This document shows positions 1 through 64,000 of a stretch of 64,000 nt of DNA, piece after piece. The notes beneath the pieces were generated by a model that saw only the letters and a program-made list of their open reading frames with translations, ran no database searches and was not told the origin of the DNA. The stretch's first letter is position 1. Each line of letters begins with the position of its first letter. The DNA is taken from assembly GCA_024867545.1 (NCBI GenBank), contig JANFNE010000018.1, positions 992,001 to 1,056,000 of the forward strand, in the 5' to 3' direction. Made by a program: the position numbers and the translations under genes. Origin of the DNA: Phytopythium helicoides. Lineage: Eukaryota; Oomycota; Peronosporomycetes; Pythiales; Pythiaceae.

Positions 1-3000
1 AAACCTGACGGATTTTGCAAGAAGCATCGGCAAAACCATGGAAGTGCACGGGTATTTGAGCGGGAGTTGGACGAGCAGGAACGACTCATCGTCGACTTGC
101 TTGTGAATTCTAACTGTCCGCTTTTGCGTCGAAGTTATGCGAGAGGTGTATTTGTTCTGCCTTCGACCTGCAGGCGGAGGATACGACTCCGATCCGTTCG
201 GTGGGACTATCGTCCGTTCACTGCCCATTTCTGGAAGACGGCGAAGGCAACTTCTCGCATCTCGTTCAAGGACACCTGAATCGACTAGAGCAGTCGCTCG
301 GGTGGCTTCAGATGCTGACGATGAGCTGCCTCCATTACCGCAACATCGTTTCAAAGTCATTCTTCGATCCGCTCCCGGCCAAGTTTCAACTGGAGCCAGT
401 GATCAGTGCTTCTCGAACTACCTCTCGTGTGAAGCTTAATAGCAACAGCACCAGCAGTAGCAGCAATAGCGATGACGCACCACTATCTACGGATTCCAGA
501 GAAAACAATGACGCTACATCAGAGGACGGTGATTGCAGACTCGTGCCATTGGACGTGTTTCTCAAGGCAGGCGTGCTTTTACCAGTTGACATGTGCGACA
601 TCCTCGGCGTGCTGTACCTGAAGCTGCTGTTTGACCACGAGTTCAAGCAAAACTACACATGCCACTTTGTGGACTGGTACCCGTACTTCATCGAGGTTTA
701 CTTGAAAGCGAGCGAAGAGAACAACGAAGACGGGATGCGAAACCTGTCGCGCTTTATTGATCGCCTTTTCTGCCAGCTTTTCCATAGCACAGCGCAACTT
801 CGAGAGCTTGAGACTGTCTTTGCTAACCGCCATGCACCGCGTCGCCAACGCCGATGGCAACTTCAGCCACCACTACGGCCTGGAGCTTCGTGCGTCGAAT
901 GGCTGATGTCGTTCTTGCTCGATAAACTCAACAGATTGTTCGAGTCGACGCTACGCTCTGCGTCAATCCATCGCCGCGTGACTGATGAAAGTGGCTCATC
1001 AGTGTCGCTGGTTGTTCACACGATGAAGACAGTCGACTGCGGCCGCAGCGTGTTCAAGAAGCGCATTTACGCAAGGTTATGCTCTGATCTACGAACACTC
1101 TTGGTTCACGAAGAAATCACGGCGCAAGTCATTATTAACTCTTTTTCGTCGTTTGGGGAAAAGCCGGTTTTGCATGAGATGTCACTGTATCGCCAGCTCA
1201 TTCGGACATTCGAATTGCTGCAGCAAATGGATCTTCAGCAGCGCCACGTGCTTCAACATGTTGAGTACGAGTCTCAGAATTGGACGTTTGCATTCGTCGC
1301 AGACTACGAGTTGAAGCTGCTGCTCAGCGCATTTCTTTCAGGGATCCCAGCGTGCTTCTCGGCCGATGTGTGGAAGGCAAGCGAATGCGGGAAATCTGAA
1401 GCTAACACCGTTCCGGGAAGCTTAGGCATAAACCCAGTCCATACAGACCAATTTCAGCCCACTCTGCTGGCAAATGCACTGCTGAAACCACTTCAAGAGG
1501 CATTAGAGTCGTGGGCGCATCAAAACGGAAGCCCAGACTGGGTTGATGGGGATGTTGATGCCGACATAGACCCCCAAGCCAAACTTGCAAGCATGAAGGA
1601 CTTTTACGAACTAAATGTCATCGCTAATAGCAGTGTGAATGCGAAAAGCTTCCACCTGCCGCTGCATCACATGCACGCGTCATTAGTGTACGCACTAAGT
1701 CGAATTGTGCTCCCATCGAATGAAGGCGACTGGCTTCAATTGCTTGGCATTGGCGATAACACACTGAGCGAGTGGTGTAACAATCTCAAGTTCTGGTACT
1801 CTGCAGTTGACCATCCACTTCGAGTCTTGCTATTTTCGCGGGAGATAAAGGCGGGTCTTTGGGTACGGAATGGTAACGTGATGCTGCAACAACTGACACA
1901 TTATCACTCCAAGCACTGGCGGTACTTCGGGCTGCATTCCGATCTGTTTACGTGCCAACTTGCAAGCATCGTAATCCCGTCTGGAGGGTTTACTCGCATG
2001 CTCATGCGGCAGTTTCCGTTGAGCACAGTTGATTCACTTGCTCATAAAATTTACACCGACAGTGAAACTGCATCTACTGCTGCTGCCAGGGACGAAGAAA
2101 GCAAGGTTGAAATTGAGATGAATGCACTTCATGAGGCAACAAGCTCGAAGGAAGACCGTGCATGGAGACAACAGCTGGATCTTGCGGAGGAAATGATGAA
2201 GTTGGTACAGCAATTTGTGCTGACACCCGTCAAATTTGCGTTTGGACCCGACAACGCAGCAGGACTTCTGGAGCGAGAAATGCGGCATTGGCTGTCGCTA
2301 GGTCCATTTCTCTCGCAGTGATGTGATATCTCGGATAGACTTGAAGCTGGTGGATCAAATCAAGCAATCGGCAAGCCACGAATGGGCCGACCTGGAAGAC
2401 GAAGAGATCCTCAGCAAAGTTCTGGAACTTGTCGGCGACTACGAAGAACCGCTCACTAAGCGAAAATTGTCTAGCGCTGGGTTGACAGGTGGTGGAGGAG
2501 GGAGCCTTCTAGGCTTTGGGCTGAAAATGACGGGAACATGGAAGCTGAAAGCCGGATCTTTGGACCCGAGTATCGCCACTTTTTGAATGTTTCACACCGT
2601 CCGAGTCACAGCAGTGCGAACAGAACATTCGAAAGTATCGTCCACGAAAGGAAGGCGCCACTAGCTCGCTTGTGTTACCAGTAGTGCCTCGCGCTGAAGA
2701 ATCAGAGGCACTTTGTATCTTGGCTGAGCGTATTCTCAACTCGGAAGATCTGCTCGCGGTGGTGTCTCATTCTTCTTCAAAGCTTCGTTCAGCAACCGAG
2801 TTCCAGGTGGTGGCAGTAGCCAGAAAACAGCTACAAACGGCAGTGGACCCCGTGTTTCCGATAGCTTGGTGCTGGAAGCATTGAGCGCCATTTATGTTGG
2901 GACTCAACTTCTGTCTGGAACCAATTCCACGACCACCATCGAGTCGCCTACCAAGCTCGATGGGTGGAGCGTGAAGGAGGTTTCGAGCTGCTTCCAGCAA

Positions 3001-6000
3001 CAAATCGGTTTCTTCGACAAATTGTGCACTGATGTACCGGTGGGTGAAGGACTTAATGTGAGCATTCTATCCGCTCTGCCATCAGCTACAGACGCAAAAG
3101 AGTGGGGTTGACGATGTGGATGCAATGGCAACCCTGATTGTCAACTCTGCGACCCAGAAGTCCTCAATGTGTCGATCGTACGTAGAGAAGCTGAATCCGA
3201 AGAATACGACAGAAGATGCAGAGGCTGCAAGGGATGAGAAAGAACAGTGGAGGAAGTCGCGCCAACAGCATCGATGAGACGGCTTCGGACAGCAAGCAGC
3301 AGGCGCGCGAAATGATGCGAAGACGGCAGCAAATGATTCTGGAGAAAATGCGCTCTCAGCAGATGCAGTTTTTGTCATCCCACGGGGAGCCCTCTGCTGT
3401 CGCAGACCAAAATGGACATGACGACGATGCAGTGGATGAAAGCGATCACAGCGGGTCGGACGATAGTGATGAGGAGGTCGAGGAAGAGGATGAAGAAGAT
3501 GAGTGGGGATTTCCGACTGGGCATGTCGATGTGAACATTTACTTGGATCACATTTCGTCTGCTCTAACGGCGATGTGCGAGCAAAGTCGGCCGCGAAGTG
3601 GAAGTATTGCTGGGAAAACTCGACGCCGTCGTAGCCTACGGCGGAACTCGCTCTCAGTCGATCCTAACGAAGCATGGGGTTCCTCATCGACTCGGAATGG
3701 ACTGAGTAATCGCGAATGCGACGACAGCTCTCCGATTGAAGAAGAATTGGAAGAGTGCGGTTTGTGCCGACTTCCGTGTGACCCTCGCTCCATGGAGTCG
3801 ACTTTCGGATTGGTCGGGATGATCGTTCCAACCAAGCTGACACACAAAATGGGAAATGTGTGCAACAAGTCGAACGAATACTTCAAGCCTGCGCCAGGGC
3901 TGCGAGTCCTCCTCCCAGGCTCAAATGAAGCAGCTCGCCTTCAGCTCAACGATGCTGTGGTATGGAGCTGCGGCCATGCGATTCACCATGCATGCCTCAA
4001 GTCATACTTGGTGTCTCTGTGGAAACAGAAGGCCCATCGTGCCGCCTTTGAGCTCGTCGGTGGCGACGAGCGGCTGCTGTGCGAGCGTGACATGGAGTTC
4101 GTGTGTCCAATATGCCGCCGCTTGTCCAACTGCCTTGTGCCCAGCGTGTCAGCTGAGCGCCTTGCTTCTTTCCAGCCCTTAGTCCGTCCTCGCCCTGCGC
4201 GCTCTCTCGGGTCGATGGACGTGGACGAGCTGGAAAGTGAGAAGGAGGAGTCAAAAGACGACGCGTATGCGGATGCCGATCCAGTTGCGTTCCTGCCTTG
4301 GCTTGATGCACAGATGAGCTTCCGCGACGACAGCCCTCAAGTCAAGCGCCGCCGATCTCGAGCGATGTCGAGCTTCATCATGCGTCAGCCGTCACTGTCA
4401 TCCTCGTCAAGCTCTGCCACAAATGAGAATGAACGGAACGTGACTCTGGAGCGTGAGATTGGAGCCTTCTGCCACGAGATCGTGCTACTCTGTGCTCGAG
4501 CTCAGCTTCACTTACCGCTGCTAATGAAGGGGACTAGTCTCGATGACGAAAGCAGCGTGGAGTCCGAGCTGCAGCAGATTGGCTCGGAGATTGGGGCACA
4601 GACTCCGGCATGGCATCTGCTATTGCGCTGCTTGGGTGTCCAGATGACCATCGTCCAGCGCGAGAAGCAACTGCTCGGTGGAGATGATGCCACAGTCGAC
4701 AAGTGGCAGCTGAAGTCGATGCGGCAGGTCGCACAAGTTGCCGTTGCAGCTGCTGCGGTTTCAGCACATAGCTCGCTGGCGTGGACAGTCATTGACGCTC
4801 CTGACAACAAGCGTTTTGAGCTTTTCTTGTCCAAGCTCAACGGGATCCTCTTCGGCCAGCAAGTTCTGTTTGAGGAGAAGGACTCACGTCCATCAAAGGA
4901 ATCGGCATGCGCATCTATCTACAGCGACTGGGTCGACGAAGTGCTGGTTGGGACACCGCTTCTCGCTCATCCGAACTTGTTTGCGTGCTACCTCATGCGA
5001 CTTGTGGGGAAGCTTTGCGATCTGCGATCTCGACAAGGAACTCGATCCAAGGCGAGCACGAGCACAGAGGAAATGGCTCGTGAAGCGTTCTATTCAGCGC
5101 GCGTGCTCGTCACGGCGAAAATCCTCCAGTCGCTGTGCTGCATTCGTCTACACGCAGAGACGCAGGCTGAAGAGGAACCGGCGAGTGTCGACCACCACGA
5201 GTATGTGGAGAAGGCGATTGACGACTTTGAGGCCGTCGAGTCTCTCAAGGACGCGTATTCGTGGATGTCTCGCTTGATGTCACGAACACGTCTAGTGCGT
5301 TCGACTGTACTTAGCGACAGCGATAGCTCGCGAGCCTTGGGATGCTACGAAAGTCGAGGAAGCACTCGGCGAAATGTGCCTACCACTCGTGGAGCAGATG
5401 CTTTTGCTCATGGATGTGGTGCTGCCGCTTGCTGGACTTCAATCGTCTGATGAGTCATCTTGCAACAGCAGCTGCACCGTGCGCTGTTTGTGACGGACTG
5501 CACCCGGACACTTCGTCTGCGTCTCGACTCGATCGCAGGTCTGCGAAAGCTTCACCTTCCGCCGTTGCGACTGTTCTTTCATCGTCAGACCTTCCCGCCG
5601 GGCCAACGCACGCTGTGCCAGCTCTGGGGTGCGCAGCTCGAGTCGAAGGCTGCAGTGTGTCGGCGTGCGAGATCGCTGAGTGGGCTCTCATCGCCGCTGT
5701 CGCCAACCGCACTGTGGCTGACGCTTTCTCCAGCATCGAAGGCTGTCGCACCACCCAGCATGGACCTTCGGGCTCACATGCAGCAGCTAACCCGCCGCGA
5801 CGTAGGCGTCAAGCGCGATCGGATCATCATGGATCTGCCGCGGGCGTACATGGACCTGTTCATGAGGTACAACCGGAAGCCGGCAGGGCTTTGCCCGACG
5901 TGTAATCAGCTGCCACAGCATCCTGGGATCTGCCTGCTTTGTGGGGCTGTAGTGTGCTGCTTCTCGTCGTGCTGTGAGGTGCCAGCGGGCGGGGACAGCG

Positions 6001-6299
6001 CCACGGGCGTTGGCGAGTGCACGCAGCACGCCCAGACGTGTGGCGCCGGACTTGGCGCGTTCCTGCTGCTGCGAGCGTGCACTGTGGTGCTGTTCCTGGG
6101 CAACGAGCGGCGCTGCGTGTGGGGCAGCCTGTATGTTGACAAGAACGGCGAGGAGGACCCGTACCTGCGGCGAGGCAAAGCGCTGTTCCTGGACGCGGCT
6201 CGACTGCTGGCGCTCGAGACGCTGCTTGTGTCTCACGCGTACAGCCAGAACACGGCGATCCTGACGAACACATCTCGGCGCGACGGCCGGCGGTACTAA
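1..6299 (+). CDS. UBR-type E3 ubiquitin ligase (N-recognin), 3' part, frameshifted
   Basis: Binds destabilising N-terminal residues and ubiquitinates the carrier protein (N-degron pathway). The gene enters from the left. Its first codons (frame 1) carry the end of a UBR-box zinc finger (PDGFCKKH). A large helical region follows in frame 3 to about 2312. A RING-type finger lies at about 3750-4130 (ECGLC..C, SCGHAIHHACLKSYL, FVCPICRRL), preceded by the family's basic KQ-AREMM..MRSQQMQF helix at about 3290-3365. The C-terminal UBR cap is at about 5875-6230 (GLCPTCNQ, ICLLCG, TQHAQTCGAGLGAFLL, RRGKALFL). The protein is not in one frame. It moves 1>3 near 195, 3>1 near 2312, 1>2 at 2566-2585, 2>1 near 2855, 1>2 near 3106, 2>3 near 3205, 3>1 near 5335 and 1>3 near 5458. 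Several shifts sit at C or T runs and are repaired by one base, so assembly indels are the likely cause. A pseudogene is not excluded. The family assignment is secure; exact exon structure is not. Confidence 0.9.
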
Positions 6300-6377
6300 T
6301 CAAACGAATGCACGGGAGATGAAGTTTTGCGGCCTGTTTGAAGGATAAATAGACGGCTGGATGCCGTGGCCAGCCAG

Positions 6378-6827
6378 CTACAGGTCGAATGGGTCGTCCT
6401 CGCGCAGGGACTCCTTGATCGGCGCGAGCTGTCGGCGCGTGAGCAGCCGGCGGAACTCGATGGCGAGCTGCTGGCGCTGCAGGTAGGCGTCGAGCACGGA
6501 GAACCAGGCGCCGACCTCCTGCTCGGAGCGCGCCTTGACGTACAGCGCGCGGCCGGAGCGCAGCTGCACGCAGAGTCCGTGGCGGCGGCCGCTCCAGTAG
6601 AAGACGTTGGCGACAAAGTCCTCGCGCAGCAGCTTGGCGTCGGGGCGGTCGCTCTTGCGGTAGGTCAGCACGCCGTCCTCGAAGGAGAAGAAGCGCTTCT
6701 TCCACGACTTGACGCGGGCGCCGCGCTTGACGAGGAAGCCGCACATGCGGGGCGTGGCGGGCGGCAGCGGCGAGTTCATGTTGGCATGGAGGGCGAGCTC
6801 TGGGGTGAGATGGAAAGTGTCGGGCAT
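6378..6827 (-). CDS. small PH-domain protein
   Basis: About 149 aa from the ATG at 6827 (MPDTFHL). Other in-frame ATGs exist at 6884 and 6779. Almost the whole protein is one pleckstrin-homology domain: a first strand with GFLVKRG, then the diagnostic SWKKRFFSFEDGVLTYRKS, and a C-terminal helix with the invariant Trp (SEQEVGAWFSVLDAYL). PH domains bind phosphoinositides or proteins at membranes, so a membrane-proximal adaptor role is inferred. The tail is basic then acidic and ends DDPFDL. The gene is convergent with the UBR ligase, with the two stops about 80 bp apart. No catalytic domain is visible. Confidence 0.75.
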   Translation of the reverse strand: MPDTFHLTPELALHANMNSPLPPATPRMCGFLVKRGARVKSWKKRFFSFEDGVLTYRKSDRPDAKLLREDFVANVFYWSGRRHGLCVQLRSGRALYVKARSEQEVGAWFSVLDAYLQRQQLAIEFRRLLTRRQLAPIKESLREDDPFDL

Positions 6828-6884
6828 GGTCGGGGCGAGGTGGCGGAAGCAGGCATGACATGGGCGTCCCACTGTGCCTCTCAA

Positions 6885-7539
6885 GGTGAATCTCGAGCAT
6901 GAACTGTTGGGATCGGCGCTGGCGTTTTGTATGGGATCGAGCCTGTGAGAGCTGTTGTTGAGCGTAAAAGAGTGGCGCGCGAGGGTTCCTGCCTGCGGGA
7001 GTTGAAGCTGCGACTTTTGAAGCGGTGTCTGCCCTCATTCCACCTCCACAACTGGATCCGGAGATCAGGGTGGCTCGTCTGAAAGAATGCCGGTGACTAT
7101 AGAAATGGACCTGCCAAAGAGCATGGGAGATGATTTGTGATGCGCGCTTGGCTTCCCGCCGAGTCCATGGCGTGACGCGGCCGTGACTGCTCTCTGCCCA
7201 TGGGCCACTCCACGCGAGAAACTCCAGGCTTGGGCAGTGGCAACGATCCCATCATCTTCGATGGAGTTCCAGCCATTGTGCTCTTCCAGCAGTCGAAGGA
7301 GACAGTTTTTGTGCTGGAAGATTGTTGCAATGCAGTGCTAGACGATTGCAATGGCCAAAGTGCTGGACGTGCGTGTTGCAACTTCAATGAGCAATTGACG
7401 GACAGCGAGCAAGTCGATGAACAGATGACAACTACAGCAAGATGTGGCTGAAGAGCTCCTTGCTGCAGGAGTCAAGAATGCACGAATCCATACAAAAACC
7501 TCGAGTCTCTATTCATGATCACGCCCTGCTTTGCCTTCT
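6885..7539. other. intergenic region, no gene recognised
   Basis: About 650 bp upstream of the PH gene and downstream of the 7540-9327 gene. Short open frames on both strands (for example 7200-7451) have no recognisable domain and no convincing codon bias. No repeat or RNA gene was seen. Confidence 0.5.
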
Positions 7540-9327
7540 TCATGCGGCTCGCTTGCGCTTGCCTGGCTGCTTCTGGTCGCCACCCGCGCTGTCCATGAAG
7601 AAGAGCGCCTCGGGCTGCTCCAGCGGCTGCTGCTGGCCGTTGGCGTCGCCCACGACGATCGCCGGCCGCTGCGTCTGCCGCCGCTTGGCGCGCTTGGCGT
7701 CGCGCTCAGTTGCCGCCACGAACACCTCGAAGCTCTGCATTGACACCCGTTAGTGGTCTCTTCATGAAAATATCATAGCAAGCAGCAAAACAACACGCAC
7801 CAGTTGCATGGCGAGCAGCTTGTCGAGCGTCACGGCCGAGTCGGAGAGCAGCACACTGGCTGGGAGCGGCGCGTCGTCGGATCCAGCAGCGGCACGAGCT
7901 GAAGTTGACAAATTCTGCACTGCGACGCGGAGATCCTCGTGCTGGGCGAGGCCACGCAGCTGGCGCTTGGCCTCCACAATCCACGTGCTGAACAAGTGCG
8001 GCAGCGGCACGCGCGCGAGAGCAGCACTCGCCGCAGACACGGCTGGGAGCGTCTGCTTGCGCTGCGTGCGCATGAAGATCGTTGCTTGCCGCACGCACAC
8101 GATGGCACGGAGGACATCAGTGTCTGACCCCGACTCGAACAGCGTGGACGGAGACGCCAACGCCTGCGTATACAGCGCACCAACGCATTCGAGGACGGCT
8201 CGCCAGTCCTCAGCCGACAGTCCGTCATCCTCTTCCTCGTCCTCTTCGGATGTGTAGGACGCAGGCTTGGGCAGTGTGGAGAGCGCAGTGAGCACGCGCA
8301 CGAGCCACGCGCGGTCGATGCCACTCGCCAGCTGTGCCTTGCGGCCTCGCTGCTGCGCCGCAAACACGGTCCGCTGCACAGCCGTCTGCGCCATGGGCAC
8401 CGCGTCAAGCTGGTGGCTCGCGAGCTTGCTGTTCTTGCGCTTGGTGTTGTCCTCTTCATCGCTCGTCGCATCGCTGTCGCTGTCACTGTCGCTGTCCGAG
8501 TTGGAGGCGCGCGCGACTGGGAATCGCACGGCCAGCGCCACGAAGGCCGCAAACACGCGCGCCAACTCAGCGTCGTAGTCCACGGCGTCCTTCTTTGAAG
8601 GCTGAGGGCGGTAGAAGCCCGTCCAAGGCGCCGCGAGCACATCGTCCAGCTCCACGGGGGCAGCGATGGCCAGCGCGTCCACCTGCACGAGTGTCTGCAG
8701 TGCCTCGCGCACCGCATCGACCTGCTTGGCTGCGCTCGCTGTATCATCCACGTTCCACGCATCCTTTGCCCACACCGCCGCAAGCTTGGCGACCGTGTCG
8801 GCAATTCGCCGAGCGAGCGCGCCGCACTTGGAGCGCTGCTGGTCTGGGGCCTCGTACCGCCGCGCGACGACAGCCGCGAACTCTCCAACCAGCAGCTTCA
8901 CACGCACGACCAGCGCCTCGCTGTCCTCGCTGTCTTGGTCCTTGTCGTCGCCCGCAACGGCGCAGATGCCGGCCAGCGCCGCGGTCTCGTGCAGCGTCAG
9001 AGCTCGCTCTACATCGGCCTCATTGAGCAGCTCCGTGCCGCTCGTCAGCTGCTTCTTGACTGGCGCCGACGGCTTCAAGCTGGCGTGCAGCGCATCCAGC
9101 TTGTCGGCCAGCGAGGCCGCAAGCGCGTCGCTCTCGCGTGCCAGGTGCGCCTTGAGCGGCCCGCGCGGCAGCTTGGCCGCCGCGTCCTGCAGGAGAGCGC
9201 GCAGCCGCTGGGCGTCACGCCAGAACAGCGGCACCTCATCCTGCTGCTGCTGCTGTTGCTGTTGCTGCCATTGCTTGAACACAGCGCGGCCGAACTCGTC
9301 CAGGAAGCGCGCGGCCTTGACGTCCAT
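7540..9327 (-). CDS. uncharacterised protein, possibly nucleolar (two exons)
   Basis: I do not recognise the family. Exon 1 runs 9327-7801 (ATG at 9327, 509 codons). An intron at 7800-7735 (66 nt, GTGCGT...CAG, with a CTAAC branch-like site) is removed, and exon 2 (7734-7540) adds 64 residues, giving 573 aa. Splicing is in phase and removes a premature stop at 7762. The N-terminus has a polyglutamine run near residue 20. The body is Ala/Leu-rich and helical. A Ser-Asp repeat (DSDSDSDSD) and an acidic EEDEEEDD stretch interrupt it. The C-terminus is Lys/Arg-rich (KRAKRRQ, PGKRKRAA). Acidic patches with basic NLS-like ends are common in nucleolar or ribosome-biogenesis factors; that role is only inferred. 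Confidence 0.75.
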
Positions 9328-9384
9328 GGTGGCTGCGTCCGTTGGTGGCGAGATGCTGCTGGCCAGTGGCCAAGACGCGTTGCT

Positions 9385-9480
9385 CTGGAGCGGCCCATAT
9401 CTTCTTCTGGAGCGCTCTATATATTGTTGTGGAGCGATCTATATGGAATATTCTGGAGCGCTCCGTGTGGTGATCTATAT
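9385..9480. repeat. 22-bp-period promoter repeat
   Basis: Four degenerate copies of a CTGGAGCGCTCTATAT-like unit start at 9385, 9407, 9429 and 9453, i.e. every 22-24 bp. They lie 60-150 bp upstream of the ATG at 9327, so they fall in that gene's promoter/5' leader. No coding function is evident. The spacing, two helical turns, would suit arrayed protein-binding sites, which is inference only. Confidence 0.6.
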
Positions 9481-10215
9481 GGTTATGTGGCGCGCACGCG
9501 CCAGACTACAGTTGAATCTGGCATGGGTACATAAAGGCAAGCACGCGAACGCAACTGGGAGCGCACGAACGCAAGCCTCGTGATGGCAGCCCGTCCTGCT
9601 GTTGCCGCCGCCAGCAGCGACAATTGGATCAGCCATCGTACAGTATGATGTGTACGCGGATCCCTTTTTGCGAGCGCACGCCTTCTCTTGTCTTCTCCGC
9701 ACAAAGATTTGGAGCAGGTGAGTCCAACCCACGATGATTCGCGGGGCAGACAGCGTGTCTCGGGGGGAAGAATCCTGAGGTGTCCGCAGCCACTCCCTCA
9801 GGATTCTGCTCGGCTCCGGTGCCGGAGCCAAGCCACCTCTCTCCCTCTGCCTCTTGAAAATCAGCATCTTCTTTTTATGAAGCGTGGTCGCCCGCCCGCC
9901 AGCTCACGGAGGGGGATGCGCGCTCTTTCCCTCCCGACGGAGATGCGCCTTGCAGTTCAGCCGATCCGAAAAGTGGATGGATCGGGCGAAGGATGGTGAT
10001 CACCATCGCTGGGACAGCAAGGAGGAGGAGGGAGGATCAGATCCCGAGGCGAGGGAGGAGCATTCCGTTTCCACACCTGACATCACCTGCGGCGCGCCGC
10101 GGTGGTCATCACCGATTCGTGAGTCCATCCACTCCCAGCATGTTTTCATGTCGCGCGAAGGTCGCGCGAGTATCCCCGCCGCCACCTCCTGCGGCCACCT
10201 GCGAGCCGATCCGGC
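9481..10215. other. intergenic region between divergent genes
   Basis: Divergent spacer between the 7540-9327 gene and the pantothenate kinase gene. Open frames here lack domains. It presumably holds both promoters and 5' leaders. A near-inverted short element (GAATCCTGAGG / CCTCAGGATTC) is present at about 9770-9808 and could form a hairpin. Confidence 0.4.
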
Positions 10216-11724
10216 ATGCTGCTGCTGGCGCCGGCGGCCGGCGCGGGCGCGCACCGCCACGCCGTCTTCTGGACGCGCGTCTTCTTGTTCGGCGCGTCGT
10301 GCGTGGCGGGGCTGCTGGTCGCGCGCAAGCGCAAGCTGCACCGCTTCCACCTGCACGTGCTGTCGACAAAGTCGCACGACTTTGGCGGCTTTTTCGGCGC
10401 CGACATTGGCGGCTCGCTGGCCAAGCTCGTCTACTTTGAGCCGGCGGCCGACGCGCCAGAGCGCACGGGCGCCTTCGAGGCCACGCGCCGCGCCGAGGGA
10501 TGCATCCTGCAGGTCGAGCGCTTCCTGCTCGCGCTCGATTCGCACGACAGGCAGCGCGCTGCGCACCGCGACGAGCGGCTCTCGCTGCCGGGGCTCGGGG
10601 GCACCATACACTTTATCAGGTGCGCGGGTATTTGCTGGTGGTGGAGGTGGGCTCGAGCGCTAATGGAGAGGACCGGCAGCTTCCAGACGTCCACGATGGA
10701 GCGCGTGGTTGAATTCGTGCGCAGGAGGTTCTTCCACCGGCATATCAAGACCATTGCCTGCACGGGCGGCGGCGCCTTCAAGGTGCGTTGCGAGCTCAAG
10801 TGTTGCGGCGATTCGCAGTGGAGATAGGCTAACCGACTTGTCGTGTCTGGACTCGGGCAGTTCGCGCCGCTGCTGGACGCCAAGCTCGGCATCCACGTGC
10901 GCAAGGTCGACGAGATGGACGCGCTCATGCGCGGGCTCACCTTCACGCTGCAGACGGCGGTCGACGAGTGCTACACGTTCGTGGTGCGTCCCATGCTTTT
11001 GCCCCCTCCGCAAGAGATGATATGTAGCTGATCACGGTTGTCTGTTGTTCAGGATGTGGTGCCGAGTCCGTCGGGACGACTGAGCGGCACGCGCACAGTG
11101 GTGCCGACGCCGCCGCCCGAGGCGCTGTACCCGTTCCTGCTGGTGAACATTGGCTCGGGCGTGAGCATCCTCAAGGTCACGGGCGAGAGCGAGTTTGAGC
11201 GCGTGTCGGGCTCGAGTCTGGGCGGCGGCACGTTCTGGGGGCTGCTGCGCGCGCTGTCGCGGCTGCAGTCGTTCGACGAGGCCATGGATGCAGCGGCCGA
11301 AGGCGACTCGACAGCCGTGGACATGACGGTGGGCGACATTTACGGACCGGCAGGATACGCGCAGTTCCAGCTGCGCGCCGACACTGTGGCCAGCAGCTTT
11401 GGCGGCAGTGCTCGCGCGACTTCCGGCGCTGCCAAGCCGCGCGACGAGGACGTGGCGCGCGCGCTGCTCTTCATGATCACGCAGAACCTGGGGCAGGTCG
11501 CGTACCTGAATGCTCGGCGCGTGGGCACTAGCCGTATCTACTTCTCGGGCAATTTCTTGCGGCGCAACGAGACGGCATGCCGGCAGCTGAGCTACGCCAT
11601 CGACTTTTGGTCCAAGTCGGCCATGCAGGCACAGTTTTTCCGGCACGAGGGGTACTTTGGCGCGCTCGGTGCGCTGGTGGCGACCCGCGACCACGTCTTG
11701 CCGGCCACGGCGGTCAGCGTGTAG
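10216..11724 (+). CDS. pantothenate kinase (eukaryotic PANK type), four exons
   Basis: Catalyses ATP-dependent phosphorylation of pantothenate, the first and usually rate-limiting step of coenzyme A synthesis. Exons 10216-10619, 10671-10782, 10861-10983 and 11053-11724 join in phase to 436 aa. The introns are 51, 78 and 69 nt and all start GTGCG. Family landmarks appear in order: FGADIGGSLAKLVYFEP (ATP-binding strand), GGTIHFIR, ACTGGGAFK, KVDEMDALMRGL, LLVNIGSGVSILKV, SGSSLGGGTFWGLL, DMTVGDIYG, a regulatory/dimer segment with ASSFG, then YFSGNFLRRNE and HEGYFGALGAL. Before the core is a hydrophobic segment (VFLFGASCVAGLLVA) that could be a membrane anchor or organelle signal. Several human PANKs are organelle-associated, but here that is inference. 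Family assignment is firm. Confidence 0.93.
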
Positions 11725-12556
11725 AGAGCGAGACAATCATCGAGGGCACAACACGTTGTCGCGGTTGCAGTCAACAACGAGGAGAGCGAGAGACACTTGA
11801 GGCGTGGACAGAGCAGCATGTTGTTGTGATACATTCGGCGTGCTGCCGATCCTCTCCATGGACAGCACAGCACACCATGCAGCAACACACCCCCACGAGT
11901 GGGCCATGTGTAGTACATGGTATGTGTGACTTGTGCGTGCGTGGCGAGGGCGGTCTCCGGACGTTTTCGATTCCAATCGTCTGTCCTGGTGCTGGCGCGA
12001 GGATGGGGCGGTGATCACGAGCGCAAAATGCTGAACCGCGTGCGGTGTTGTGTGGAGCGAGCGTCCCACTGTTGCGTCTGCTGCCGACGCCATCGGAACG
12101 AGATTGAAGCAGCGCATCTCCCGTGCTGCGCGTCTGTTTCCACGTGCCACTGTGCTGGTAATGTCACTTTGCGTGCGGAGAATGAGCTGCGTGGGATGGA
12201 TGGATGGATTTCGAACCTGTGATGACACGCGGCGGCGCCAGCAATGAAGCACTGGTTGCAGTTCCATCATCGAGAAGCTCGAGTGATTGCTGTGGAACCA
12301 TGTATCCACTGGCCATGGCTGGTCCGAATGAGCGGCAGAAGAATTAGCAGGAACACGAGCGAGCGTCATGGTCGGCTGCAGAATGATGCTGTAGCGAGCC
12401 GCAAGCACCATGGGGCAGGAATAGTGAAGAACAAAAGCAGCTAGTGATGTGTGTGTTTGAGAATCTCTCCATGTGTACTATACAGCCCTTAAGTTATGCA
12501 CCGACGCGACTTAAATACTTGTGGTGGTGGTGGTGGTGGCGGGAGGGTGAGAGGCT
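11725..12556. other. intergenic region with a GTG microsatellite
   Basis: About 830 bp between the convergent pantothenate kinase and 12557-12940 genes. Open frames here are short and look non-coding. A (GTG)n run lies at 12521-12539, just past the stop of the minus-strand gene. No RNA gene seen. Confidence 0.5.
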
Positions 12557-12940
12557 CTAGGCGTCGAGGAAGAAGCGCAGGATGCGCAGCTCCTCGTCGC
12601 TGAGCGGCTGAGGCTCGGCGTGGAGCGGGATCGGCTCGAACTGCAGCGAGGCCGAGGGCGTGCTAGGCTGCTGCTGCTGCTGCTTGAGGTCGGCGTCCTT
12701 GCCAGCCTCGCGCTTGGGCTCGGCGCGTGCCTTCTTCTTGGGCGAGATTGGCTGCTGCTCCATGGTGGCGGGCGAGGTGGGCGAGGCCACGGCCACGTCC
12801 TCAGCGTCGCTGAGCTTGCGCTTCTTGGGCGACTCCATGTTGGGCCGCTGCTTGGGGGCCATGGGGGCGACCGCGGCCGCGTCGACCGGGTGCTGGCTGC
12901 TGTCCTCGTGCTGCTGCTGCTGCACCTGGGGCGAGGCCAT
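12557..12940 (-). CDS. small, disordered, NLS-rich protein
   Basis: Family not recognised. 127 aa from the ATG at 12940 (MASPQVQQQQ); an upstream in-frame ATG at 12991 is less likely. The chain is low-complexity: Gln runs, two SP-K-K-x-K/R motifs (SPKKRKLSD and SPKKKARAEPKR) that look like nuclear signals with adjacent CDK-type Ser-Pro sites, and several more S/T-P dipeptides. The only ordered-looking part is the last 16 residues, LSDEELRILRFFLDA, a short amphipathic helix. A regulated nuclear peptide or adaptor is inferred. Codon use matches neighbouring genes, supporting a real ORF. Confidence 0.6.
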   Translation of the reverse strand: MASPQVQQQQHEDSSQHPVDAAAVAPMAPKQRPNMESPKKRKLSDAEDVAVASPTSPATMEQQPISPKKKARAEPKREAGKDADLKQQQQQPSTPSASLQFEPIPLHAEPQPLSDEELRILRFFLDA

Positions 12941-14393
12941 GATGTCGTGGAGTGGAAGGTGGTGGGATCGCGTTGAGCTCACGAGCGGCAATTGGGAAGT
13001 GAGGCCGCCACCAGCGAGCTTGGCGCCGTGGTCGGTCGTGTGATGTGATGTCGCGCGCAGCCGTTTACGTCTAGACCAAACGACTGCAACAGCTTTCCAG
13101 CTGGGTAGGTATGTGTGTGTGGGGGTACGGTGTGTGAATATGTACTGTACCGTACTGTAGGTGGCGTGCGGCTAAAAAGATCACTTCGTCGTCCCCGGGA
13201 AAGGTCAGGAAAGGACAGCAACGGCAACGGCAGGGCATCCAGGAAGCAGGGACGAAAAGGAGGGAGATGCGCTCGCGCGACCTTGGCGCAACATGGGATG
13301 TGCCCAGACTTGCGGCGTTGGACGACGTGACTTGGTTTTTGTATGGAACTCGGCCGTTATCGGCGGGATTTTCGGAAGATGGGACCAGGCGATTTTCGCC
13401 CGTTTTTTAGAACGCGGCGGGGACGGGCGTTGGCTGGCGCACGCGGACAAAAAAACACTCACGCACAGTATAGTATCTGTACCGTAGAAAGGTGGGACTG
13501 ATGCCTCGCCTCTTGTCTCAAAGCTCGTCCTGTGTCATCACGCACAAGGGACGGGGCGGTAAGCTGCTGATTTGACACGCTCGCGCCGCTTCGCGTCCGG
13601 GCGATGCGCCTCGGTGCTGGAAATTCCGCGGCGATCTGCTTGGCAATTTTCGCAGGAAAAGCAGGCAGGTTCCGGGCCGGCCGCCGGGCTGCTTGAAAAG
13701 AATTCCGAGATTCCGAAGAGGGAGCGCAGGCAACGTTGCAAAGGAAGGAAGGAAAGATGGACGGATGGATGGAGAAGGAGGCGTGGCCGTCTGCGGGCGT
13801 CCGCCGGTTCAATGAGCCCCCAGCAGGATCCCAACAGCCTGGTTTTCCGGATCTTCTTCCTTCTTCCCTGAAAGCTGAGCGAGGGTCGCTCGCCTCTACC
13901 ACGCGTCCAGCGAGCATGCATGGCCCCCCATTTGAAAAAGCTCAACGTTTTTCGCGACGTGCGGCGAGTCCAGCTGCCCGGCCGGCATGGGGGAGGATCG
14001 CCGTGCCGCTGCTCCATAGGGAACGGCTCGTCAACAATCTCGTGACGGCCTCACACATGGTCGGTCCTGACCTGCCCGAGGCCGCTCGAAATCACGCACG
14101 CAGGCGTCTGGTGCCAGCCTCGCTGCTGGTCACTGCTTGAAGGTAATGGCTGACGCAGCGACACACAATCCCTTGGTGCCACACTTTTTCCGGCAAGAGA
14201 GCGAGCGTACGAGCGAGTGTAGCCCCTTCCGCGAGTGCCTTTCCTGTATGTAGTAATATTGTACCAAACTTTAATACATGTCCTTTGTGTGCTTGGGGAT
14301 ACACTTACTAATTGTGTATTCATACTTATTATTCACCACCCTTCATACGTGTAATTCACCACCACCAACAACAACAACAACGCCAGTCTGCAT
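12941..14393. other. long intergenic region, no gene recognised
   Basis: About 1.45 kb containing the promoter of the 12557-12940 gene. Open frames at 13459-14017 overlap one another on both strands and show no domains. A short AAC/ACC-rich simple repeat lies at about 14352-14382, beside the pseudogene's 3' end. Confidence 0.45.
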
Positions 14394-15716
14394 TCATTTC
14401 CCAGGCTTCAGCATGGCACGGAGAGCAGTCACAAGCTTCGACTGTTCGATGACGCCAACGCTTGGTCCACCTTCGTATGTCAAAAACTCGCCCATCTGCC
14501 GATTCATGCACTCGATCGCATGGTCAAAGTCAGCAAGATTGTCGAGCCTGCACAGCTCCGTCGACTCGAAGGGCGCTTGCTTCTTGTCGTTCGGGAGGTC
14601 ATTCTCATCAAAGAAGATGCCCTCGAATGTTAGCGTCCCGTACACCTTGATCTAGTGAGGATTCTCCTGTCGGACCACAAAAATATCCACCATTCGAGAG
14701 TCTGTGATATCGTTAGGCAATGGCCGCGTTCGATCAAGTCTCTTCTTCGAGAGATCATTGAATTTGTCTTTAACCTTCTGTCACTCCTTGGCGAACCAAT
14801 CCCTGAAGATTGCCCTGGCTTGGCGGACCTCTGCATTCCCTATCACGGCACGCTCAGCCTCATCTGTGATCTCCGGGTGGGCATTCATCGGCTTGAGAGA
14901 GCGCTGCTTGGCATCATAGAACAGTGGCCTGCACAACAGTTGCGTGCCCTGGTCAATGGTCTCTTCTTGCTGCTTGCGTGCCTCTCGAACACCTCCACGC
15001 TGCGATTCCTGTGCGTCCAGCGCCAGTATGTAACTCTGGTTGCGGGGAGGTGGGAGCACACGGCTGCGAGAAAGCATATCCTCCAGACGTCGGGTCTCAT
15101 TTTGTGTCTCCTGTATCGGAGTAGTCGTCACGGCGCTGTCCACATGCGATTGCTGGGAGCCGAAACCCTGGGTGCGTCCGTCCGTCGGTGTAAGTGAACC
15201 AGAAACACCTCAAAGCTCTTGCTCGCGATACGCGAGGATGTCGGGAGGTTGCGTGTTGACTTCAAAGTCCACCATCGGTAGGTCCGCGATCTCAAAGTCA
15301 CCGGTACTACTCTCGCTTGGGGCAACGGAGCGCGGGCGTGGTTCGTAGGCAATCCTTCGTGGCGACGAGCACTCAACCGAAGTCTGCGTGCTCTACGTCT
15401 GCGAGAATTGCTGCTCCATGGTTTCCGAGCCCGAGTTCTCAACACTCCGCGATGCACCAAGCGGTTCGATCTCAAACGTACTCTGGCTTGGTGCGCCGGC
15501 CAAGATGGAAGCCATTGTTGGTAGCAGCGGCGGAGTCGAACTCGCGCTAGGCGTCGAACTCGCGCTAGGCGTCGAACTCGCGCTAGGTGCCGAGGGCATT
15601 GGACTCACGCTGGGCGGCGACACTGGCCTTCCGTCTGGCGGATAGAGTGGGTCCAGCCTCGCTCGCTTTGTCTCCGCCGGGTTGAGCAGGTCCTCCATCT
15701 TGGTGCCGCGCGGCAT
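14394..15716 (-). pseudogene. pseudogene: 441-codon frame with four nonsense codons
   Basis: Reading one frame from the ATG at 15716 to the TGA at 14394 gives 440 protein-like positions interrupted only by TAG at 15395-15393, TGA at 15212-15210, TGA at 14783-14781 and TAG at 14654-14652 (codons 108, 169, 312, 355). No frameshift is needed anywhere. The product is not recognised. It has a Pro/Ser-rich N-terminus with a coding 18-bp tandem repeat (SASSTP, 15535-15588), a charged helical middle (RRLEDMLSRSR, REARKQQEETIDQG) and a globular-looking C-terminus (FDHAIECMNRQMGEFL). Stops of TAG/TGA type are what C-to-T changes at CAG or CGA would produce. A decayed gene or mobile-element ORF is the simplest reading. 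Readthrough or missed introns are alternatives. Confidence 0.7.
15535..15588. repeat. 18-bp coding tandem repeat
   Basis: Three tandem copies of GTCGAACTCGCGCTAGGC (the last with one change) inside the pseudogene, encoding SASSTP units on the minus strand. Copies remain nearly identical although the gene has stops, which suggests recent inactivation or recent repeat expansion. Confidence 0.8.
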
Positions 15717-15865
15717 ATTCAGGAATGTCCGGTCTTCTCAAATGTCAAGAAATATTCGAGTGCACAAGATTTTTGTACGATCAAGCCCAGTTCGCCCTGG
15801 GCCTTCCAAGAGAATAAATGACGAGATGTGAAAGCTACAGGCAGCTGCGGGATGCTTTTGCGACA

Positions 15866-15943
15866 CAAAAATCTGTCAGGATGCTTAGCGGCGCAAAAAT
15901 CGTCAACGCAAAATCTGTCGGGATGCTTAGCGGCGCAAAATCT
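15866..15943. repeat. 43-bp-period direct repeat
   Basis: Two tandem copies of a unit around AATCTGTCGGGATGCTTAGC (starts 15866 and 15909), with a partial third copy at about 15849. They lie 150-230 bp upstream of the pseudogene start. They could be a regulatory repeat or part of a degraded mobile-element end. No terminal inverted repeat was found. Confidence 0.65.
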
Positions 15944-17924
15944 GCGGCGGACGAGGCAGTCCTGCAAACTCCAGATGAGTCAGAATGACTGATACGCAAA
16001 ATTGCTATATTAGTATGTTTAAATACTACTACTAATGTACACGGTGCTATACTGTATCACTGCGCTCGCCGAACCCCTTCCGCGAGTGTTTGCTCACGTG
16101 AGAGCATCGCGCGCGGGCTGTGCAAGCGAGAGCCAAAGCCGGATGACGGTTCGGTCCACGCGACGCATCTCCCCGTGTGTCCACTGCTGCAGCCCAACGA
16201 AACAGCGGAGATGCGCCAGAGGTGCCGGTCGAAAATGATGCGCTGGCAACGGGGGAGCGGTTGGCTGGCGCCATTTAATCGATCGCACCCGGTCTGCCTG
16301 CAACGAGCCAACGGCCGGGGCCAGACGCGAGGAAACCACCCACCCGCCCGCCCACGCTTCTTCTTTTCTCCTCTCTGCTGACTTCTCATGCGGGCAACAA
16401 GCACAAAAGCTCGTCCAAACATGCGAAAAACCAAAAAAAAAAACAAATCGGCAAGTCGTGCATCTGATGTGTGAGCGAGGTCATTTCGAACATGTGGGTG
16501 TGCTGGCATCAAGGTTGATGATGATGATGATGCACGGCGCACCCTTGCTTGCCGCTAGCCGGCCGGCCGCAAATGACATGACAGCAATGTAGGCAGTCAA
16601 CGGATCGACCGTGGGACGTCGCGGGCGATCGATCGACACCGCTGGCTGCCGGCGCATCCCGGGTGCTGACACGTCAACCGCCGCCACTACACATACAGCC
16701 AGCGATGTGACGCCCGGCCGATGGGTTGCGCGAGCGCTCTGTCCAGTCGCGGCCTCCTCTTTGATGTGTCTTCACGTCGCGCCGAGAGCTTGATTGTTGG
16801 GAGGATATGGAATGCAATGCGCGTGCACCTTCGTGCAACGTTCGTTTTGTCGTGATTGTTCATATTTGGAACTTGCCGCCGACCATCTAGGCGCGGCTCG
16901 CTCCCCATGATGTGCATGACACGGAAAATCCGCGGCTGGCTGTCTCGCCACTCATTCATTCCATGCGCGCGCGCGACAGCATCTAGATTACCTTGCAGCA
17001 CCATGCACGCCAGGAGAGAAAGACTGGGACACGCATCTGGATGGCTGGGTAGAGATCAAGCCCAAAAAACGTGGTGGCGGCGGTTCGGAAAATCCGAAAA
17101 GGGCCACCATCTCACACAACAGCATTCATGTGTGTGTGTGTGTGTGCGACTCGCTCGCATCATCACAGCGCGACAGACTCTGCCGCTGATATCCTTGCCG
17201 TCGACGCTTTCCCCATCGTGTGGTCTGCATCCGAATCCGAATCTTGCGGCTGCTCCCCTTCCCGTCCGGGCCGGCGTGTCGCCCGCCGAGAGCGTGAGGA
17301 GCTGCAAACGGCCCCAGAGGGTTCAGGTCTCTGTCTCACTGTCTGTGTGTCGACGACAGTGGCACCTCGCTCCTTCGGCTGCTCCCTCCCATCCAGCCGC
17401 TCCTCTTGAACCATCGCGAACAACAAGCGGGCGAAAAAACGCGCCGAGGAAGAAACGGCGACCTGATCCTACGGCGCGCTCACGCTCGCTCGCCTGGTCG
17501 TCGTTGGTGCAGTGCAACACACAGAATAAGATTCCACGTGTTTGAAAAAAAAAAAAAACTATGCGCTTCACTATGGTCATGTTGTCGGTTGGTCGGACAT
17601 GCCATGCCGACATCATGATGCCGATCACTGCGGCGATCATCGCTGGATGATCCTCGCTCGCAGCTGCATGCGGTCGCCACGGATGCGGGGGATCTCGTCC
17701 GGGATCGGGCTCCGTTTGTGGTGGTTCGAGGCTTCCAACGCCTTCGACGAGGAAGCAAAAATCCGGCTGGGCTGGGCTGGGCTGGGCGGAGCTGGCTGCT
17801 CCATCGTTTTGTTTCCACCCACGTGCCATGCCATGGAGCGAGCGACGGCCTTACAGTACACCGAGGTGGTGCCGATCCTGGGCTCGCAGCTGCGAGCGAG
17901 CGATCCCGCGAGCCTTTGGACTCG
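15944..17924. other. intergenic region with simple repeats
   Basis: About 2 kb with no supportable gene. It holds several simple repeats: A runs at about 16433-16444 and 17545-17558, GAT repeats near 16516-16531, (TG)9 at 17129-17146 and GGGCT repeats at about 17766-17787. Overlapping open frames on both strands have no domains. Confidence 0.5.
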
Positions 17925-19660
17925 CTATGGACCGTCTTCCGTGGCGTCCGCGACCCTCGCGAGCATCTGCGCGGCTGCGGCCCTGGCTGCGGTCGCACGG
18001 GCGGCCACGGCGTCCAGCGAGCGGACGCGGGCGGCCCACTCGGCCACGGGGTCGCTGGCGGGGCCTCCGGGCTTGACCGTGGCCGCGGTCTCGGCGTCCT
18101 TGACGGCCGACCGAAGAGCCGCCACGAGATCTGCACACAGTCTCCGCGTGGTGGTAGCCACCTCGTCCTGGTCCTGGTCCTTGTCCGCGGCCTTCTTCTT
18201 GCTGCGGTGCCCCACGGCGTCCAGCAGCCTCGCGAGGCTGTCGTGGTCATCCGATGGCAGACTTGTCGTGGATTGTGCCGTCCCCAGCGTGGTCGGCTTG
18301 GACGGTGACGTACGCAGCGTGGATAGTGCGGCCACGCTGCGGCTGTGGATGGACTGTGGAGGCGGGGATGGAGACCGCGACCGCGAGCGACGCAGGTCCT
18401 GACGGACCTTGGATTCAGCTCCAGCCGCGATGGACCGTACGCGAGCGTCTTGTGGTCGCTGGGACGCCAGGCGGCCTCGTCGTGCGTCGTTGCGGCGCAC
18501 GTCATCCCACCACCGTCGACTCACGACAAACACGAGTGGCATGTTGTCCGCCGCTAGCGTTGCCTCCACGAACAATTCACTGCCAGGCTCCGACATGGAT
18601 GATTGATCTGGGATGCCTAATGTGGACGGCGTGGCCCGTGCATCCACCTCACGGCCGCGGTACACGGCCAGCCAGCCGCTGGCGTCTGCAATGTGACTAC
18701 GCTTGCACATCAATGGCAGTAGCTGGGCGAACGCAGCAGAAATGGGGACGTTGGAGAGGGTGAGGCCTAGTGGCGACGTCAGCGCTGCCGCAGACCCAGG
18801 ATGCACGACTCGGAATCGCAGCGTCGTCGTCGCTGCAGTCGACGGCAACGATGCGTCACCGCCCGTCCGCAGTAGGTCCACGCAGTGACTTCCAACGCGG
18901 ATCATGTGTTGGGCCAGCGGATCGTCCGGTCCAAGCACCGCCATGATTGCCATGCGAACATCAACAGCAGCTAGTGGCGAACTGGCAATTGGCAATCGGT
19001 CGCACACGGCGTTGAGCAACTCGCGCACGACAGCGCTCAGCATAGCTGTGGCATTGTATGAGAGCGAAAAGGCCGGATGGGCACCCTTGAGCACGGCAGC
19101 AAACTCGGACTCTGCGAACGGGTCGTCGGCTCGCCTCGCCCACTCGGAGCGTGTGCGTGCGTGGCGCTGGATGAGTCGCTCCTCGTCTTCGTCTGCGTTC
19201 GCTGATGCTGCTGCTGCCTTCTTGAGGTGCGGCGCATCGCGCGAGGCCAGCAGCCGCCTCTCGTGTAATTCACGCGATGTCGCGTCGTCAAGGAAGAACT
19301 CGAGCACGAGCGCGACGCCCTCCACGCGTGTCAGTAGCCCCGAGAGGATCGAGTGTCCGCGCAACGCCAGCTGAAGGTGCAGCACGCTCAAACGCGGCTC
19401 TTGCCCCCGGAACAGGTCCAGCGCGGCTGCAAACAGCAGCTCGCACAACGCCTCGACCACGGCAGCACAGAATGCCGCGGCTTCCTCCTAGCGACGGCAA
19501 GCGGAGCGTGAGGCGAAGCAATGCTGATGTCGACAGATGTCACGAACGCTACCGTCACGGGCTGGCCGAGCCCCTTGGCCAGCGTAGAGCGCAGCGGCAC
19601 CGGGTCCAGCGCCAGACGCCGGCGTAGCGCGCGGTGGCCACGCTCAGGGTCAGCTCGCAT
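17925..19660 (-). CDS. H2A-like/H2B-like histone-fold doublet fused to a SUMO/ubiquitin-like domain
   Basis: Two exons: 19660-19553 (36 codons) and 19487-17925, joined across a 65-nt intron (GTAGCG...CTAG), giving 556 aa. Residues about 13-100 match histone H2A: basic tail, LALDPV..L...LAKG for the alpha-N helix, AAVVEALCELLFAAAL for alpha-2, then LHLQLALR and ILSGLLTRV. Residues about 164-244 match H2B: VLKGAHPAFSLS, AMLSAVVRELLNAVCDR, AVDVRMAIMAVL, and PLAQHMIRVGSHCVDLL for alpha-C. Residues about 258-345 look like a SUMO/Rad60-type beta-grasp: LRFRVV, FAQLLPLMCK, YRGREVDARATPSTLGI, GSELFVEA. The C-terminus is Arg/Ser-rich, then helical and Ala-rich. Relative to H2A, the DEE of the acidic patch is HSI. 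Relative to H2B, the K120 position is Leu. There is no C-terminal Gly-Gly. A specialised chromatin protein is inferred. Fold assignments rest on motif alignment by eye. Confidence 0.8.
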
Positions 19661-20078
19661 GGGTCCATGCAGCTCGTCCTCGCTTGCCGCACGTAATTAT
19701 AGCCGCAATGGTGTGGATGTTGAAGCACGAATGTAGCCATCTCACGTTGAAGTTGTCGTCAAGATTCGAGTACCGTAAAATCGGTACGGTTTCGCATACC
19801 TGTACCAAAAAAGCGTATCAAACGAGACGGGTAGCGTCCCATACATTTTGCTAGATGCTGGCTGCCTCCATCTGTTTTTGCGTATGCGTTATGACAGGGC
19901 AATCACGCCAAACGATGGGTTGGGGCTAGGTGTCTGCGACATGTGTGTCCGGCGTCAACCGTCCGTTTTTCCCTTTTTACGTCAGTGCCTCATACTCTTC
20001 TCTAGACATTCCGGCGCCATCGCGTATCATGTGACTGTTCGATCCGACCGAAACGGACTAGCGTCGAATCTAGCGCCC
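19661..20078. promoter_or_regulatory. divergent promoter spacer
   Basis: About 420 bp separates the ATGs of the histone-fold fusion (minus) and the HAD phosphatase (plus), so both promoters lie here. A pyrimidine/purine-poor stretch with GTACCGTAAAATCGGTACGG at about 19768-19788 contains an inverted repeat (CCGTA..., ...TACGG) that could be a binding site. Confidence 0.35.
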
Positions 20079-21146
20079 ATGTCGACAACAATAGCCGCCC
20101 TCATGGCGGCGGGCCGCCCTCATGGCGCGCTGCTCACTTCGAATCTCGCGCTCCAGGGCCTCGACGCTCCGCCTCCTCCTCGTCTCCACCGCCTCCGCAC
20201 GATGCTGCAGCTGCTGCGCCAGTCCGCTCGCCCGCTCCAGCGCGCGTTGCTACCCGCCGCGGCCAACTGCGCGCTGCTCGGCGGCCGCAGCTTCGCGTCC
20301 AACGCCGAGGCGCCGGTGCCGTCGCCCAGCGCGCCGACGGCGGCCGCCAGCCCCGCGTTCGCGTACCGCGAGCCTAAAGCCGTGGCTCCGGCGCAGCGCT
20401 GCGCGCCGGCGCTCGTCGTGTTCGATAAGGACGGCACGCTGATCGACTTTACGCTCATGTGGGGCGGCTGGGTCGAGTCGCAGGCGTGGAAGGTTGAGAT
20501 GACCACGGGGCTGCCCGTGCGCGAGAAGCTCTTTGACGCCATGGGCTACGACTGGATCCGGAGGTCCATCCGCTCCAAGGGGGCGCTCTGCTGCACGCCC
20601 ATGGGCGAGCTGTACAAGCTCGCCGTCAAGGTGCTCGTCACCGAGGGCATGGCCGCCGACCGCGCCGACGAGGTCATCCGCCAGTGCTGGAGCATGCCGG
20701 ACCCAGTGCTCACGAGCCGCCCGCTCGGAGACATCGGTGCGCTCTTCCGCTCCATCCAGCGCATGGGCATGAAGATCGCCGTCTGCACGACGGACGACCG
20801 CCAGCCGACCATCGACACGCTGCGCCACCTCCAGGTCGAGCACCTCGTGGACGGTCTCGCCTGTGGGGATGACGGACTGCCCGCCAAGCCCGCCGGCGAG
20901 CAGATCTGGACGCTCTGCCAGCAGCTTGGTGTTGCACCCCACAACACCATCATGGTCGGCGACACGTCCACCGACATGATGCTCGGGAGGAACGCTGGTT
21001 GCGGACTCTCAATTGGCGTGCTCGGCGGCGCATCCTCACTCGAGGACCTGGCCGAGGACGCAGATGTACTCGTGCCGTCGCTCGACCGCATCGTCAAGGT
21101 GCTGTTCCAGTACAGCCAGCAGGCTGCGCGCCATGCTGACGAGTAG
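20079..21146 (+). CDS. HAD-superfamily phosphatase, probably mitochondrial
   Basis: A phosphoglycolate-phosphatase-like haloacid dehalogenase hydrolase. All four HAD motifs are visible: DKDGTLIDF (nucleophile Asp and general acid), CTTD (motif II), the Lys in LPAKPAG (motif III) and GDTSTDMMLG (motif IV, Mg binding). A helical cap lies between motifs I and II (VESQAWKVEM to VIRQCWSMP). The frame is open from 19848. The ATG at 20079 or that at 20202 (MLQLLRQSARPLQRALL) is the likely start, because the latter begins an Arg/Ala/Ser-rich presequence with RSFASNAE, typical of mitochondrial import. The substrate is not deducible; metabolite repair of 2-phosphoglycolate-like compounds is one option. 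Divergent from the histone-fold gene. Confidence 0.85.
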   Translation: MSTTIAALMAAGRPHGALLTSNLALQGLDAPPPPRLHRLRTMLQLLRQSARPLQRALLPAAANCALLGGRSFASNAEAPVPSPSAPTAAASPAFAYREPKAVAPAQRCAPALVVFDKDGTLIDFTLMWGGWVESQAWKVEMTTGLPVREKLFDAMGYDWIRRSIRSKGALCCTPMGELYKLAVKVLVTEGMAADRADEVIRQCWSMPDPVLTSRPLGDIGALFRSIQRMGMKIAVCTTDDRQPTIDTLRHLQVEHLVDGLACGDDGLPAKPAGEQIWTLCQQLGVAPHNTIMVGDTSTDMMLGRNAGCGLSIGVLGGASSLEDLAEDADVLVPSLDRIVKVLFQYSQQAARHADE

Positions 21147-21277
21147 TTGCTCGGCTCATCTCGTAGTAGTTGGCCAACGCCTCCGCGCGAAGCGGTCCCT
21201 TATCTATCCGCTCCCCGTTCGTCAGATGCTAGCACCAAATAGAGAATTACACGAGTCTAGCGCTGCTTGTTAACATG

Positions 21278-23905
21278 TCAAGGCAACCGCACCAGTAGGA
21301 TGGCCGTGTTGTCTAAACCGCCACGCACATAACTCTGTGCTGCGAGCTCTGTGGCGAGAGCGTCAAGATCAACTGCGTGAAAGCCGCCAGCTTGTCGGCA
21401 CCGCGCATGGATAAAGTGAGACACCTGTGCCGAGTCCATCGTCTCCCACAACCCATCACTCGCAAGGACGAGAAGACCAGCCTTATCTTGATGTGTCGTT
21501 GACAAGTCGAGATGGAAGACAGATGGCTCTGCGGTCACATATCGCCGAAGGTGACGATCGCCCAGGCTCCGAGAGACTGCGAGCTGGCCAACGACTCGCC
21601 AAAGTCCTTGAAAGTGCACAAACCCGCCGCTCGATTCGATCCGTGATCGCTCGGACGGAACATCTGGCCAGTGATCCATTGATAACGGCGCGATGACGAA
21701 CTCATGTGACGAATTCGATGCAGAATGTAGCCATACAAACGCTCGCGAGTCACCAACATTGGCCGCCACAATGCGATTTTCTCGAGGAAACAGCACTGCA
21801 ACTGTGAGTGTACAGCCAGAGAAGAGCGCTTCATCACCGCGTTCTTCTCCTTCACTGCGAGTTGCTCCCTTCGTCTCTTGCAAAAAGCGCTCGTGAAGCT
21901 CAAGAAAAGTCTGGCGGATAGCAATTTCTTCTTGGTGATTGCGCTCAGTTGTTTTTGCTAGGTCAGGGTCAGCATTGGCTTCTTTCATGGTGTTGGTTGG
22001 TGGCACGGCAGCAAAATTTCGTGTCAGCGCTTCCACTAAGTGCTCAAGAACGAATGTGGCAGCCGCGTCACCCAAGTGTCCATCGCTGACAGCAAACACG
22101 ACAGGGTGGCTACCTTTCTCTTCTGAAGTGGCGGTAGCCAAGTCTGGCGCAGGCTGGACAAGCACGAAATCTTCCATATACTTCTTACGGCCTTGAAATA
22201 GTGCGATGCCAACATCGAACGATGCCGTGGAGGTCAAAAGTGGGTCGCTGTAGTTCGCAACTGTCGACAAGTTCACAAACGCGTGTGTGTTGCTGTTGTA
22301 GGTTTCGCGACGGACGGCATCAAGCACGCGTTCTGCGTTAAATGTGCAAAATTGTGAGCCGTTAGCATCGTAGTGTCGTCGAGCGTGGGTGTGGTGCTCG
22401 CAGGAGTCGAGCGTCGCAAATGATCGCTTGCATTTTGGACAAACAAACGCGTGGCTGCCGTCGCTTTCATCGCCTGGTAGAGGAACCCGTTCTCGCACAA
22501 CAAATGCTAGTGCGTTATCGCGGGCTGCTTGAGTACGAAGGTACCGCTCGTGCACATGCAGTTCTCTCTCGGTCGAAAACTTACGCCCAGTGCGCGCACA
22601 GACGTACGGGCCACGAAAAAACGCGTGGTTGAGTGCGTCCCGCGCCGATATGCGGTCTCGCGGAGACCACTGAAGTAGTTTCCACATGAGATCGAGTGCA
22701 AAAGGCAGCGCGAGTCCTTTGTGGAGCGGATCCCGCGCGACTACAGTCTCATTGAACTTGCCAAAGTGGCAACTATCACTCACAAGAGCGTACTTGTCCC
22801 AAAGAGATCGCAACTGGTTTGGCGGTGGCCGAAAGATGCAGAATTCGTGCGTTAGCACATGAAGCAGGTATGATTTTGACTGCTGTGCGCTTTTGTGATC
22901 CTCGTGCGAACCGGGTATAGAAGTGGAGTGCTTCTTACTATTCTTCCGCTCGCGTTGGCGCTGCTGCAATTCAGCATCAAGCTTCGCCTGAGCGCGAGAA
23001 GAGATGAGAAAGACTTGGGGAGACCCGAGCACCATCTCGAGGAACACGACGCCAACCGACCACATATCGTAAGCCAATGGGAACTCGAAGTCATATGGTT
23101 GTCCATCGTTGCTGAATAACACTTCAGGTGGCTGGTACTCTCGTGTTTCCTCAGCTTGACTCGGTCCTGAATCAGGAGGGTACAGGTGTTGTGCAGCATA
23201 CTCATCGACTGCAGAGCCGAAATCTGCGAGTTTTACCACAGGGATAGATACGTTTGTGCCGCTGACTACCGGAATCGTGAGAAGAATATTAGACGGCTTG
23301 ATGTCGCGGTGTGTGATTCCGCGGTTGTGTAGAGCCGCGACTCCCTCTAGCAGCTGCCGCATAATCTCACGAAGCACGAGCTCGCCCTTTGCATCGGCCC
23401 TCATCTTCTCCCAGAAGCGCGAGCGCTTGAGGATCACGCCGCTAGCTTCATGGCTACGCTTCGTTTGTGCCGAGCCTGCAAAAGTCTCTTGCTTCTCATA
23501 CAGAAAATGGCGCAGCGACATTCCTTCATCGTGAAAGACGAGCCAGAGCTCCGGTGTTCGTGCCGCTGCATCGTTGTTATCGCGTGCAGAACTGTCGCTG
23601 CCATGTTTTCCATCCGCTCCTCGAGGTGTTGGGGAGACAGTAGACGAAGTAGACGTGGAAGCCAGCGGTGGCCGGAAGAAATACTCGACAAAGCGCGTGA
23701 CGTGCGGCTCTCCCGCAAGGATTTCGCCAAAGTGTGCTTCTCGTAGCCCCATGTGCACCATCTCCTCACCGAGCTGCAAGAACAACCGCTTCAGTACAAA
23801 CTTCGGTGCATTCACAGAGTGTCCATCGGTGGCCGCAGTCGCCTTCCACACTTCCCCGTGTGAGCCCGCGTCAAATCTGTCCTTGAGCCGGTAGTGTGCG
23901 TTCAC
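21278..23905 (-). CDS. protein kinase - zinc finger - PP2C phosphatase fusion
   Basis: One frame encodes opposing activities. Residues about 5-430 form a Ser/Thr kinase: FDAGSHGEVWKA (Gly loop), FVLKRLF (ATP Lys), GITHRDIKPSNILL (catalytic loop), KLADFGSA, REYQPPEVLF, YDMWSVGVVFLEM. About 435-520 carry two zinc-finger-like segments (YVCARTGRKF..HVHERYL; CPKCKRSF..CEHHTHARRH). About 560-875 are a PP2C phosphatase: GRKKYMEDF, VSDGHLGD (family FDGHGG), SGCTLTVAV, ANVGDSRAFVW, VSRSLGD, LASDGLW, GGLDNTAILLV. Metal-binding Asp residues are present. Kinase-PP2C proteins are known in plants and oomycetes. This frame has no ATG before the Gly loop: its first possible start is GTG at 23905. Translation must therefore begin upstream, and the frame continues unbroken into 23936-24430 except for one TAG. 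Confidence 0.9.
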   Translation of the reverse strand: MNAHYRLKDRFDAGSHGEVWKATAATDGHSVNAPKFVLKRLFLQLGEEMVHMGLREAHFGEILAGEPHVTRFVEYFFRPPLASTSTSSTVSPTPRGADGKHGSDSSARDNNDAAARTPELWLVFHDEGMSLRHFLYEKQETFAGSAQTKRSHEASGVILKRSRFWEKMRADAKGELVLREIMRQLLEGVAALHNRGITHRDIKPSNILLTIPVVSGTNVSIPVVKLADFGSAVDEYAAQHLYPPDSGPSQAEETREYQPPEVLFSNDGQPYDFEFPLAYDMWSVGVVFLEMVLGSPQVFLISSRAQAKLDAELQQRQRERKNSKKHSTSIPGSHEDHKSAQQSKSYLLHVLTHEFCIFRPPPNQLRSLWDKYALVSDSCHFGKFNETVVARDPLHKGLALPFALDLMWKLLQWSPRDRISARDALNHAFFRGPYVCARTGRKFSTERELHVHERYLRTQAARDNALAFVVRERVPLPGDESDGSHAFVCPKCKRSFATLDSCEHHTHARRHYDANGSQFCTFNAERVLDAVRRETYNSNTHAFVNLSTVANYSDPLLTSTASFDVGIALFQGRKKYMEDFVLVQPAPDLATATSEEKGSHPVVFAVSDGHLGDAAATFVLEHLVEALTRNFAAVPPTNTMKEANADPDLAKTTERNHQEEIAIRQTFLELHERFLQETKGATRSEGEERGDEALFSGCTLTVAVLFPRENRIVAANVGDSRAFVWLHSASNSSHEFVIAPLSMDHWPDVPSERSRIESSGGFVHFQGLWRVVGQLAVSRSLGDRHLRRYVTAEPSVFHLDLSTTHQDKAGLLVLASDGLWETMDSAQVSHFIHARCRQAGGFHAVDLDALATELAAQSYVRGGLDNTAILLVRLP

Positions 23906-23935
23906 ATACAGCCGCTCTAGATCTGCCTCAACGTA

Positions 23936-24430
23936 CTAAACCCGTTGTGTCAGCCACCGCAGGTACATGTCGAGCCGAGCAGTCAGCAAAAGCACCACCT
24001 GATACTCGAGCACAGGGCCGTCGATAAGTTCCAGCGGAGCGATCTGCGACGTCGTCAGGTGCCCCGCTGCGTCAGGAGGAGGTATGAGCGGGCAAACCCC
24101 AGCACTCCCGCTACTTCGTGGCTCCTCCCACTCGCGGAACTGCCGCACGGGCACCACAGCGTCCACCGCGCGCGTCGCGACTGGTGCAATGCTCGGCGCC
24201 TGCAGAGAGCACACGCCCAGCAGCCCCGCGCGCTCCACGAGTTCGTAGCCCTTGACACGCGTTCCCGGCCGCAGCGAGTCGCCCACAGCCTCGCAGGCGC
24301 CCGGAGAAAGCGCGGGCGAGCGCTGGCGCACGCGCGCAACCTGCGAGAACCACGAGCGGTCGGGCAGCAGCAGCGGCGGCGCCTCGGCGGCCCCCAGCGC
24401 CGCGAGCAGCGCCGCCACCAGCGCGCGCAT
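23936..24430 (-). CDS. signal-peptide ORF, probable N-terminal part of the kinase-PP2C gene
   Basis: 164 aa from the ATG at 24430 (MRALVAALLAALGAAEA, a good signal peptide); an in-frame ATG at 24529 adds 33 residues. After the signal comes a Pro/Arg/Ser-rich region with four Cys, then a helical end (ARLDMYLRWLTQRV) and TAG at 23938-23936. The next codons in the same frame read YVEADLERLYVN and run straight into the kinase Gly loop. The TAG could be a CAG-to-TAG nonsense change, a sequencing error, or lie in a small in-phase intron; one candidate starts at a GTGGTG and ends at CTAGAG, about 84 nt. As a separate gene it would be a secreted protein ending 30 bp before the kinase frame. The product is otherwise unrecognised. 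Confidence 0.6.
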   Translation of the reverse strand: MRALVAALLAALGAAEAPPLLLPDRSWFSQVARVRQRSPALSPGACEAVGDSLRPGTRVKGYELVERAGLLGVCSLQAPSIAPVATRAVDAVVPVRQFREWEEPRSSGSAGVCPLIPPPDAAGHLTTSQIAPLELIDGPVLEYQVVLLLTARLDMYLRWLTQRV

Positions 24431-24986
24431 CCTGGCTGCAGTGCACTTTCTCGAATGAGCTTTGGGCTGTTTCCGGATTGTTGTATTATCCGTATAAAGT
24501 AGTGCATGTGTTGGATTGTTGCGTTGCATTTAATGCGATTTTAATGGGACATCGTGTGTTTGGCACTTCAACCAGTTGCAACCATCGAGTATGTTGGCAT
24601 CGCTTCGACTTGAACAGTGCCGTTTAGTACGACGTCGTGAGCGTACAAGCCCGCCGTAGAATGCCCTTGGCTGATACCAGTGCAGCTGGAGGTATGCCAA
24701 GCAGCACACATGGTGACGGGCACTTTATTCGCTTAGCAGTTCCTCTCGGTGCCTGGGGCTCTACACTCGACGCTGTTCTTCTTGTTGACTACACTGGGGC
24801 CGCCCCCAACAGCTCCCACCGCCGTCCTTGACGCTCCGGCGGCGGGCCATATGCGTGGGCACAGGGGGCTGGCGGCAGATCTATGTTTTTTGTGAAAGGC
24901 GGCATGGAAAAAAGATAAATGGAAGGGCTCGGAGCGCCTCGACGGTGACATGTCCAGGACGCCCTCTCCTCTTGGCACTCACTTCA
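24431..24986. other. intergenic region
   Basis: About 550 bp between the kinase-PP2C N-terminal ORF and the 3' end of the PH-B56 gene. It should hold the promoter of the former. No domain-bearing ORF or repeat noticed. Confidence 0.4.
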
Positions 24987-27429
24987 TCAAGACGCCTCGG
25001 GCTTGTCATCGCCGTCCTCCTCGTCAGACAGCACGACCTCAAGCGTCTCGGTACCGGCAGAGTGGCGATCCTTGGGGCCACCACTTGCACCTAGATCCGC
25101 CTCTGGCTCGGATTCGTCTGCTTTGGGAAGGAGATCCATCGCCGACTTGCTGTCGAAGGTGATCGAACCCGTGCCAATGGACAGCGCCTCCGAACCTGTT
25201 GATGCCAGCAAGTCCTCGTTGTCGTACCCCATGTTGTAGTACACTGTGTACGTCTCGAGGGCTTTCTGCTGTATCAGCGGGTTCCAGTGCTCTTTGGACG
25301 CGCGGACGAGGTACGGCTTGATGAGGTCAAACATACCCTGTGCTAGCTTCTCGTACTCGTTCATGATCCGCAGACACGCGGGGGAGCCCCAACACGAGAT
25401 CGCGCGCTCTGCGACCTGGAACTGGTCGCTGACCATGGCCTTGCCCAGCCGCCGAGCCAGCCGAAGTGAAATCGCGTCAAAGTCGCTCTCTGCAAGCACG
25501 TGCTCGAGCAGCTCCTCGAACTCGACGATAAATATCACCTCCTTGAACGAGTTGCCGACTGGCCAGTACTTGAGCAGCCCACGTACGATTGGCTGGAACA
25601 GCATGTGGTCCTTTGACACGTACTGAATCATACAGTATGCAAGCTGTTGGTGATACGAGATGAACGCCGGAGTTGAGTGGAGCGGGATCAGCGCCTTCTC
25701 AAGCAGCACTACGTGCTCTTGCTTGATCGGGCATGCGAAACCGTTCACGATACTGCCGAGAATTTCCAGCAGCTCTGCCACTCCGTAGTGATTCGACGTC
25801 TCATAAATATACTCGTAGAACGCGTTCGCAATCTCCTTTCGGATGGCCGAGCGGCGCTGGGTCAGCTTGTAGTACAACCTGTGAAGCACGCCCTTGAGCA
25901 CCTGGCGCTCTTTGAACGACGGCGTCTTGAAGAGCCCAACCAACTGCGCAATGAAGCGCAGAGTGAAAAACTCCTTGCGGACGTGCTTCTCAAGCTTGTC
26001 AATGTGCTCGATGCACTTCAGCAGCAGGTCGTACGACGCCGAGAGAAGTCCCCAAAGCTGCTCCTCGGTTGTATATTCAGAGTACTTGTCCATCGGGTTA
26101 TCCAGCATCGCCGCCTCGTCTGGATTTGGCTCTTCCACAAAAATATTGGGAGGCGAGTTGGATTTCAGAGACGGGAACGGCCGGAAGATGTAGCACCCGA
26201 CAACATGCAGCAGTTCGATGAAGAGCTGCGGGTCGTCGAGGATCATCGGCACCGCTTCGCAGTAGTTGTTCAGGTCGCACAGCGTTGTTAGTCGCTTCTC
26301 GTTCAGCTCGAAGAGCTCCATCGTCGAGTACCTAGAGTCCTGCGACCGCGGCAAGCAGAATGCCACCTTTTGCCGAAAGTAGTAGGTCCGCTTGTAGGGA
26401 ACCGCGTCCTCCAGCGCTGGTGTGTCGAACAGTTGCTCAATCGGTTCGTTGACAAGCAGCATCTTTCTATCGGCGGTAGTCGGCATCGCAGCGGACGTCA
26501 GACTGCTCATCCAAACGTTGAGATCTGCCTCGCTCTTCGCCATGAGGTAGATCGGCCGGTAGCCCTGTTCAAGCGCAATGGTGAGCACAGCACAGCAAAA
26601 GCGAACTAGGAACCAAGCAATGCGCACCGGATGCAGAATCTCAAAGCAGTTGGGCTTCTTGAAGCGAGCCGCATCAATCGGAGTGATTTTAACGCCCTAA
26701 TAAACCATGCACTGACGTTAGCGAACGACATGTTGAGGGAGTGGGGAGAAACGCAGCGTCGTGACGTACCATCAGCGGAATGACGCCTCGCGGGTAAGTG
26801 TCTTCGCCCGACTGTATCAATGCAAGCGGTGGTGATTAGCGCGTGCCCCATTCGTAAAAGCATGCGAGTTGGCAAGCGCTTACCGTTCCGGAGACGTAGT
26901 AGAAGAGCGAGTGGCCCTTTAGCACCATGAGGCGCTTCTTCCACGTTTTGAAGTGGTTTGCCTGCTTGATGAGCACGCCCGACTTGGATATGGGCGCCTG
27001 GAAGTCGTCCATGTATATCGCGGCGTCGGGGTCTTGCTGCGCGGCGGCGCTGCCGTTGGCCTGCACCGAGTTGTTGGAGAAGGGCACGATGAGGCTGGGG
27101 CGCTTGCTCAGGATGCTCTGGTGCGCCTCTGCCTGTTTGGCGTGCCCCGAGTGTTCGTCCGCGCCTCTCGAGAAGGGCATGTGTCCCGTGAAGCTGTGGT
27201 GCTTGACCTGCGTGCCGGCGCCGTCCGGGCTGCGCTGGTTGCTGGGCGTGGAGGAGCTGGTTCCTCCTGGGCTGCTGCTGGCGCTGCTGGAGCTCTTCAA
27301 TCCGGGCTTGTCATGCCTCCCGCCTGCGGCGCCGTTCAGCTGGCTTCCGCTGCTGCCGATGGACGACACAAAGCTGCGGAAGAAGCCGTTCTTCTCGCCC
27401 TTGGCGGACCGCTCGCCGCGGAACGACAT
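24987..27429 (-). CDS. PH domain-B56 fusion, PP2A regulatory subunit B'
   Basis: Four exons: 27429-26884, 26811-26770, 26696-26628 and 26564-24987. The introns are 72, 73 and 63 nt (GTAAGC, GTACGT, GTGCGC starts), and they join in phase to 744 aa. The first 135 residues are a disordered Ser/Gly-rich leader. A PH domain is split over all four exons: SGVLIKQANHFKTWKKRLMV, FYYVSG, IPLM, FKKPNCFEILHP, and YLMAKSEADLNVWMSSL with the conserved Trp. From about residue 290 comes a full B56 HEAT-like repeat domain: FRQKVAFCLPR, FPSLKSNSPPN, LRKEFFTLR-like KEFFTLRFIA, LLEILGSIVNGFA, LKYWP, FEELLEHV. B56 subunits direct PP2A to substrates. The PH domain would add membrane or lipid targeting (inferred). 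The tail is acidic. Confidence 0.93.
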
Positions 27430-28231
27430 GCTGCGTCGCTGCTGCTAGCGACGCCGCGGGGGAATGGAGAGAGGGGTAGGAGGTGGCGAGGCGAGGCGTG
27501 GGGGGGAACGAGTCCAGGCGCAACCGACGACGCTGTCTGCTACTGCCGGCCTGTCCGCCTCGGGGGAGCAGCAGGAGGAGGAGGAGGGCTCGGCGTCCGG
27601 TCGTGACGCCGCCGCCCGGCCTTTCTCGAGCGCGCGCGGGTTCGGTTCTGCCCCCGCGCACGTACCGGAGCGTACCACGCGCAGCGGGAGGAGAGGCGAG
27701 CGACGCACGGAGCGGGCGAACAGAGCGAGCGAGCGAGCGATCGAGCGCGCGCTCACACACACACACACACAGAGGTGGAGGTGGTGGGGCGGCCGTGGTG
27801 GGGCGGTATATGCTGGGGTTGTTGGGGCGGGAAGGCTTTGAGGACCTCGCGAACAGACTGGCTGTTGGTGAGTTTTTCGCGGAAAAGCGACGCACACTGA
27901 CTCTCCATACAAAGAGCAAGTGCGGGAGAAGGGGGGAGCGGAAAAAAATCACGCTTCACAACACAGCGAAAAAAAAAAAAAGAGTTTTGGCCAATCAGAG
28001 AGGCGTAATGATGTCGCGGCGACAAAAGACACAGAAAACGGGCGAACAGGCGACGTACTTGCGGATTGTATTGCGTTACTTACTCTAGGACGGAACAGGC
28101 GAGAGGTATTTTTTTGGAGTATTTACACGACCTAACCGTGACCACTTCAACTTGCAGTTTTGATTGATGACAGCCATTTTTGCATTGCATTGCATTGCAT
28201 TCTTCGACGGCAGGTTGTTGCATCCTGCTGC
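27430..28231. other. intergenic region with simple repeats
   Basis: Upstream of PH-B56 and downstream of the anoctamin stop. It contains (GAGC)n at about 27724-27740, (AC)n at 27754-27771, an A run near 27969-27980 and (TGCAT)4 at 28181-28200. Overlapping Arg-rich open frames are GC-rich shadows. No gene seen. Confidence 0.5.
28181..28200. repeat. TGCAT microsatellite
   Basis: Four perfect TGCAT units, immediately downstream of the anoctamin stop codon on the minus strand. Confidence 0.85.
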
Positions 28232-31200
28232 TCACGCGATGTGGAACTTTGGCTGGCTGGAGATCATCTCGGGCCGGATGCCGTAGCAGAGGTTGGTCTC
28301 GCAGAAGCGGCGAGAGAGCTCGAGCGTCTGCCGCTGGCCCTTGACGCGCACGCTCACGCGCGTGGGCAGCCGCGTGTCGATCCATTGCAACTCCAGTAGC
28401 AAGTGCGGCATGCCCAGCAGAGGGTAGTCGGCCCCGCCTAATGCCTGTCGATGCGCGAGCCGTTGCACGGCCTCGAGCGTCCACACGTGACGCTTACTCT
28501 GCGCCAACGGAAGCAGCACGCGGTGCCGCCGTCCGTCACGGAACTGCGCGACGTCAATCTCCACCTCACCCAGCCGCTCCAGTCGAGCAAATGGGTCATT
28601 GTTGTACACCACGACCTTGACCGTGCGGTCGCCAGCTACTTCGGTTGTGGCTACGTTGATTGGAGGCAGTGGTGTCACGGCTGCTGGGCTGGTCGTGGAT
28701 ACACTGGTAGTGGTCTCAGCAGGTGGCGAACCCGCCGAGTCAGCTGCGAGCAGTGGGAAGACAAGCTGCTCGTCCCATACAGGGCTGGCCGCACGGCGCT
28801 TGATGCTGGTGGAGTGGCGAAATTGCTGCACGCCAGCTGCGTGGGCAGTCAAGACGCAATAAGGGTCGACGCTACCTCCACCACGTGTCGACCGGAGGTT
28901 CTGCGCCTCGACCACCTTTAGGTGCATCTCGTTGGGAGACGGACGAACAGGATTGCCCAATCGATCGCGCGAGTCGACTCCCACCACCGTCGCCTCCAGC
29001 CACCGCCCAAACTTGCGCGACGCCAGCAGCACCGGCATGCCCACTTCAAAGATCTTGACTGGCGTCGGATCCATTAAAACGTGTCGCTCGTGACTTGCGA
29101 GCCATACCTCACCACCGAGAGGATCGGCCCGAGCCCCTGCACCAGCACCATCCTCACTCAATTTGCGTCCACCAGAAAAATTGACCTTGATGCGGCCATT
29201 TTTGACCCATGATACAGTGCCTTCACGCCATTCAATCGACGGGACCGGCTCAGTTGCCTTTCCAGGGCCACGAGTCATGTTAAGAGTTCCGCTTGCTGTT
29301 GATCGGCGATGGCGCAATTCACTGCTGTCTCGAGATGGAGCACCAGGGTTGATGCCGACGACCGGTGCGATTGGTGGGACGCTCAAATCGACGGAGAACA
29401 GCAAGGTTGGGTCGTCAATAACATCATCGTCGTCAATTTTTTCTTCGTCTTGCGTTGTGAGCAGGATCTTCTCAGCATCGGATCGACTGCGAGCAGTAGA
29501 ACTACTTGCAGCGAGATACGGCGCAGGGGGTGCAGATCCAGGCAGAGCATTTGGCTGAACTGGGCCAACACTGACGAGAATACTCTCTCCAATCATCCGC
29601 ACCGACTTTCGTAGGTTGTGACGCAACTTTCGCGTGTGAGCGACGACCTTGATGGCCGTCTCGCTCGAGATGTCGCTCTTCATAAAGTACACGACGAAGC
29701 AAACTGCGATGCCAACATTCTCCAAGGAGCAGAACGACGCGAGTCTCTGAGCTCGTGTAAGGCAAACGCCAGGGCCGTACAACTCGTCAGAGATATTGCA
29801 CTCTTTGAAGAAAGCATCGAGCTGCCCACTAACGTATACTAAGAGCGCGGGAACAATCACCTGCGCCACGAAAATCTCGAAAATGAACGCACTGAGCCAC
29901 GGGCCGATGCCCACCGTTCGGCGAGGAATCGGGCGTTTACAGTCAATTGTCATCTTGATTGCGTCGAATCTCAGCGCGATGGTGTTGCGTGCAAACGAGC
30001 AAAAGCAGCAGAATGGCCACACCACCGAGAACATGATCGTGTACGAGAACTGAATCGCTAGGTGCAGGAGGTCTCCAAACGGTGAGTATACGCCCATAGA
30101 CGACTCCTCCATGATGCGGTCCGCCGTGTAGTTGTAGTTGCGGCACTGCCAATTAGTCACGAGGCGAAGTTTGAGCGCGCGTGATGCATGTCGCTCATCT
30201 CCGCCGTCGGCGTCATCCTGACGAGCTGCACCTCCTGCCTCCATCGTAGCCGTGGCAGTATCCCAGAATCCCCTCAAAACACCCGCCTCCTCGATGCTTC
30301 GAGCGATACGGTCAACCCAATCGTAGCTCGTGAGTTGGAACTCGTCCAGGTCATCGCGTGTGAGCTCACCACAGATCTCACTCATGTGGTGATCGTGGGA
30401 CGAGATACTCGAGAAGAGGTCTCGAATGGCGCTATCTAGCTTTCTTGCTGCGATCGGCTCTCGCTCTGTCAACGTCTTGCTCAGCTCCTGCCGATCGACG
30501 GCGTCGGTCAGAGTTACCCACTGTTCGACCTCATTGAAAGCATTGTATTCTGAGTCACTGGCTTCCAGGGCGTTGGCGTTTGAGAACGAGCCCGTTGCTT
30601 CGGAGCCCTCTACTTGATTGGAGTCGTTGCCACCCTTGGTTGGTGTTGCCAACTTGCTGCGCGCAGTTTTGCTTTTCTTGAGCACTGTCGAGAGTCTCTC
30701 CTTTTTCACGTGATACGAATCTCGCGCTCGAATGATCGCTCGCCGCAACAAATATGGCACGAACGTGTTGATGAGCAGATTGAGCGCCTGGGTGACGATC
30801 ATAGGAGTGACAAAGGCCGAATCCATGCTGATGAGTCCATCGACCCAATATCGACTGAAGCGAAAGTTGTAGTCGAGCGTGAAGACCCAGCTATTATCGA
30901 TGCGGTTGCGAATAGCTTCCTGTACATCAGCCCCATTTGGAACATAAACGAACGCGAGCAAAAAGAACCAGTAGAAATACCCAACCCAGTTGAAGAGGAA
31001 AATCTTCTGAATGCATCGAGTCTCGCTCTCTTGGTCGGTTTGATAATTCTCCCAGCGGTTGAAAGCTAGAGCTATTGCCTCAAAGATGGCAAGAAAGACA
31101 ATGTCAAGTGTCAAACCAAGAACGATGCCCTGGACGAGCACGTAGAACCAGCGAGCGGTGCCGACGATACCGCGCTCGGTTTCAAAGCACCCTATGAGTG

Positions 31201-33286
31201 CGGCATCACACCGATAGTAACTCCGATCGAACTTGGTCACATCGCAGTAATCGGAGCAACTGGTAATACTTTTCATAAAGAGATACGACTTCCCGTGACC
31301 AAACAGCTCGGCGCAGTGCGCTTCGCAGCCACCTTTTACGTCCAGAAACTCGGGGCATCGCGGGTCTGTGCACATTGGCGTCATGACGGCGATGATATAC
31401 CACTGGACGTAGATGCCGACAAGAACGAAGAGCAGCACGAGGCAAACGAAGCAAAACACAGTAAAGATAGCGTACTTCGGCCATCGTCGCCGTGCATCGT
31501 ATGTCTTGACTTCGACGTAGTCGGGCGGTTCACCTTCGTCGGCGACGTTGATAGTCTCGACGACATAATCTCGGAACTCGGAATTTGGCTGAGGGACCTC
31601 CTTTGTTCCAAGCAGATTCCACTCGACAAGCAATGAGTTCTGATACCGGCTCCAGCGTTTGAGGAACGACGGAGCCCAGATGAATGCGATGCAGAGACCG
31701 TAAATCCCCATTACCTTGAGATACCATCTGTAGTGGATCCATCGCAAGAAGATCCACAGAAGGATGCCGGCATTGGACGGATACACTAGCGCCGAGTTAT
31801 ACAGGCGCACAAAGGCCATGTAGAAAGCGATGCGGAGTCCAAAGTAGTCTTTGAGTCGCAGCAAAAAGAGTCGCTTATACGTTGCTGTATGGCCTCCCTC
31901 TCCTCGAGACCACGATGTGAGGATGAAGTCGGTAATGCTTGGATCGTGCAGCGGGAAAACGTCGCGCACAACTCGGTCCTGGTTATTTTCTATACCTCGA
32001 AGACCCGCGCCTGGTGGTTTGTCTGTTGCGCTGCGGGTGAGTATGGAAGCAAAAGCTGCAATTCGATCCGAGGCTGTCATTGTCTCGCCATGATATTCGT
32101 AGTCATCTCCGACGTTGCGGGTGTCCTCTTCGGCATGATTCTCGATGATGCGCTCCATGGTCATGAGTTTATCTTCACGTGCGAGTAGCCAAAGTGGGGC
32201 ACTGAGCAGCAGGATGATGCAATTGAGAGTGTTCCGCGTATTCGCTAGCACCGTAACATGGATGCCAGCGCGCAGCAAGTTGAGCACGATTTTTTCTTGC
32301 GCATCCTGGAACTCGCCTCCCCGGTGGTTGTGGAGCACCAATACAAACTCAAAGTCCATCCGGGGCTGTAAGTTCAGCATGCGGACGACAAGCTCAGGCA
32401 GCCACACGCACTCAACTGTGTCGGCAGTAGCGAGGATGACCGACTCTTCTACGACTTTTGCGGACGCATCGACAACAGGCACGCCAAAGTGTTCTTGATA
32501 CCCGAACGACTCGATTGGCGACACTGCATCCAAGCTGCCGTTCGTAGCCGGGAACCGCCCGGCCGAGCCTGATAACACGATATAGAGTCCATCAGAGGCA
32601 CGTTCGTCGGAGAGAATGATGTCGCCGGCGTCATATGCTCTGAGCTCAGACACGCTGACGAGCTGCGCGAGCTCGTGATCGCTTAGTGTCGCAAATTCTT
32701 CGACTCCGGCTAGGAACTTCTTTCCTGCCTGGATTTTTGGGTCGCCGTCGTCGATCTCCTCGGCCATGTCCTGGTCGTCGAAGCGGAAGAAGCGGTGCAC
32801 CGCCTTGCGCATTTCCAGGAGAAGCGATCCAGAATCGCTCGCGGACCCCGGCCAGAAGGCGCTAAATACGCTGCTTCCATCGGCAGGAGAGCCATCGGCA
32901 CCGTCGAGCAAGTCGGAGCTGCTGCTATGTGGATTGCTGCGGCCGTCTCCACGGTTTGGTGTCGCCGAACGAGACGCGTACAGCGAGACGCCAATGTGCT
33001 GGCGTAGCTGTGCTCGCAGCGCCTCCTCCTGGTGCTCATTGAGCTCATTGTGCCGCTTTCGGTAGATACGCGGCGCATCGCCGCTGGGCGGCGCCAGCAA
33101 GGGCAGCGAGCCCGTGGGCACGACGTCCATCTCAAATGCCGCTGGTTTTCCACCATGGGCGCTCGGTGGTTTCGCCGCCTCTTGGGTTGGGGTCGGCATT
33201 TGCGCAACGACCGCCGAGCTAAGCATAGCGCTCACTTTTGTGTCGGAGTCGGAAGGTCTACATTGATTTGTTTCGCTCACACCCAT
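28232..33286 (-). CDS. anoctamin/TMEM16-family membrane protein with cNMP-like and C2 domains
   Basis: 1684 aa, intronless. Residues about 195-305 resemble a cyclic-nucleotide-binding domain (LRAYDAGDIILSDERASDGLYIVLSG). The phosphate-binding cassette lacks the usual FGE..R(S/T)A, so nucleotide binding is doubtful. The anoctamin core follows (about 320-1260): the cytosolic FEFVLVLHNHRGG region, FPLHDPSITDFI, then around ten hydrophobic spans (GILLWIFLRWIHYRWY, FTVFCFVCLVLLFVLVGIYV, FLFNWVGYFYWFF, WLSAFIFEIFVAQVIV) and a Cys-rich extracellular loop. The C-terminus has an SH3-like stretch (GMPVLLASRKFGRWLEA) and a C2 domain at about 1450-1590 (MHLKVVEAQNL, DPYCVLT, SPVWDEQLVFPL). TMEM16 proteins are calcium-regulated channels or lipid scramblases. 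Which activity this one has cannot be told. Confidence 0.88.
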   Translation of the reverse strand: MGVSETNQCRPSDSDTKVSAMLSSAVVAQMPTPTQEAAKPPSAHGGKPAAFEMDVVPTGSLPLLAPPSGDAPRIYRKRHNELNEHQEEALRAQLRQHIGVSLYASRSATPNRGDGRSNPHSSSSDLLDGADGSPADGSSVFSAFWPGSASDSGSLLLEMRKAVHRFFRFDDQDMAEEIDDGDPKIQAGKKFLAGVEEFATLSDHELAQLVSVSELRAYDAGDIILSDERASDGLYIVLSGSAGRFPATNGSLDAVSPIESFGYQEHFGVPVVDASAKVVEESVILATADTVECVWLPELVVRMLNLQPRMDFEFVLVLHNHRGGEFQDAQEKIVLNLLRAGIHVTVLANTRNTLNCIILLLSAPLWLLAREDKLMTMERIIENHAEEDTRNVGDDYEYHGETMTASDRIAAFASILTRSATDKPPGAGLRGIENNQDRVVRDVFPLHDPSITDFILTSWSRGEGGHTATYKRLFLLRLKDYFGLRIAFYMAFVRLYNSALVYPSNAGILLWIFLRWIHYRWYLKVMGIYGLCIAFIWAPSFLKRWSRYQNSLLVEWNLLGTKEVPQPNSEFRDYVVETINVADEGEPPDYVEVKTYDARRRWPKYAIFTVFCFVCLVLLFVLVGIYVQWYIIAVMTPMCTDPRCPEFLDVKGGCEAHCAELFGHGKSYLFMKSITSCSDYCDVTKFDRSYYRCDAALIGCFETERGIVGTARWFYVLVQGIVLGLTLDIVFLAIFEAIALAFNRWENYQTDQESETRCIQKIFLFNWVGYFYWFFLLAFVYVPNGADVQEAIRNRIDNSWVFTLDYNFRFSRYWVDGLISMDSAFVTPMIVTQALNLLINTFVPYLLRRAIIRARDSYHVKKERLSTVLKKSKTARSKLATPTKGGNDSNQVEGSEATGSFSNANALEASDSEYNAFNEVEQWVTLTDAVDRQELSKTLTEREPIAARKLDSAIRDLFSSISSHDHHMSEICGELTRDDLDEFQLTSYDWVDRIARSIEEAGVLRGFWDTATATMEAGGAARQDDADGGDERHASRALKLRLVTNWQCRNYNYTADRIMEESSMGVYSPFGDLLHLAIQFSYTIMFSVVWPFCCFCSFARNTIALRFDAIKMTIDCKRPIPRRTVGIGPWLSAFIFEIFVAQVIVPALLVYVSGQLDAFFKECNISDELYGPGVCLTRAQRLASFCSLENVGIAVCFVVYFMKSDISSETAIKVVAHTRKLRHNLRKSVRMIGESILVSVGPVQPNALPGSAPPAPYLAASSSTARSRSDAEKILLTTQDEEKIDDDDVIDDPTLLFSVDLSVPPIAPVVGINPGAPSRDSSELRHRRSTASGTLNMTRGPGKATEPVPSIEWREGTVSWVKNGRIKVNFSGGRKLSEDGAGAGARADPLGGEVWLASHERHVLMDPTPVKIFEVGMPVLLASRKFGRWLEATVVGVDSRDRLGNPVRPSPNEMHLKVVEAQNLRSTRGGGSVDPYCVLTAHAAGVQQFRHSTSIKRRAASPVWDEQLVFPLLAADSAGSPPAETTTSVSTTSPAAVTPLPPINVATTEVAGDRTVKVVVYNNDPFARLERLGEVEIDVAQFRDGRRHRVLLPLAQSKRHVWTLEAVQRLAHRQALGGADYPLLGMPHLLLELQWIDTRLPTRVSVRVKGQRQTLELSRRFCETNLCYGIRPEMISSQPKFHIA

Positions 33287-34162
33287 CGGGTGAGGTTGAA
33301 GTGAGCTCTTCAGAAGTCAACTGCGGTGCCGGTGCTTGTGGATCTCCTCCCTCTGACTCGCCCATCCCGCGGCGCAATCGACTGGCGACGAATATCAATC
33401 AAGTGGGGGAGCTGGTCCAGTCCATCCGTCCGTGGTCCCATGACAAATCATCAATTGGCAATTGGCCAACCTCCTCCTTCGATCTTTCGCAATACCCGCA
33501 GTCCAAACGATGCAGCAGGCCTGGGACGTGATGCAAGACACAGTGCTTTGCATCGCATCGAGAATGCTCCATGCTCGGCCTGCCCGTGCGTGGCCACTGC
33601 ATTGCGCGCGTCTCAACGTAGCGCGACGCGCCGACGTCACGGCGCGCAGACGTGACGCCGCAAAAAAATGGAAAAACGGTCTACGGTATAGTGGGTGCCC
33701 GAGCCTGCCAATACGGACCTTTCCAATACGGACGCGCATAGTAGGACGAAGTAAACAAGAATGGTTGAGGTCACTAAAGCCCACGTTGAAGTTCCGGGAG
33801 CCCGATATACCTCGTCCCACAGCTGCCAGCTCCATACAAACCGCAAGACAAATGCTCCGCTCTCGCGCTCAGTATGCCTCGCCTCCCGACACCTTCAGTC
33901 CAGCCCCCGACAAACCAACTCGCGCCTGAAAGCGCACGCGCAGCGAGCGACAAGCGCGGAGCGGCCGGCGCATCGCGAGACAGCGCGAGACCTCGGCGCC
34001 CTTCGGCTCCGGAGCGCGGCGCGCCCGGCACAGCTGCGGCTCCAGCTCCGGGAATAAGAACCAGCGAGTCGCGCGTAGCGTGACGCGTCGCACGTGGCGT
34101 GACGCGACGGACGCAAGGGAGACCGAGGAGCTACAGGGTCTTGTTGCGCCGCCCAAGCAGCC
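33287..34162. promoter_or_regulatory. divergent promoter region (anoctamin / sugar transporter)
   Basis: 876 bp between two ATGs on opposite strands. No credible gene inside. A short direct repeat (CCAATACGGAC-like at about 33706 and 33724) lies near the middle. The last 250 bp before the transporter ATG are rich in GCGCG/CGAGC and probably form its 5' leader. Confidence 0.4.
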
Positions 34163-35944
34163 ATGGTGGGCGTGGCGATGAACTACTATGACGACGGGGA
34201 CGTCGACCCGGACAACCCGTCGCCGCCGACCGAGGGCAACCGCACGTACGCGATCGTCGTGTGCATCTTTGCGTCGCTGGGCGGACTCTTCTTCGGCTAT
34301 GACCAGGGCGTGACGGCGGGCGTGCTCATCATGGAGTCCTTCCTGACCGACTTTTGCGTCGGATGGTATTCGCAGACCATGGTGGACTGTACCAAGGCGA
34401 CGGCCGACCTGCCCGGCCGGTGGGTCGACTTCACGCTGTGGTACAACATGACGTACAACATTGGCTGCATGGTCGGCGCCGTCGTCGGCGGATGGGTCGC
34501 CGACAAGTTCGGCCGACGCGTGACCATCTTCCAGGCAGGACTCTTCTTCTGCATCGGCACCTCGTGGGTCGCCTTTTGCCCCGCGCAGGCGCACGAGGCC
34601 GTGCTCATCGCGCGCTTCATTCAGGGCATGGGCGTCGGCAACTCGTCCTTCTCGCTGCCGCTCTTCGGCGCCGAGATGGCCCCCAAGGAGCTGCGCGGCT
34701 TCCTCTCGGGCTTCATGCAGATGACGGTCGTCACAGGACTGCTGTCGGCCAACATTGTGAACCAGATAGTTGAGAACCACCCGCGCGGCTGGCGCATCAC
34801 AAACGGCGTCTGTATGGCCGCACCGCTCGTCGTCATGCTCGGCATCTTCTTCGTGCCCGAGTCACCAAGATGGACTTTCCAGCAGCGTGGCAAGGACGCC
34901 GCGGCTGCCGTGCTGCGCCAACTTCGCCAGACGCGACGCATCGACCGTGAGCTGCAGGCCATCAGCCGCCAGATCGCGCTCGAGGGCGAGGATCCGGCCT
35001 CGTATTTTGACCTGCTCGAGCCCTCGGTGCTCAAGCGCGTGATCATCGCCATGCTGCTACAGGTGCTGCAGCAGGCAACGGGCATCAACCCGGTGTTCAC
35101 GTACGGCGGGCTCATCTTCAAGGATGTCGTTGGCGACGGCATTTTCTCAGTGCTCATCTTGTCGATCGTCAATTTTGTGAGCACGATCCCGGCCATGCGC
35201 TGGGTTGACACATTCGGTCGCCGTCAGCTGCTACTCGTGGGATCGGTAGGCATGGTGGTTGGCCACGTGGTCTCGGGAATCACCTTCACTGTCGGCTGCG
35301 ACGGCAACACGGACAATTCGGGCTGCTCCAAGACGGCGGGCTACATCATCATCATTGGCACGGCCTGCTTTATCTTCAACTTTGCCATTTCATGGGGGCC
35401 GGTCTGTTGGATCTACCCAGCCGAGATCTTCCCGTTGAACGTGCGGTCCGTGGCCGTGTCGCTGTCGACCATGGCCAACTGGCTGATGGGCGTGGTCATG
35501 ACGTGGGTCGTCAAGCTTTTCCCGTCGCTCAACATCAACGGAGTCTTCTTTCTCTTCTGCGGGACGTGCATCGTGAGCGGCGTGTTCGTCTACTACCTGT
35601 GTCCCGAGACCAAGGGCATCCTGCTCGAGGACATTGAGGCGCTCTTCAACCGCGGAGCTCGCGATCACGGCAGCCCCGTCCGTGTTGACCATCCGAGTGC
35701 CCACAGTTTGCAGACTAGGAGGTCGTTCAAGAATGTGGTGAGTCCGCCGCCGCCGTCAACGACTGCAGGACTTCAACGAAGTTGGTCGAGCGTGTCAACC
35801 GCAAGAGGACGAGAGAACAACTACTACGCGTACAGTGCGTACTACCCGCAGGATCGGCTGGCGGCCATGGTCGACGATGACGAGATGGCGCCACCGCCGT
35901 TCCCGTTCCAGACGCACTACGCGAGCAACGCGAGCTTGTGGTAG
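34163..35944 (+). CDS. sugar transporter, major facilitator superfamily
   Basis: 593 aa with 12 predicted membrane spans. Sugar-porter signatures occur in order: FFGYDQGVTAGVL in span 1, GGWVADKFGRR in the first cytosolic loop, RFIQGMGVGNSSFSLPLF and EMAPKELRGFLSG, PESPRW, LQQATGINPVFTYGG (span 7, sugar contact), RWVDTFGRRQLLL, GPVCWIYPAEIFPLNVRS and PETKG. This is the proton-coupled or facilitative hexose/polyol transporter family of the plasma membrane; the exact sugar is not readable. A span 1-2 loop of about 60 residues with a pair of Cys is longer than in many members. The C-terminal tail is Ser/Tyr-rich and likely cytosolic. Confidence 0.95.
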   Translation: MVGVAMNYYDDGDVDPDNPSPPTEGNRTYAIVVCIFASLGGLFFGYDQGVTAGVLIMESFLTDFCVGWYSQTMVDCTKATADLPGRWVDFTLWYNMTYNIGCMVGAVVGGWVADKFGRRVTIFQAGLFFCIGTSWVAFCPAQAHEAVLIARFIQGMGVGNSSFSLPLFGAEMAPKELRGFLSGFMQMTVVTGLLSANIVNQIVENHPRGWRITNGVCMAAPLVVMLGIFFVPESPRWTFQQRGKDAAAAVLRQLRQTRRIDRELQAISRQIALEGEDPASYFDLLEPSVLKRVIIAMLLQVLQQATGINPVFTYGGLIFKDVVGDGIFSVLILSIVNFVSTIPAMRWVDTFGRRQLLLVGSVGMVVGHVVSGITFTVGCDGNTDNSGCSKTAGYIIIIGTACFIFNFAISWGPVCWIYPAEIFPLNVRSVAVSLSTMANWLMGVVMTWVVKLFPSLNINGVFFLFCGTCIVSGVFVYYLCPETKGILLEDIEALFNRGARDHGSPVRVDHPSAHSLQTRRSFKNVVSPPPPSTTAGLQRSWSSVSTARGRENNYYAYSAYYPQDRLAAMVDDDEMAPPPFPFQTHYASNASLW

Positions 35945-36079
35945 GAGGTAGGGTATTTTCTATTCGGCCCTGATAGCAGGGGTTACCATTATCTATTATG
36001 CTGGGAGAATACAGCGGCTAGTGTACAAGCGTCGAGCTCTAGTGTGAATGCAGTGCTGTTGGTAGATACTCCTGCTGCC

Positions 36080-37036
36080 TTACGACAGGATGAAGTCCAT
36101 GGTCATAGCTCGTGGTCGCTTGCCGAGCGCAAGTGGCGGCCATCGGGGTGGCGAAACGTGCACGAACACTGGCAGCGGGCCTAGCGGGTTGGCTTCTCCG
36201 CTACGCCTCTGACCGGCGTAGTAGTCTTCGCCGACAGTCCCTGTGCCGGCGCTGCTGTAGCCATCTGGTCGTTCGGCTAGTCGCATGAGCTGTTGCACAC
36301 TAGGCAGACGGCCCAGCGAGGTTGCGGCGATCCCCACGGTCACGTCCTTGACCTCTCGGTCCTCTTGTCTCAGCTCAATGGCGAGCGTGGCGGCGTCCAC
36401 GTCTGCCAGCATCTCGTGCGTCGCGCAGTCGGCGGAGAAGAGCAGTCTGTAGGAGCACGGCCGTGATGCCAGCTCTCGCTCGGGGAAGTCGGCGCGCGTC
36501 TCCAGCACGCGCAGTCGGCCCGAGAGCACTACAACCGGGGCATCTCTCGCTCCCAGCGCCGCGAGCGCGTCCAGCTCGAACCTCGTGGTGGTCGTGGCGG
36601 CTGAAGTGGCCGAGCTCGCCGAGGAGGCCGAAGAAGCCGACGAGGGCGGCGCTGGCGCGTCGCTGAGCGCGTCGAGTCGCTCGAGCACCGCTGCAGCGAC
36701 CGCCGCCGGGTCGTCGACTCGGACGTCGTTGGCGAGCCTCCTTCGCAGCGCGGCGAGCAGCTGGAGCTCCCTGACGCGCGCGCGCAGCGCGAGCACGTCC
36801 GTCTCCAGCTGCCGCTCGTAGTCCTTGTACTTTTTGCGGTAGAACTTGCCGCGCTCGCTGTTGTTCATCTTTGGCAGCTTGGTCTGCGCGCTCCACCTGC
36901 AGCGCGCGCGTCTGGGCCGCGTACTGGCTGCATGGCGCTCGAGCTCGTCGGCCGCCGTGGTGGCGGGCGACAGCGAGGGCGACGAGGGCGGCGACGGCCG
37001 CCGCTGCGAGCGCATCAAGGGCAGCGCCGCCAGCAT
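36080..37036 (-). CDS. bZIP-like transcription factor with a non-canonical basic region
   Basis: The frame is open to 37501, but the ATG at 37036 gives a sensible 318-aa protein. Its core is a basic helix and zipper: NNSERGKFYRKKYKDYERQL, then leucine/valine heptads (TDVLALRARVRELQLLAALRRRL). The N-x7-R spacing of bZIP DNA-contact residues is kept, but the usual Ala and Ser/Cys between them are replaced (R, G, Y), so DNA specificity may differ. Atypical basic regions are known in oomycete bZIPs. The middle is Ala/Ser-rich. The C-terminal half (FELDALAALGARDAPVVVLSGRL, YRLLFSAD) looks like a folded alpha/beta region I do not recognise. The 5' end is uncertain: an intron near 36900 is possible because another frame there also reads as a coiled coil. 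Confidence 0.6.
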   Translation of the reverse strand: MLAALPLMRSQRRPSPPSSPSLSPATTAADELERHAASTRPRRARCRWSAQTKLPKMNNSERGKFYRKKYKDYERQLETDVLALRARVRELQLLAALRRRLANDVRVDDPAAVAAAVLERLDALSDAPAPPSSASSASSASSATSAATTTTRFELDALAALGARDAPVVVLSGRLRVLETRADFPERELASRPCSYRLLFSADCATHEMLADVDAATLAIELRQEDREVKDVTVGIAATSLGRLPSVQQLMRLAERPDGYSSAGTGTVGEDYYAGQRRSGEANPLGPLPVFVHVSPPRWPPLALGKRPRAMTMDFILS

Positions 37037-39228
37037 GCAGAGGCGGCGGCTGGGGAAGCAGTGGCGAGCGCGCGGCAGGTCGGCGAGTGAGCAGCGGCCG
37101 GCGCCTGGCGCCTGGCGACGCGCCTGCCTGACCTGCTGACGGAGGTCGCGGATGGTTGTCAAGCGCCCGCCAGGCAGCACAGGCAGGTAGCGCAAGGCAG
37201 CGCCATGAGCCGCCGAGGGGCTGGCGGTTGCATGGTGGTGGACTGGATTGTTGCTTTTTTGAGCTTTTCGATCTTTTCGGCGCGGTTTTATGCGTCCGCG
37301 GCCCTGTCCCAGATGCGTATACTCGCCATTTGACGATAACGCACACGGGTATAGAGGGGTATAGTATTGAGGCTGTTGGGAAGGATCCTGTTGAAAGGAA
37401 TGAGAGATAGACGGAGCTATACGGATTGGGACCTTCTCAAAACAGATATCCAAGCGGCGCGCGCTCGGGCTATTGTCGCACGCAGCGACTTCCGCCACCA
37501 ACGTTCAGCGCGCGCCGTGGGAGCATCCGTGGGCTGGAAATGCAAGGGCCAAAACCAGCAAAACGTGGACTCTTCGAGTACTTTTTCAAAAGAAGATCTC
37601 GGTCTTGCAGCTTGCAAACAGCTCGGGCTGATGCTGCTACATGTCCGTTGGCGTCTTCTTCCGCGTCCCAATACTATTTGGGGGCGGCTCGAAATGGAAT
37701 TGAGAGCCCCGGCAGCACGGCGGTGCGTTTTGCCCGGTCCGATGCCGATCTTGGGCTGAACGCACGTCCTTCAGCACGCATGGGAGAATCTCCAGGCGTC
37801 GCGGTTTGGTGTCAAGATGAAGGTAATTTGGTCTGGTGGCGGTGAAGTTGCTGAAGAGGAGAGGAGGAGGAGGAGCTTCCTCACATGGGTACATACGCCG
37901 AAACGAACTCAGAATGCGTGTCTTTTGCACATGACGTCACCGAGCAACACGGAAAGATAGCGGCGCGTGGCCCTGCAGCCGTAAGTCATCGTTCATGTTC
38001 GACTCATTTGTTCAACGAGGTTCAACACCCGCGCAACTATCGGTGATCGATGAGCGTTGCTACGAACTTCATGCTGCCTTCAAGCTGCGACTCATGGCGG
38101 GCAACAGCGAAAGAGCTGCGGTGCTGAATCGCGAGGAGGATGGGCGTCAAACTTGTGTAAAACGCGACATTCTTTCCATTGCGGGAAGCTCAAATTTGCT
38201 GATCCAAAAAACCCAGCGAGCTGTCCCAAGGCAGCAAAGCCTTGGGCCTCGAGAGCTGGCTTGGTTCAATGGCACAGAGCCACGCATCCGGGGGACCTGG
38301 GTTCGTGAGCTACTTATACCTGTGAGTGCATGGCGGCTATTCGTGCCGCATGAACCGGCAGGAATGCGATTGACGGCATGAAGCCAGGGTCGTTTCTCGC
38401 GGGCTCTCGGTCCGTTGGGTGCGAAACCCCCGGGTGAGGCCGCTGCGCATCCTATTGCTGGCGGCAGTGAGCTTGCAAAGATCATCCAATTTGGTCACAT
38501 TGACCAATCTCACGCGCGAGAATTGTATTCATAACTCGAAGCCGTATTCCAATTGGAACGGTCCCTCAACGCTTTCAACACGGATGCCCCTCAATATATT
38601 CGACGCGGGTGAAGGCAAAACGTAGAGGAAACGACTTTCCCCGCAGCCTAACCGTAAAAAAAAGAAACAGAACGATGACAAGGTCTTCTTGAGGAGCAAG
38701 GTGCTCCGTCATTTCGACTGTATCGACAACACACAACCACTGGTGTATAGTTGACCTGCAACAAATAGTTGACCAGGACCCAGGAATTCCTTTGAAAGGA
38801 GTTGCTGCTTGACCAAGGCTCGGCAAGCGTGCGTCCGCTTGCCACCCTTCGAATTAGCAAGGGGGTGAAGAGATGCTCAACGTGAGGTGCTGACAACGGG
38901 GGCAAAAAAAAAGATCATTACATTGATATGGCTACTCAGAGCAGCAAGGGTCATTCATTGCTACTAGTTTTTGAGCTCACTCCAGCATGTACTTGCCACT
39001 GTTTTATGCATAGACACAGCGCCACGAACGAACGCTGTTCCGAGAAGCGTCTGATTTACACGTTTCATGCCTTGCGTATTGAACATTCCCTCCATTCAAG
39101 GCTGTGCAAATGCTTGATGACGAAGTTTGATTTCTTGCTAGTATCGCGATCGATGATGACCCGAATGTACTTGTTGGAAATATGAGTCGGAGGTGGGACT
39201 TCTCACTCAGCATCTTCTTGAGAGAAAG
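37037..39228. other. long intergenic region, no gene recognised
   Basis: About 2.2 kb. Open frames of 80-140 codons at 37417-38485 lie on both strands, overlap, and show no domains. Composition shifts to lower GC after about 38400. No RNA gene or repeat family recognised. Confidence 0.4.
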
Positions 39229-42200
39229 CTATCCGTACACTTGTCGTCGTAAATGTCGCTTAGAGACGTCATCCGAGTCGCTGCCAGCTGCTTCAATATG
39301 CTCTCGTCTTGCTTTATGAGGTGATTCCCGTGGTCGACTAGCTACCGACTTCGGGATCCCGTACATCTTGCTCAGCTTTTCGTTGATTCGGTCCATGTAG
39401 TCATGCACGGCAGCATTTACCTTGTCAATCTCTGAGGTTCGTTTCTCTGGTGCCCTCTTGACAAGCTCCGCACGTGATGATGGCCACCTGATGCTTGATG
39501 GTGATGACTTGTTCGTGGAAGCAGACTGTACGAGCCAGCTTGGCGCATCAGGCGAGGACGGTCCCGCATCAGGCGAGCTTGACCCCGGATCTTCCTCTTT
39601 ATGTTTCTTGCGCGTTGAAGTTTGAATATTTGCTGCAGCAGTATCAGTCAACGCTGTGGAGACGTCCAGCTGTCTCCATTCCCGCATAAAATGTTCATTG
39701 GATGCTGCAAGCTTGGGCAGCCGGGTGTCGGATACCTTACCCGAGGGATCGCAGTCACTCCCGCTGTCATCGTCACCGTTTCCAAAACTAGCTTCATCGA
39801 GCAGCTCTCTCCTCGGAATTGTCAGGTCCTCAAAAGTGACAGCCGGTCGTTTGGGAGATCGCCCTCGGACAGGTTTCTTATCGGTTTCGGTCTCCAACTC
39901 ACCGAAATCAAAGCTACGCTCCACCAATTGACGCTTCTCCTCTCTCAATTCTCGCTCCAGAGCCTTATGCTTGGTCTGAAGCTGCACTATTGAGGCTTGC
40001 AAGGAAGCTTTCTCCATCACTTCAGCTTCGAGCTGGGCTTGCGCGCGCTGGTATAAATCGTGAGCGCGCTTCACACTTTGCTTTAGCTGTTTCATCTCCT
40101 CATCTAGTCTCCTTGCATCAGCGCGAGTACGTTCTGTCTTCGCCTCTTCCTCGGTGCCAACTTGGTGTAGCCTCTCAATTTCACTCTCAAGAGATGCCTT
40201 CTCTGTCACCAAGGCGTCACATCGATCGTTGGACTGAGCTAGTTCTTGTTCCAAAGTGGCAATTCGATGCTGCATGTCTTCTAATTCCCGGTCCTTGTCA
40301 ATTACCTGCATGTCTTTCTTCTTGCATTCGGCCTGTAATCCTTCGTGCCGTTGCTCACTATGCTGTTTCAGCTCTTCCAACTCTGTTTGGAGGGCACTCG
40401 CTCGTTCAGTGAGTTGTTCCATCTCACCAAGTACCAATGCTTGTTGCTCCAGCTGAAACTGGAGCTCGTAATTATCCTTCTGGAGGGCGTTGCGCTGGAA
40501 ATGCAGATCCTCTACGCGCTTACCAAGTGTGATGATTCGCTGCTGAATGAGCTCAACAACAGATAGTTCGTCTTCTTCGGCATCCGTTTGTCGATCACTT
40601 TCATCGTCAAATGCCAAGCGCTGAGAAGATCGCTTCGTGTATCCAGATCGACGGGTACTTGGGCGTCGCCTTCGTTCTAGGAGTGCTCTACAGTGGAACG
40701 TGCCACTGACATTCTCAATCAACAACTCGCTCGCGTTTGCATCCATCGCGGAAAGCACCTGAAGCAGCAGTCCACCGATGTTTGGTGCAGCTTTCTCACT
40801 TCTCAGGTTTCTCAAGCGCGAAGCAATATCTTGATCTGTATCCATGAGAGCTGCTAGGCGCTCGTTCACGTTCAGAGTGCGCAAACGCTCAACCATCGTG
40901 TGGAGGGGCAGCTTCTCAATGGTCTCTCTCAGTGGAAGCACTTTAATTACAGGCGTTGAAGGCTCTAAAGATGCTTGCCAACAATATGGTCGTGACTTCT
41001 GATCCGAGGAACCACCGATTTGGATTAGAGGTGTTGCAATCCCAAACTCGGATCGAGAGTATCGGCTTCCGACGTCTCCACTTCGGGCGAGCGATGCAGC
41101 AAAATGCTGCAGCCGGTTAGCAGCAAACACCGCAATGACGGCTCGGCGAAACACGATTCGATAGCGTCCACGAGAGCTGCTACCACCAGCATCAACTCCC
41201 TGAAGCGATGATGCTGGTAGCATTTCCTTCAAGACACTACCAACGCACTTGATTTGCTCGAAGTGGAGTGCATAATCGGCGTTCTCACGTCGCAGGAGCC
41301 GCTTTTGGACTGTCAAGTCGCTGACTTGCTGAATCAACGGCCGTACAGTGGCAGCAAACAGATGAGCCACTGCAGCAAGGATAGGAACATCCGATTCCAG
41401 CGCTTGCAGCTCTTGCTGCACGGTCTCTTTATTGCTTGAGATCGTCTGGATCTGTGTCTTGGCAGCATCCAGTGTCTGCATGAGCTCCTGTTTCTCGTTC
41501 TCAACGTCACAAATCCGCTTCTCGAGGTGGTCTTTTACCTCCTTTATGTTGCGAGCATGCAAAGCTTCAACTGCTGCTAATGTTCGTTTGGATTCTTCTA
41601 CTTGGCTTTGAAAGTCTCTGCTCAGATGTTGCTTCGCTTCCTCCATATCTCGTAGCTCTTGATTCTGGCGATCGCAATGTTGTTGTAACTCATCGCTTAC
41701 AGCTGCCAGCTCGTCAATGCGCCTATCAACTAGAGGCAATGTTCGTGACAAAACATCATTGCTCTCTTTCATCTCAGTGTTGTCACTGGTACTGCCCTTC
41801 CGATGAGAGCGCAGTGCCTGGGACAACCTTTTGCTCCAGCTCACAGCCGCAGCTTCACAACGTTGAAGCTTGCCTTCTAACTCTTCTACCTTGCGTGTTG
41901 ACTGCTCACCCCACTTGAGAACTTCGGATTTTTCTTGCAGTGCGATTTCTCGGCCTTGCTCGGCTACTTTTCGTCTGTCCCGCTCATGTTGCGCTTTCGC
42001 TAAAACTTCACTCACATTCTGCTCCAGCTCTTGGACTTGCGTCCGTGAACTAGCAAGAGCTTGTGCTTGTTGACGTACAATGTGCCTGGCCCGCTGAAGC
42101 TCGCTTACGGCGTTCATGACACTATTTCGAAGTGCACTAGATGCCGCCCGAGCCACCTTGTACTCACTGTGAGCGTTTTTTACTCCAGTTTCATGTACTT

Positions 42201-44001
42201 CCTCTTCGTCGCTATCGCTTTCTTGTCGTTCTCGGGGCAATGGAGGAACAACAGCTCTCCTTACGTCATCCTCGCTGATAGCACCATCAACACTTTCTTC
42301 CGTTTTGGCTCCTCTGTCAGTAGAAGCCGCTGCCTGGTCAATGTATTTGCGCATCGAATCCAGTGCTTTGCGCAAACCACGCGCCTCCTTACGCGTCTGT
42401 TCTAGGACGGCATCTGCACGAATTTTTTGCTCTGCGATCTGACTGGCAGTTGCTTCGCACTGATTCCGAAGGTTTGCAATTGCCTCAGTGTCTGCCTTTT
42501 GATTCGAGAGCGCAAGCTCAAGCTTGTCTTCAAGCGCTGCTACATGGTCGCGGTACCCTCGTCGACGCTCCTGAAGCTTCTGCTTTGCTTCTGCTAGTTC
42601 ATCCTCTAGCTGCTGATTGTTGGCATCTCGCTCTCGAAGAGCGACTTCGAGCTGCTCTACATGTGCTTCTAGTGCTTCGCATTCGCTCTCAGCCTTAACT
42701 CGCCGCTCATTTTCGACTTCTAGTGACCGCTGAAGCTCGACGACGCTTTGTTGAAGATCGTGGATGCGTTCGCTCGCAGTAACCTCCACACCCTCGCACT
42801 GCGCAGACTTATCGGCGAGCTGCGCTGCCAACTTGTTCTTTTCACGTTTGAGGTCTTGGTATCGCGTCTTTAGCTCACTCATAGCAAGCTCAAGCTCTTC
42901 GATTGAGCCCCGATACGCTTCGATCTCGCTATGCAACGAGCCTTCTCGCTGTTTGAGCTGCTTGATTGTCTTTTTAAGTTTGATTGTCTCTCCATTTGCC
43001 TCTGCGAGCTGCTCGTTCCATTTGATTTCTGATTCTTCATTTGCTCGATGAGCATCTTGGAGCGCCTCGTGCAGCCTCTCGATATCGCTTCGTGCACTTG
43101 CTAGCTGCTTTGTGGCGTTCTTGAGTTTCTTGGAATTCTGGGCTGCCGTGGCAAGGTTCGTTTGGTCTTGTGTGATGCGAGCATTCTTGGTAGCAATTTC
43201 CTCTCGCAGTAGTCGCATCTCTCGCCCTTTTACATTTAGGCTTTCACTAAGCGCCTCGTTCTTCTCGCGCAGGGTTCTGTTATCAGCTCGAAAACGATTG
43301 TTGTCGACCTGAAGCCGCCTCACCAGCTCCAGCTGCCGCCTTAGCGCATCGTTGGACGCTTCTTGCTGTTCTAGCTCTGCCAAAAACTCGTGCTGCCGCT
43401 GCCGCTGAGAGGGTTGCTTGGTAGCCTCACTACTACCCCGCCCATGATGCTGTTTGTGGTATACCGCGATACGACGTTTGTAGTCGGCTAACGCTTGATC
43501 TTTCACTCTCTGGATTGCTGCACGCGCGCTCTCACCTCCAATACCTCGGTCAGAGTCATCAGTAGAAGGTGCTGGCCTCCTTCTTGCGTTGTCCCCGTCC
43601 AGCTCGAGCGCGAACCTCGCGTTCTTGCTCGGGGGTTCTCGTCCTCCTTTGTGCTCGACTGGCGAGTCCTCTTCATCACTTCCAGCCGGTCGACTGCAGG
43701 GCGAGACTGACCGCAGGTCTTCAAAGAGCTTGCGTTGCCGAGCATAGTGCTCCTGCTGCTGCTGGAGGTTTCGCCGCAGCTTGCGCTCCATGCCACTGTC
43801 TGCGAGCGGCTCTCGCGGCGCCAGGTCGTCCATGCTGAGGCCCGACTGAGCAGCAGGAGGAAGAGCACCAGCAGTAGAGGCTCCATTATCCTCTTGTGTC
43901 GGAGGTGGTGATTCCATGCCGCTCTTTGCACGCCCAGCAATGGCAGCCGTCGTCGGCGGTTGCACGCCAATGGCCGCTCGACGTGGCAGCCACTTCAACA
44001 T
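39229..44001 (-). CDS. giant coiled-coil protein (1590 aa)
   Basis: Intronless, from the ATG at 44001. A disordered, Pro/Ser-rich N-terminus (about 200 aa) precedes almost continuous coiled coil from about residue 200 to 900 and again 1120-1400, with dense Glu/Gln/Arg/Leu heptads (LREKNEALSESL, IERLHEALQDAH, LEQNVSEVLAKAQHERD). Between them, about 960-1110, is a more globular, less charged part (YRIVFRRAVIAVFAANRLQHF). The C-terminus is disordered and ends with a short helix (VHDYMDRINEKLSKMYGIPKS). This architecture is typical of centrosomal, basal-body or other cytoskeletal scaffolds. Oomycetes make flagellated zoospores, so a basal-body role is possible, but no named family is recognised. 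Divergent from Nup98-96 with only 223 bp between ATGs. Confidence 0.85.
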   Translation of the reverse strand: MLKWLPRRAAIGVQPPTTAAIAGRAKSGMESPPPTQEDNGASTAGALPPAAQSGLSMDDLAPREPLADSGMERKLRRNLQQQQEHYARQRKLFEDLRSVSPCSRPAGSDEEDSPVEHKGGREPPSKNARFALELDGDNARRRPAPSTDDSDRGIGGESARAAIQRVKDQALADYKRRIAVYHKQHHGRGSSEATKQPSQRQRQHEFLAELEQQEASNDALRRQLELVRRLQVDNNRFRADNRTLREKNEALSESLNVKGREMRLLREEIATKNARITQDQTNLATAAQNSKKLKNATKQLASARSDIERLHEALQDAHRANEESEIKWNEQLAEANGETIKLKKTIKQLKQREGSLHSEIEAYRGSIEELELAMSELKTRYQDLKREKNKLAAQLADKSAQCEGVEVTASERIHDLQQSVVELQRSLEVENERRVKAESECEALEAHVEQLEVALRERDANNQQLEDELAEAKQKLQERRRGYRDHVAALEDKLELALSNQKADTEAIANLRNQCEATASQIAEQKIRADAVLEQTRKEARGLRKALDSMRKYIDQAAASTDRGAKTEESVDGAISEDDVRRAVVPPLPRERQESDSDEEEVHETGVKNAHSEYKVARAASSALRNSVMNAVSELQRARHIVRQQAQALASSRTQVQELEQNVSEVLAKAQHERDRRKVAEQGREIALQEKSEVLKWGEQSTRKVEELEGKLQRCEAAAVSWSKRLSQALRSHRKGSTSDNTEMKESNDVLSRTLPLVDRRIDELAAVSDELQQHCDRQNQELRDMEEAKQHLSRDFQSQVEESKRTLAAVEALHARNIKEVKDHLEKRICDVENEKQELMQTLDAAKTQIQTISSNKETVQQELQALESDVPILAAVAHLFAATVRPLIQQVSDLTVQKRLLRRENADYALHFEQIKCVGSVLKEMLPASSLQGVDAGGSSSRGRYRIVFRRAVIAVFAANRLQHFAASLARSGDVGSRYSRSEFGIATPLIQIGGSSDQKSRPYCWQASLEPSTPVIKVLPLRETIEKLPLHTMVERLRTLNVNERLAALMDTDQDIASRLRNLRSEKAAPNIGGLLLQVLSAMDANASELLIENVSGTFHCRALLERRRRPSTRRSGYTKRSSQRLAFDDESDRQTDAEEDELSVVELIQQRIITLGKRVEDLHFQRNALQKDNYELQFQLEQQALVLGEMEQLTERASALQTELEELKQHSEQRHEGLQAECKKKDMQVIDKDRELEDMQHRIATLEQELAQSNDRCDALVTEKASLESEIERLHQVGTEEEAKTERTRADARRLDEEMKQLKQSVKRAHDLYQRAQAQLEAEVMEKASLQASIVQLQTKHKALERELREEKRQLVERSFDFGELETETDKKPVRGRSPKRPAVTFEDLTIPRRELLDEASFGNGDDDSGSDCDPSGKVSDTRLPKLAASNEHFMREWRQLDVSTALTDTAAANIQTSTRKKHKEEDPGSSSPDAGPSSPDAPSWLVQSASTNKSSPSSIRWPSSRAELVKRAPEKRTSEIDKVNAAVHDYMDRINEKLSKMYGIPKSVASRPRESPHKARREHIEAAGSDSDDVSKRHLRRQVYG

Positions 44002-44224
44002 GGTCTTCTATTCCCGTAAAATATTATAATATGCATCATTCATCTCTTAATATATTACACCCGTCTCCAAAAAACCGCAGCTCCCCTACAAATCCCCATA
44101 TCAAAAAGCTAACCACTCAGTAGGTTAGTTCCCGCCAACCCACCGCCGCCAGTTATAAACGATCGGTCGGCCCAGGGCTCAAGCAGGCGAGACAGGCGGC
44201 GCAGGTTGGTTTCCCTCGCTGCTC
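44002..44224. promoter_or_regulatory. short bidirectional promoter
   Basis: Only 223 bp between the divergent coiled-coil and Nup98-96 start codons. AT-rich around 44020-44065 (ATATTATAATATGCATC, a near-palindromic stretch), then GC-rich next to the Nup98 ATG. Confidence 0.45.
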
Positions 44225-47200
44225 ATGGCGACGTTCGGCGGCTTTGGCGGCGGCGGCGGCTTCGGCGCGGCGCCTTCGACGCCCTCGCCCTTCGGCGCCA
44301 CCGGCGGCGGCTTCGGCGCGCCCTCCACGCCCGCGTTCGGCGCGGCCAAGCCGGCGTTCGGCGCGACGTCGACGGGCTTTGGCGGCGGCTTCGGCGCGGC
44401 GGCGCAGCCCTCGGCGGGTGCTGGCGCAGCTGGCGGCTTCGGGGGCTTCGGGGCCGCGGCGACTGGCGCGACAGGCGGCTTTGGCGCGGCGCCGGCGGCC
44501 TCGGGCGGCTTTGGCGGCTTTGGCGCGGCCGCGGCGCCCGCGAGCACGGGCTTCGGCGGCGGCTTTGGCTCCACGGCGGCCAGCTCGCCCTTCGGCGCGC
44601 CCAAGCCCGCGGCCAGCTCCCCGTTCGGCTCTACCAGCGTCTTTGGCGGAGCGGGAGCGTCCACGGGCGCCTCGGGGTTCGGAGCGCCGGCGACCAGCGG
44701 CGGGTTTGGATCCCCCGCGCCGGCGTTTGGCGCGGCGACAACGGGGTTCGGCGTGGCACCAAAGACGCCGTTCGGGGCTGCGACGACCACGAGCGCGTTC
44801 GGACAGCCCGCAGCGACTGGAACGACGGGAGGATTTGGCGGGTTTGGACAGCAGGCGGCGGCGGCGCCGGGGGCGGTGCAGGTCGGCACGGGACAGCCGC
44901 CGTACCAGCCCACGCGGGAGGTTGAGCCGTCGGGCGTCGGCACCGCCAACTACATCTCCATCTCGCGCATGCCCGCGTACTCGCACAAGTCGGTCGAGGA
45001 GCTGCGCTACGAGGACTACTTGAAGCGCACGAACCCAGCAGCTGCGCAGGCTGCCGCCACGCAGAACGCACCGGCTGCGGCCACCGCCGGTGCTGCGACT
45101 GGCGCTGGAGCTTTTGGCGCGACGACGAGCGCATTTGGTGCCCAGCCGGCGACTTCGAGTGCCTTCGGCTCGACAACTGGTGCCTTTGGGTCGACGACGG
45201 GAGGATTCGGAAGTGCTGCGGCACCTTCAACGGGCTTTGGATCGACTTCGACGTTTGGAAGCACGACATCCAGCGGCTTTGGCACTAGCACAGGTGGCTT
45301 CGGTACCACGGGAAGTAGCCTCTTTGGCAAGCCTGCCGGAACCACCGGCGGCTTTGGCGCCGCTGCACCCGCTTCAGGAGCATTTGGAGCCCCTGCTGCC
45401 ACTCCGTCGGCGTTTGGCGCCCCAGCTGCGACTAGCGCGTTTGGCGCTCCGGCGGCTGCTACCACAGGGTTTGGGACTGGCGGATTTGGTACGACGACGG
45501 CTACAAATACTGGCTTTGGTGGCTTTGGCGCTCCAGCTGCCGCAGCTCCGACGTCGGGTTTTGGTGCATCTACGTTCGGAAAGCCTGCTGGCACCACGGG
45601 CTTTGGTTTTGGGACCACGCCAGCTGCTGCTCCAGCCACTGGCGGATTCAACTTCGGCGGGACGACAACCGCCCAGCCAGCAGCGTCGACGTCTCTTTTC
45701 GGTGGAACGGCGGCAACGAGCACGGGTACAAACAGTTTCAGCTTCGGTGGCACGCCAAAGCCAGCAGGAACAACCGGCTTCAACTTTGGCGGAACGACAG
45801 GAGGCGCGTTTGGTGCTACATCTACTACAGGAACCGGGTTTGGAGCAACGACCGGCACTAGCTCGTTTGGAGCCCCTGCGTCGCAGCCCCTCGGTGGTGC
45901 GTCAACGTCGCTCTTTGGCTCAACAACGACCGGCGCGACTGGCGGTGGAGGGTTCAGTTTCGGCGGGACTTCGGCAACGCCGGCGGCATCGACTGGTTTT
46001 TTGGTAGTGCGGCAAAGCCGGCTACTGGTGGACTTTTTGGCGCGAGTGCAAGTACTGCGCCAAGCACCGGTAGCCTTTTCGGCGGAACAACCGGCGGATC
46101 GTCCTTGTTTGGTGGGGCAACCACCACCCCGGCGACAGGTACCTCTAGTTTCGGCACGAGTAGCTTCGGCACCGGTGCTTCAAACTCGTTTGGAGGGTTT
46201 GGATCCACTACTGGCGGCGCACCCCCGACAACCTCCTCATTTGGTGGCTTCGGAACGTCATTCTCTTCTGGTGGGTTGTTTGGGCAGTCGACTCAGCAGC
46301 AGCAGCAGCAGCAGCCGCAAGCTGCCGCTGCCCAGCCTGCAGCTAACTTGGTTGCTGCTCCTGACGTCAATCCTTACGGTGCTGGCTCCTTCGGCGCTGG
46401 TCTTGTCGAGCAGAGTGTCAAGGCAGCCCTCGATTCTCAGTCCATCAAGACTCCGGGTTCTGGAGTGTCGTCCTCACGCCTGAACTTTGATGTGGGACTC
46501 CCGCGGGGCCCAATGGAAGCGCCTCTCGTGACTCGCCGCCAGTCTGTCACCAGCCGCCATAGTATCCCCGTGTCGTTTGTGCGTGGCTCATTTAAGGGAA
46601 CCAAGGGCCGCTTTGCTAGTTTTGCGTCGTCGGCGCTCACAGGGGCAACTCGCACTGGCGATTTGGAGGCGGCTGGCAAGGAGGACGAATTCAAGTTCTC
46701 ATCGTCTCTGTTCAGAACGTCAGGAGCCAAGAAGCTTGTGATTGACAAGGGCGACCAGCCTAAGAGCTCGAATGGCTCAGCCCGTGCGTCCGTGATTCCG
46801 TTCACGGATGAAGATCGCCAAGAAGCGCATGAAATCGGATCTATTCGCTCGCGCCAACTCAAGACGGACGAAGATGGAAAGTATGCGGTTGCGTTCCGCA
46901 ACCTGACGAACCGAAAGTCGTTCACCTTGCGCCTCCACCCGAACCAGACGATTAAGCAGGCCCGCGCGGAAGTGAAGCAGTTGCTGCGTACAAGTGCAAC
47001 TGGGGCGGCCAAGGCTTCGATCAAGGATATTGAGCTTGTGTGGAAGGGCCGTATCGTGGAGGACTCCGTAGTCCTCGAAGACCTGCACATGAAGGAGGGC
47101 GAGACTGTCGACATTGTTGTTATCGAAGACAATGGAGCAGTTGAAGAAACCAAGAAGACGGAGCCAAAGAAGAAGAGCGGAGTTACTAACTCTGCTCCTT

Positions 47201-50200
47201 TGAGCAAGTCGGACGATGCTCCACCGAAACGCTACATGACGTATGACGAGTTCTTGGCTAATGCAATCCGCGACAGTGCCGACGTGGATCCGACTGAGAT
47301 GCCCTCGTCGTCGGCGCCAGCTTCGCCTGCCTGCCCTATCTTGAAGAACGCAGACTACTACACGGAACCGCCTTACGAGCGCCTGCAGAAGATGTCGGAG
47401 AGCGAACTCTCGCAAGTCGAGAACTTCAAGGTTGGATGCCACGGCCTGGGGTCGGTCACGTGGTACGGTAAGACGGATGTGCGGTACCTCAACTTGGACG
47501 AGCTGATTTTCTTCGAGCGCAAGGAAGTGATTGTGTATAAGGAAGACGATCACAACAAACACCCCCAAGGAACGGGGCTGAACCGTCCAGCGCTTGTAGA
47601 GCTCCTCGGTATCTTCCCGCCACGCAAGTCGCCGTCTCCCGAGAAGTACAGGGAGCGTGTGAAGCAGCGCACAGAAGACATTGGTGCCAAGTTTATTGAT
47701 TACTCGGCGGATAAGGGTATTTGGCAGTTCCGCGTCGAGCACTTTAGTCGATACGGCTTTGATGACGACGATGACGACGATGATGTTGACATGGACGCAA
47801 ATGCCGTGCAGCAGGTTGAAGTCAAGAACAAGATGACTGGTGTGGGCCGCGAACTGCTCGCAAACCGCCCCAGCAGTGCTGTTGTCACTGCCGATCGCAC
47901 TGCGCTCTTTCGCAACTCTTCGATGTTCACTGCCGCCAGCAACACTGCCGTAGCATCTTTTGGTGAAGGCACATTCTCACATTCGAACGCCTGGGTAACG
48001 GGCAATGCCTCGGTGGACCCTGCGGAAGACAAGGTGATTGTTGACACGCCGGAATCACCCCGCGCTGAAAAGATTGTGATGCCTGTCAGTCGCTGCTTTC
48101 CGATGCCCCCGATCTCTCTAAAGCCTCTTGGACTTGGAGCCAATGAGCACTTGTCGGCCTCTCTGGATAAGTCACCGACATATCAGTTGATGCTCCAAGC
48201 ATCGAGCCACACCCCTGGTGTTGCTCGCAATCATGTCGATGCTAGAATGTTTATGGCTCGGTCATTTCGTTGCTCGTGGGGGCCAAACGGCGAGCTCGTG
48301 AACTTGGGACGCCTTGTGACGAAGCCACAGAGCGCTGACCGATTCGACGAGCGTGTCAAGCACCGTGTGTGCATCGAGTTCCCTCTGCGCAGCCCCGCGA
48401 CCCTCGAGCGCAAGACATCAATCCGTGAAGGAATCAAGCTGCACTTCGAGTGTGCGTCTCAGCGCGAGCGCTCGTTGAGCGAGGAGGAGGAGTTTGAGAT
48501 CGAGAAGCGCTCAGTTCCAAACGTGCCTCGCGCGTTTGCTCTGCCAACTGATACGCTGCTTGTCCGATGTCTTCACCGATATGTCACGTTTGCTGAGTCA
48601 CTTGGTGGCAAGTCGAACCCGTCTTCGTTTGCGCACAAAAAACTGCAACTGTGGAAGCTTGTGCGTGCGCTTTGGGGCCAAGAGCACAGCGTCAAGAACA
48701 TGGAGAACAATTCTCTGCTGCCTCTTGCTGCTCGTGACGACCCGACTGCGCTAGAGAACCTCGACACCTTCCAATGGCTCGACCTGCGCCGCCAGTTCAT
48801 CTCTCAGTGGCTCGAAAGCGCTGTACAGGCTGAACTGGATACGGGGTTTCTTCCACCGACTCCCGAAACAGTTCTGTTTCTGCTCTTGCAGCACCGAGTG
48901 GCGGAGGCTGCGGAGGCAGCGATGGGTTGTGGTGATTTTCGCCTTGCCACATTGGTAGCCCAGGCTGACTCGATGGAAAGTGCCGACTTTCGCGCACTGC
49001 TCGAGTCGCAGATGGCGCTATGGAGCGACAATGGCACCCTCGAGTTTATGGACGAGACGGTTATTCTGATCTATAGCCTTCTCGCGGGCAGTGTGGAAGT
49101 GGTCACCTCCAGTCTCTACCAGCAGGGCAAGTTGTCTTCGTGGCTCGTGGGCCTTGCGCTCTTCTTCTGGTACAAGCAAGGTCCTGCGGCCTCACTGGAG
49201 ACAGCTCTGAAGTGGCTCCAGGACGCTCTCGTCAAGAACCAGACTCCGGAACCCCGTTCACAGTATCTGGGGTCAACCAACAAGGAAGATGTGCTATTGG
49301 AGATTATGAAGCTGTACGTAGACTCTGCGGGCTCGCTGTGCGGCGTTCTGTCGCCTAGCGGTTGGGGAGCTAGCCGAAACACGAGTCTGAGCGGACACCA
49401 TCTCGACTATGAGCTGTCGTGGCACCTCCACTCTGTTCTGCGCGCAATCGGCTACCGACTTGACCGCCAGTGGGAGTCCCACATTGAGCAGAGCTTCATT
49501 TGCCAGCTGGAAGGTGCTGGCTTGTGGGAAGATGCGCTCTATGTGGCGCTGACGATCTCGGATGCGGAGGAGCGAGCATCGACGTGCCGAGCACTTCTGA
49601 TGCGCAACGGCGACATGCTGCACAAGCTTACTGCAGTGGAGCGAGAGGAGCTCGCTGTGCGTCTCGGCGTATCGATGGAGTGGGTGAGCGAGTCTCTGGC
49701 TGTGCTGGCCGTGTCCAAGCGTGCACGTCACGAGGAGATCGCGCAGTGGATGGCTGCACAGAAGTTTGAGGCGGCGCACGCGTGTTTGATGGACCACGTG
49801 GCTTTCAAGTGTCTGTTTGCGGGCGAGAAGGACGCGCTCTACCAGCTACTGGTGGACCTTGAGCCGCACCGCTCGGCCATTCCACAGTGGTCGAGCTGCT
49901 CGCGTGTGGATGCGCTCGGTGGTGGTCTCGTGCTTGAGTACCTGCGTCTGGAGCAGCAGAAGGGCCTTCAAGCCGGGCGTGAGCGCGAGTACCTCGAGCG
50001 CGTGCAGACGCTTTCACAGCAGCTCGCATCGGCTAAGCGCGCGCTGGGGAAGGGAGTAGATGCTAATGTCGCACAGACTTGTGTGGCGTCCATGGTCGTG
50101 GCGCTGTCGACGCAGGCCGTCCAGCTGCAGTCGCTGCTTTCGTTCACGCACGAGCGCGAGATGACCGCGTCCGAGTTCGAGGCGCAGCAAGAGAGCTCGG

Positions 50201-50340
50201 CGCCTCCTCTTGAGCTGCAGCCCGAGTTCCTCCGCGGCCTGGCGCGGCTATCAGCCGGCCGCGACTCGTCCTTCGTTGAGTCGTTCCGCAGCAGCCAATT
50301 GCTGCACGTGTGCTCGGCATTCCTCGAGTGGCGCGCTTGA
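44225..50340 (+). CDS. Nup98-Nup96 nucleoporin precursor with inserted ubiquitin-like domain
   Basis: Nuclear pore scaffold precursor of about 2038 aa. The N-terminal FG region (44225 to about 46330) has dozens of GFG, SAFG and GLFG units. A GLEBS motif that binds Rae1/Gle2 sits at about 44944-45035 (SHKSVEELRYEDYL). Next comes a linker (46354-46740), then a ubiquitin-like domain at about 46879-47139 (FTLRLHPNQTIKQARAEV, IELVWKGRIVEDSVVLEDL, GETVDIVVIE) not usual in Nup98. The autoproteolytic domain follows (ILKNADYYTEPPY to VEHFSRYGF); cleavage is expected between Phe and Ser at 47745/47746, releasing Nup96. The Nup96 part starts with an Asp run and has a helical body characteristic of the family. 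The frame changes at a six-T run (45997-46002); one extra T restores GFFGSAAKP, so an assembly error is likely. Confidence 0.95.
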
Positions 50341-51090
50341 GCGGTTTCGGTCGCATCAGTAGGAAATAAGCAACGCAATGCACGACTTCGTATAGCTCGC
50401 AAGGTGTTGGGGGATTTTCACCACGATTTCGAAACTCCGATTTCATTGTTCCGACCACATGATCCACAAGATAGAGGTTCTCGTGGGTGCTCTTTGCCAC
50501 AACTGTTCTCACTGTTGAGTCGAATGTGAGCGCTATCGAGAGAACCGATGCACGCAAAGTGTTGCACGTGAAGCCAAACTCCATAGAGCATACTTTTGCG
50601 TATCGCGAACACTCGACTAGAAACATGTAGACGATTATTAGACGGTCAAACCATGACAGCAACGATGAAACGAGGTTTGGAACAGATTAGCTAAGTACTC
50701 TATAATCTTGGTCTAGCAGAGCCATAGAAAGCGCACCAAATTGTTCAAAGCAACAGGAGCAGCCTTTTTTTTTTCGCATCGAGAAGTCGTGCAATGGAGG
50801 TTGGGCAGGTCTGAATTGGGATTGTTTGCCAACCTCTTTGAATGGACTAGTAAATTGAAATCCGCAACAAAGGCCATTCTACAGTCTACAGACGGAAGGA
50901 AGCTTTACCATCATCCAGCGCCATACTGACAATTGCCTCGTATATCCACGTTCAATCAAAGGCAAGACTATGAGAGGATACCAGAGATCTGACTCCAGCA
51001 ATTCAACTGTTGACTCGCTAAAATGTGGCTGTACACAATACTTCAAAAAAAAAAAAAAAAAAAAAATGCAGCTCGCTCCCAAATGGCGAC
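50341..51090. other. intergenic region with a 22-A run
   Basis: 750 bp between convergent Nup98-96 and the ankyrin gene. A run of 22 A lies at 51045-51066, just past the ankyrin stop. A minus-strand stretch at about 50420-50662 reads protein-like (FTCNTLRASVLSIALTF) but has no recognised family and runs antisense into Nup96. Confidence 0.45.
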
Positions 51091-54000
51091 TCACGCTGCT
51101 AACGCTTCAGCACGCTGCTTGGCAGACTTTAGGACCACAATATTTTTCGCATCTGTCTTCACTCGCTTCTCGACGAGCAAGTACTTCACGATGGTCACGT
51201 ATCCAAGGTGACAAGCCAACTGAACTGCCGACCACAATTCCTCACTGACGAGCTCTTCCCGAATAATCTGAGCTCGGATCTTTGCGTGAATCACATCTAA
51301 AGGCTGCTCAATGACTTCAGCGAAGTCTTTGAACTCGGCAACATTCCCCTCGCTCTCTTGGACGGCATGTACATGAGCAAAGTCCTCGACGTTTTCCAGA
51401 AGTGTGACAGTAGAGCCGCTCGTGGCAACCATTGCTGGGTCCATTTCAGCCACACCAGCCTCATCCATCCAAGCCGCGAGAAGATTGCCTATTTCATAGA
51501 ATCCACGCAAGGCGGCGTATTCGGCTGCATTGATGCGAACCTGGGTCGTTTCTCGCATAAAGCGCCGCACCGTTGTCACAGCGTTTGGATTATCCGCCTC
51601 GATCTCTATGCCTTCGACCAGCTTCTTGAATGTTTTCACTTCACCCCGACTAGAGCACACAGCAGCATGGTAGGGAAGCATAACTAGATCTTCGACGAAT
51701 GAAATTGTTTCTCCATCACTAAGCGCTAGCTTTGGGTTTGCGTTGCACGCAGGTTGGGGTGGGTGAGCCTGACTCAATTGTACCATTCGAGACGTGTGAT
51801 TGGCACGAGCGGGCTCGCATCTACTCATCTTGCGGTCCTCATCGGTACTCGCACGGAGCGCTTGATTAGGTTGGGTTGATTCTGTTGCCATCAACCGTTC
51901 AATAACTCGTGATTTTGAATTGCGCAGTGCCTTTCGAGACGCAACACACTCCATTGACCCGTTTTCCATATTGCTGCTGGCAGGTGGCACATTTGCTAGA
52001 CTCAAGACAGACTTTACTGCGTCCAACTTTTTGATCAGCTCGATTAGCTGTACCTCTTCCGCCTTCAGCATCGGCAAAAGTGTCTTGACTTCGTTGGCGT
52101 ATCCAATCTCAAGCCCAATCACGTCCAGACCACGAGCCTCACACGTGGAAATAACATCAGGCCTCTGGATAATGATATCCTGACGCAAGACCGACTCAAA
52201 GTCCTCCACGGGTATAAAATACTTTTCCAGTTGGTTTTGCACCAGTGGTTTCAAAATACATTCTTTTGGGCTCTCAGCAATGAAGTGCATAAGGTTTTCT
52301 CCTTTGTACGCGAAGTTGAAGATGTCAACTGGATTTGCTAGGTCAATCAAGCCTTCCAAAGCAGTCTTGAGAAGCGGAGCGAAAGCAAAGCCGACAACAG
52401 ATGCCACTAGACCACACAAAGTCTTGATTTGCTGCGTGTGTTCTTGCTGCTGCAAGCGCTTCACGTACTCGCCACGGAAAGAGTGCAAATTCGATGCAAT
52501 ATTTTGGATGTTGTTTTCGGTGCGAGTCAGTTGTTCTTGGATCTGGTTGACATGATCTGACATTTCGTTTGAATGCTCCACAATGGCTTGTAGAAGCTTG
52601 CTACCAGTCTCTACTTGCTTGCGGAGCTGCTTCACATACTCGGCAACACTTATAACTAACTTTCTGTTTTCCATCACTGTCGAGTGAACTGCGTGAATAC
52701 CGTCCACCAGTGATCGAATTGCATGGTCGTGTATCTTCATACGCTGACTATTCTCGTTCACTTGCTGCTTAAGCTCCACAACCCAGTCAGCTCCCTCCAT
52801 ATTCACTTTGCTCGCTTGCAACTTCCACTTCATATACTCACTTGGCGAAAGGATCTGTGAGTCAATGCAATGTTCAAGTACAAGGCGAAAGAATACGCAA
52901 GCATCATCGTCGATCACAAGCTTCTCAGTTATGATATGATGGAACGCTGCTCGGAGAACGCCAGCGTTGGTATTTGAATCTGCTTCAGACTTTGACAGTA
53001 TTGATCCGAGCGCCAAAATAGCTCTTAAGTCGTAGGCTGACGTGATCAGCGGGATGAGGTTCATCAGCTGATCACGCGAAGGTGCGACACCAGATGAAGC
53101 CCTTGTCAGTAGATCCAGCGACGTATCATGAAAGTGCTGACTTGTCTGGTACAGCTTGAGTACAGAGCGGATATCATCCGATTGGGAAACACTGAGTGGG
53201 GTTTCACCTGAGTCTGAAGCACAATCGACTCGTGCTCCGTGCTCCAGCAGCACCTTGACTGTCTTGCCCGATTGCTGAAGGCTAGCATGTAGGAGCACGC
53301 TCTGACCAAGGCTATCACATGCGTCGAAGTCGGCTCCGGCTTCTAGAAGCACAATGGCAACTTCCATGTGGTTGTTTTTGACGCTAGAGAGTAAAGGCGT
53401 CTCGCCACGTTCATTTCGAATGTCCAGAAGAATGCTTTTGTGCTTCAACAGACAACGAACCGTGTCAAGATGACCCATAGACGCCGCCAAATGAATCGCT
53501 GAATCACCTTTCGACTTGACTCGGCACTGAAGATTGGCGTTCGCACCGTTATCCAGGAGTGCCTCGACGAGTTGGACGCCGTCAGAGCGACTCGCAGCAG
53601 CATGCAACGGTGTCCACCCGTCACTGTCAGTAGTATTCGCGTCTCGGATGAGAGCTGTTGAGAGCAAGTACTTGATAATCTCGGCGGCGGCATTCATGGT
53701 AGCATTGGTTTTTGAAATCAAGTGATGCAGGATCGTACCTTGAACTAGCGTACCAGTGTTACCCAGTCTTCCCACCTCAGCTAGCTCAGATCTTTGAAGA
53801 TGCTGACACAGCTCACGTACTATGTTGACGTGCCCACAAACGGCGGCCACGACAATTGGGGTGAAGTTATCATCATCAACCTCGAGAGGATTGGCACCTT
53901 CTGCTAGAAGCAGGCGTACCATATCAGCACTCCCGCCTTTCGCGCCATAGTGAAGCACGGTTCTCCCTAAACTGTCTCGTTCAGAGATCATCTCCGATTC

Positions 54001-55875
54001 ACTTTTGCTACTGAAGAATAGAAGGAGCTTGGCGACTCCAACTTGGTTGTTCTCAGCTGCCACCATGAGAGGAGTGCACATTCCTTCACCACGGATATCC
54101 ACGAGCTGCTTTGCAACAGCAAGCCTCACCCCCTCCGTGTTGCCAAATCGGATAGCACGCCACAGAGCTGCCGATGACCGGCTGATAATTTCATTCTGCT
54201 CCTTCATGACAGCCTCGACAAGCTCTCTGGTGACTTTGGTGTGGTTGTTCATAGAAGCCAAATCTTGAGCCATTCGATTCTCCTTGTCCTTTACAAAGAG
54301 GTTAGCTCCGGCGTCGATTAGCAGGCGAGTGGCGTCCAAGTGCCCGTGCTTTGCGGCCCACATTAATGGCGTGAAGTTGTATTTGTCAAGCACGTCAATC
54401 TTGGCTCCAGCTTCGATGAGAGTACGAACAACTTTTGAGTGGCCTTCCATAGATCCGCAAGCTATCGCGGTCTGCTTGTCGTCATTGACAACCTCAAGGT
54501 TGGCACCTAGGCTGACAAGCATGCTCACAACAGGATTATGTCCAAACTGGGAGGCAAGGATGAGAGGCGCTGAATTCCCGCCATGCCCTGCGTTTGGATC
54601 AGCACCAGCATCAATGAGCATGCGGACAACAATTGCGTGCCCGCTCTGAGCCGCTACGGAGAGCGCTGTAGCTTGGTTAGCTTGGATAGCATTGACGTTG
54701 CTACCGGCGTTGAGAAGCGCAGCAACAGTCGCTGCATGACCATTCTGAGCTGCATAATGTAATGATGTCCATTGTTGATCTTGAACAGCTTCAACGTTGG
54801 CACCTGCAGCGACAAGTGAGCTCACAACTGCTTCTTGACCATGACTAGCCGCGATGGCCAACGCTGTGCAACCGAGCTTGTTTCTTGCCTCTATATTGGC
54901 ACCAGAGTTTACAAGGACGTTGACAACCGCTGCGTGTCCGTTTCGAGCTGCATAGTGAAGTGGTGTCCATTGGTCGTCTTGGACAGCATCGACCTTGGCT
55001 CCAGCATTCAGAAGCGCAATTGCCATTGGTTCGTGACCTCTACAAGCTGCAAAATGGAGAGCAGTCCATTGGTGAACTTTGACACCGTTGACGTTGGCTC
55101 CTGCGGTGATGAGCAAGGCTACAACCGATTCGTGACCTTCGCTAGCCGCGATGATAAGAGCTGTGGAGCCTTTGCTGGTCATCGCTTCAATGTTGGCACC
55201 AGCGTTCAAAAGCATGTCAGTAATCGTTGTGTGTCCGTTCCGAGCTGCAACATGTAGTGCTGTCCATTGATCTACTTGGACAGAATCGACGTTGGCACCA
55301 GCGTTGAGAAGCGTAGCAACAATTGCTGAGTGTCCGTTTCGAGCAGCAACGTAAAGTGCGGTCCATTGTCCAACATCAACAGCATCGACGTTGGAGCCAG
55401 TGGTGATGAGTGAGTTGACGACTGAATCGTGACCTTCGCTTGCCGCGATGATAAGGGCCGTAGAGCCGAACTTGTTTCTCGCCTCGACGTTCGCGCCAGC
55501 TTTCAAAAGCATGTCAACGATCGCTGCGTGTCCATTCCGAGCTGCAATATGCAATGCTACCCATTTGTCAACTTGAGCAGCTTCGATGTTGGCGCCAGCG
55601 TTGAGAAGCGCAGCAGCAATGGCTGTGTGTCCATATTGAGCCGCAAAGTGTAGCGATGTCCATTGATCTACTTGAGCTGCGTTGACGTTGGCACCTGCAG
55701 CAATCAGAACGCGGATGACTAGCGAATGCCCTTTCACAGCGGCATGATGCAGGGCTGTTTCCTTGTTGCTATCCACGGCTTCAATGTCCACTCCGGCCTG
55801 GATGAGCGCTTGCGTGTGATTGAGATCTCCGCTCCCTGCAGCCAAGCGTAGCTCTACAGGCGAGGGGCTTGCCAT
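51091..55875 (-). CDS. long ankyrin-repeat protein (1594 aa)
   Basis: Intronless. About 27 ankyrin units fill residues 1 to roughly 905, most in the canonical TALHxAAxxGH...LLxAGANV form. The first 16 or so are nearly interchangeable in sequence, also at DNA level, so they expanded recently or are homogenised by gene conversion. After them: a helical region (LTRASSGVAPSRDQL, FRLVLEHCIDSQIL), a coiled coil at about 1030-1140 (LKQQVNENSQRMKIHDH, VNQIQEQLTRTENNIQNI), and a hydrophobic stretch near 1155 (GLVASVVGFAFAPLL) that may insert in or lie on a membrane. A C-terminal part (LEKYFIPVEDFESVL, ESELVSEEL-like EELVSEELWSAVQLA) ends in a further ankyrin-like unit. A protein-interaction scaffold is inferred; the partner is unknown. 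Confidence 0.92.
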   Translation of the reverse strand: MASPSPVELRLAAGSGDLNHTQALIQAGVDIEAVDSNKETALHHAAVKGHSLVIRVLIAAGANVNAAQVDQWTSLHFAAQYGHTAIAAALLNAGANIEAAQVDKWVALHIAARNGHAAIVDMLLKAGANVEARNKFGSTALIIAASEGHDSVVNSLITTGSNVDAVDVGQWTALYVAARNGHSAIVATLLNAGANVDSVQVDQWTALHVAARNGHTTITDMLLNAGANIEAMTSKGSTALIIAASEGHESVVALLITAGANVNGVKVHQWTALHFAACRGHEPMAIALLNAGAKVDAVQDDQWTPLHYAARNGHAAVVNVLVNSGANIEARNKLGCTALAIAASHGQEAVVSSLVAAGANVEAVQDQQWTSLHYAAQNGHAATVAALLNAGSNVNAIQANQATALSVAAQSGHAIVVRMLIDAGADPNAGHGGNSAPLILASQFGHNPVVSMLVSLGANLEVVNDDKQTAIACGSMEGHSKVVRTLIEAGAKIDVLDKYNFTPLMWAAKHGHLDATRLLIDAGANLFVKDKENRMAQDLASMNNHTKVTRELVEAVMKEQNEIISRSSAALWRAIRFGNTEGVRLAVAKQLVDIRGEGMCTPLMVAAENNQVGVAKLLLFFSSKSESEMISERDSLGRTVLHYGAKGGSADMVRLLLAEGANPLEVDDDNFTPIVVAAVCGHVNIVRELCQHLQRSELAEVGRLGNTGTLVQGTILHHLISKTNATMNAAAEIIKYLLSTALIRDANTTDSDGWTPLHAAASRSDGVQLVEALLDNGANANLQCRVKSKGDSAIHLAASMGHLDTVRCLLKHKSILLDIRNERGETPLLSSVKNNHMEVAIVLLEAGADFDACDSLGQSVLLHASLQQSGKTVKVLLEHGARVDCASDSGETPLSVSQSDDIRSVLKLYQTSQHFHDTSLDLLTRASSGVAPSRDQLMNLIPLITSAYDLRAILALGSILSKSEADSNTNAGVLRAAFHHIITEKLVIDDDACVFFRLVLEHCIDSQILSPSEYMKWKLQASKVNMEGADWVVELKQQVNENSQRMKIHDHAIRSLVDGIHAVHSTVMENRKLVISVAEYVKQLRKQVETGSKLLQAIVEHSNEMSDHVNQIQEQLTRTENNIQNIASNLHSFRGEYVKRLQQQEHTQQIKTLCGLVASVVGFAFAPLLKTALEGLIDLANPVDIFNFAYKGENLMHFIAESPKECILKPLVQNQLEKYFIPVEDFESVLRQDIIIQRPDVISTCEARGLDVIGLEIGYANEVKTLLPMLKAEEVQLIELIKKLDAVKSVLSLANVPPASSNMENGSMECVASRKALRNSKSRVIERLMATESTQPNQALRASTDEDRKMSRCEPARANHTSRMVQLSQAHPPQPACNANPKLALSDGETISFVEDLVMLPYHAAVCSSRGEVKTFKKLVEGIEIEADNPNAVTTVRRFMRETTQVRINAAEYAALRGFYEIGNLLAAWMDEAGVAEMDPAMVATSGSTVTLLENVEDFAHVHAVQESEGNVAEFKDFAEVIEQPLDVIHAKIRAQIIREELVSEELWSAVQLACHLGYVTIVKYLLVEKRVKTDAKNIVVLKSAKQRAEALAA

Positions 55876-56796
55876 GATGCCGCACAGAACGTAGGAGATG
55901 TGTCCTCTGAGCTCTTCGTGGCCAATTCAGCTATGCAATTTCGGCGTCTCGGCCACACCAGGTTATGAGGGGAGGACTAGCGAAAAATGTCGAAAGGCAA
56001 TTTGGGTGCGCTCTCCATCTCCTGACCAGCTCCAAGGCTGAACAGGCTCACAGTACACGGGCACCGCCACTTACATACCAGATCGTCAGGTTAGGCATAT
56101 CTACCACTGTGGCAAAGTAGTAGACGCAGGGCTTCACGTTGCCCCTCGAATTATCCCTTCGCAGCTGCTGTCAGATGAAGCAGCCCGCAGGCAGACCTCA
56201 CCGTGTATGTGTGACGAGAACGGTGGACCAGCCAACTCTATGGCCAGTGACGGGAAATTCACAGCCAAGACCAACACAGATACATGTAAGGGTGATGGAT
56301 AGGACGCAAGGACAAGCAAAATATCGGTCGCCTTCAATTCGCTAATCGCTTGATGATCATTGCGAAGCAGATGACTGGCAAATCGACGAGCGCTGATGCA
56401 GCTTACTCAAGTGCTAGAGTGCTTGAGCTCTAGATCATATCACACTACAGATGTCGATACAGTGAGACGGACGTGAAGAAAGATGAGAGCCACCATTCTG
56501 CTTCCAACAATCTTCATCACGAGTAAGTGTAGCCATCGCAATGGGCACACTCGGGTGGGTGGGTCTTCAAACGGGTCGATAGAAACCCACATTACACAAC
56601 CCGACCTGCCTTTACACTTGATTCACAACTGGATTCTCATGGGTTCGGGTCTTCTGACGCCACTCCTTCTCAACCCACATCATGGGTACAGCCCGCGTAG
56701 CTCCCCACGTCAAGCCATCTCACTTCCGCTTTCGCCGCCTGCCGCGCACTCGCCTTCTCGCCCCGCTCGTCCTCTGTAAGTGCCGTAGACGGCGCG
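55876..56796. promoter_or_regulatory. divergent promoter region (ankyrin / WP-repeat nucleoporin-like)
   Basis: 920 bp between divergent ATGs. Short open frames here show no domains. No repeat or RNA gene was recognised. Confidence 0.4.
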
Positions 56797-57032
56797 ATGG
56801 CCGCCAATCCGTTCGCTCGCAGCGCTAACGACACGCGTGTGTCGCCCGCAGGCGCAGCATGGAGCAGTGCGTTCGCCCCGCCGGTTGCGAGTCCGCAGCA
56901 GTCGTGGGGGTCGCAGCAGCAGCAGTGGGGATCGCAGCAGCAGTGGGTGGCTGGAGCTCAGCCCAGAACGGTGTTTGGTCAGCCTAGGCAGAGCAGTGCG
57001 AGTCCGTTCCAGCCGCAGTCGTGGACTAACTC

Positions 57033-57070
<38 letters not shown>

Positions 57071-58206
57071 GCAGTCCGTTCCTGCCGTCTGGCTTGGGAT
57101 CAGCCCAGCAGCACAGCACGAGCCCCTTCCAGCCGCAGCCGTGGTTCAACACGCAGCAGCAGCCTAGCAACACGCGCTCCTCGCCGTTTCAGCAGGCGGG
57201 TAGCCTATCGGGGAAAGGCACGGAGCACCCCAAGTGGGACTTCGGTCACTTCCACGACGACGGACCGGGGCTCGTCCGGAACTGGAACGCTCTTCAGACT
57301 CCTGTGGCTCCCAAGGCGCCATTGCAGTCCCCGTGGACGACGTGGAAGGCTCCAGAGACCAAGAACACGAGCACCGACGGTGGACTCAAGTTCTCGTGGC
57401 CGACGACCTCCTCGCTCACGGCGACAGCACCAAGTTCGACTCCAAGCAGCTCCAAGTTCACATGGCCGTCGCAGCCAGCCACGACCAAGAGCGAGTTCAA
57501 ATTCTCGTGGCCCACAAGCGCCAGTGCTACCCAGTCGACTGCCAACACTTCGACTCCAGCCAGCAACGGATTCAAGTTCACGTGGCCGCCGGCTAATAAC
57601 ACCAGCACAGCCAAACCGAGCGCGCAGCCGCCGTCGTCGAGCAAGTTTACGTTCGCTTGGCCGTCAACGACAAGTCCGGTGCAGCCGATGCCGAATGCTA
57701 CTTTGCCTGCAAGCTCTTCCCAGCAGTTGCAGTGGCCAAGCACGAATGCTACAACAGCCAACGCACCAGCGCCAGCTGCTACAGCTCTCCCTGTTCCAGC
57801 ACCGCAATCAGCAGCGGGAACTTCCCAGCCGCAGTTCATGATCGCACAGCCAGACGTCGACCCGTACGGTTCGGCTGTTGTGGAGCGTCAGGTCCAGGCT
57901 GCGTTGTCTGTCTCCATTTCTCAAAAGCCTGGTGTTTCAAGCGCTGTGGTGGCTGAGCCGAGATTGCGATCTCCTGACACCAAATTCGCTTCTCGTGTTG
58001 GTTTGTCGCCCAATGCTGTCAAGACGCAGAGCTTGGCACTTCGTCGCCCATCGACGTCTGCATCGCTGACGCAATACCGTTGGTCGTCTCCCATTATGCG
58101 ACCCAAGCAGCCTGCGATGCTGTTGCAGCCGCTCGGTTCGTCATCTCGCAGCGGAATGCGAACACGAAGCGAGTTCCGGTTCTCGAGCTCGTTATTTCAC
58201 CGGTAG
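56797..58206 (+). CDS. Nup98-related protein with F-x-W-P repeats instead of FG repeats
   Basis: 469 aa, one exon. The N-terminal half is low complexity: Gln runs, several SPF(Q/L)P units and W-G-S-Q repeats. The middle (about residues 195-320) has regularly spaced motifs LKFSWP, SKFTWP, FKFSWP, FKFTWP, FTFAWP and LQWP, each about 25-35 residues apart in a Ser/Thr/Pro/Ala linker. This is the layout of an FG nucleoporin with a different cohesive motif. The last 120 residues align with the Nup98 linker at 46354-46740 of this window: PDVDPYGSAVVERQVQAAL matches PDVNPYG..LVEQSVKAAL, and RSEFRFSSSLFHR matches EDEFKFSSSLFR. It stops there and lacks the ubiquitin-like and autoproteolytic domains. 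A partial duplicate of Nup98 working at the pore is inferred. Confidence 0.82.
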
Positions 58207-58675
58207 CTTTCAGCGAGCGAGCATCAAGTAGTAGGGCCGTAGGTATGGATGTTGGAGTAGGTTAGACAGCTAGTAGAGCATCAGTAGGACACATACAACG
58301 CATACGAATGAAGCGGAATGGAATTAGACAAGCTTTGCGTGGCCGCCACTCTTGATTCGTGTCTCCAGCTGTTGTGCATTGCCATCATAGTAGATGCCCT
58401 ATCGTATAGTAATAACGGAGGAAGTAAGGCTTAGCTTGCCCAGCAGTAGTTCCAAGCTTTTCTTCATTATCGACCAGACAGTGTACGAGCCAGCATTTCA
58501 GCGAGTTGTTCACAAGAATGTTAGCACATGGTGTTGAAAAGGGTAGATGCGATCTCCTGCATGTCCCTGCAATTTACTTTTTTGTTTTTGTTTTGCCCTG
58601 TGCTGCTCCTGGAGCGCTTTGAGCTTGACTCGTACTGCTACTGCTACTACTGCTACAACCACAACTGCGCGCGAC
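58207..58675. other. intergenic region between convergent genes
   Basis: About 470 bp with the 3' ends of the nucleoporin-like gene and the PERK-like kinase gene. A TACTGCTAC-type triplet repeat lies at about 58632-58660. No gene seen. Confidence 0.45.
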
Positions 58676-58894
58676 TCACTCGGTCTGTCGTACTGCACGC
58701 ACGCCGCAAAGCCCTTCAATGGCAGCCATGACGTCTGCAACCACCTCGCGCTCGGATGAACGACCACCCGCAAGTGCCGCATGAGCGTCCAAGACGAACT
58801 CAAGAATTTGAGCACCCTCGCTCTCCAAGTGGAGCCCGAACTTCTTGATCTCGACCTGACCGTCTCGTACTTCTCCGATTACGTCGCAGACCTC
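58676..58894 (-). CDS. candidate last exon of the PERK-like kinase
   Basis: A 72-codon minus-strand stretch ending TGA at 58676 that reads as a well-formed amphipathic protein (EVCDVIGEVRDGQVEIKKF, EGAQILEFVLDAH, REVVADVMAAIEGL). It joins the kinase frame in phase if a 49-nt intron (58943-58895, GTGGAG...TGAAG) is removed, replacing the last five residues of the kinase frame. The donor is weak and the intron very short, so this is uncertain. The alternative is a remnant of another gene. Confidence 0.45.
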   Translation of the reverse strand, partial: EVCDVIGEVRDGQVEIKKFGLHLESEGAQILEFVLDAHAALAGGRSSEREVVADVMAAIEGLCGVRAVRQTE

Positions 58895-58925
58895 CTTCAA
58901 TAAATTATGGTTCGGAACGCCAGAG

Positions 58926-61900
58926 TCAGGAGGCCGCCTCCACCTGAAGCGTGAACGTCGACGACGCCAGGGCTGCCAATGATGGCAAAGAGAGGTGATC
59001 CAGTCCAGCGTGATGGTGGTGGTGTGTCCCATGAGCCAGCCGTGGCGATCGCACGACGTCCATGCTTGACTCGTACAGCTGCTGTCCCCATTGTACGACC
59101 TCATCTGCCGTGGGTCGTTCTTGCGGGTCCCAATGTAGAAGTCGCAACAGCATGTCCACGAGCTCCGGACACTTTTGCCGCCAGATGAAGGTTTCTGGAA
59201 GCACACTGTCACGGGCATTTCGCAACGTCACGTACCGCTCCATGGTTGTCCCGAATCGCTCATGACAGAGCTCGAACAAAATCATACCAAGTGAGTAAAT
59301 GTCCGTTTTGGCATTGTACTTCTTCCCAGCAACTTGTTCCGGGCTGGCGTACAGATACGTTCCCACGCCAGCCGTGACGTCGTTGCTTTCAGAAGCCGCG
59401 TTCGACCACGTCGAACGAGAGCCCATCGCCGCATAGGCTGCTGCTGCAATATTCGATGCGTTTGAACCTCGGTTAATTGCTGGTAACTGGTCTTCGACCG
59501 ACGAGCTGAGGTTCACATTCGCAGCATATCGCGACAGACCGAAATCCCCGAGCTTGATGGAGTCACCATCCGTGTCAGCCACAAAGATATTTGCAGGCTT
59601 GAGATCGCGGTGGATAAGCCCACAAGAGTGTACGTGTGCCAGAGCACTTGCAATCTGAACGAAAATTTTGAGCAGTTTGCGTAGCTCCATTGGACGCCCC
59701 GGAACAGCCAAATAGTCCCCCAGGTTTCGACCAGCACAGTACTGCATCTGGATGTACAGCAAATGGTCGCACTTCTCGCGGCTGTAAGACGTCGCTGAGT
59801 CGTCGTCATCGACACCACTCCCATTGCCATTCAATGTACTAGCCGATTGCGAAGGTGCACGCCGACGAACTGATGGTTTGTTTTGAACAACAAGATCTTC
59901 CTCCTTCCACGCATTTGCGTCGTTTCCATCTGAAGAATCACGCTCCCATTCGAACCCACCGTCGTCTTCCTCTTCGATTATGCTACTATGGCTGTGTCCA
60001 TAGTATCCATTGACACGGTCCTGGTTGCTCGAGAAATCCATTTCCGAAATCGGTGCTAGCAAGTTACTCATCGAGTAATTCCTCGCACCTGCGCCAAATG
60101 TCGACTCCCCGTTCATCACCGACGATGCACCAGATGACGGAGGCAGGGACGAGGTTTCCATCGACTCCTCTACCTTCTCGAGCCACGCCTGGTAGTATCG
60201 CACAATGTTCGGGTGATCAAGCAATGCTAGGATCTTGACCTCGCGCAGGAACTTTTGCAGGGTCTTGGATGTTTGGTTCTTGAGGTTTAAGCCAACGCGC
60301 TTGATAGCGTACTTCCGGCCATCCAGTCGGTTCTCAGCCAACACGACCTGTCCAAAGCCACCCTTGCCGATAGCTGAGATCTCTTCGAATTCATGCAAAA
60401 AACGGCTTTGACACACAAAGGGCAAAAACACTTGGTCGTCATCCTTGGAATGGTCGTCAGACGATGACGATTGCGAGGACGATGCATCCGACCCTTTTCG
60501 ACGCTGTTTCGTCGACGCATCCTGACTAGTAGGCGATGCTACGCCCACAGCGGCACTCACACTCGCACTGTCCGTACTGTTGTCGTCAACTGAACTCGCA
60601 CCGTTGCTGCTTGAATCTCCTCCCCTATGAAGACGGGTGCTCGTCTTGCTTCCTTGACTAAAGCAGCTGCCAGTAGTATTCTCCGATTTCCAAGAAGATG
60701 CAACTGATTTGTCGCCATCGTCCTCGCCGGGTCCGCTGCTTACATCCGAGTCCAGGAGCTCAACAACACGGGCGCTTTGAGAATCACTATCGCTGTCCGA
60801 TGACATAAAGTCATCATGAGAAGGTAACATCTTGACCTCGTACTCTAAGCGATCGCAGTCATCATCCTGTAGAACATCGTATGCCTCGTCGTCGTACGGC
60901 AACGCTAGTGTTGACCCGGAGACTGATAATCGCGACCCATAGTTCGATGCAGATACCATCGACGATGCTGCTGAGGAGTCGCCAACAACCGTGGAGGACA
61001 AATCAGACGACGACTTGGAGTCGAGCTCGTACTCGAGTTGACGGAGCCCCACTCGAGAGCTTGAATAACGTCCTCCAGCAATTAGCGCAGCCGCTTCGGA
61101 CGCCGCCATACGTGAGAACTTCTCCAGCATCATAGCTTCCGTCTCTGGATCGACCGTCACTTCAACAGTCTGGCGAGTTGTGGTGGTTGTCGTAGTAGCA
61201 GGAGCTTCTCCATTCCCAAGAAGACGCAATGGGCGTTCAACGCTTCCAGCTGCATCCATCAACAGTGCGCGGCTAATGACGCTGGAGATAGTGATGTTCT
61301 CCTCGCCTGGACGCTCGATTGTAAGCTGGTGCACGTGCGATACGAAGAACTGGCTTTGGTCCATGCTTTTGATGGCCGTTTGGGCAATGGATGCAGACAA
61401 TCCCTTGACGTAACAGCCCCATGCAATCAGCATGGACCCGACAAGGGTCATGAGCATCATGGCCCCAGCGTGGTAGTAGGTGATGAAGACGCCACGCTTG
61501 CCATCACTTTCCATCGACTCCCACAATATGCGCCGTCGCCTCCGTGTCGGCGCCAGACCATCATGAAGGTGGTCGTCGTGCTCATACGACGATTGCGGAA
61601 TCACGTCGTCGTTCTCGCTCAGGTTCGACACCTCCTCACTCCCGCCTGCATTAGACTCCAAGAAGTAGTTTTCTCCTTCAAGTAAGCGCAAGCGAAATCG
61701 TGACTCGACCGCGTCCCAACTCCGAGGTACAACGCGCGAGAGCTGCTTGCTTGCGTCAACTGGCTCACCGACAATGGTTTCAAAATCCACGTTATCTGCT
61801 GTTGGCAACGCACCTGAAGTGTGGTCTTGCTCAGTTTTCGAAGCACCAGTCGAGAACACACCTTCGGATTTGGGAGCACCTCCATTGTCAAGCGTTCGAG

Positions 61901-62927
61901 GGGTTGACACTGAGCGAGATGCAGTTGATGAAGAAGACGGGCCGTCTACACGCCACTGATAGAACGTCGAGCCCCGCGATGTCGATAGTCCAAACACTGC
62001 CAGCACGTCAAAATCCGCGATTTCGAACTCCCACAGCTGCTCGTTTGTCCAAGGATCGAAGCCAGCGATCGTTGATCCCTCTTCGTGCGCTCGTGCAGCG
62101 TCCGGGTCCTTCGGGATGACGAGGATTTCGGGCGGGACGTACGGGCGCGCCGCGTTCTCTGCCATCGCGCAGTGCGGATGCTTGGCGAACTGCAGAAAGT
62201 ACTCGGAGATGCGGAAGCAGCGCGTGAAGGACGCGTTGCGGGCGTGCAGCGCCTGTGTCGTGTACTCAGACCGGCCGAACAGGATGTCCGCTGCCCACGA
62301 GGGCGCCGCCGAGCCGGTCGAGGACGGGAAGGGCTGCACTAACCCGGTCGCCGCATCAAGCGCAAAGAGCTCGGATCGCTTCTGCCCCACCAGCATTACG
62401 TCCGCGAGCCCCTCGCTGTTGTCCCCGCTGGCCGCGAGTCGCACGGGTCCGTTGACGTTCACGATGTCTGCCATGGTCATCTCTAGCTCGGTCACCTTGT
62501 TGTCTGTGAAATGGTACAGTCGTCCGTCGTAGGAGGGCACGAGGCGCTCCATAAAGGCCGTGCCGGCCGCCAGAGCCTTGTCCACCGGCCGCGCAGGCCA
62601 CCACAGGTCCCGTCCGCCGCCGTGGCCTGTCGTCACCTTCCGCTCGGCCGCGGCCGCCGCAGGCTCCGTCTGTCGAGGCGGCGGCGCCTGCGCCGCGCAC
62701 TGCGAGGAGTCTACCATCGGTCCCCCCGAGTCGAAGGTCCATAGCACGTCGCCCGACCACGCGTGGATGGCAAACACGCGGCCGTCCAGCCCGCCGGCCA
62801 GCACCAGGTCGCTCGAGCGCGTCGCGCCGCGCAGCAGCTCCAGCTCGGCCGCCTCGGGTCGCGCGCAAGCCGCCGGTGCCAGCAACAGCAACAGCAACAG
62901 CAGCGGCAGCGCCAGGAGTCGCCGCAT
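58926..62927 (-). CDS. PERK-like eIF2-alpha kinase, ER membrane
   Basis: Unfolded-protein sensor kinase that would phosphorylate eIF2-alpha. The frame is open to a GTG at 63026; the first ATG is 62927 and begins a strong signal peptide (MRRLLALPLLLLLLLLAPAA). 1333 aa to the TGA at 58926. The luminal part has PQQ/beta-propeller-like strands (LVLAGGLDGRVFAIHAWSGD, VPSYDGRLYHFTDNK, LFALDAATG). One transmembrane helix follows at about 61440 (MMLMTLVGSMLIAWGCYV). An acidic Ser-rich region precedes the kinase domain: IGKGGFGQVVLAENRLDG, YAIKRVGL, then the long acidic insert typical of eIF2-alpha kinases, LIHRDLKPANIF, KLGDFGLSRYA, GTYLYASPEQ, DIYSLGMILFEL. The insert and the lobe order fit PERK/GCN2 type; the luminal domain fits PERK. 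The substrate is inferred from family. Confidence 0.88.
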   Translation of the reverse strand: MRRLLALPLLLLLLLLAPAACARPEAAELELLRGATRSSDLVLAGGLDGRVFAIHAWSGDVLWTFDSGGPMVDSSQCAAQAPPPRQTEPAAAAAERKVTTGHGGGRDLWWPARPVDKALAAGTAFMERLVPSYDGRLYHFTDNKVTELEMTMADIVNVNGPVRLAASGDNSEGLADVMLVGQKRSELFALDAATGLVQPFPSSTGSAAPSWAADILFGRSEYTTQALHARNASFTRCFRISEYFLQFAKHPHCAMAENAARPYVPPEILVIPKDPDAARAHEEGSTIAGFDPWTNEQLWEFEIADFDVLAVFGLSTSRGSTFYQWRVDGPSSSSTASRSVSTPRTLDNGGAPKSEGVFSTGASKTEQDHTSGALPTADNVDFETIVGEPVDASKQLSRVVPRSWDAVESRFRLRLLEGENYFLESNAGGSEEVSNLSENDDVIPQSSYEHDDHLHDGLAPTRRRRRILWESMESDGKRGVFITYYHAGAMMLMTLVGSMLIAWGCYVKGLSASIAQTAIKSMDQSQFFVSHVHQLTIERPGEENITISSVISRALLMDAAGSVERPLRLLGNGEAPATTTTTTTRQTVEVTVDPETEAMMLEKFSRMAASEAAALIAGGRYSSSRVGLRQLEYELDSKSSSDLSSTVVGDSSAASSMVSASNYGSRLSVSGSTLALPYDDEAYDVLQDDDCDRLEYEVKMLPSHDDFMSSDSDSDSQSARVVELLDSDVSSGPGEDDGDKSVASSWKSENTTGSCFSQGSKTSTRLHRGGDSSSNGASSVDDNSTDSASVSAAVGVASPTSQDASTKQRRKGSDASSSQSSSSDDHSKDDDQVFLPFVCQSRFLHEFEEISAIGKGGFGQVVLAENRLDGRKYAIKRVGLNLKNQTSKTLQKFLREVKILALLDHPNIVRYYQAWLEKVEESMETSSLPPSSGASSVMNGESTFGAGARNYSMSNLLAPISEMDFSSNQDRVNGYYGHSHSSIIEEEDDGGFEWERDSSDGNDANAWKEEDLVVQNKPSVRRRAPSQSASTLNGNGSGVDDDDSATSYSREKCDHLLYIQMQYCAGRNLGDYLAVPGRPMELRKLLKIFVQIASALAHVHSCGLIHRDLKPANIFVADTDGDSIKLGDFGLSRYAANVNLSSSVEDQLPAINRGSNASNIAAAAYAAMGSRSTWSNAASESNDVTAGVGTYLYASPEQVAGKKYNAKTDIYSLGMILFELCHERFGTTMERYVTLRNARDSVLPETFIWRQKCPELVDMLLRLLHWDPQERPTADEVVQWGQQLYESSMDVVRSPRLAHGTHHHHHAGLDHLSLPSLAALASSTFTLQVEAAS

Positions 62928-63650
62928 GGCGCGCCGAGCCACGAGGGGAGCGCGCAAGCCGCCGGTGCCGCGGGTCCGCCGCCTGTCTCGCCCGCCCTTG
63001 CCGGGCCTTGCTTCTCCCGTTGTCACTTGAGGAAATGAGCCTGGCAGTTCATATAAGGGAAGGGCGTTTCTGAGCGCGAGGGGAAGGGCAGCGCCGCGGC
63101 TCTGGTCTGAGTCGTCGGAATTGCACTTGGTTGAAGTATGTCTATCTGAGCTCGATCGGAGTATATCTGATAAAGCCAGTTTTGCCTGGTTGTTGGTGAT
63201 TTACAGCTGACGAATTTTTTTGCGGCACACATGGAGAAACAGCGACGTTGATACATTCGAACGGCTGCAAACGAGCAGCGCAAAGGTCCTCGCAGGTGCG
63301 TTCATGTCAACTGCTCACCTGCGGCTCCAAGTGACGCGCGGGAGCCGCGAGCCAATTGCTGCTCGACACGCTGACAGGTGGGCCGCTTCGAGAACGCTCG
63401 AGACAGAGTGTCCCACTCTAATGACACTGTCATAGTTCCGACTTCAACACCTCTGTACCGCAGCGAGAAAGGCGGTTCTTCAATACTAAATCCAAGTCAC
63501 TTGATCCGCCGTCGGCAACCTTTCCTGAGCATGCGATGCGATGCTGCTGCGCGCGCTGGGGCGTCGCCATGAACCCTCTGCGCCGTCGCATGCTGCCACG
63601 TGCCGCCCCCAGGCGAACCCTCCGGCGTAATCCGCGCGCTCCTCGCCGCC
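62928..63650. other. intergenic region
   Basis: About 720 bp containing the PERK-like promoter and the 3' flank of the next minus-strand kinase. Open frames here have no domains. Confidence 0.4.
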
Positions 63651-64000
63651 TCAGCCCGTGGTGGCGCGCCGAGCGTCGGCGCCGGCGCGCGTCATGACGG
63701 CGAGCAGCGAGCGCAGCGTCTCGGCGGTCCTCCACGGCCGTCGGGCGCGCGCGCGGGTCAAATGCCACGCAGCGGTCGACGAGCGCGCGCAGCGCCGGCG
63801 GTGCGCGAGGCGACAGGCGCGGGCGCAGGCGGCCGCAGGCCACGAGCGCGTAGACGGCGGCCTCGGCCAGCGGCGCGCCGTCGGCAGTGCGCGCGTCGGC
63901 GTGCGGGACGGCGTGCGCGTCGAGCTCGAAGAGCACGCAGCCGAGCGCGAACACGTCGGCGGGCTGCGCGTAGTCCTGCGCGCCCGCGAGCACCTCTGGC
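63651..64000 (-). CDS. protein kinase, C-terminal end (partial, frameshifted)
   Basis: Only the end of the kinase C-lobe is in the window; the gene continues past 64000. It reads PEVLAGAQDYAQPADVFALGCVLFELD (APE motif and helix F), then LVDRCVAFDPRARPTAVED (conserved Arg of subdomain XI). There the original frame runs on into Arg-rich sequence to 63430, but a one-base change near 63727 gives AETLRSLLAVMTRAGADAR and stop at 63651, which is the expected last kinase helix. It resembles the tyrosine-kinase-like Ser/Thr kinases abundant in oomycetes; with this fragment the subfamily is uncertain. Confidence 0.75.
   Translation of the reverse strand, partial: QRCSRARRTTRSPPTCSRSAACSSSSTRTPSRTPTRALPTARRWPRPPSTRSWPAAACARACRLAHRRRCARSSTAAWHLTRARARRPWRTAETLRSLLAVMTRAGADARRATTG

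What the first reader, a model, noticed from the sequence alone, without database searches (positions are those of the whole stretch)
17925..19660. A single protein joining an H2A-like histone, an H2B-like histone and a SUMO/ubiquitin-like domain
Read with one 65-nt intron, the minus-strand gene carries an H2A-type fold (AAVVEALCELLFAAAL, LHLQLALR..ILSGLLTRV), an H2B-type fold (VLKGAHP..., AMLSAVVRELLNAV, PLAQHMIRVGSHCVDLL) and a beta-grasp domain (YRGREVDARATPSTLGI...GSELFVEA). Covalent H2A-H2B doublets are known from some giant viruses and as engineered constructs; I know of no eukaryotic gene that also adds a ubiquitin-like fold. This could be a pre-paired dimer with a built-in modification mark.
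Basis: partly seen in the sequence, partly recalled or inferred. Interest (0 to 1): 0.95.

Follow-up and report, generated by a model that had tools for sequence, protein, structure and literature searches.

The report
Oomycete paired-histone-fold protein with SUMO-like domain
This water-mould gene makes one protein in which two histone-shaped pieces resembling H2A and H2B are joined to a SUMO-like piece; relatives share the layout, but most of the charges that let real histones hold DNA are gone, so it is probably a recycled histone shape that holds other proteins.

Summary
A minus-strand gene (exon 1 19660-19553, intron 19552-19488, exon 2 19487-17925; 556 aa) encodes an H2A-like histone fold, an H2B-like histone fold and a SUMO/Rad60-type beta-grasp, in that order. 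Forty homologues were found; all 25 that name an organism are oomycetes. Relatives read across the intron, so the exon join is sound. Profiles of the three segments, searched separately against solved structures, returned H2A, H2B and SUMO/ubiquitin. An AlphaFold2 model of a relative shows two complete histone folds and a beta-grasp. Pfam finds nothing in the window ORF. H2A/H2B-like pseudodimers in one chain are already known in eukaryotes ("double histone fold": Sos, ABTB2, SPT3); none of these is described with a ubiquitin-like domain in the review seen. Nucleosome features are mostly lost: both folds are net acidic, two DNA-anchoring arginines and four of six H2A acidic-patch residues are replaced, there is no lysine-rich tail, and the SUMO-like domain has no Gly-Gly end. 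Separate canonical H2A and H2B exist in the genome. Best reading: a new oomycete double-histone-fold family, reused as a Sos-like protein-binding scaffold. A permanently 'marked' dimer mimic is possible but unsupported.

The parts
19553..19660 (-). Exon 1: start codon at 19660; short basic N-terminal helix and alpha1 of the H2A-like fold (aa 1-36)
   Evidence: matches N-termini of relatives P0002, P0003, P0006, P0008, P0009
19488..19552 (-). 65-nt intron, GT..AG, phase 0
   Evidence: relatives read across it, and six relatives' ORFs start near it
17925..19487 (-). Exon 2 with stop codon (aa 37-556)
   Evidence: the only match of this protein found in the genome
19296..19600 (-). H2A-like histone fold (aa 21-100, split by the intron): a1 21-28, a2 37-65, a3 71-80, aC 82-100, mapped from the model of P0002
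   Evidence: model; PDB profile; hhalign and mapping
19113..19295 (-). Linker with conserved FLDDATS and RSEWxxRxDDPF stretches (aa 101-161)
18846..19112 (-). H2B-like histone fold (aa 162-250) with VLKxxHPAF(S/T)LSYNA loop; its a1-loop1-a2 is the most conserved of the stretches compared
18516..18836 (-). SUMO/Rad60-like beta-grasp domain (aa 254-360) with an insertion of about 25 residues before the last strand
   Evidence: fold of relative P0002
18384..18515 (-). Conserved basic helix RWWDDVRRNDARRGRLASQRPQDA.. (aa 361-404)
   Evidence: net charge +7 in the window; 75% mean identity over all pairs
17928..18383 (-). Poorly conserved RS/SP-rich stretch and C-terminal helices (aa 405-556)
   Evidence: 24% mean identity of the window to the others in these parts

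Best explanation
This is a conserved oomycete gene for a double-histone-fold protein, found once in this genome. Shown by sequence profiles and models: an H2A-like and an H2B-like fold in one chain, followed by a SUMO-like beta-grasp, a conserved tryptophan- and arginine-rich helix, a variable stretch and C-terminal helices. Predicted: the two histone folds clasp each other within the chain, as a histone dimer does. Inferred: the pseudodimer is no longer a DNA-wrapping histone. It has been reused as a protein-binding scaffold, as in Sos. The almost invariant H2B-type loop 1 (HPAF(S/T)LSYNA), where a canonical histone would meet DNA, and the basic WW-RR helix after the SUMO-like domain are the likely partner-binding faces. 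The SUMO-like domain is a fixed interaction domain, not a tag that is cut off and conjugated.
For: Segment profiles match H2A, H2B and SUMO in the PDB. hhalign with this genome's own proteins: segment 1 matches H2A (probability 83.5, E 8.3e-6), while H2B, H3, NF-YC and NF-YB give E 0.28-0.83; segment 2 ranks H2B first (E 0.0034), the others 0.07-0.4. AF2 model of relative P0002 on 41 rows: both sets of histone helices, all four short loop strands of the handshake and the beta-grasp; block pLDDT 74-94 over residues 41-130, 84-95 over 191-260 and 88-97 over 291-350. The window's exon-2 model (without alpha1 of fold 1) has the same order of elements at mean pLDDT 57, with loop strands at 32-33 and 141-142. 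Forty homologues. Mean net charge -2.9 and -3.3 for the folds; +4.4 for the Ubl (0 in the window) and +5.5 for the WW-RR helix (+7 in the window). H2B-type HPA invariant in 41 of 41 and loop-1 F, Y, N in 40, 39 and 37 of 41; H2A R32 and R42 replaced in 22 of 22, E61 in 32 of 32, E64 in 31 of 32 rows with a residue. No Gly-Gly (0 of 40). Separate H2A and H2B genes. Precedent: Sos, whose double histone fold lacks DNA-binding electrostatics and mediates protein contacts (PMC13088155).
Confidence: 0.6

Rival explanations
1. A nuclear mimic of a ubiquitylated or sumoylated H2A-H2B dimer: it does not enter nucleosomes but occupies H2A-H2B partners (chaperones, H3-H4, readers of modified H2B), with the SUMO-like domain standing where ubiquitin sits on the H2B C-terminal helix.
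For: The Ubl begins a few residues after the H2B-type C-terminal helix (helix to 263, strand from 269 in P0002). In the rows shown the folds rank H2A and H2B, not other histone-fold families, also against NF-Y-like proteins.
Against: Four of six H2A acidic-patch positions lost; no consistent nuclear-signal pattern (15 of 41 monopartite, 3 of 41 bipartite); the most conserved stretch compared is a1-loop1-a2, not the C-terminal helix.
Confidence: 0.2
2. A DNA-binding regulator, in the manner proposed for ABTB2 or in that of NF-Y: the pseudodimer holds DNA and the SUMO-like domain recruits partners.
For: Threonine and lysine or arginine persist at H2A 76-77 in most rows (T in 29 of 34, K or R in 31 of 34; the window has P and R), K36 is K or R in 19 of 22, and the helix after the Ubl is basic.
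Against: Net negative folds; R32 and R42 replaced in 22 of 22; H2B K57 is N in 37 of 41, T52 and S56 are F and Y in 40 and 39 of 41.
Confidence: 0.12
3. One reading: a true pre-paired H2A-H2B histone that enters nucleosomes with a built-in mark.
For: Architecture is as described.
Against: No lysine-rich tail, net acidic folds, two DNA-anchoring arginines and most of the acidic patch gone; separate canonical H2A and H2B present.
Confidence: 0.05
4. The resemblance to histones is chance between short helical stretches; only the ubiquitin-like domain is real.
For: Single-sequence evidence is weak: no Pfam match, phmmer E 0.039 at best, PF00125 not among the 18 families matched by any of 41 members at E<=0.1, H2B hhalign probability 9.5.
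Against: Two segments find two different, correct partner histones in all 60 rows shown each, with other histone-fold controls scoring worse and a model showing both folds.
Confidence: 0.03

Closest known systems
Sos H domain (double histone fold; PDB 1Q9C, 3KSY as named in PMC13088155)
   Same: Two histone folds in one chain of a multidomain eukaryotic protein, low identity to core histones, loss of DNA-binding charge; per the review it mediates intramolecular contacts.
   Different: Sos is H2B-like then H2A-like, is followed by RasGEF-type modules (recalled) and is reported from animals and Capsaspora; here the order is H2A then H2B and a SUMO-like domain follows. Not compared directly.
ABTB2/Cca3 double-histone-fold proteins
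   Same: Double histone fold joined to protein-interaction domains in a eukaryote; regulatory role proposed (PMC13088155).
   Different: Ankyrin repeats and BTB instead of a ubiquitin-like domain; reported from animals. Not compared directly.
SPT3 (SAGA subunit)
   Same: Tandem histone folds in one eukaryotic chain; the review lists it also for protists.
   Different: Described in the review as single-domain; no ubiquitin-like domain. Not compared directly.
HSIH double-histone-fold proteins of animals
   Same: H2A/H2B-like pairs in one chain; some in the H2A-then-H2B order (PMC13088155).
   Different: 60% or more identical to core histones and single-domain; ours is highly diverged and multidomain.
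Giant-virus H2B-H2A and H2A-H2B doublets (Marseilleviridae; Indivirus and Klosneuvirus KNV1 in reversed order)
   Same: Covalent H2A/H2B pairs; Indivirus and Klosneuvirus share the H2A-then-H2B order (PMC9145170).
   Different: Marseillevirus doublets form nucleosomes (PMC13088155); ours has lost the charges, and a viral-contig scan that reaches only fairly close relatives found none.
SUMO / Rad60-SLD ubiquitin-like domains
   Same: Beta-grasp with SUMO-type TPxxLxM motif; best PDB matches are SUMO, and Rad60-SLD is the Pfam family most members match, weakly (6 of 41, best 0.0014).
   Different: Internal, no Gly-Gly end, followed at once by a conserved WW-RR helix.

Membership tests
Double histone fold proteins | Two complete histone folds in sequence in one chain | tested here: met
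   AF2 model of P0002: helices 25-32, 41-71, 83-92 and 175-185, 193-213, 229-240 with short strands at 38-39, 80-81, 190-191, 226-227; both alpha1 helices at pLDDT 55-67; sequence profiles H2A and H2B
Double histone fold proteins | Folds pack on each other intramolecularly as a pseudodimer | tested here: inconclusive
   Loop strands fit a handshake, and one histone-dimer fusion chain aligns over 133 residues of the window model; no inter-domain error available, no solved structure
Nucleosomal H2A/H2B histones | Net basic folds and DNA-anchoring arginines | tested here: not met
   Mean net charge -2.9 (25 of 41 rows) and -3.3 (41 of 41) against +5 and +7; R32 and R42 equivalents replaced in 22 of 22; R77 is K or R in 31 of 34
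Nucleosomal H2A/H2B histones | H2A acidic patch (E56, E61, E64, D90, E91, E92) | tested here: not met
   E56 in 30 of 30; E61 in 0 of 32; E64 in 1 of 32; D90 is H in 36 of 37; E91 is E or D in 4 of 37; E92 is E or D in 33 of 37 but I in the window, which keeps only E56. H2B patch residues not tallied
Nucleosomal H2A/H2B histones | Lysine-rich N-terminal tail | tested here: not met
   The H2A-type fold starts near residue 21-25; before it lies only a short arginine-bearing helix
SUMO/Rad60-type ubiquitin-like domain | Beta-grasp fold | tested here: met
SUMO as conjugated modifier | C-terminal Gly-Gly for processing and conjugation | tested here: not met
   0 of 40 sequences with a WW motif have GG in the 15 residues from it; the window chain goes on for nearly 200 residues after the Ubl
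Sos H domain family | H2B-like then H2A-like order | tested here: not met
   Order here is H2A-like then H2B-like
NF-Y type histone-fold pair | Sequence closest to NF-YB/NF-YC | tested here: not met
   hhalign with this genome's NF-YB- and NF-YC-like proteins gives E 0.07-0.83, against H2A 8.3e-6 (segment 1) and H2B 0.0034 (segment 2)

The most novel reading that the evidence does not exclude
Oomycetes carry a genetically encoded stand-in for a ubiquitin- or SUMO-marked H2A-H2B dimer: a one-chain pseudodimer with a SUMO-like domain fixed at the H2B C-terminal helix, used to occupy or steer the factors that read or chaperone marked histone dimers without entering nucleosomes.
Probability: 0.12. 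Interest if true: 0.9.

Novelty: new variant of a known kind. Interest (0 to 1): 0.7.

Why it matters
It adds a double-histone-fold family in oomycetes with a fusion partner that the 2026 review of such proteins does not describe (no occurrence of oomycete, Phytophthora, stramenopile, ubiquitin or SUMO in its main text; it does list SPT3 for protists in general). It supports the view that tandem histone folds arose repeatedly and were reused as protein-binding devices, and it gives a concrete conserved target in Phytophthora- and Pythium-type genomes, where the records that bear a name say only hypothetical, uncharacterized or unnamed protein.

Tried and rejected
Viral origin: a scan of viral contigs with the family alignment found no relative (18 stretches matched one of two peptide patterns, none confirmed); the patterns reach only fairly close relatives. 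The BFVD structure search put a Clandestinovirus ubiquitin-like protein first (E 6.9e-6, 469 columns, TM 0.10, rmsd 37.7); with that geometry I treat it as shared ubiquitin-like and flexible parts, but did not examine its sequence. A Klosneuvirus protein at E 0.75 in the same list was left too.

Other copies in the genome: none found beyond the gene itself (1 match). The Foldseek and VIA lists of the better model held no histone row among the 50 shown; because the ubiquitin-like domain fills those lists I take this as uninformative. NF-Y origin was tested and rejected. The second protein search, with the six-sequence alignment, returned only the same five proteins; the third, with a region of P0003, opened the family. 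Absence outside the oomycetes found cannot be claimed: the search needs shared 5-residue words. Pfam alone does not single out the Ubl: Tubulin_3 matches 5 of 41 members weakly (best 0.0052) beside Rad60-SLD in 6 (best 0.0014).

Absence from print rests on searches and 75 of the open-licence PMC library only. The primary paper on HSIH proteins (Miyake et al. 2026) and those on Sos and ABTB2 were not seen; they are cited through the review.

Full report
What is there. The minus strand between 19660 and 17925 holds a two-exon gene. Exon 1 is 19660-19553, the intron 19552-19488 (65 nt, GT..AG, phase 0), exon 2 19487-17925; the product has 556 aa. The splice is supported by homology: P0002 and P0003 read without a break across the junction and their N-termini match exon 1, and P0001, P0004, P0022, P0023, P0027 and P0028 start within a few residues of it, as ORFs cut at the same intron would. 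A search of the 49-Mb genome with the exon-2 protein found one match, the gene itself. That genome has ordinary, separate H2A (L008), H2B (L005, L006), H3 (L001-L003) and a second, diverged H3 (L004), so the gene does not replace them.

Relatives. Three protein searches gave 40 relatives. Of these 25 carry an organism name, and all 25 are oomycetes: Phytophthora, Nothophytophthora, Globisporangium, Pythium and Lagenidium (that these genera are oomycetes is recalled). In the alignment of 41 rows (40 relatives plus the window), 22 hold all three segments at high coverage; of the other 19, 18 fall short in segment 1 and one, P0036, in the ubiquitin-like domain. One row, P0037, is longer (1068 aa) and is perhaps a fused gene model; one of the 41 members matches ribosomal protein L3, and which one was not shown.

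Identity of the segments. Pfam finds no family in the window ORF at E<=10. Scanned one by one, 6 of 41 members match Rad60-SLD (best 0.0014), 2 match ubiquitin (0.013), and 5 match Tubulin_3 (0.0052), which I take as chance; PF00125 is not among the 18 families listed at E<=0.1. Profiles reach further. The six-sequence profile matches both halves of an H2B-H2A fusion in the PDB at 1.3e-7 and SUMO at 0.0024. The 41-row profile ranks tandem SUMO2 (3.2e-5), then H2B-H2A fusions and H2A; no H2B-only row is among its 60. Separate segment profiles, built from 8, 9 and 8 of the 12 representatives printed (of 41 rows), gave in the 60 rows shown: segment 1, 60 H2A rows (one a fusion); segment 2, 60 H2B rows (fusions with H2A included); segment 3, SUMO, ubiquitin, parkin, ubiquitin variants and fusions, among them two IscB rows that presumably carry SUMO tags. 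The PDB holds many near-identical nucleosome histones, so row counts overstate independence; the specificity matters. A further control compared segment profiles (20 rows for segment 1, 40 for segment 2, after a length filter that dropped 11 of 31 and 1 of 41) with single proteins of the same genome: segment 1 to H2A E 8.3e-6 (probability 83.5), to H2B, H3, NF-YC and NF-YB 0.28-0.83; segment 2 to H2B 0.0034 (probability only 9.5), to H2A, H3, NF-YC and NF-YB 0.07-0.4. H2A is thus the firmer of the two by this test, H2B by the PDB profile.

Does it still look like a nucleosomal histone? Mostly not. Mean net charge is -2.9 (25 of 41 rows in the length limits) for fold 1 and -3.3 (41 of 41) for fold 2, -2 and -3 in the window, against +5 and +7 for this genome's H2A and H2B folds. 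At positions mapped from the hhalign alignment, R32 and R42 are replaced in 22 of 22 rows with a residue; E56 is kept in 30 of 30, E61 in 0 of 32, E64 in 1 of 32; D90 is H in 36 of 37; E91 is E or D in 4 of 37; E92 is E or D in 33 of 37 (I in the window); R77 is K or R in 31 of 34; K36 is K or R in 19 of 22. The H2A HxQ..LR and H2B VLKxxHP signatures persist. There is no lysine-rich tail and no consistent nuclear-signal pattern (15 of 41 monopartite, 3 of 41 bipartite, none in the window). No Gly-Gly follows the SUMO-like domain (0 of 40), which runs at once into WWDxxRRxEARRG. H2A and H2B residue numbers and the roles of these residues are recalled textbook knowledge.

Where the constraint lies. 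Mean identity over all pairs is 85% in the H2B-type a1-loop1-a2 stretch and 75% in the WW-RR helix, against 61% for fold 1, 55% for the SUMO-like domain and 38-39% for the tail parts. In loop 1 the residues near DNA in H2B (T52, S56, K57) are F, Y and N in 40, 39 and 37 of 41. That pattern suggests a protein partner rather than DNA; it is an inference.

What is known. A 2026 review (PMC13088155; outline and abstract, parts 1-2 of 5, sections 12 and 13, and a term search seen) lists the cellular double-histone-fold families: archaeal, Sos, ABTB2, SPT3, bacterial, and animal HSIH proteins. Its main text has no occurrence of oomycete, Phytophthora, stramenopile, ubiquitin or SUMO. It states that Sos lost the electrostatics for nucleic-acid binding and that the order of the folds differs between families. 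Talbert et al. 2022 (PMC9145170, passages) report that no fused core histones had been confirmed in eukaryotes and that Indivirus and Klosneuvirus have the H2A-then-H2B order. PMC11390915 (passages) mentions Sos as containing a double histone domain that binds lipids. Other papers were seen as search listings only.

Verdict. The three-domain observation is correct and conserved. The fold kind is known; the family and its SUMO-like fusion are, within the searches made, not described. The likeliest role is a reused histone pseudodimer serving as a protein-binding scaffold; the marked-dimer mimic is possible, a true nucleosomal histone unlikely.

Noticed in passing
window 21278-23935 (-): One open frame joins a protein kinase domain to a PP2C phosphatase domain (Pfam E 3.1e-28 and 1.7e-38), with a C2H2-like cysteine/histidine stretch between them by eye.
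   Followed up: partly
window 28232-33286 (-): Anoctamin channel with a cyclic-nucleotide-binding match below the curated cut-off before it and a C2 domain after it.
   Followed up: no
window 20064-21143 (+): HAD-type hydrolase next to the gene, transcribed away from it.
   Followed up: no
L004 (G000:C1:1501324-1501626): Diverged H3 with long N-terminal tail, interrupted before its last stretch (two Pfam pieces); looks like a centromeric H3 variant with an intron.
   Followed up: no
relatives P0012, P0020, P0021: Extra residues at the intron junction (P0012, P0020) or in the H2A-type loop 2 (P0021) look like mis-called or retained introns in those gene models.
   Followed up: no
BFVD A0A8F8KRJ4 (Clandestinovirus): Top viral structural match covers 469 columns; whether it holds helical folds of this kind beside its ubiquitin-like domain was not examined.
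   Followed up: no
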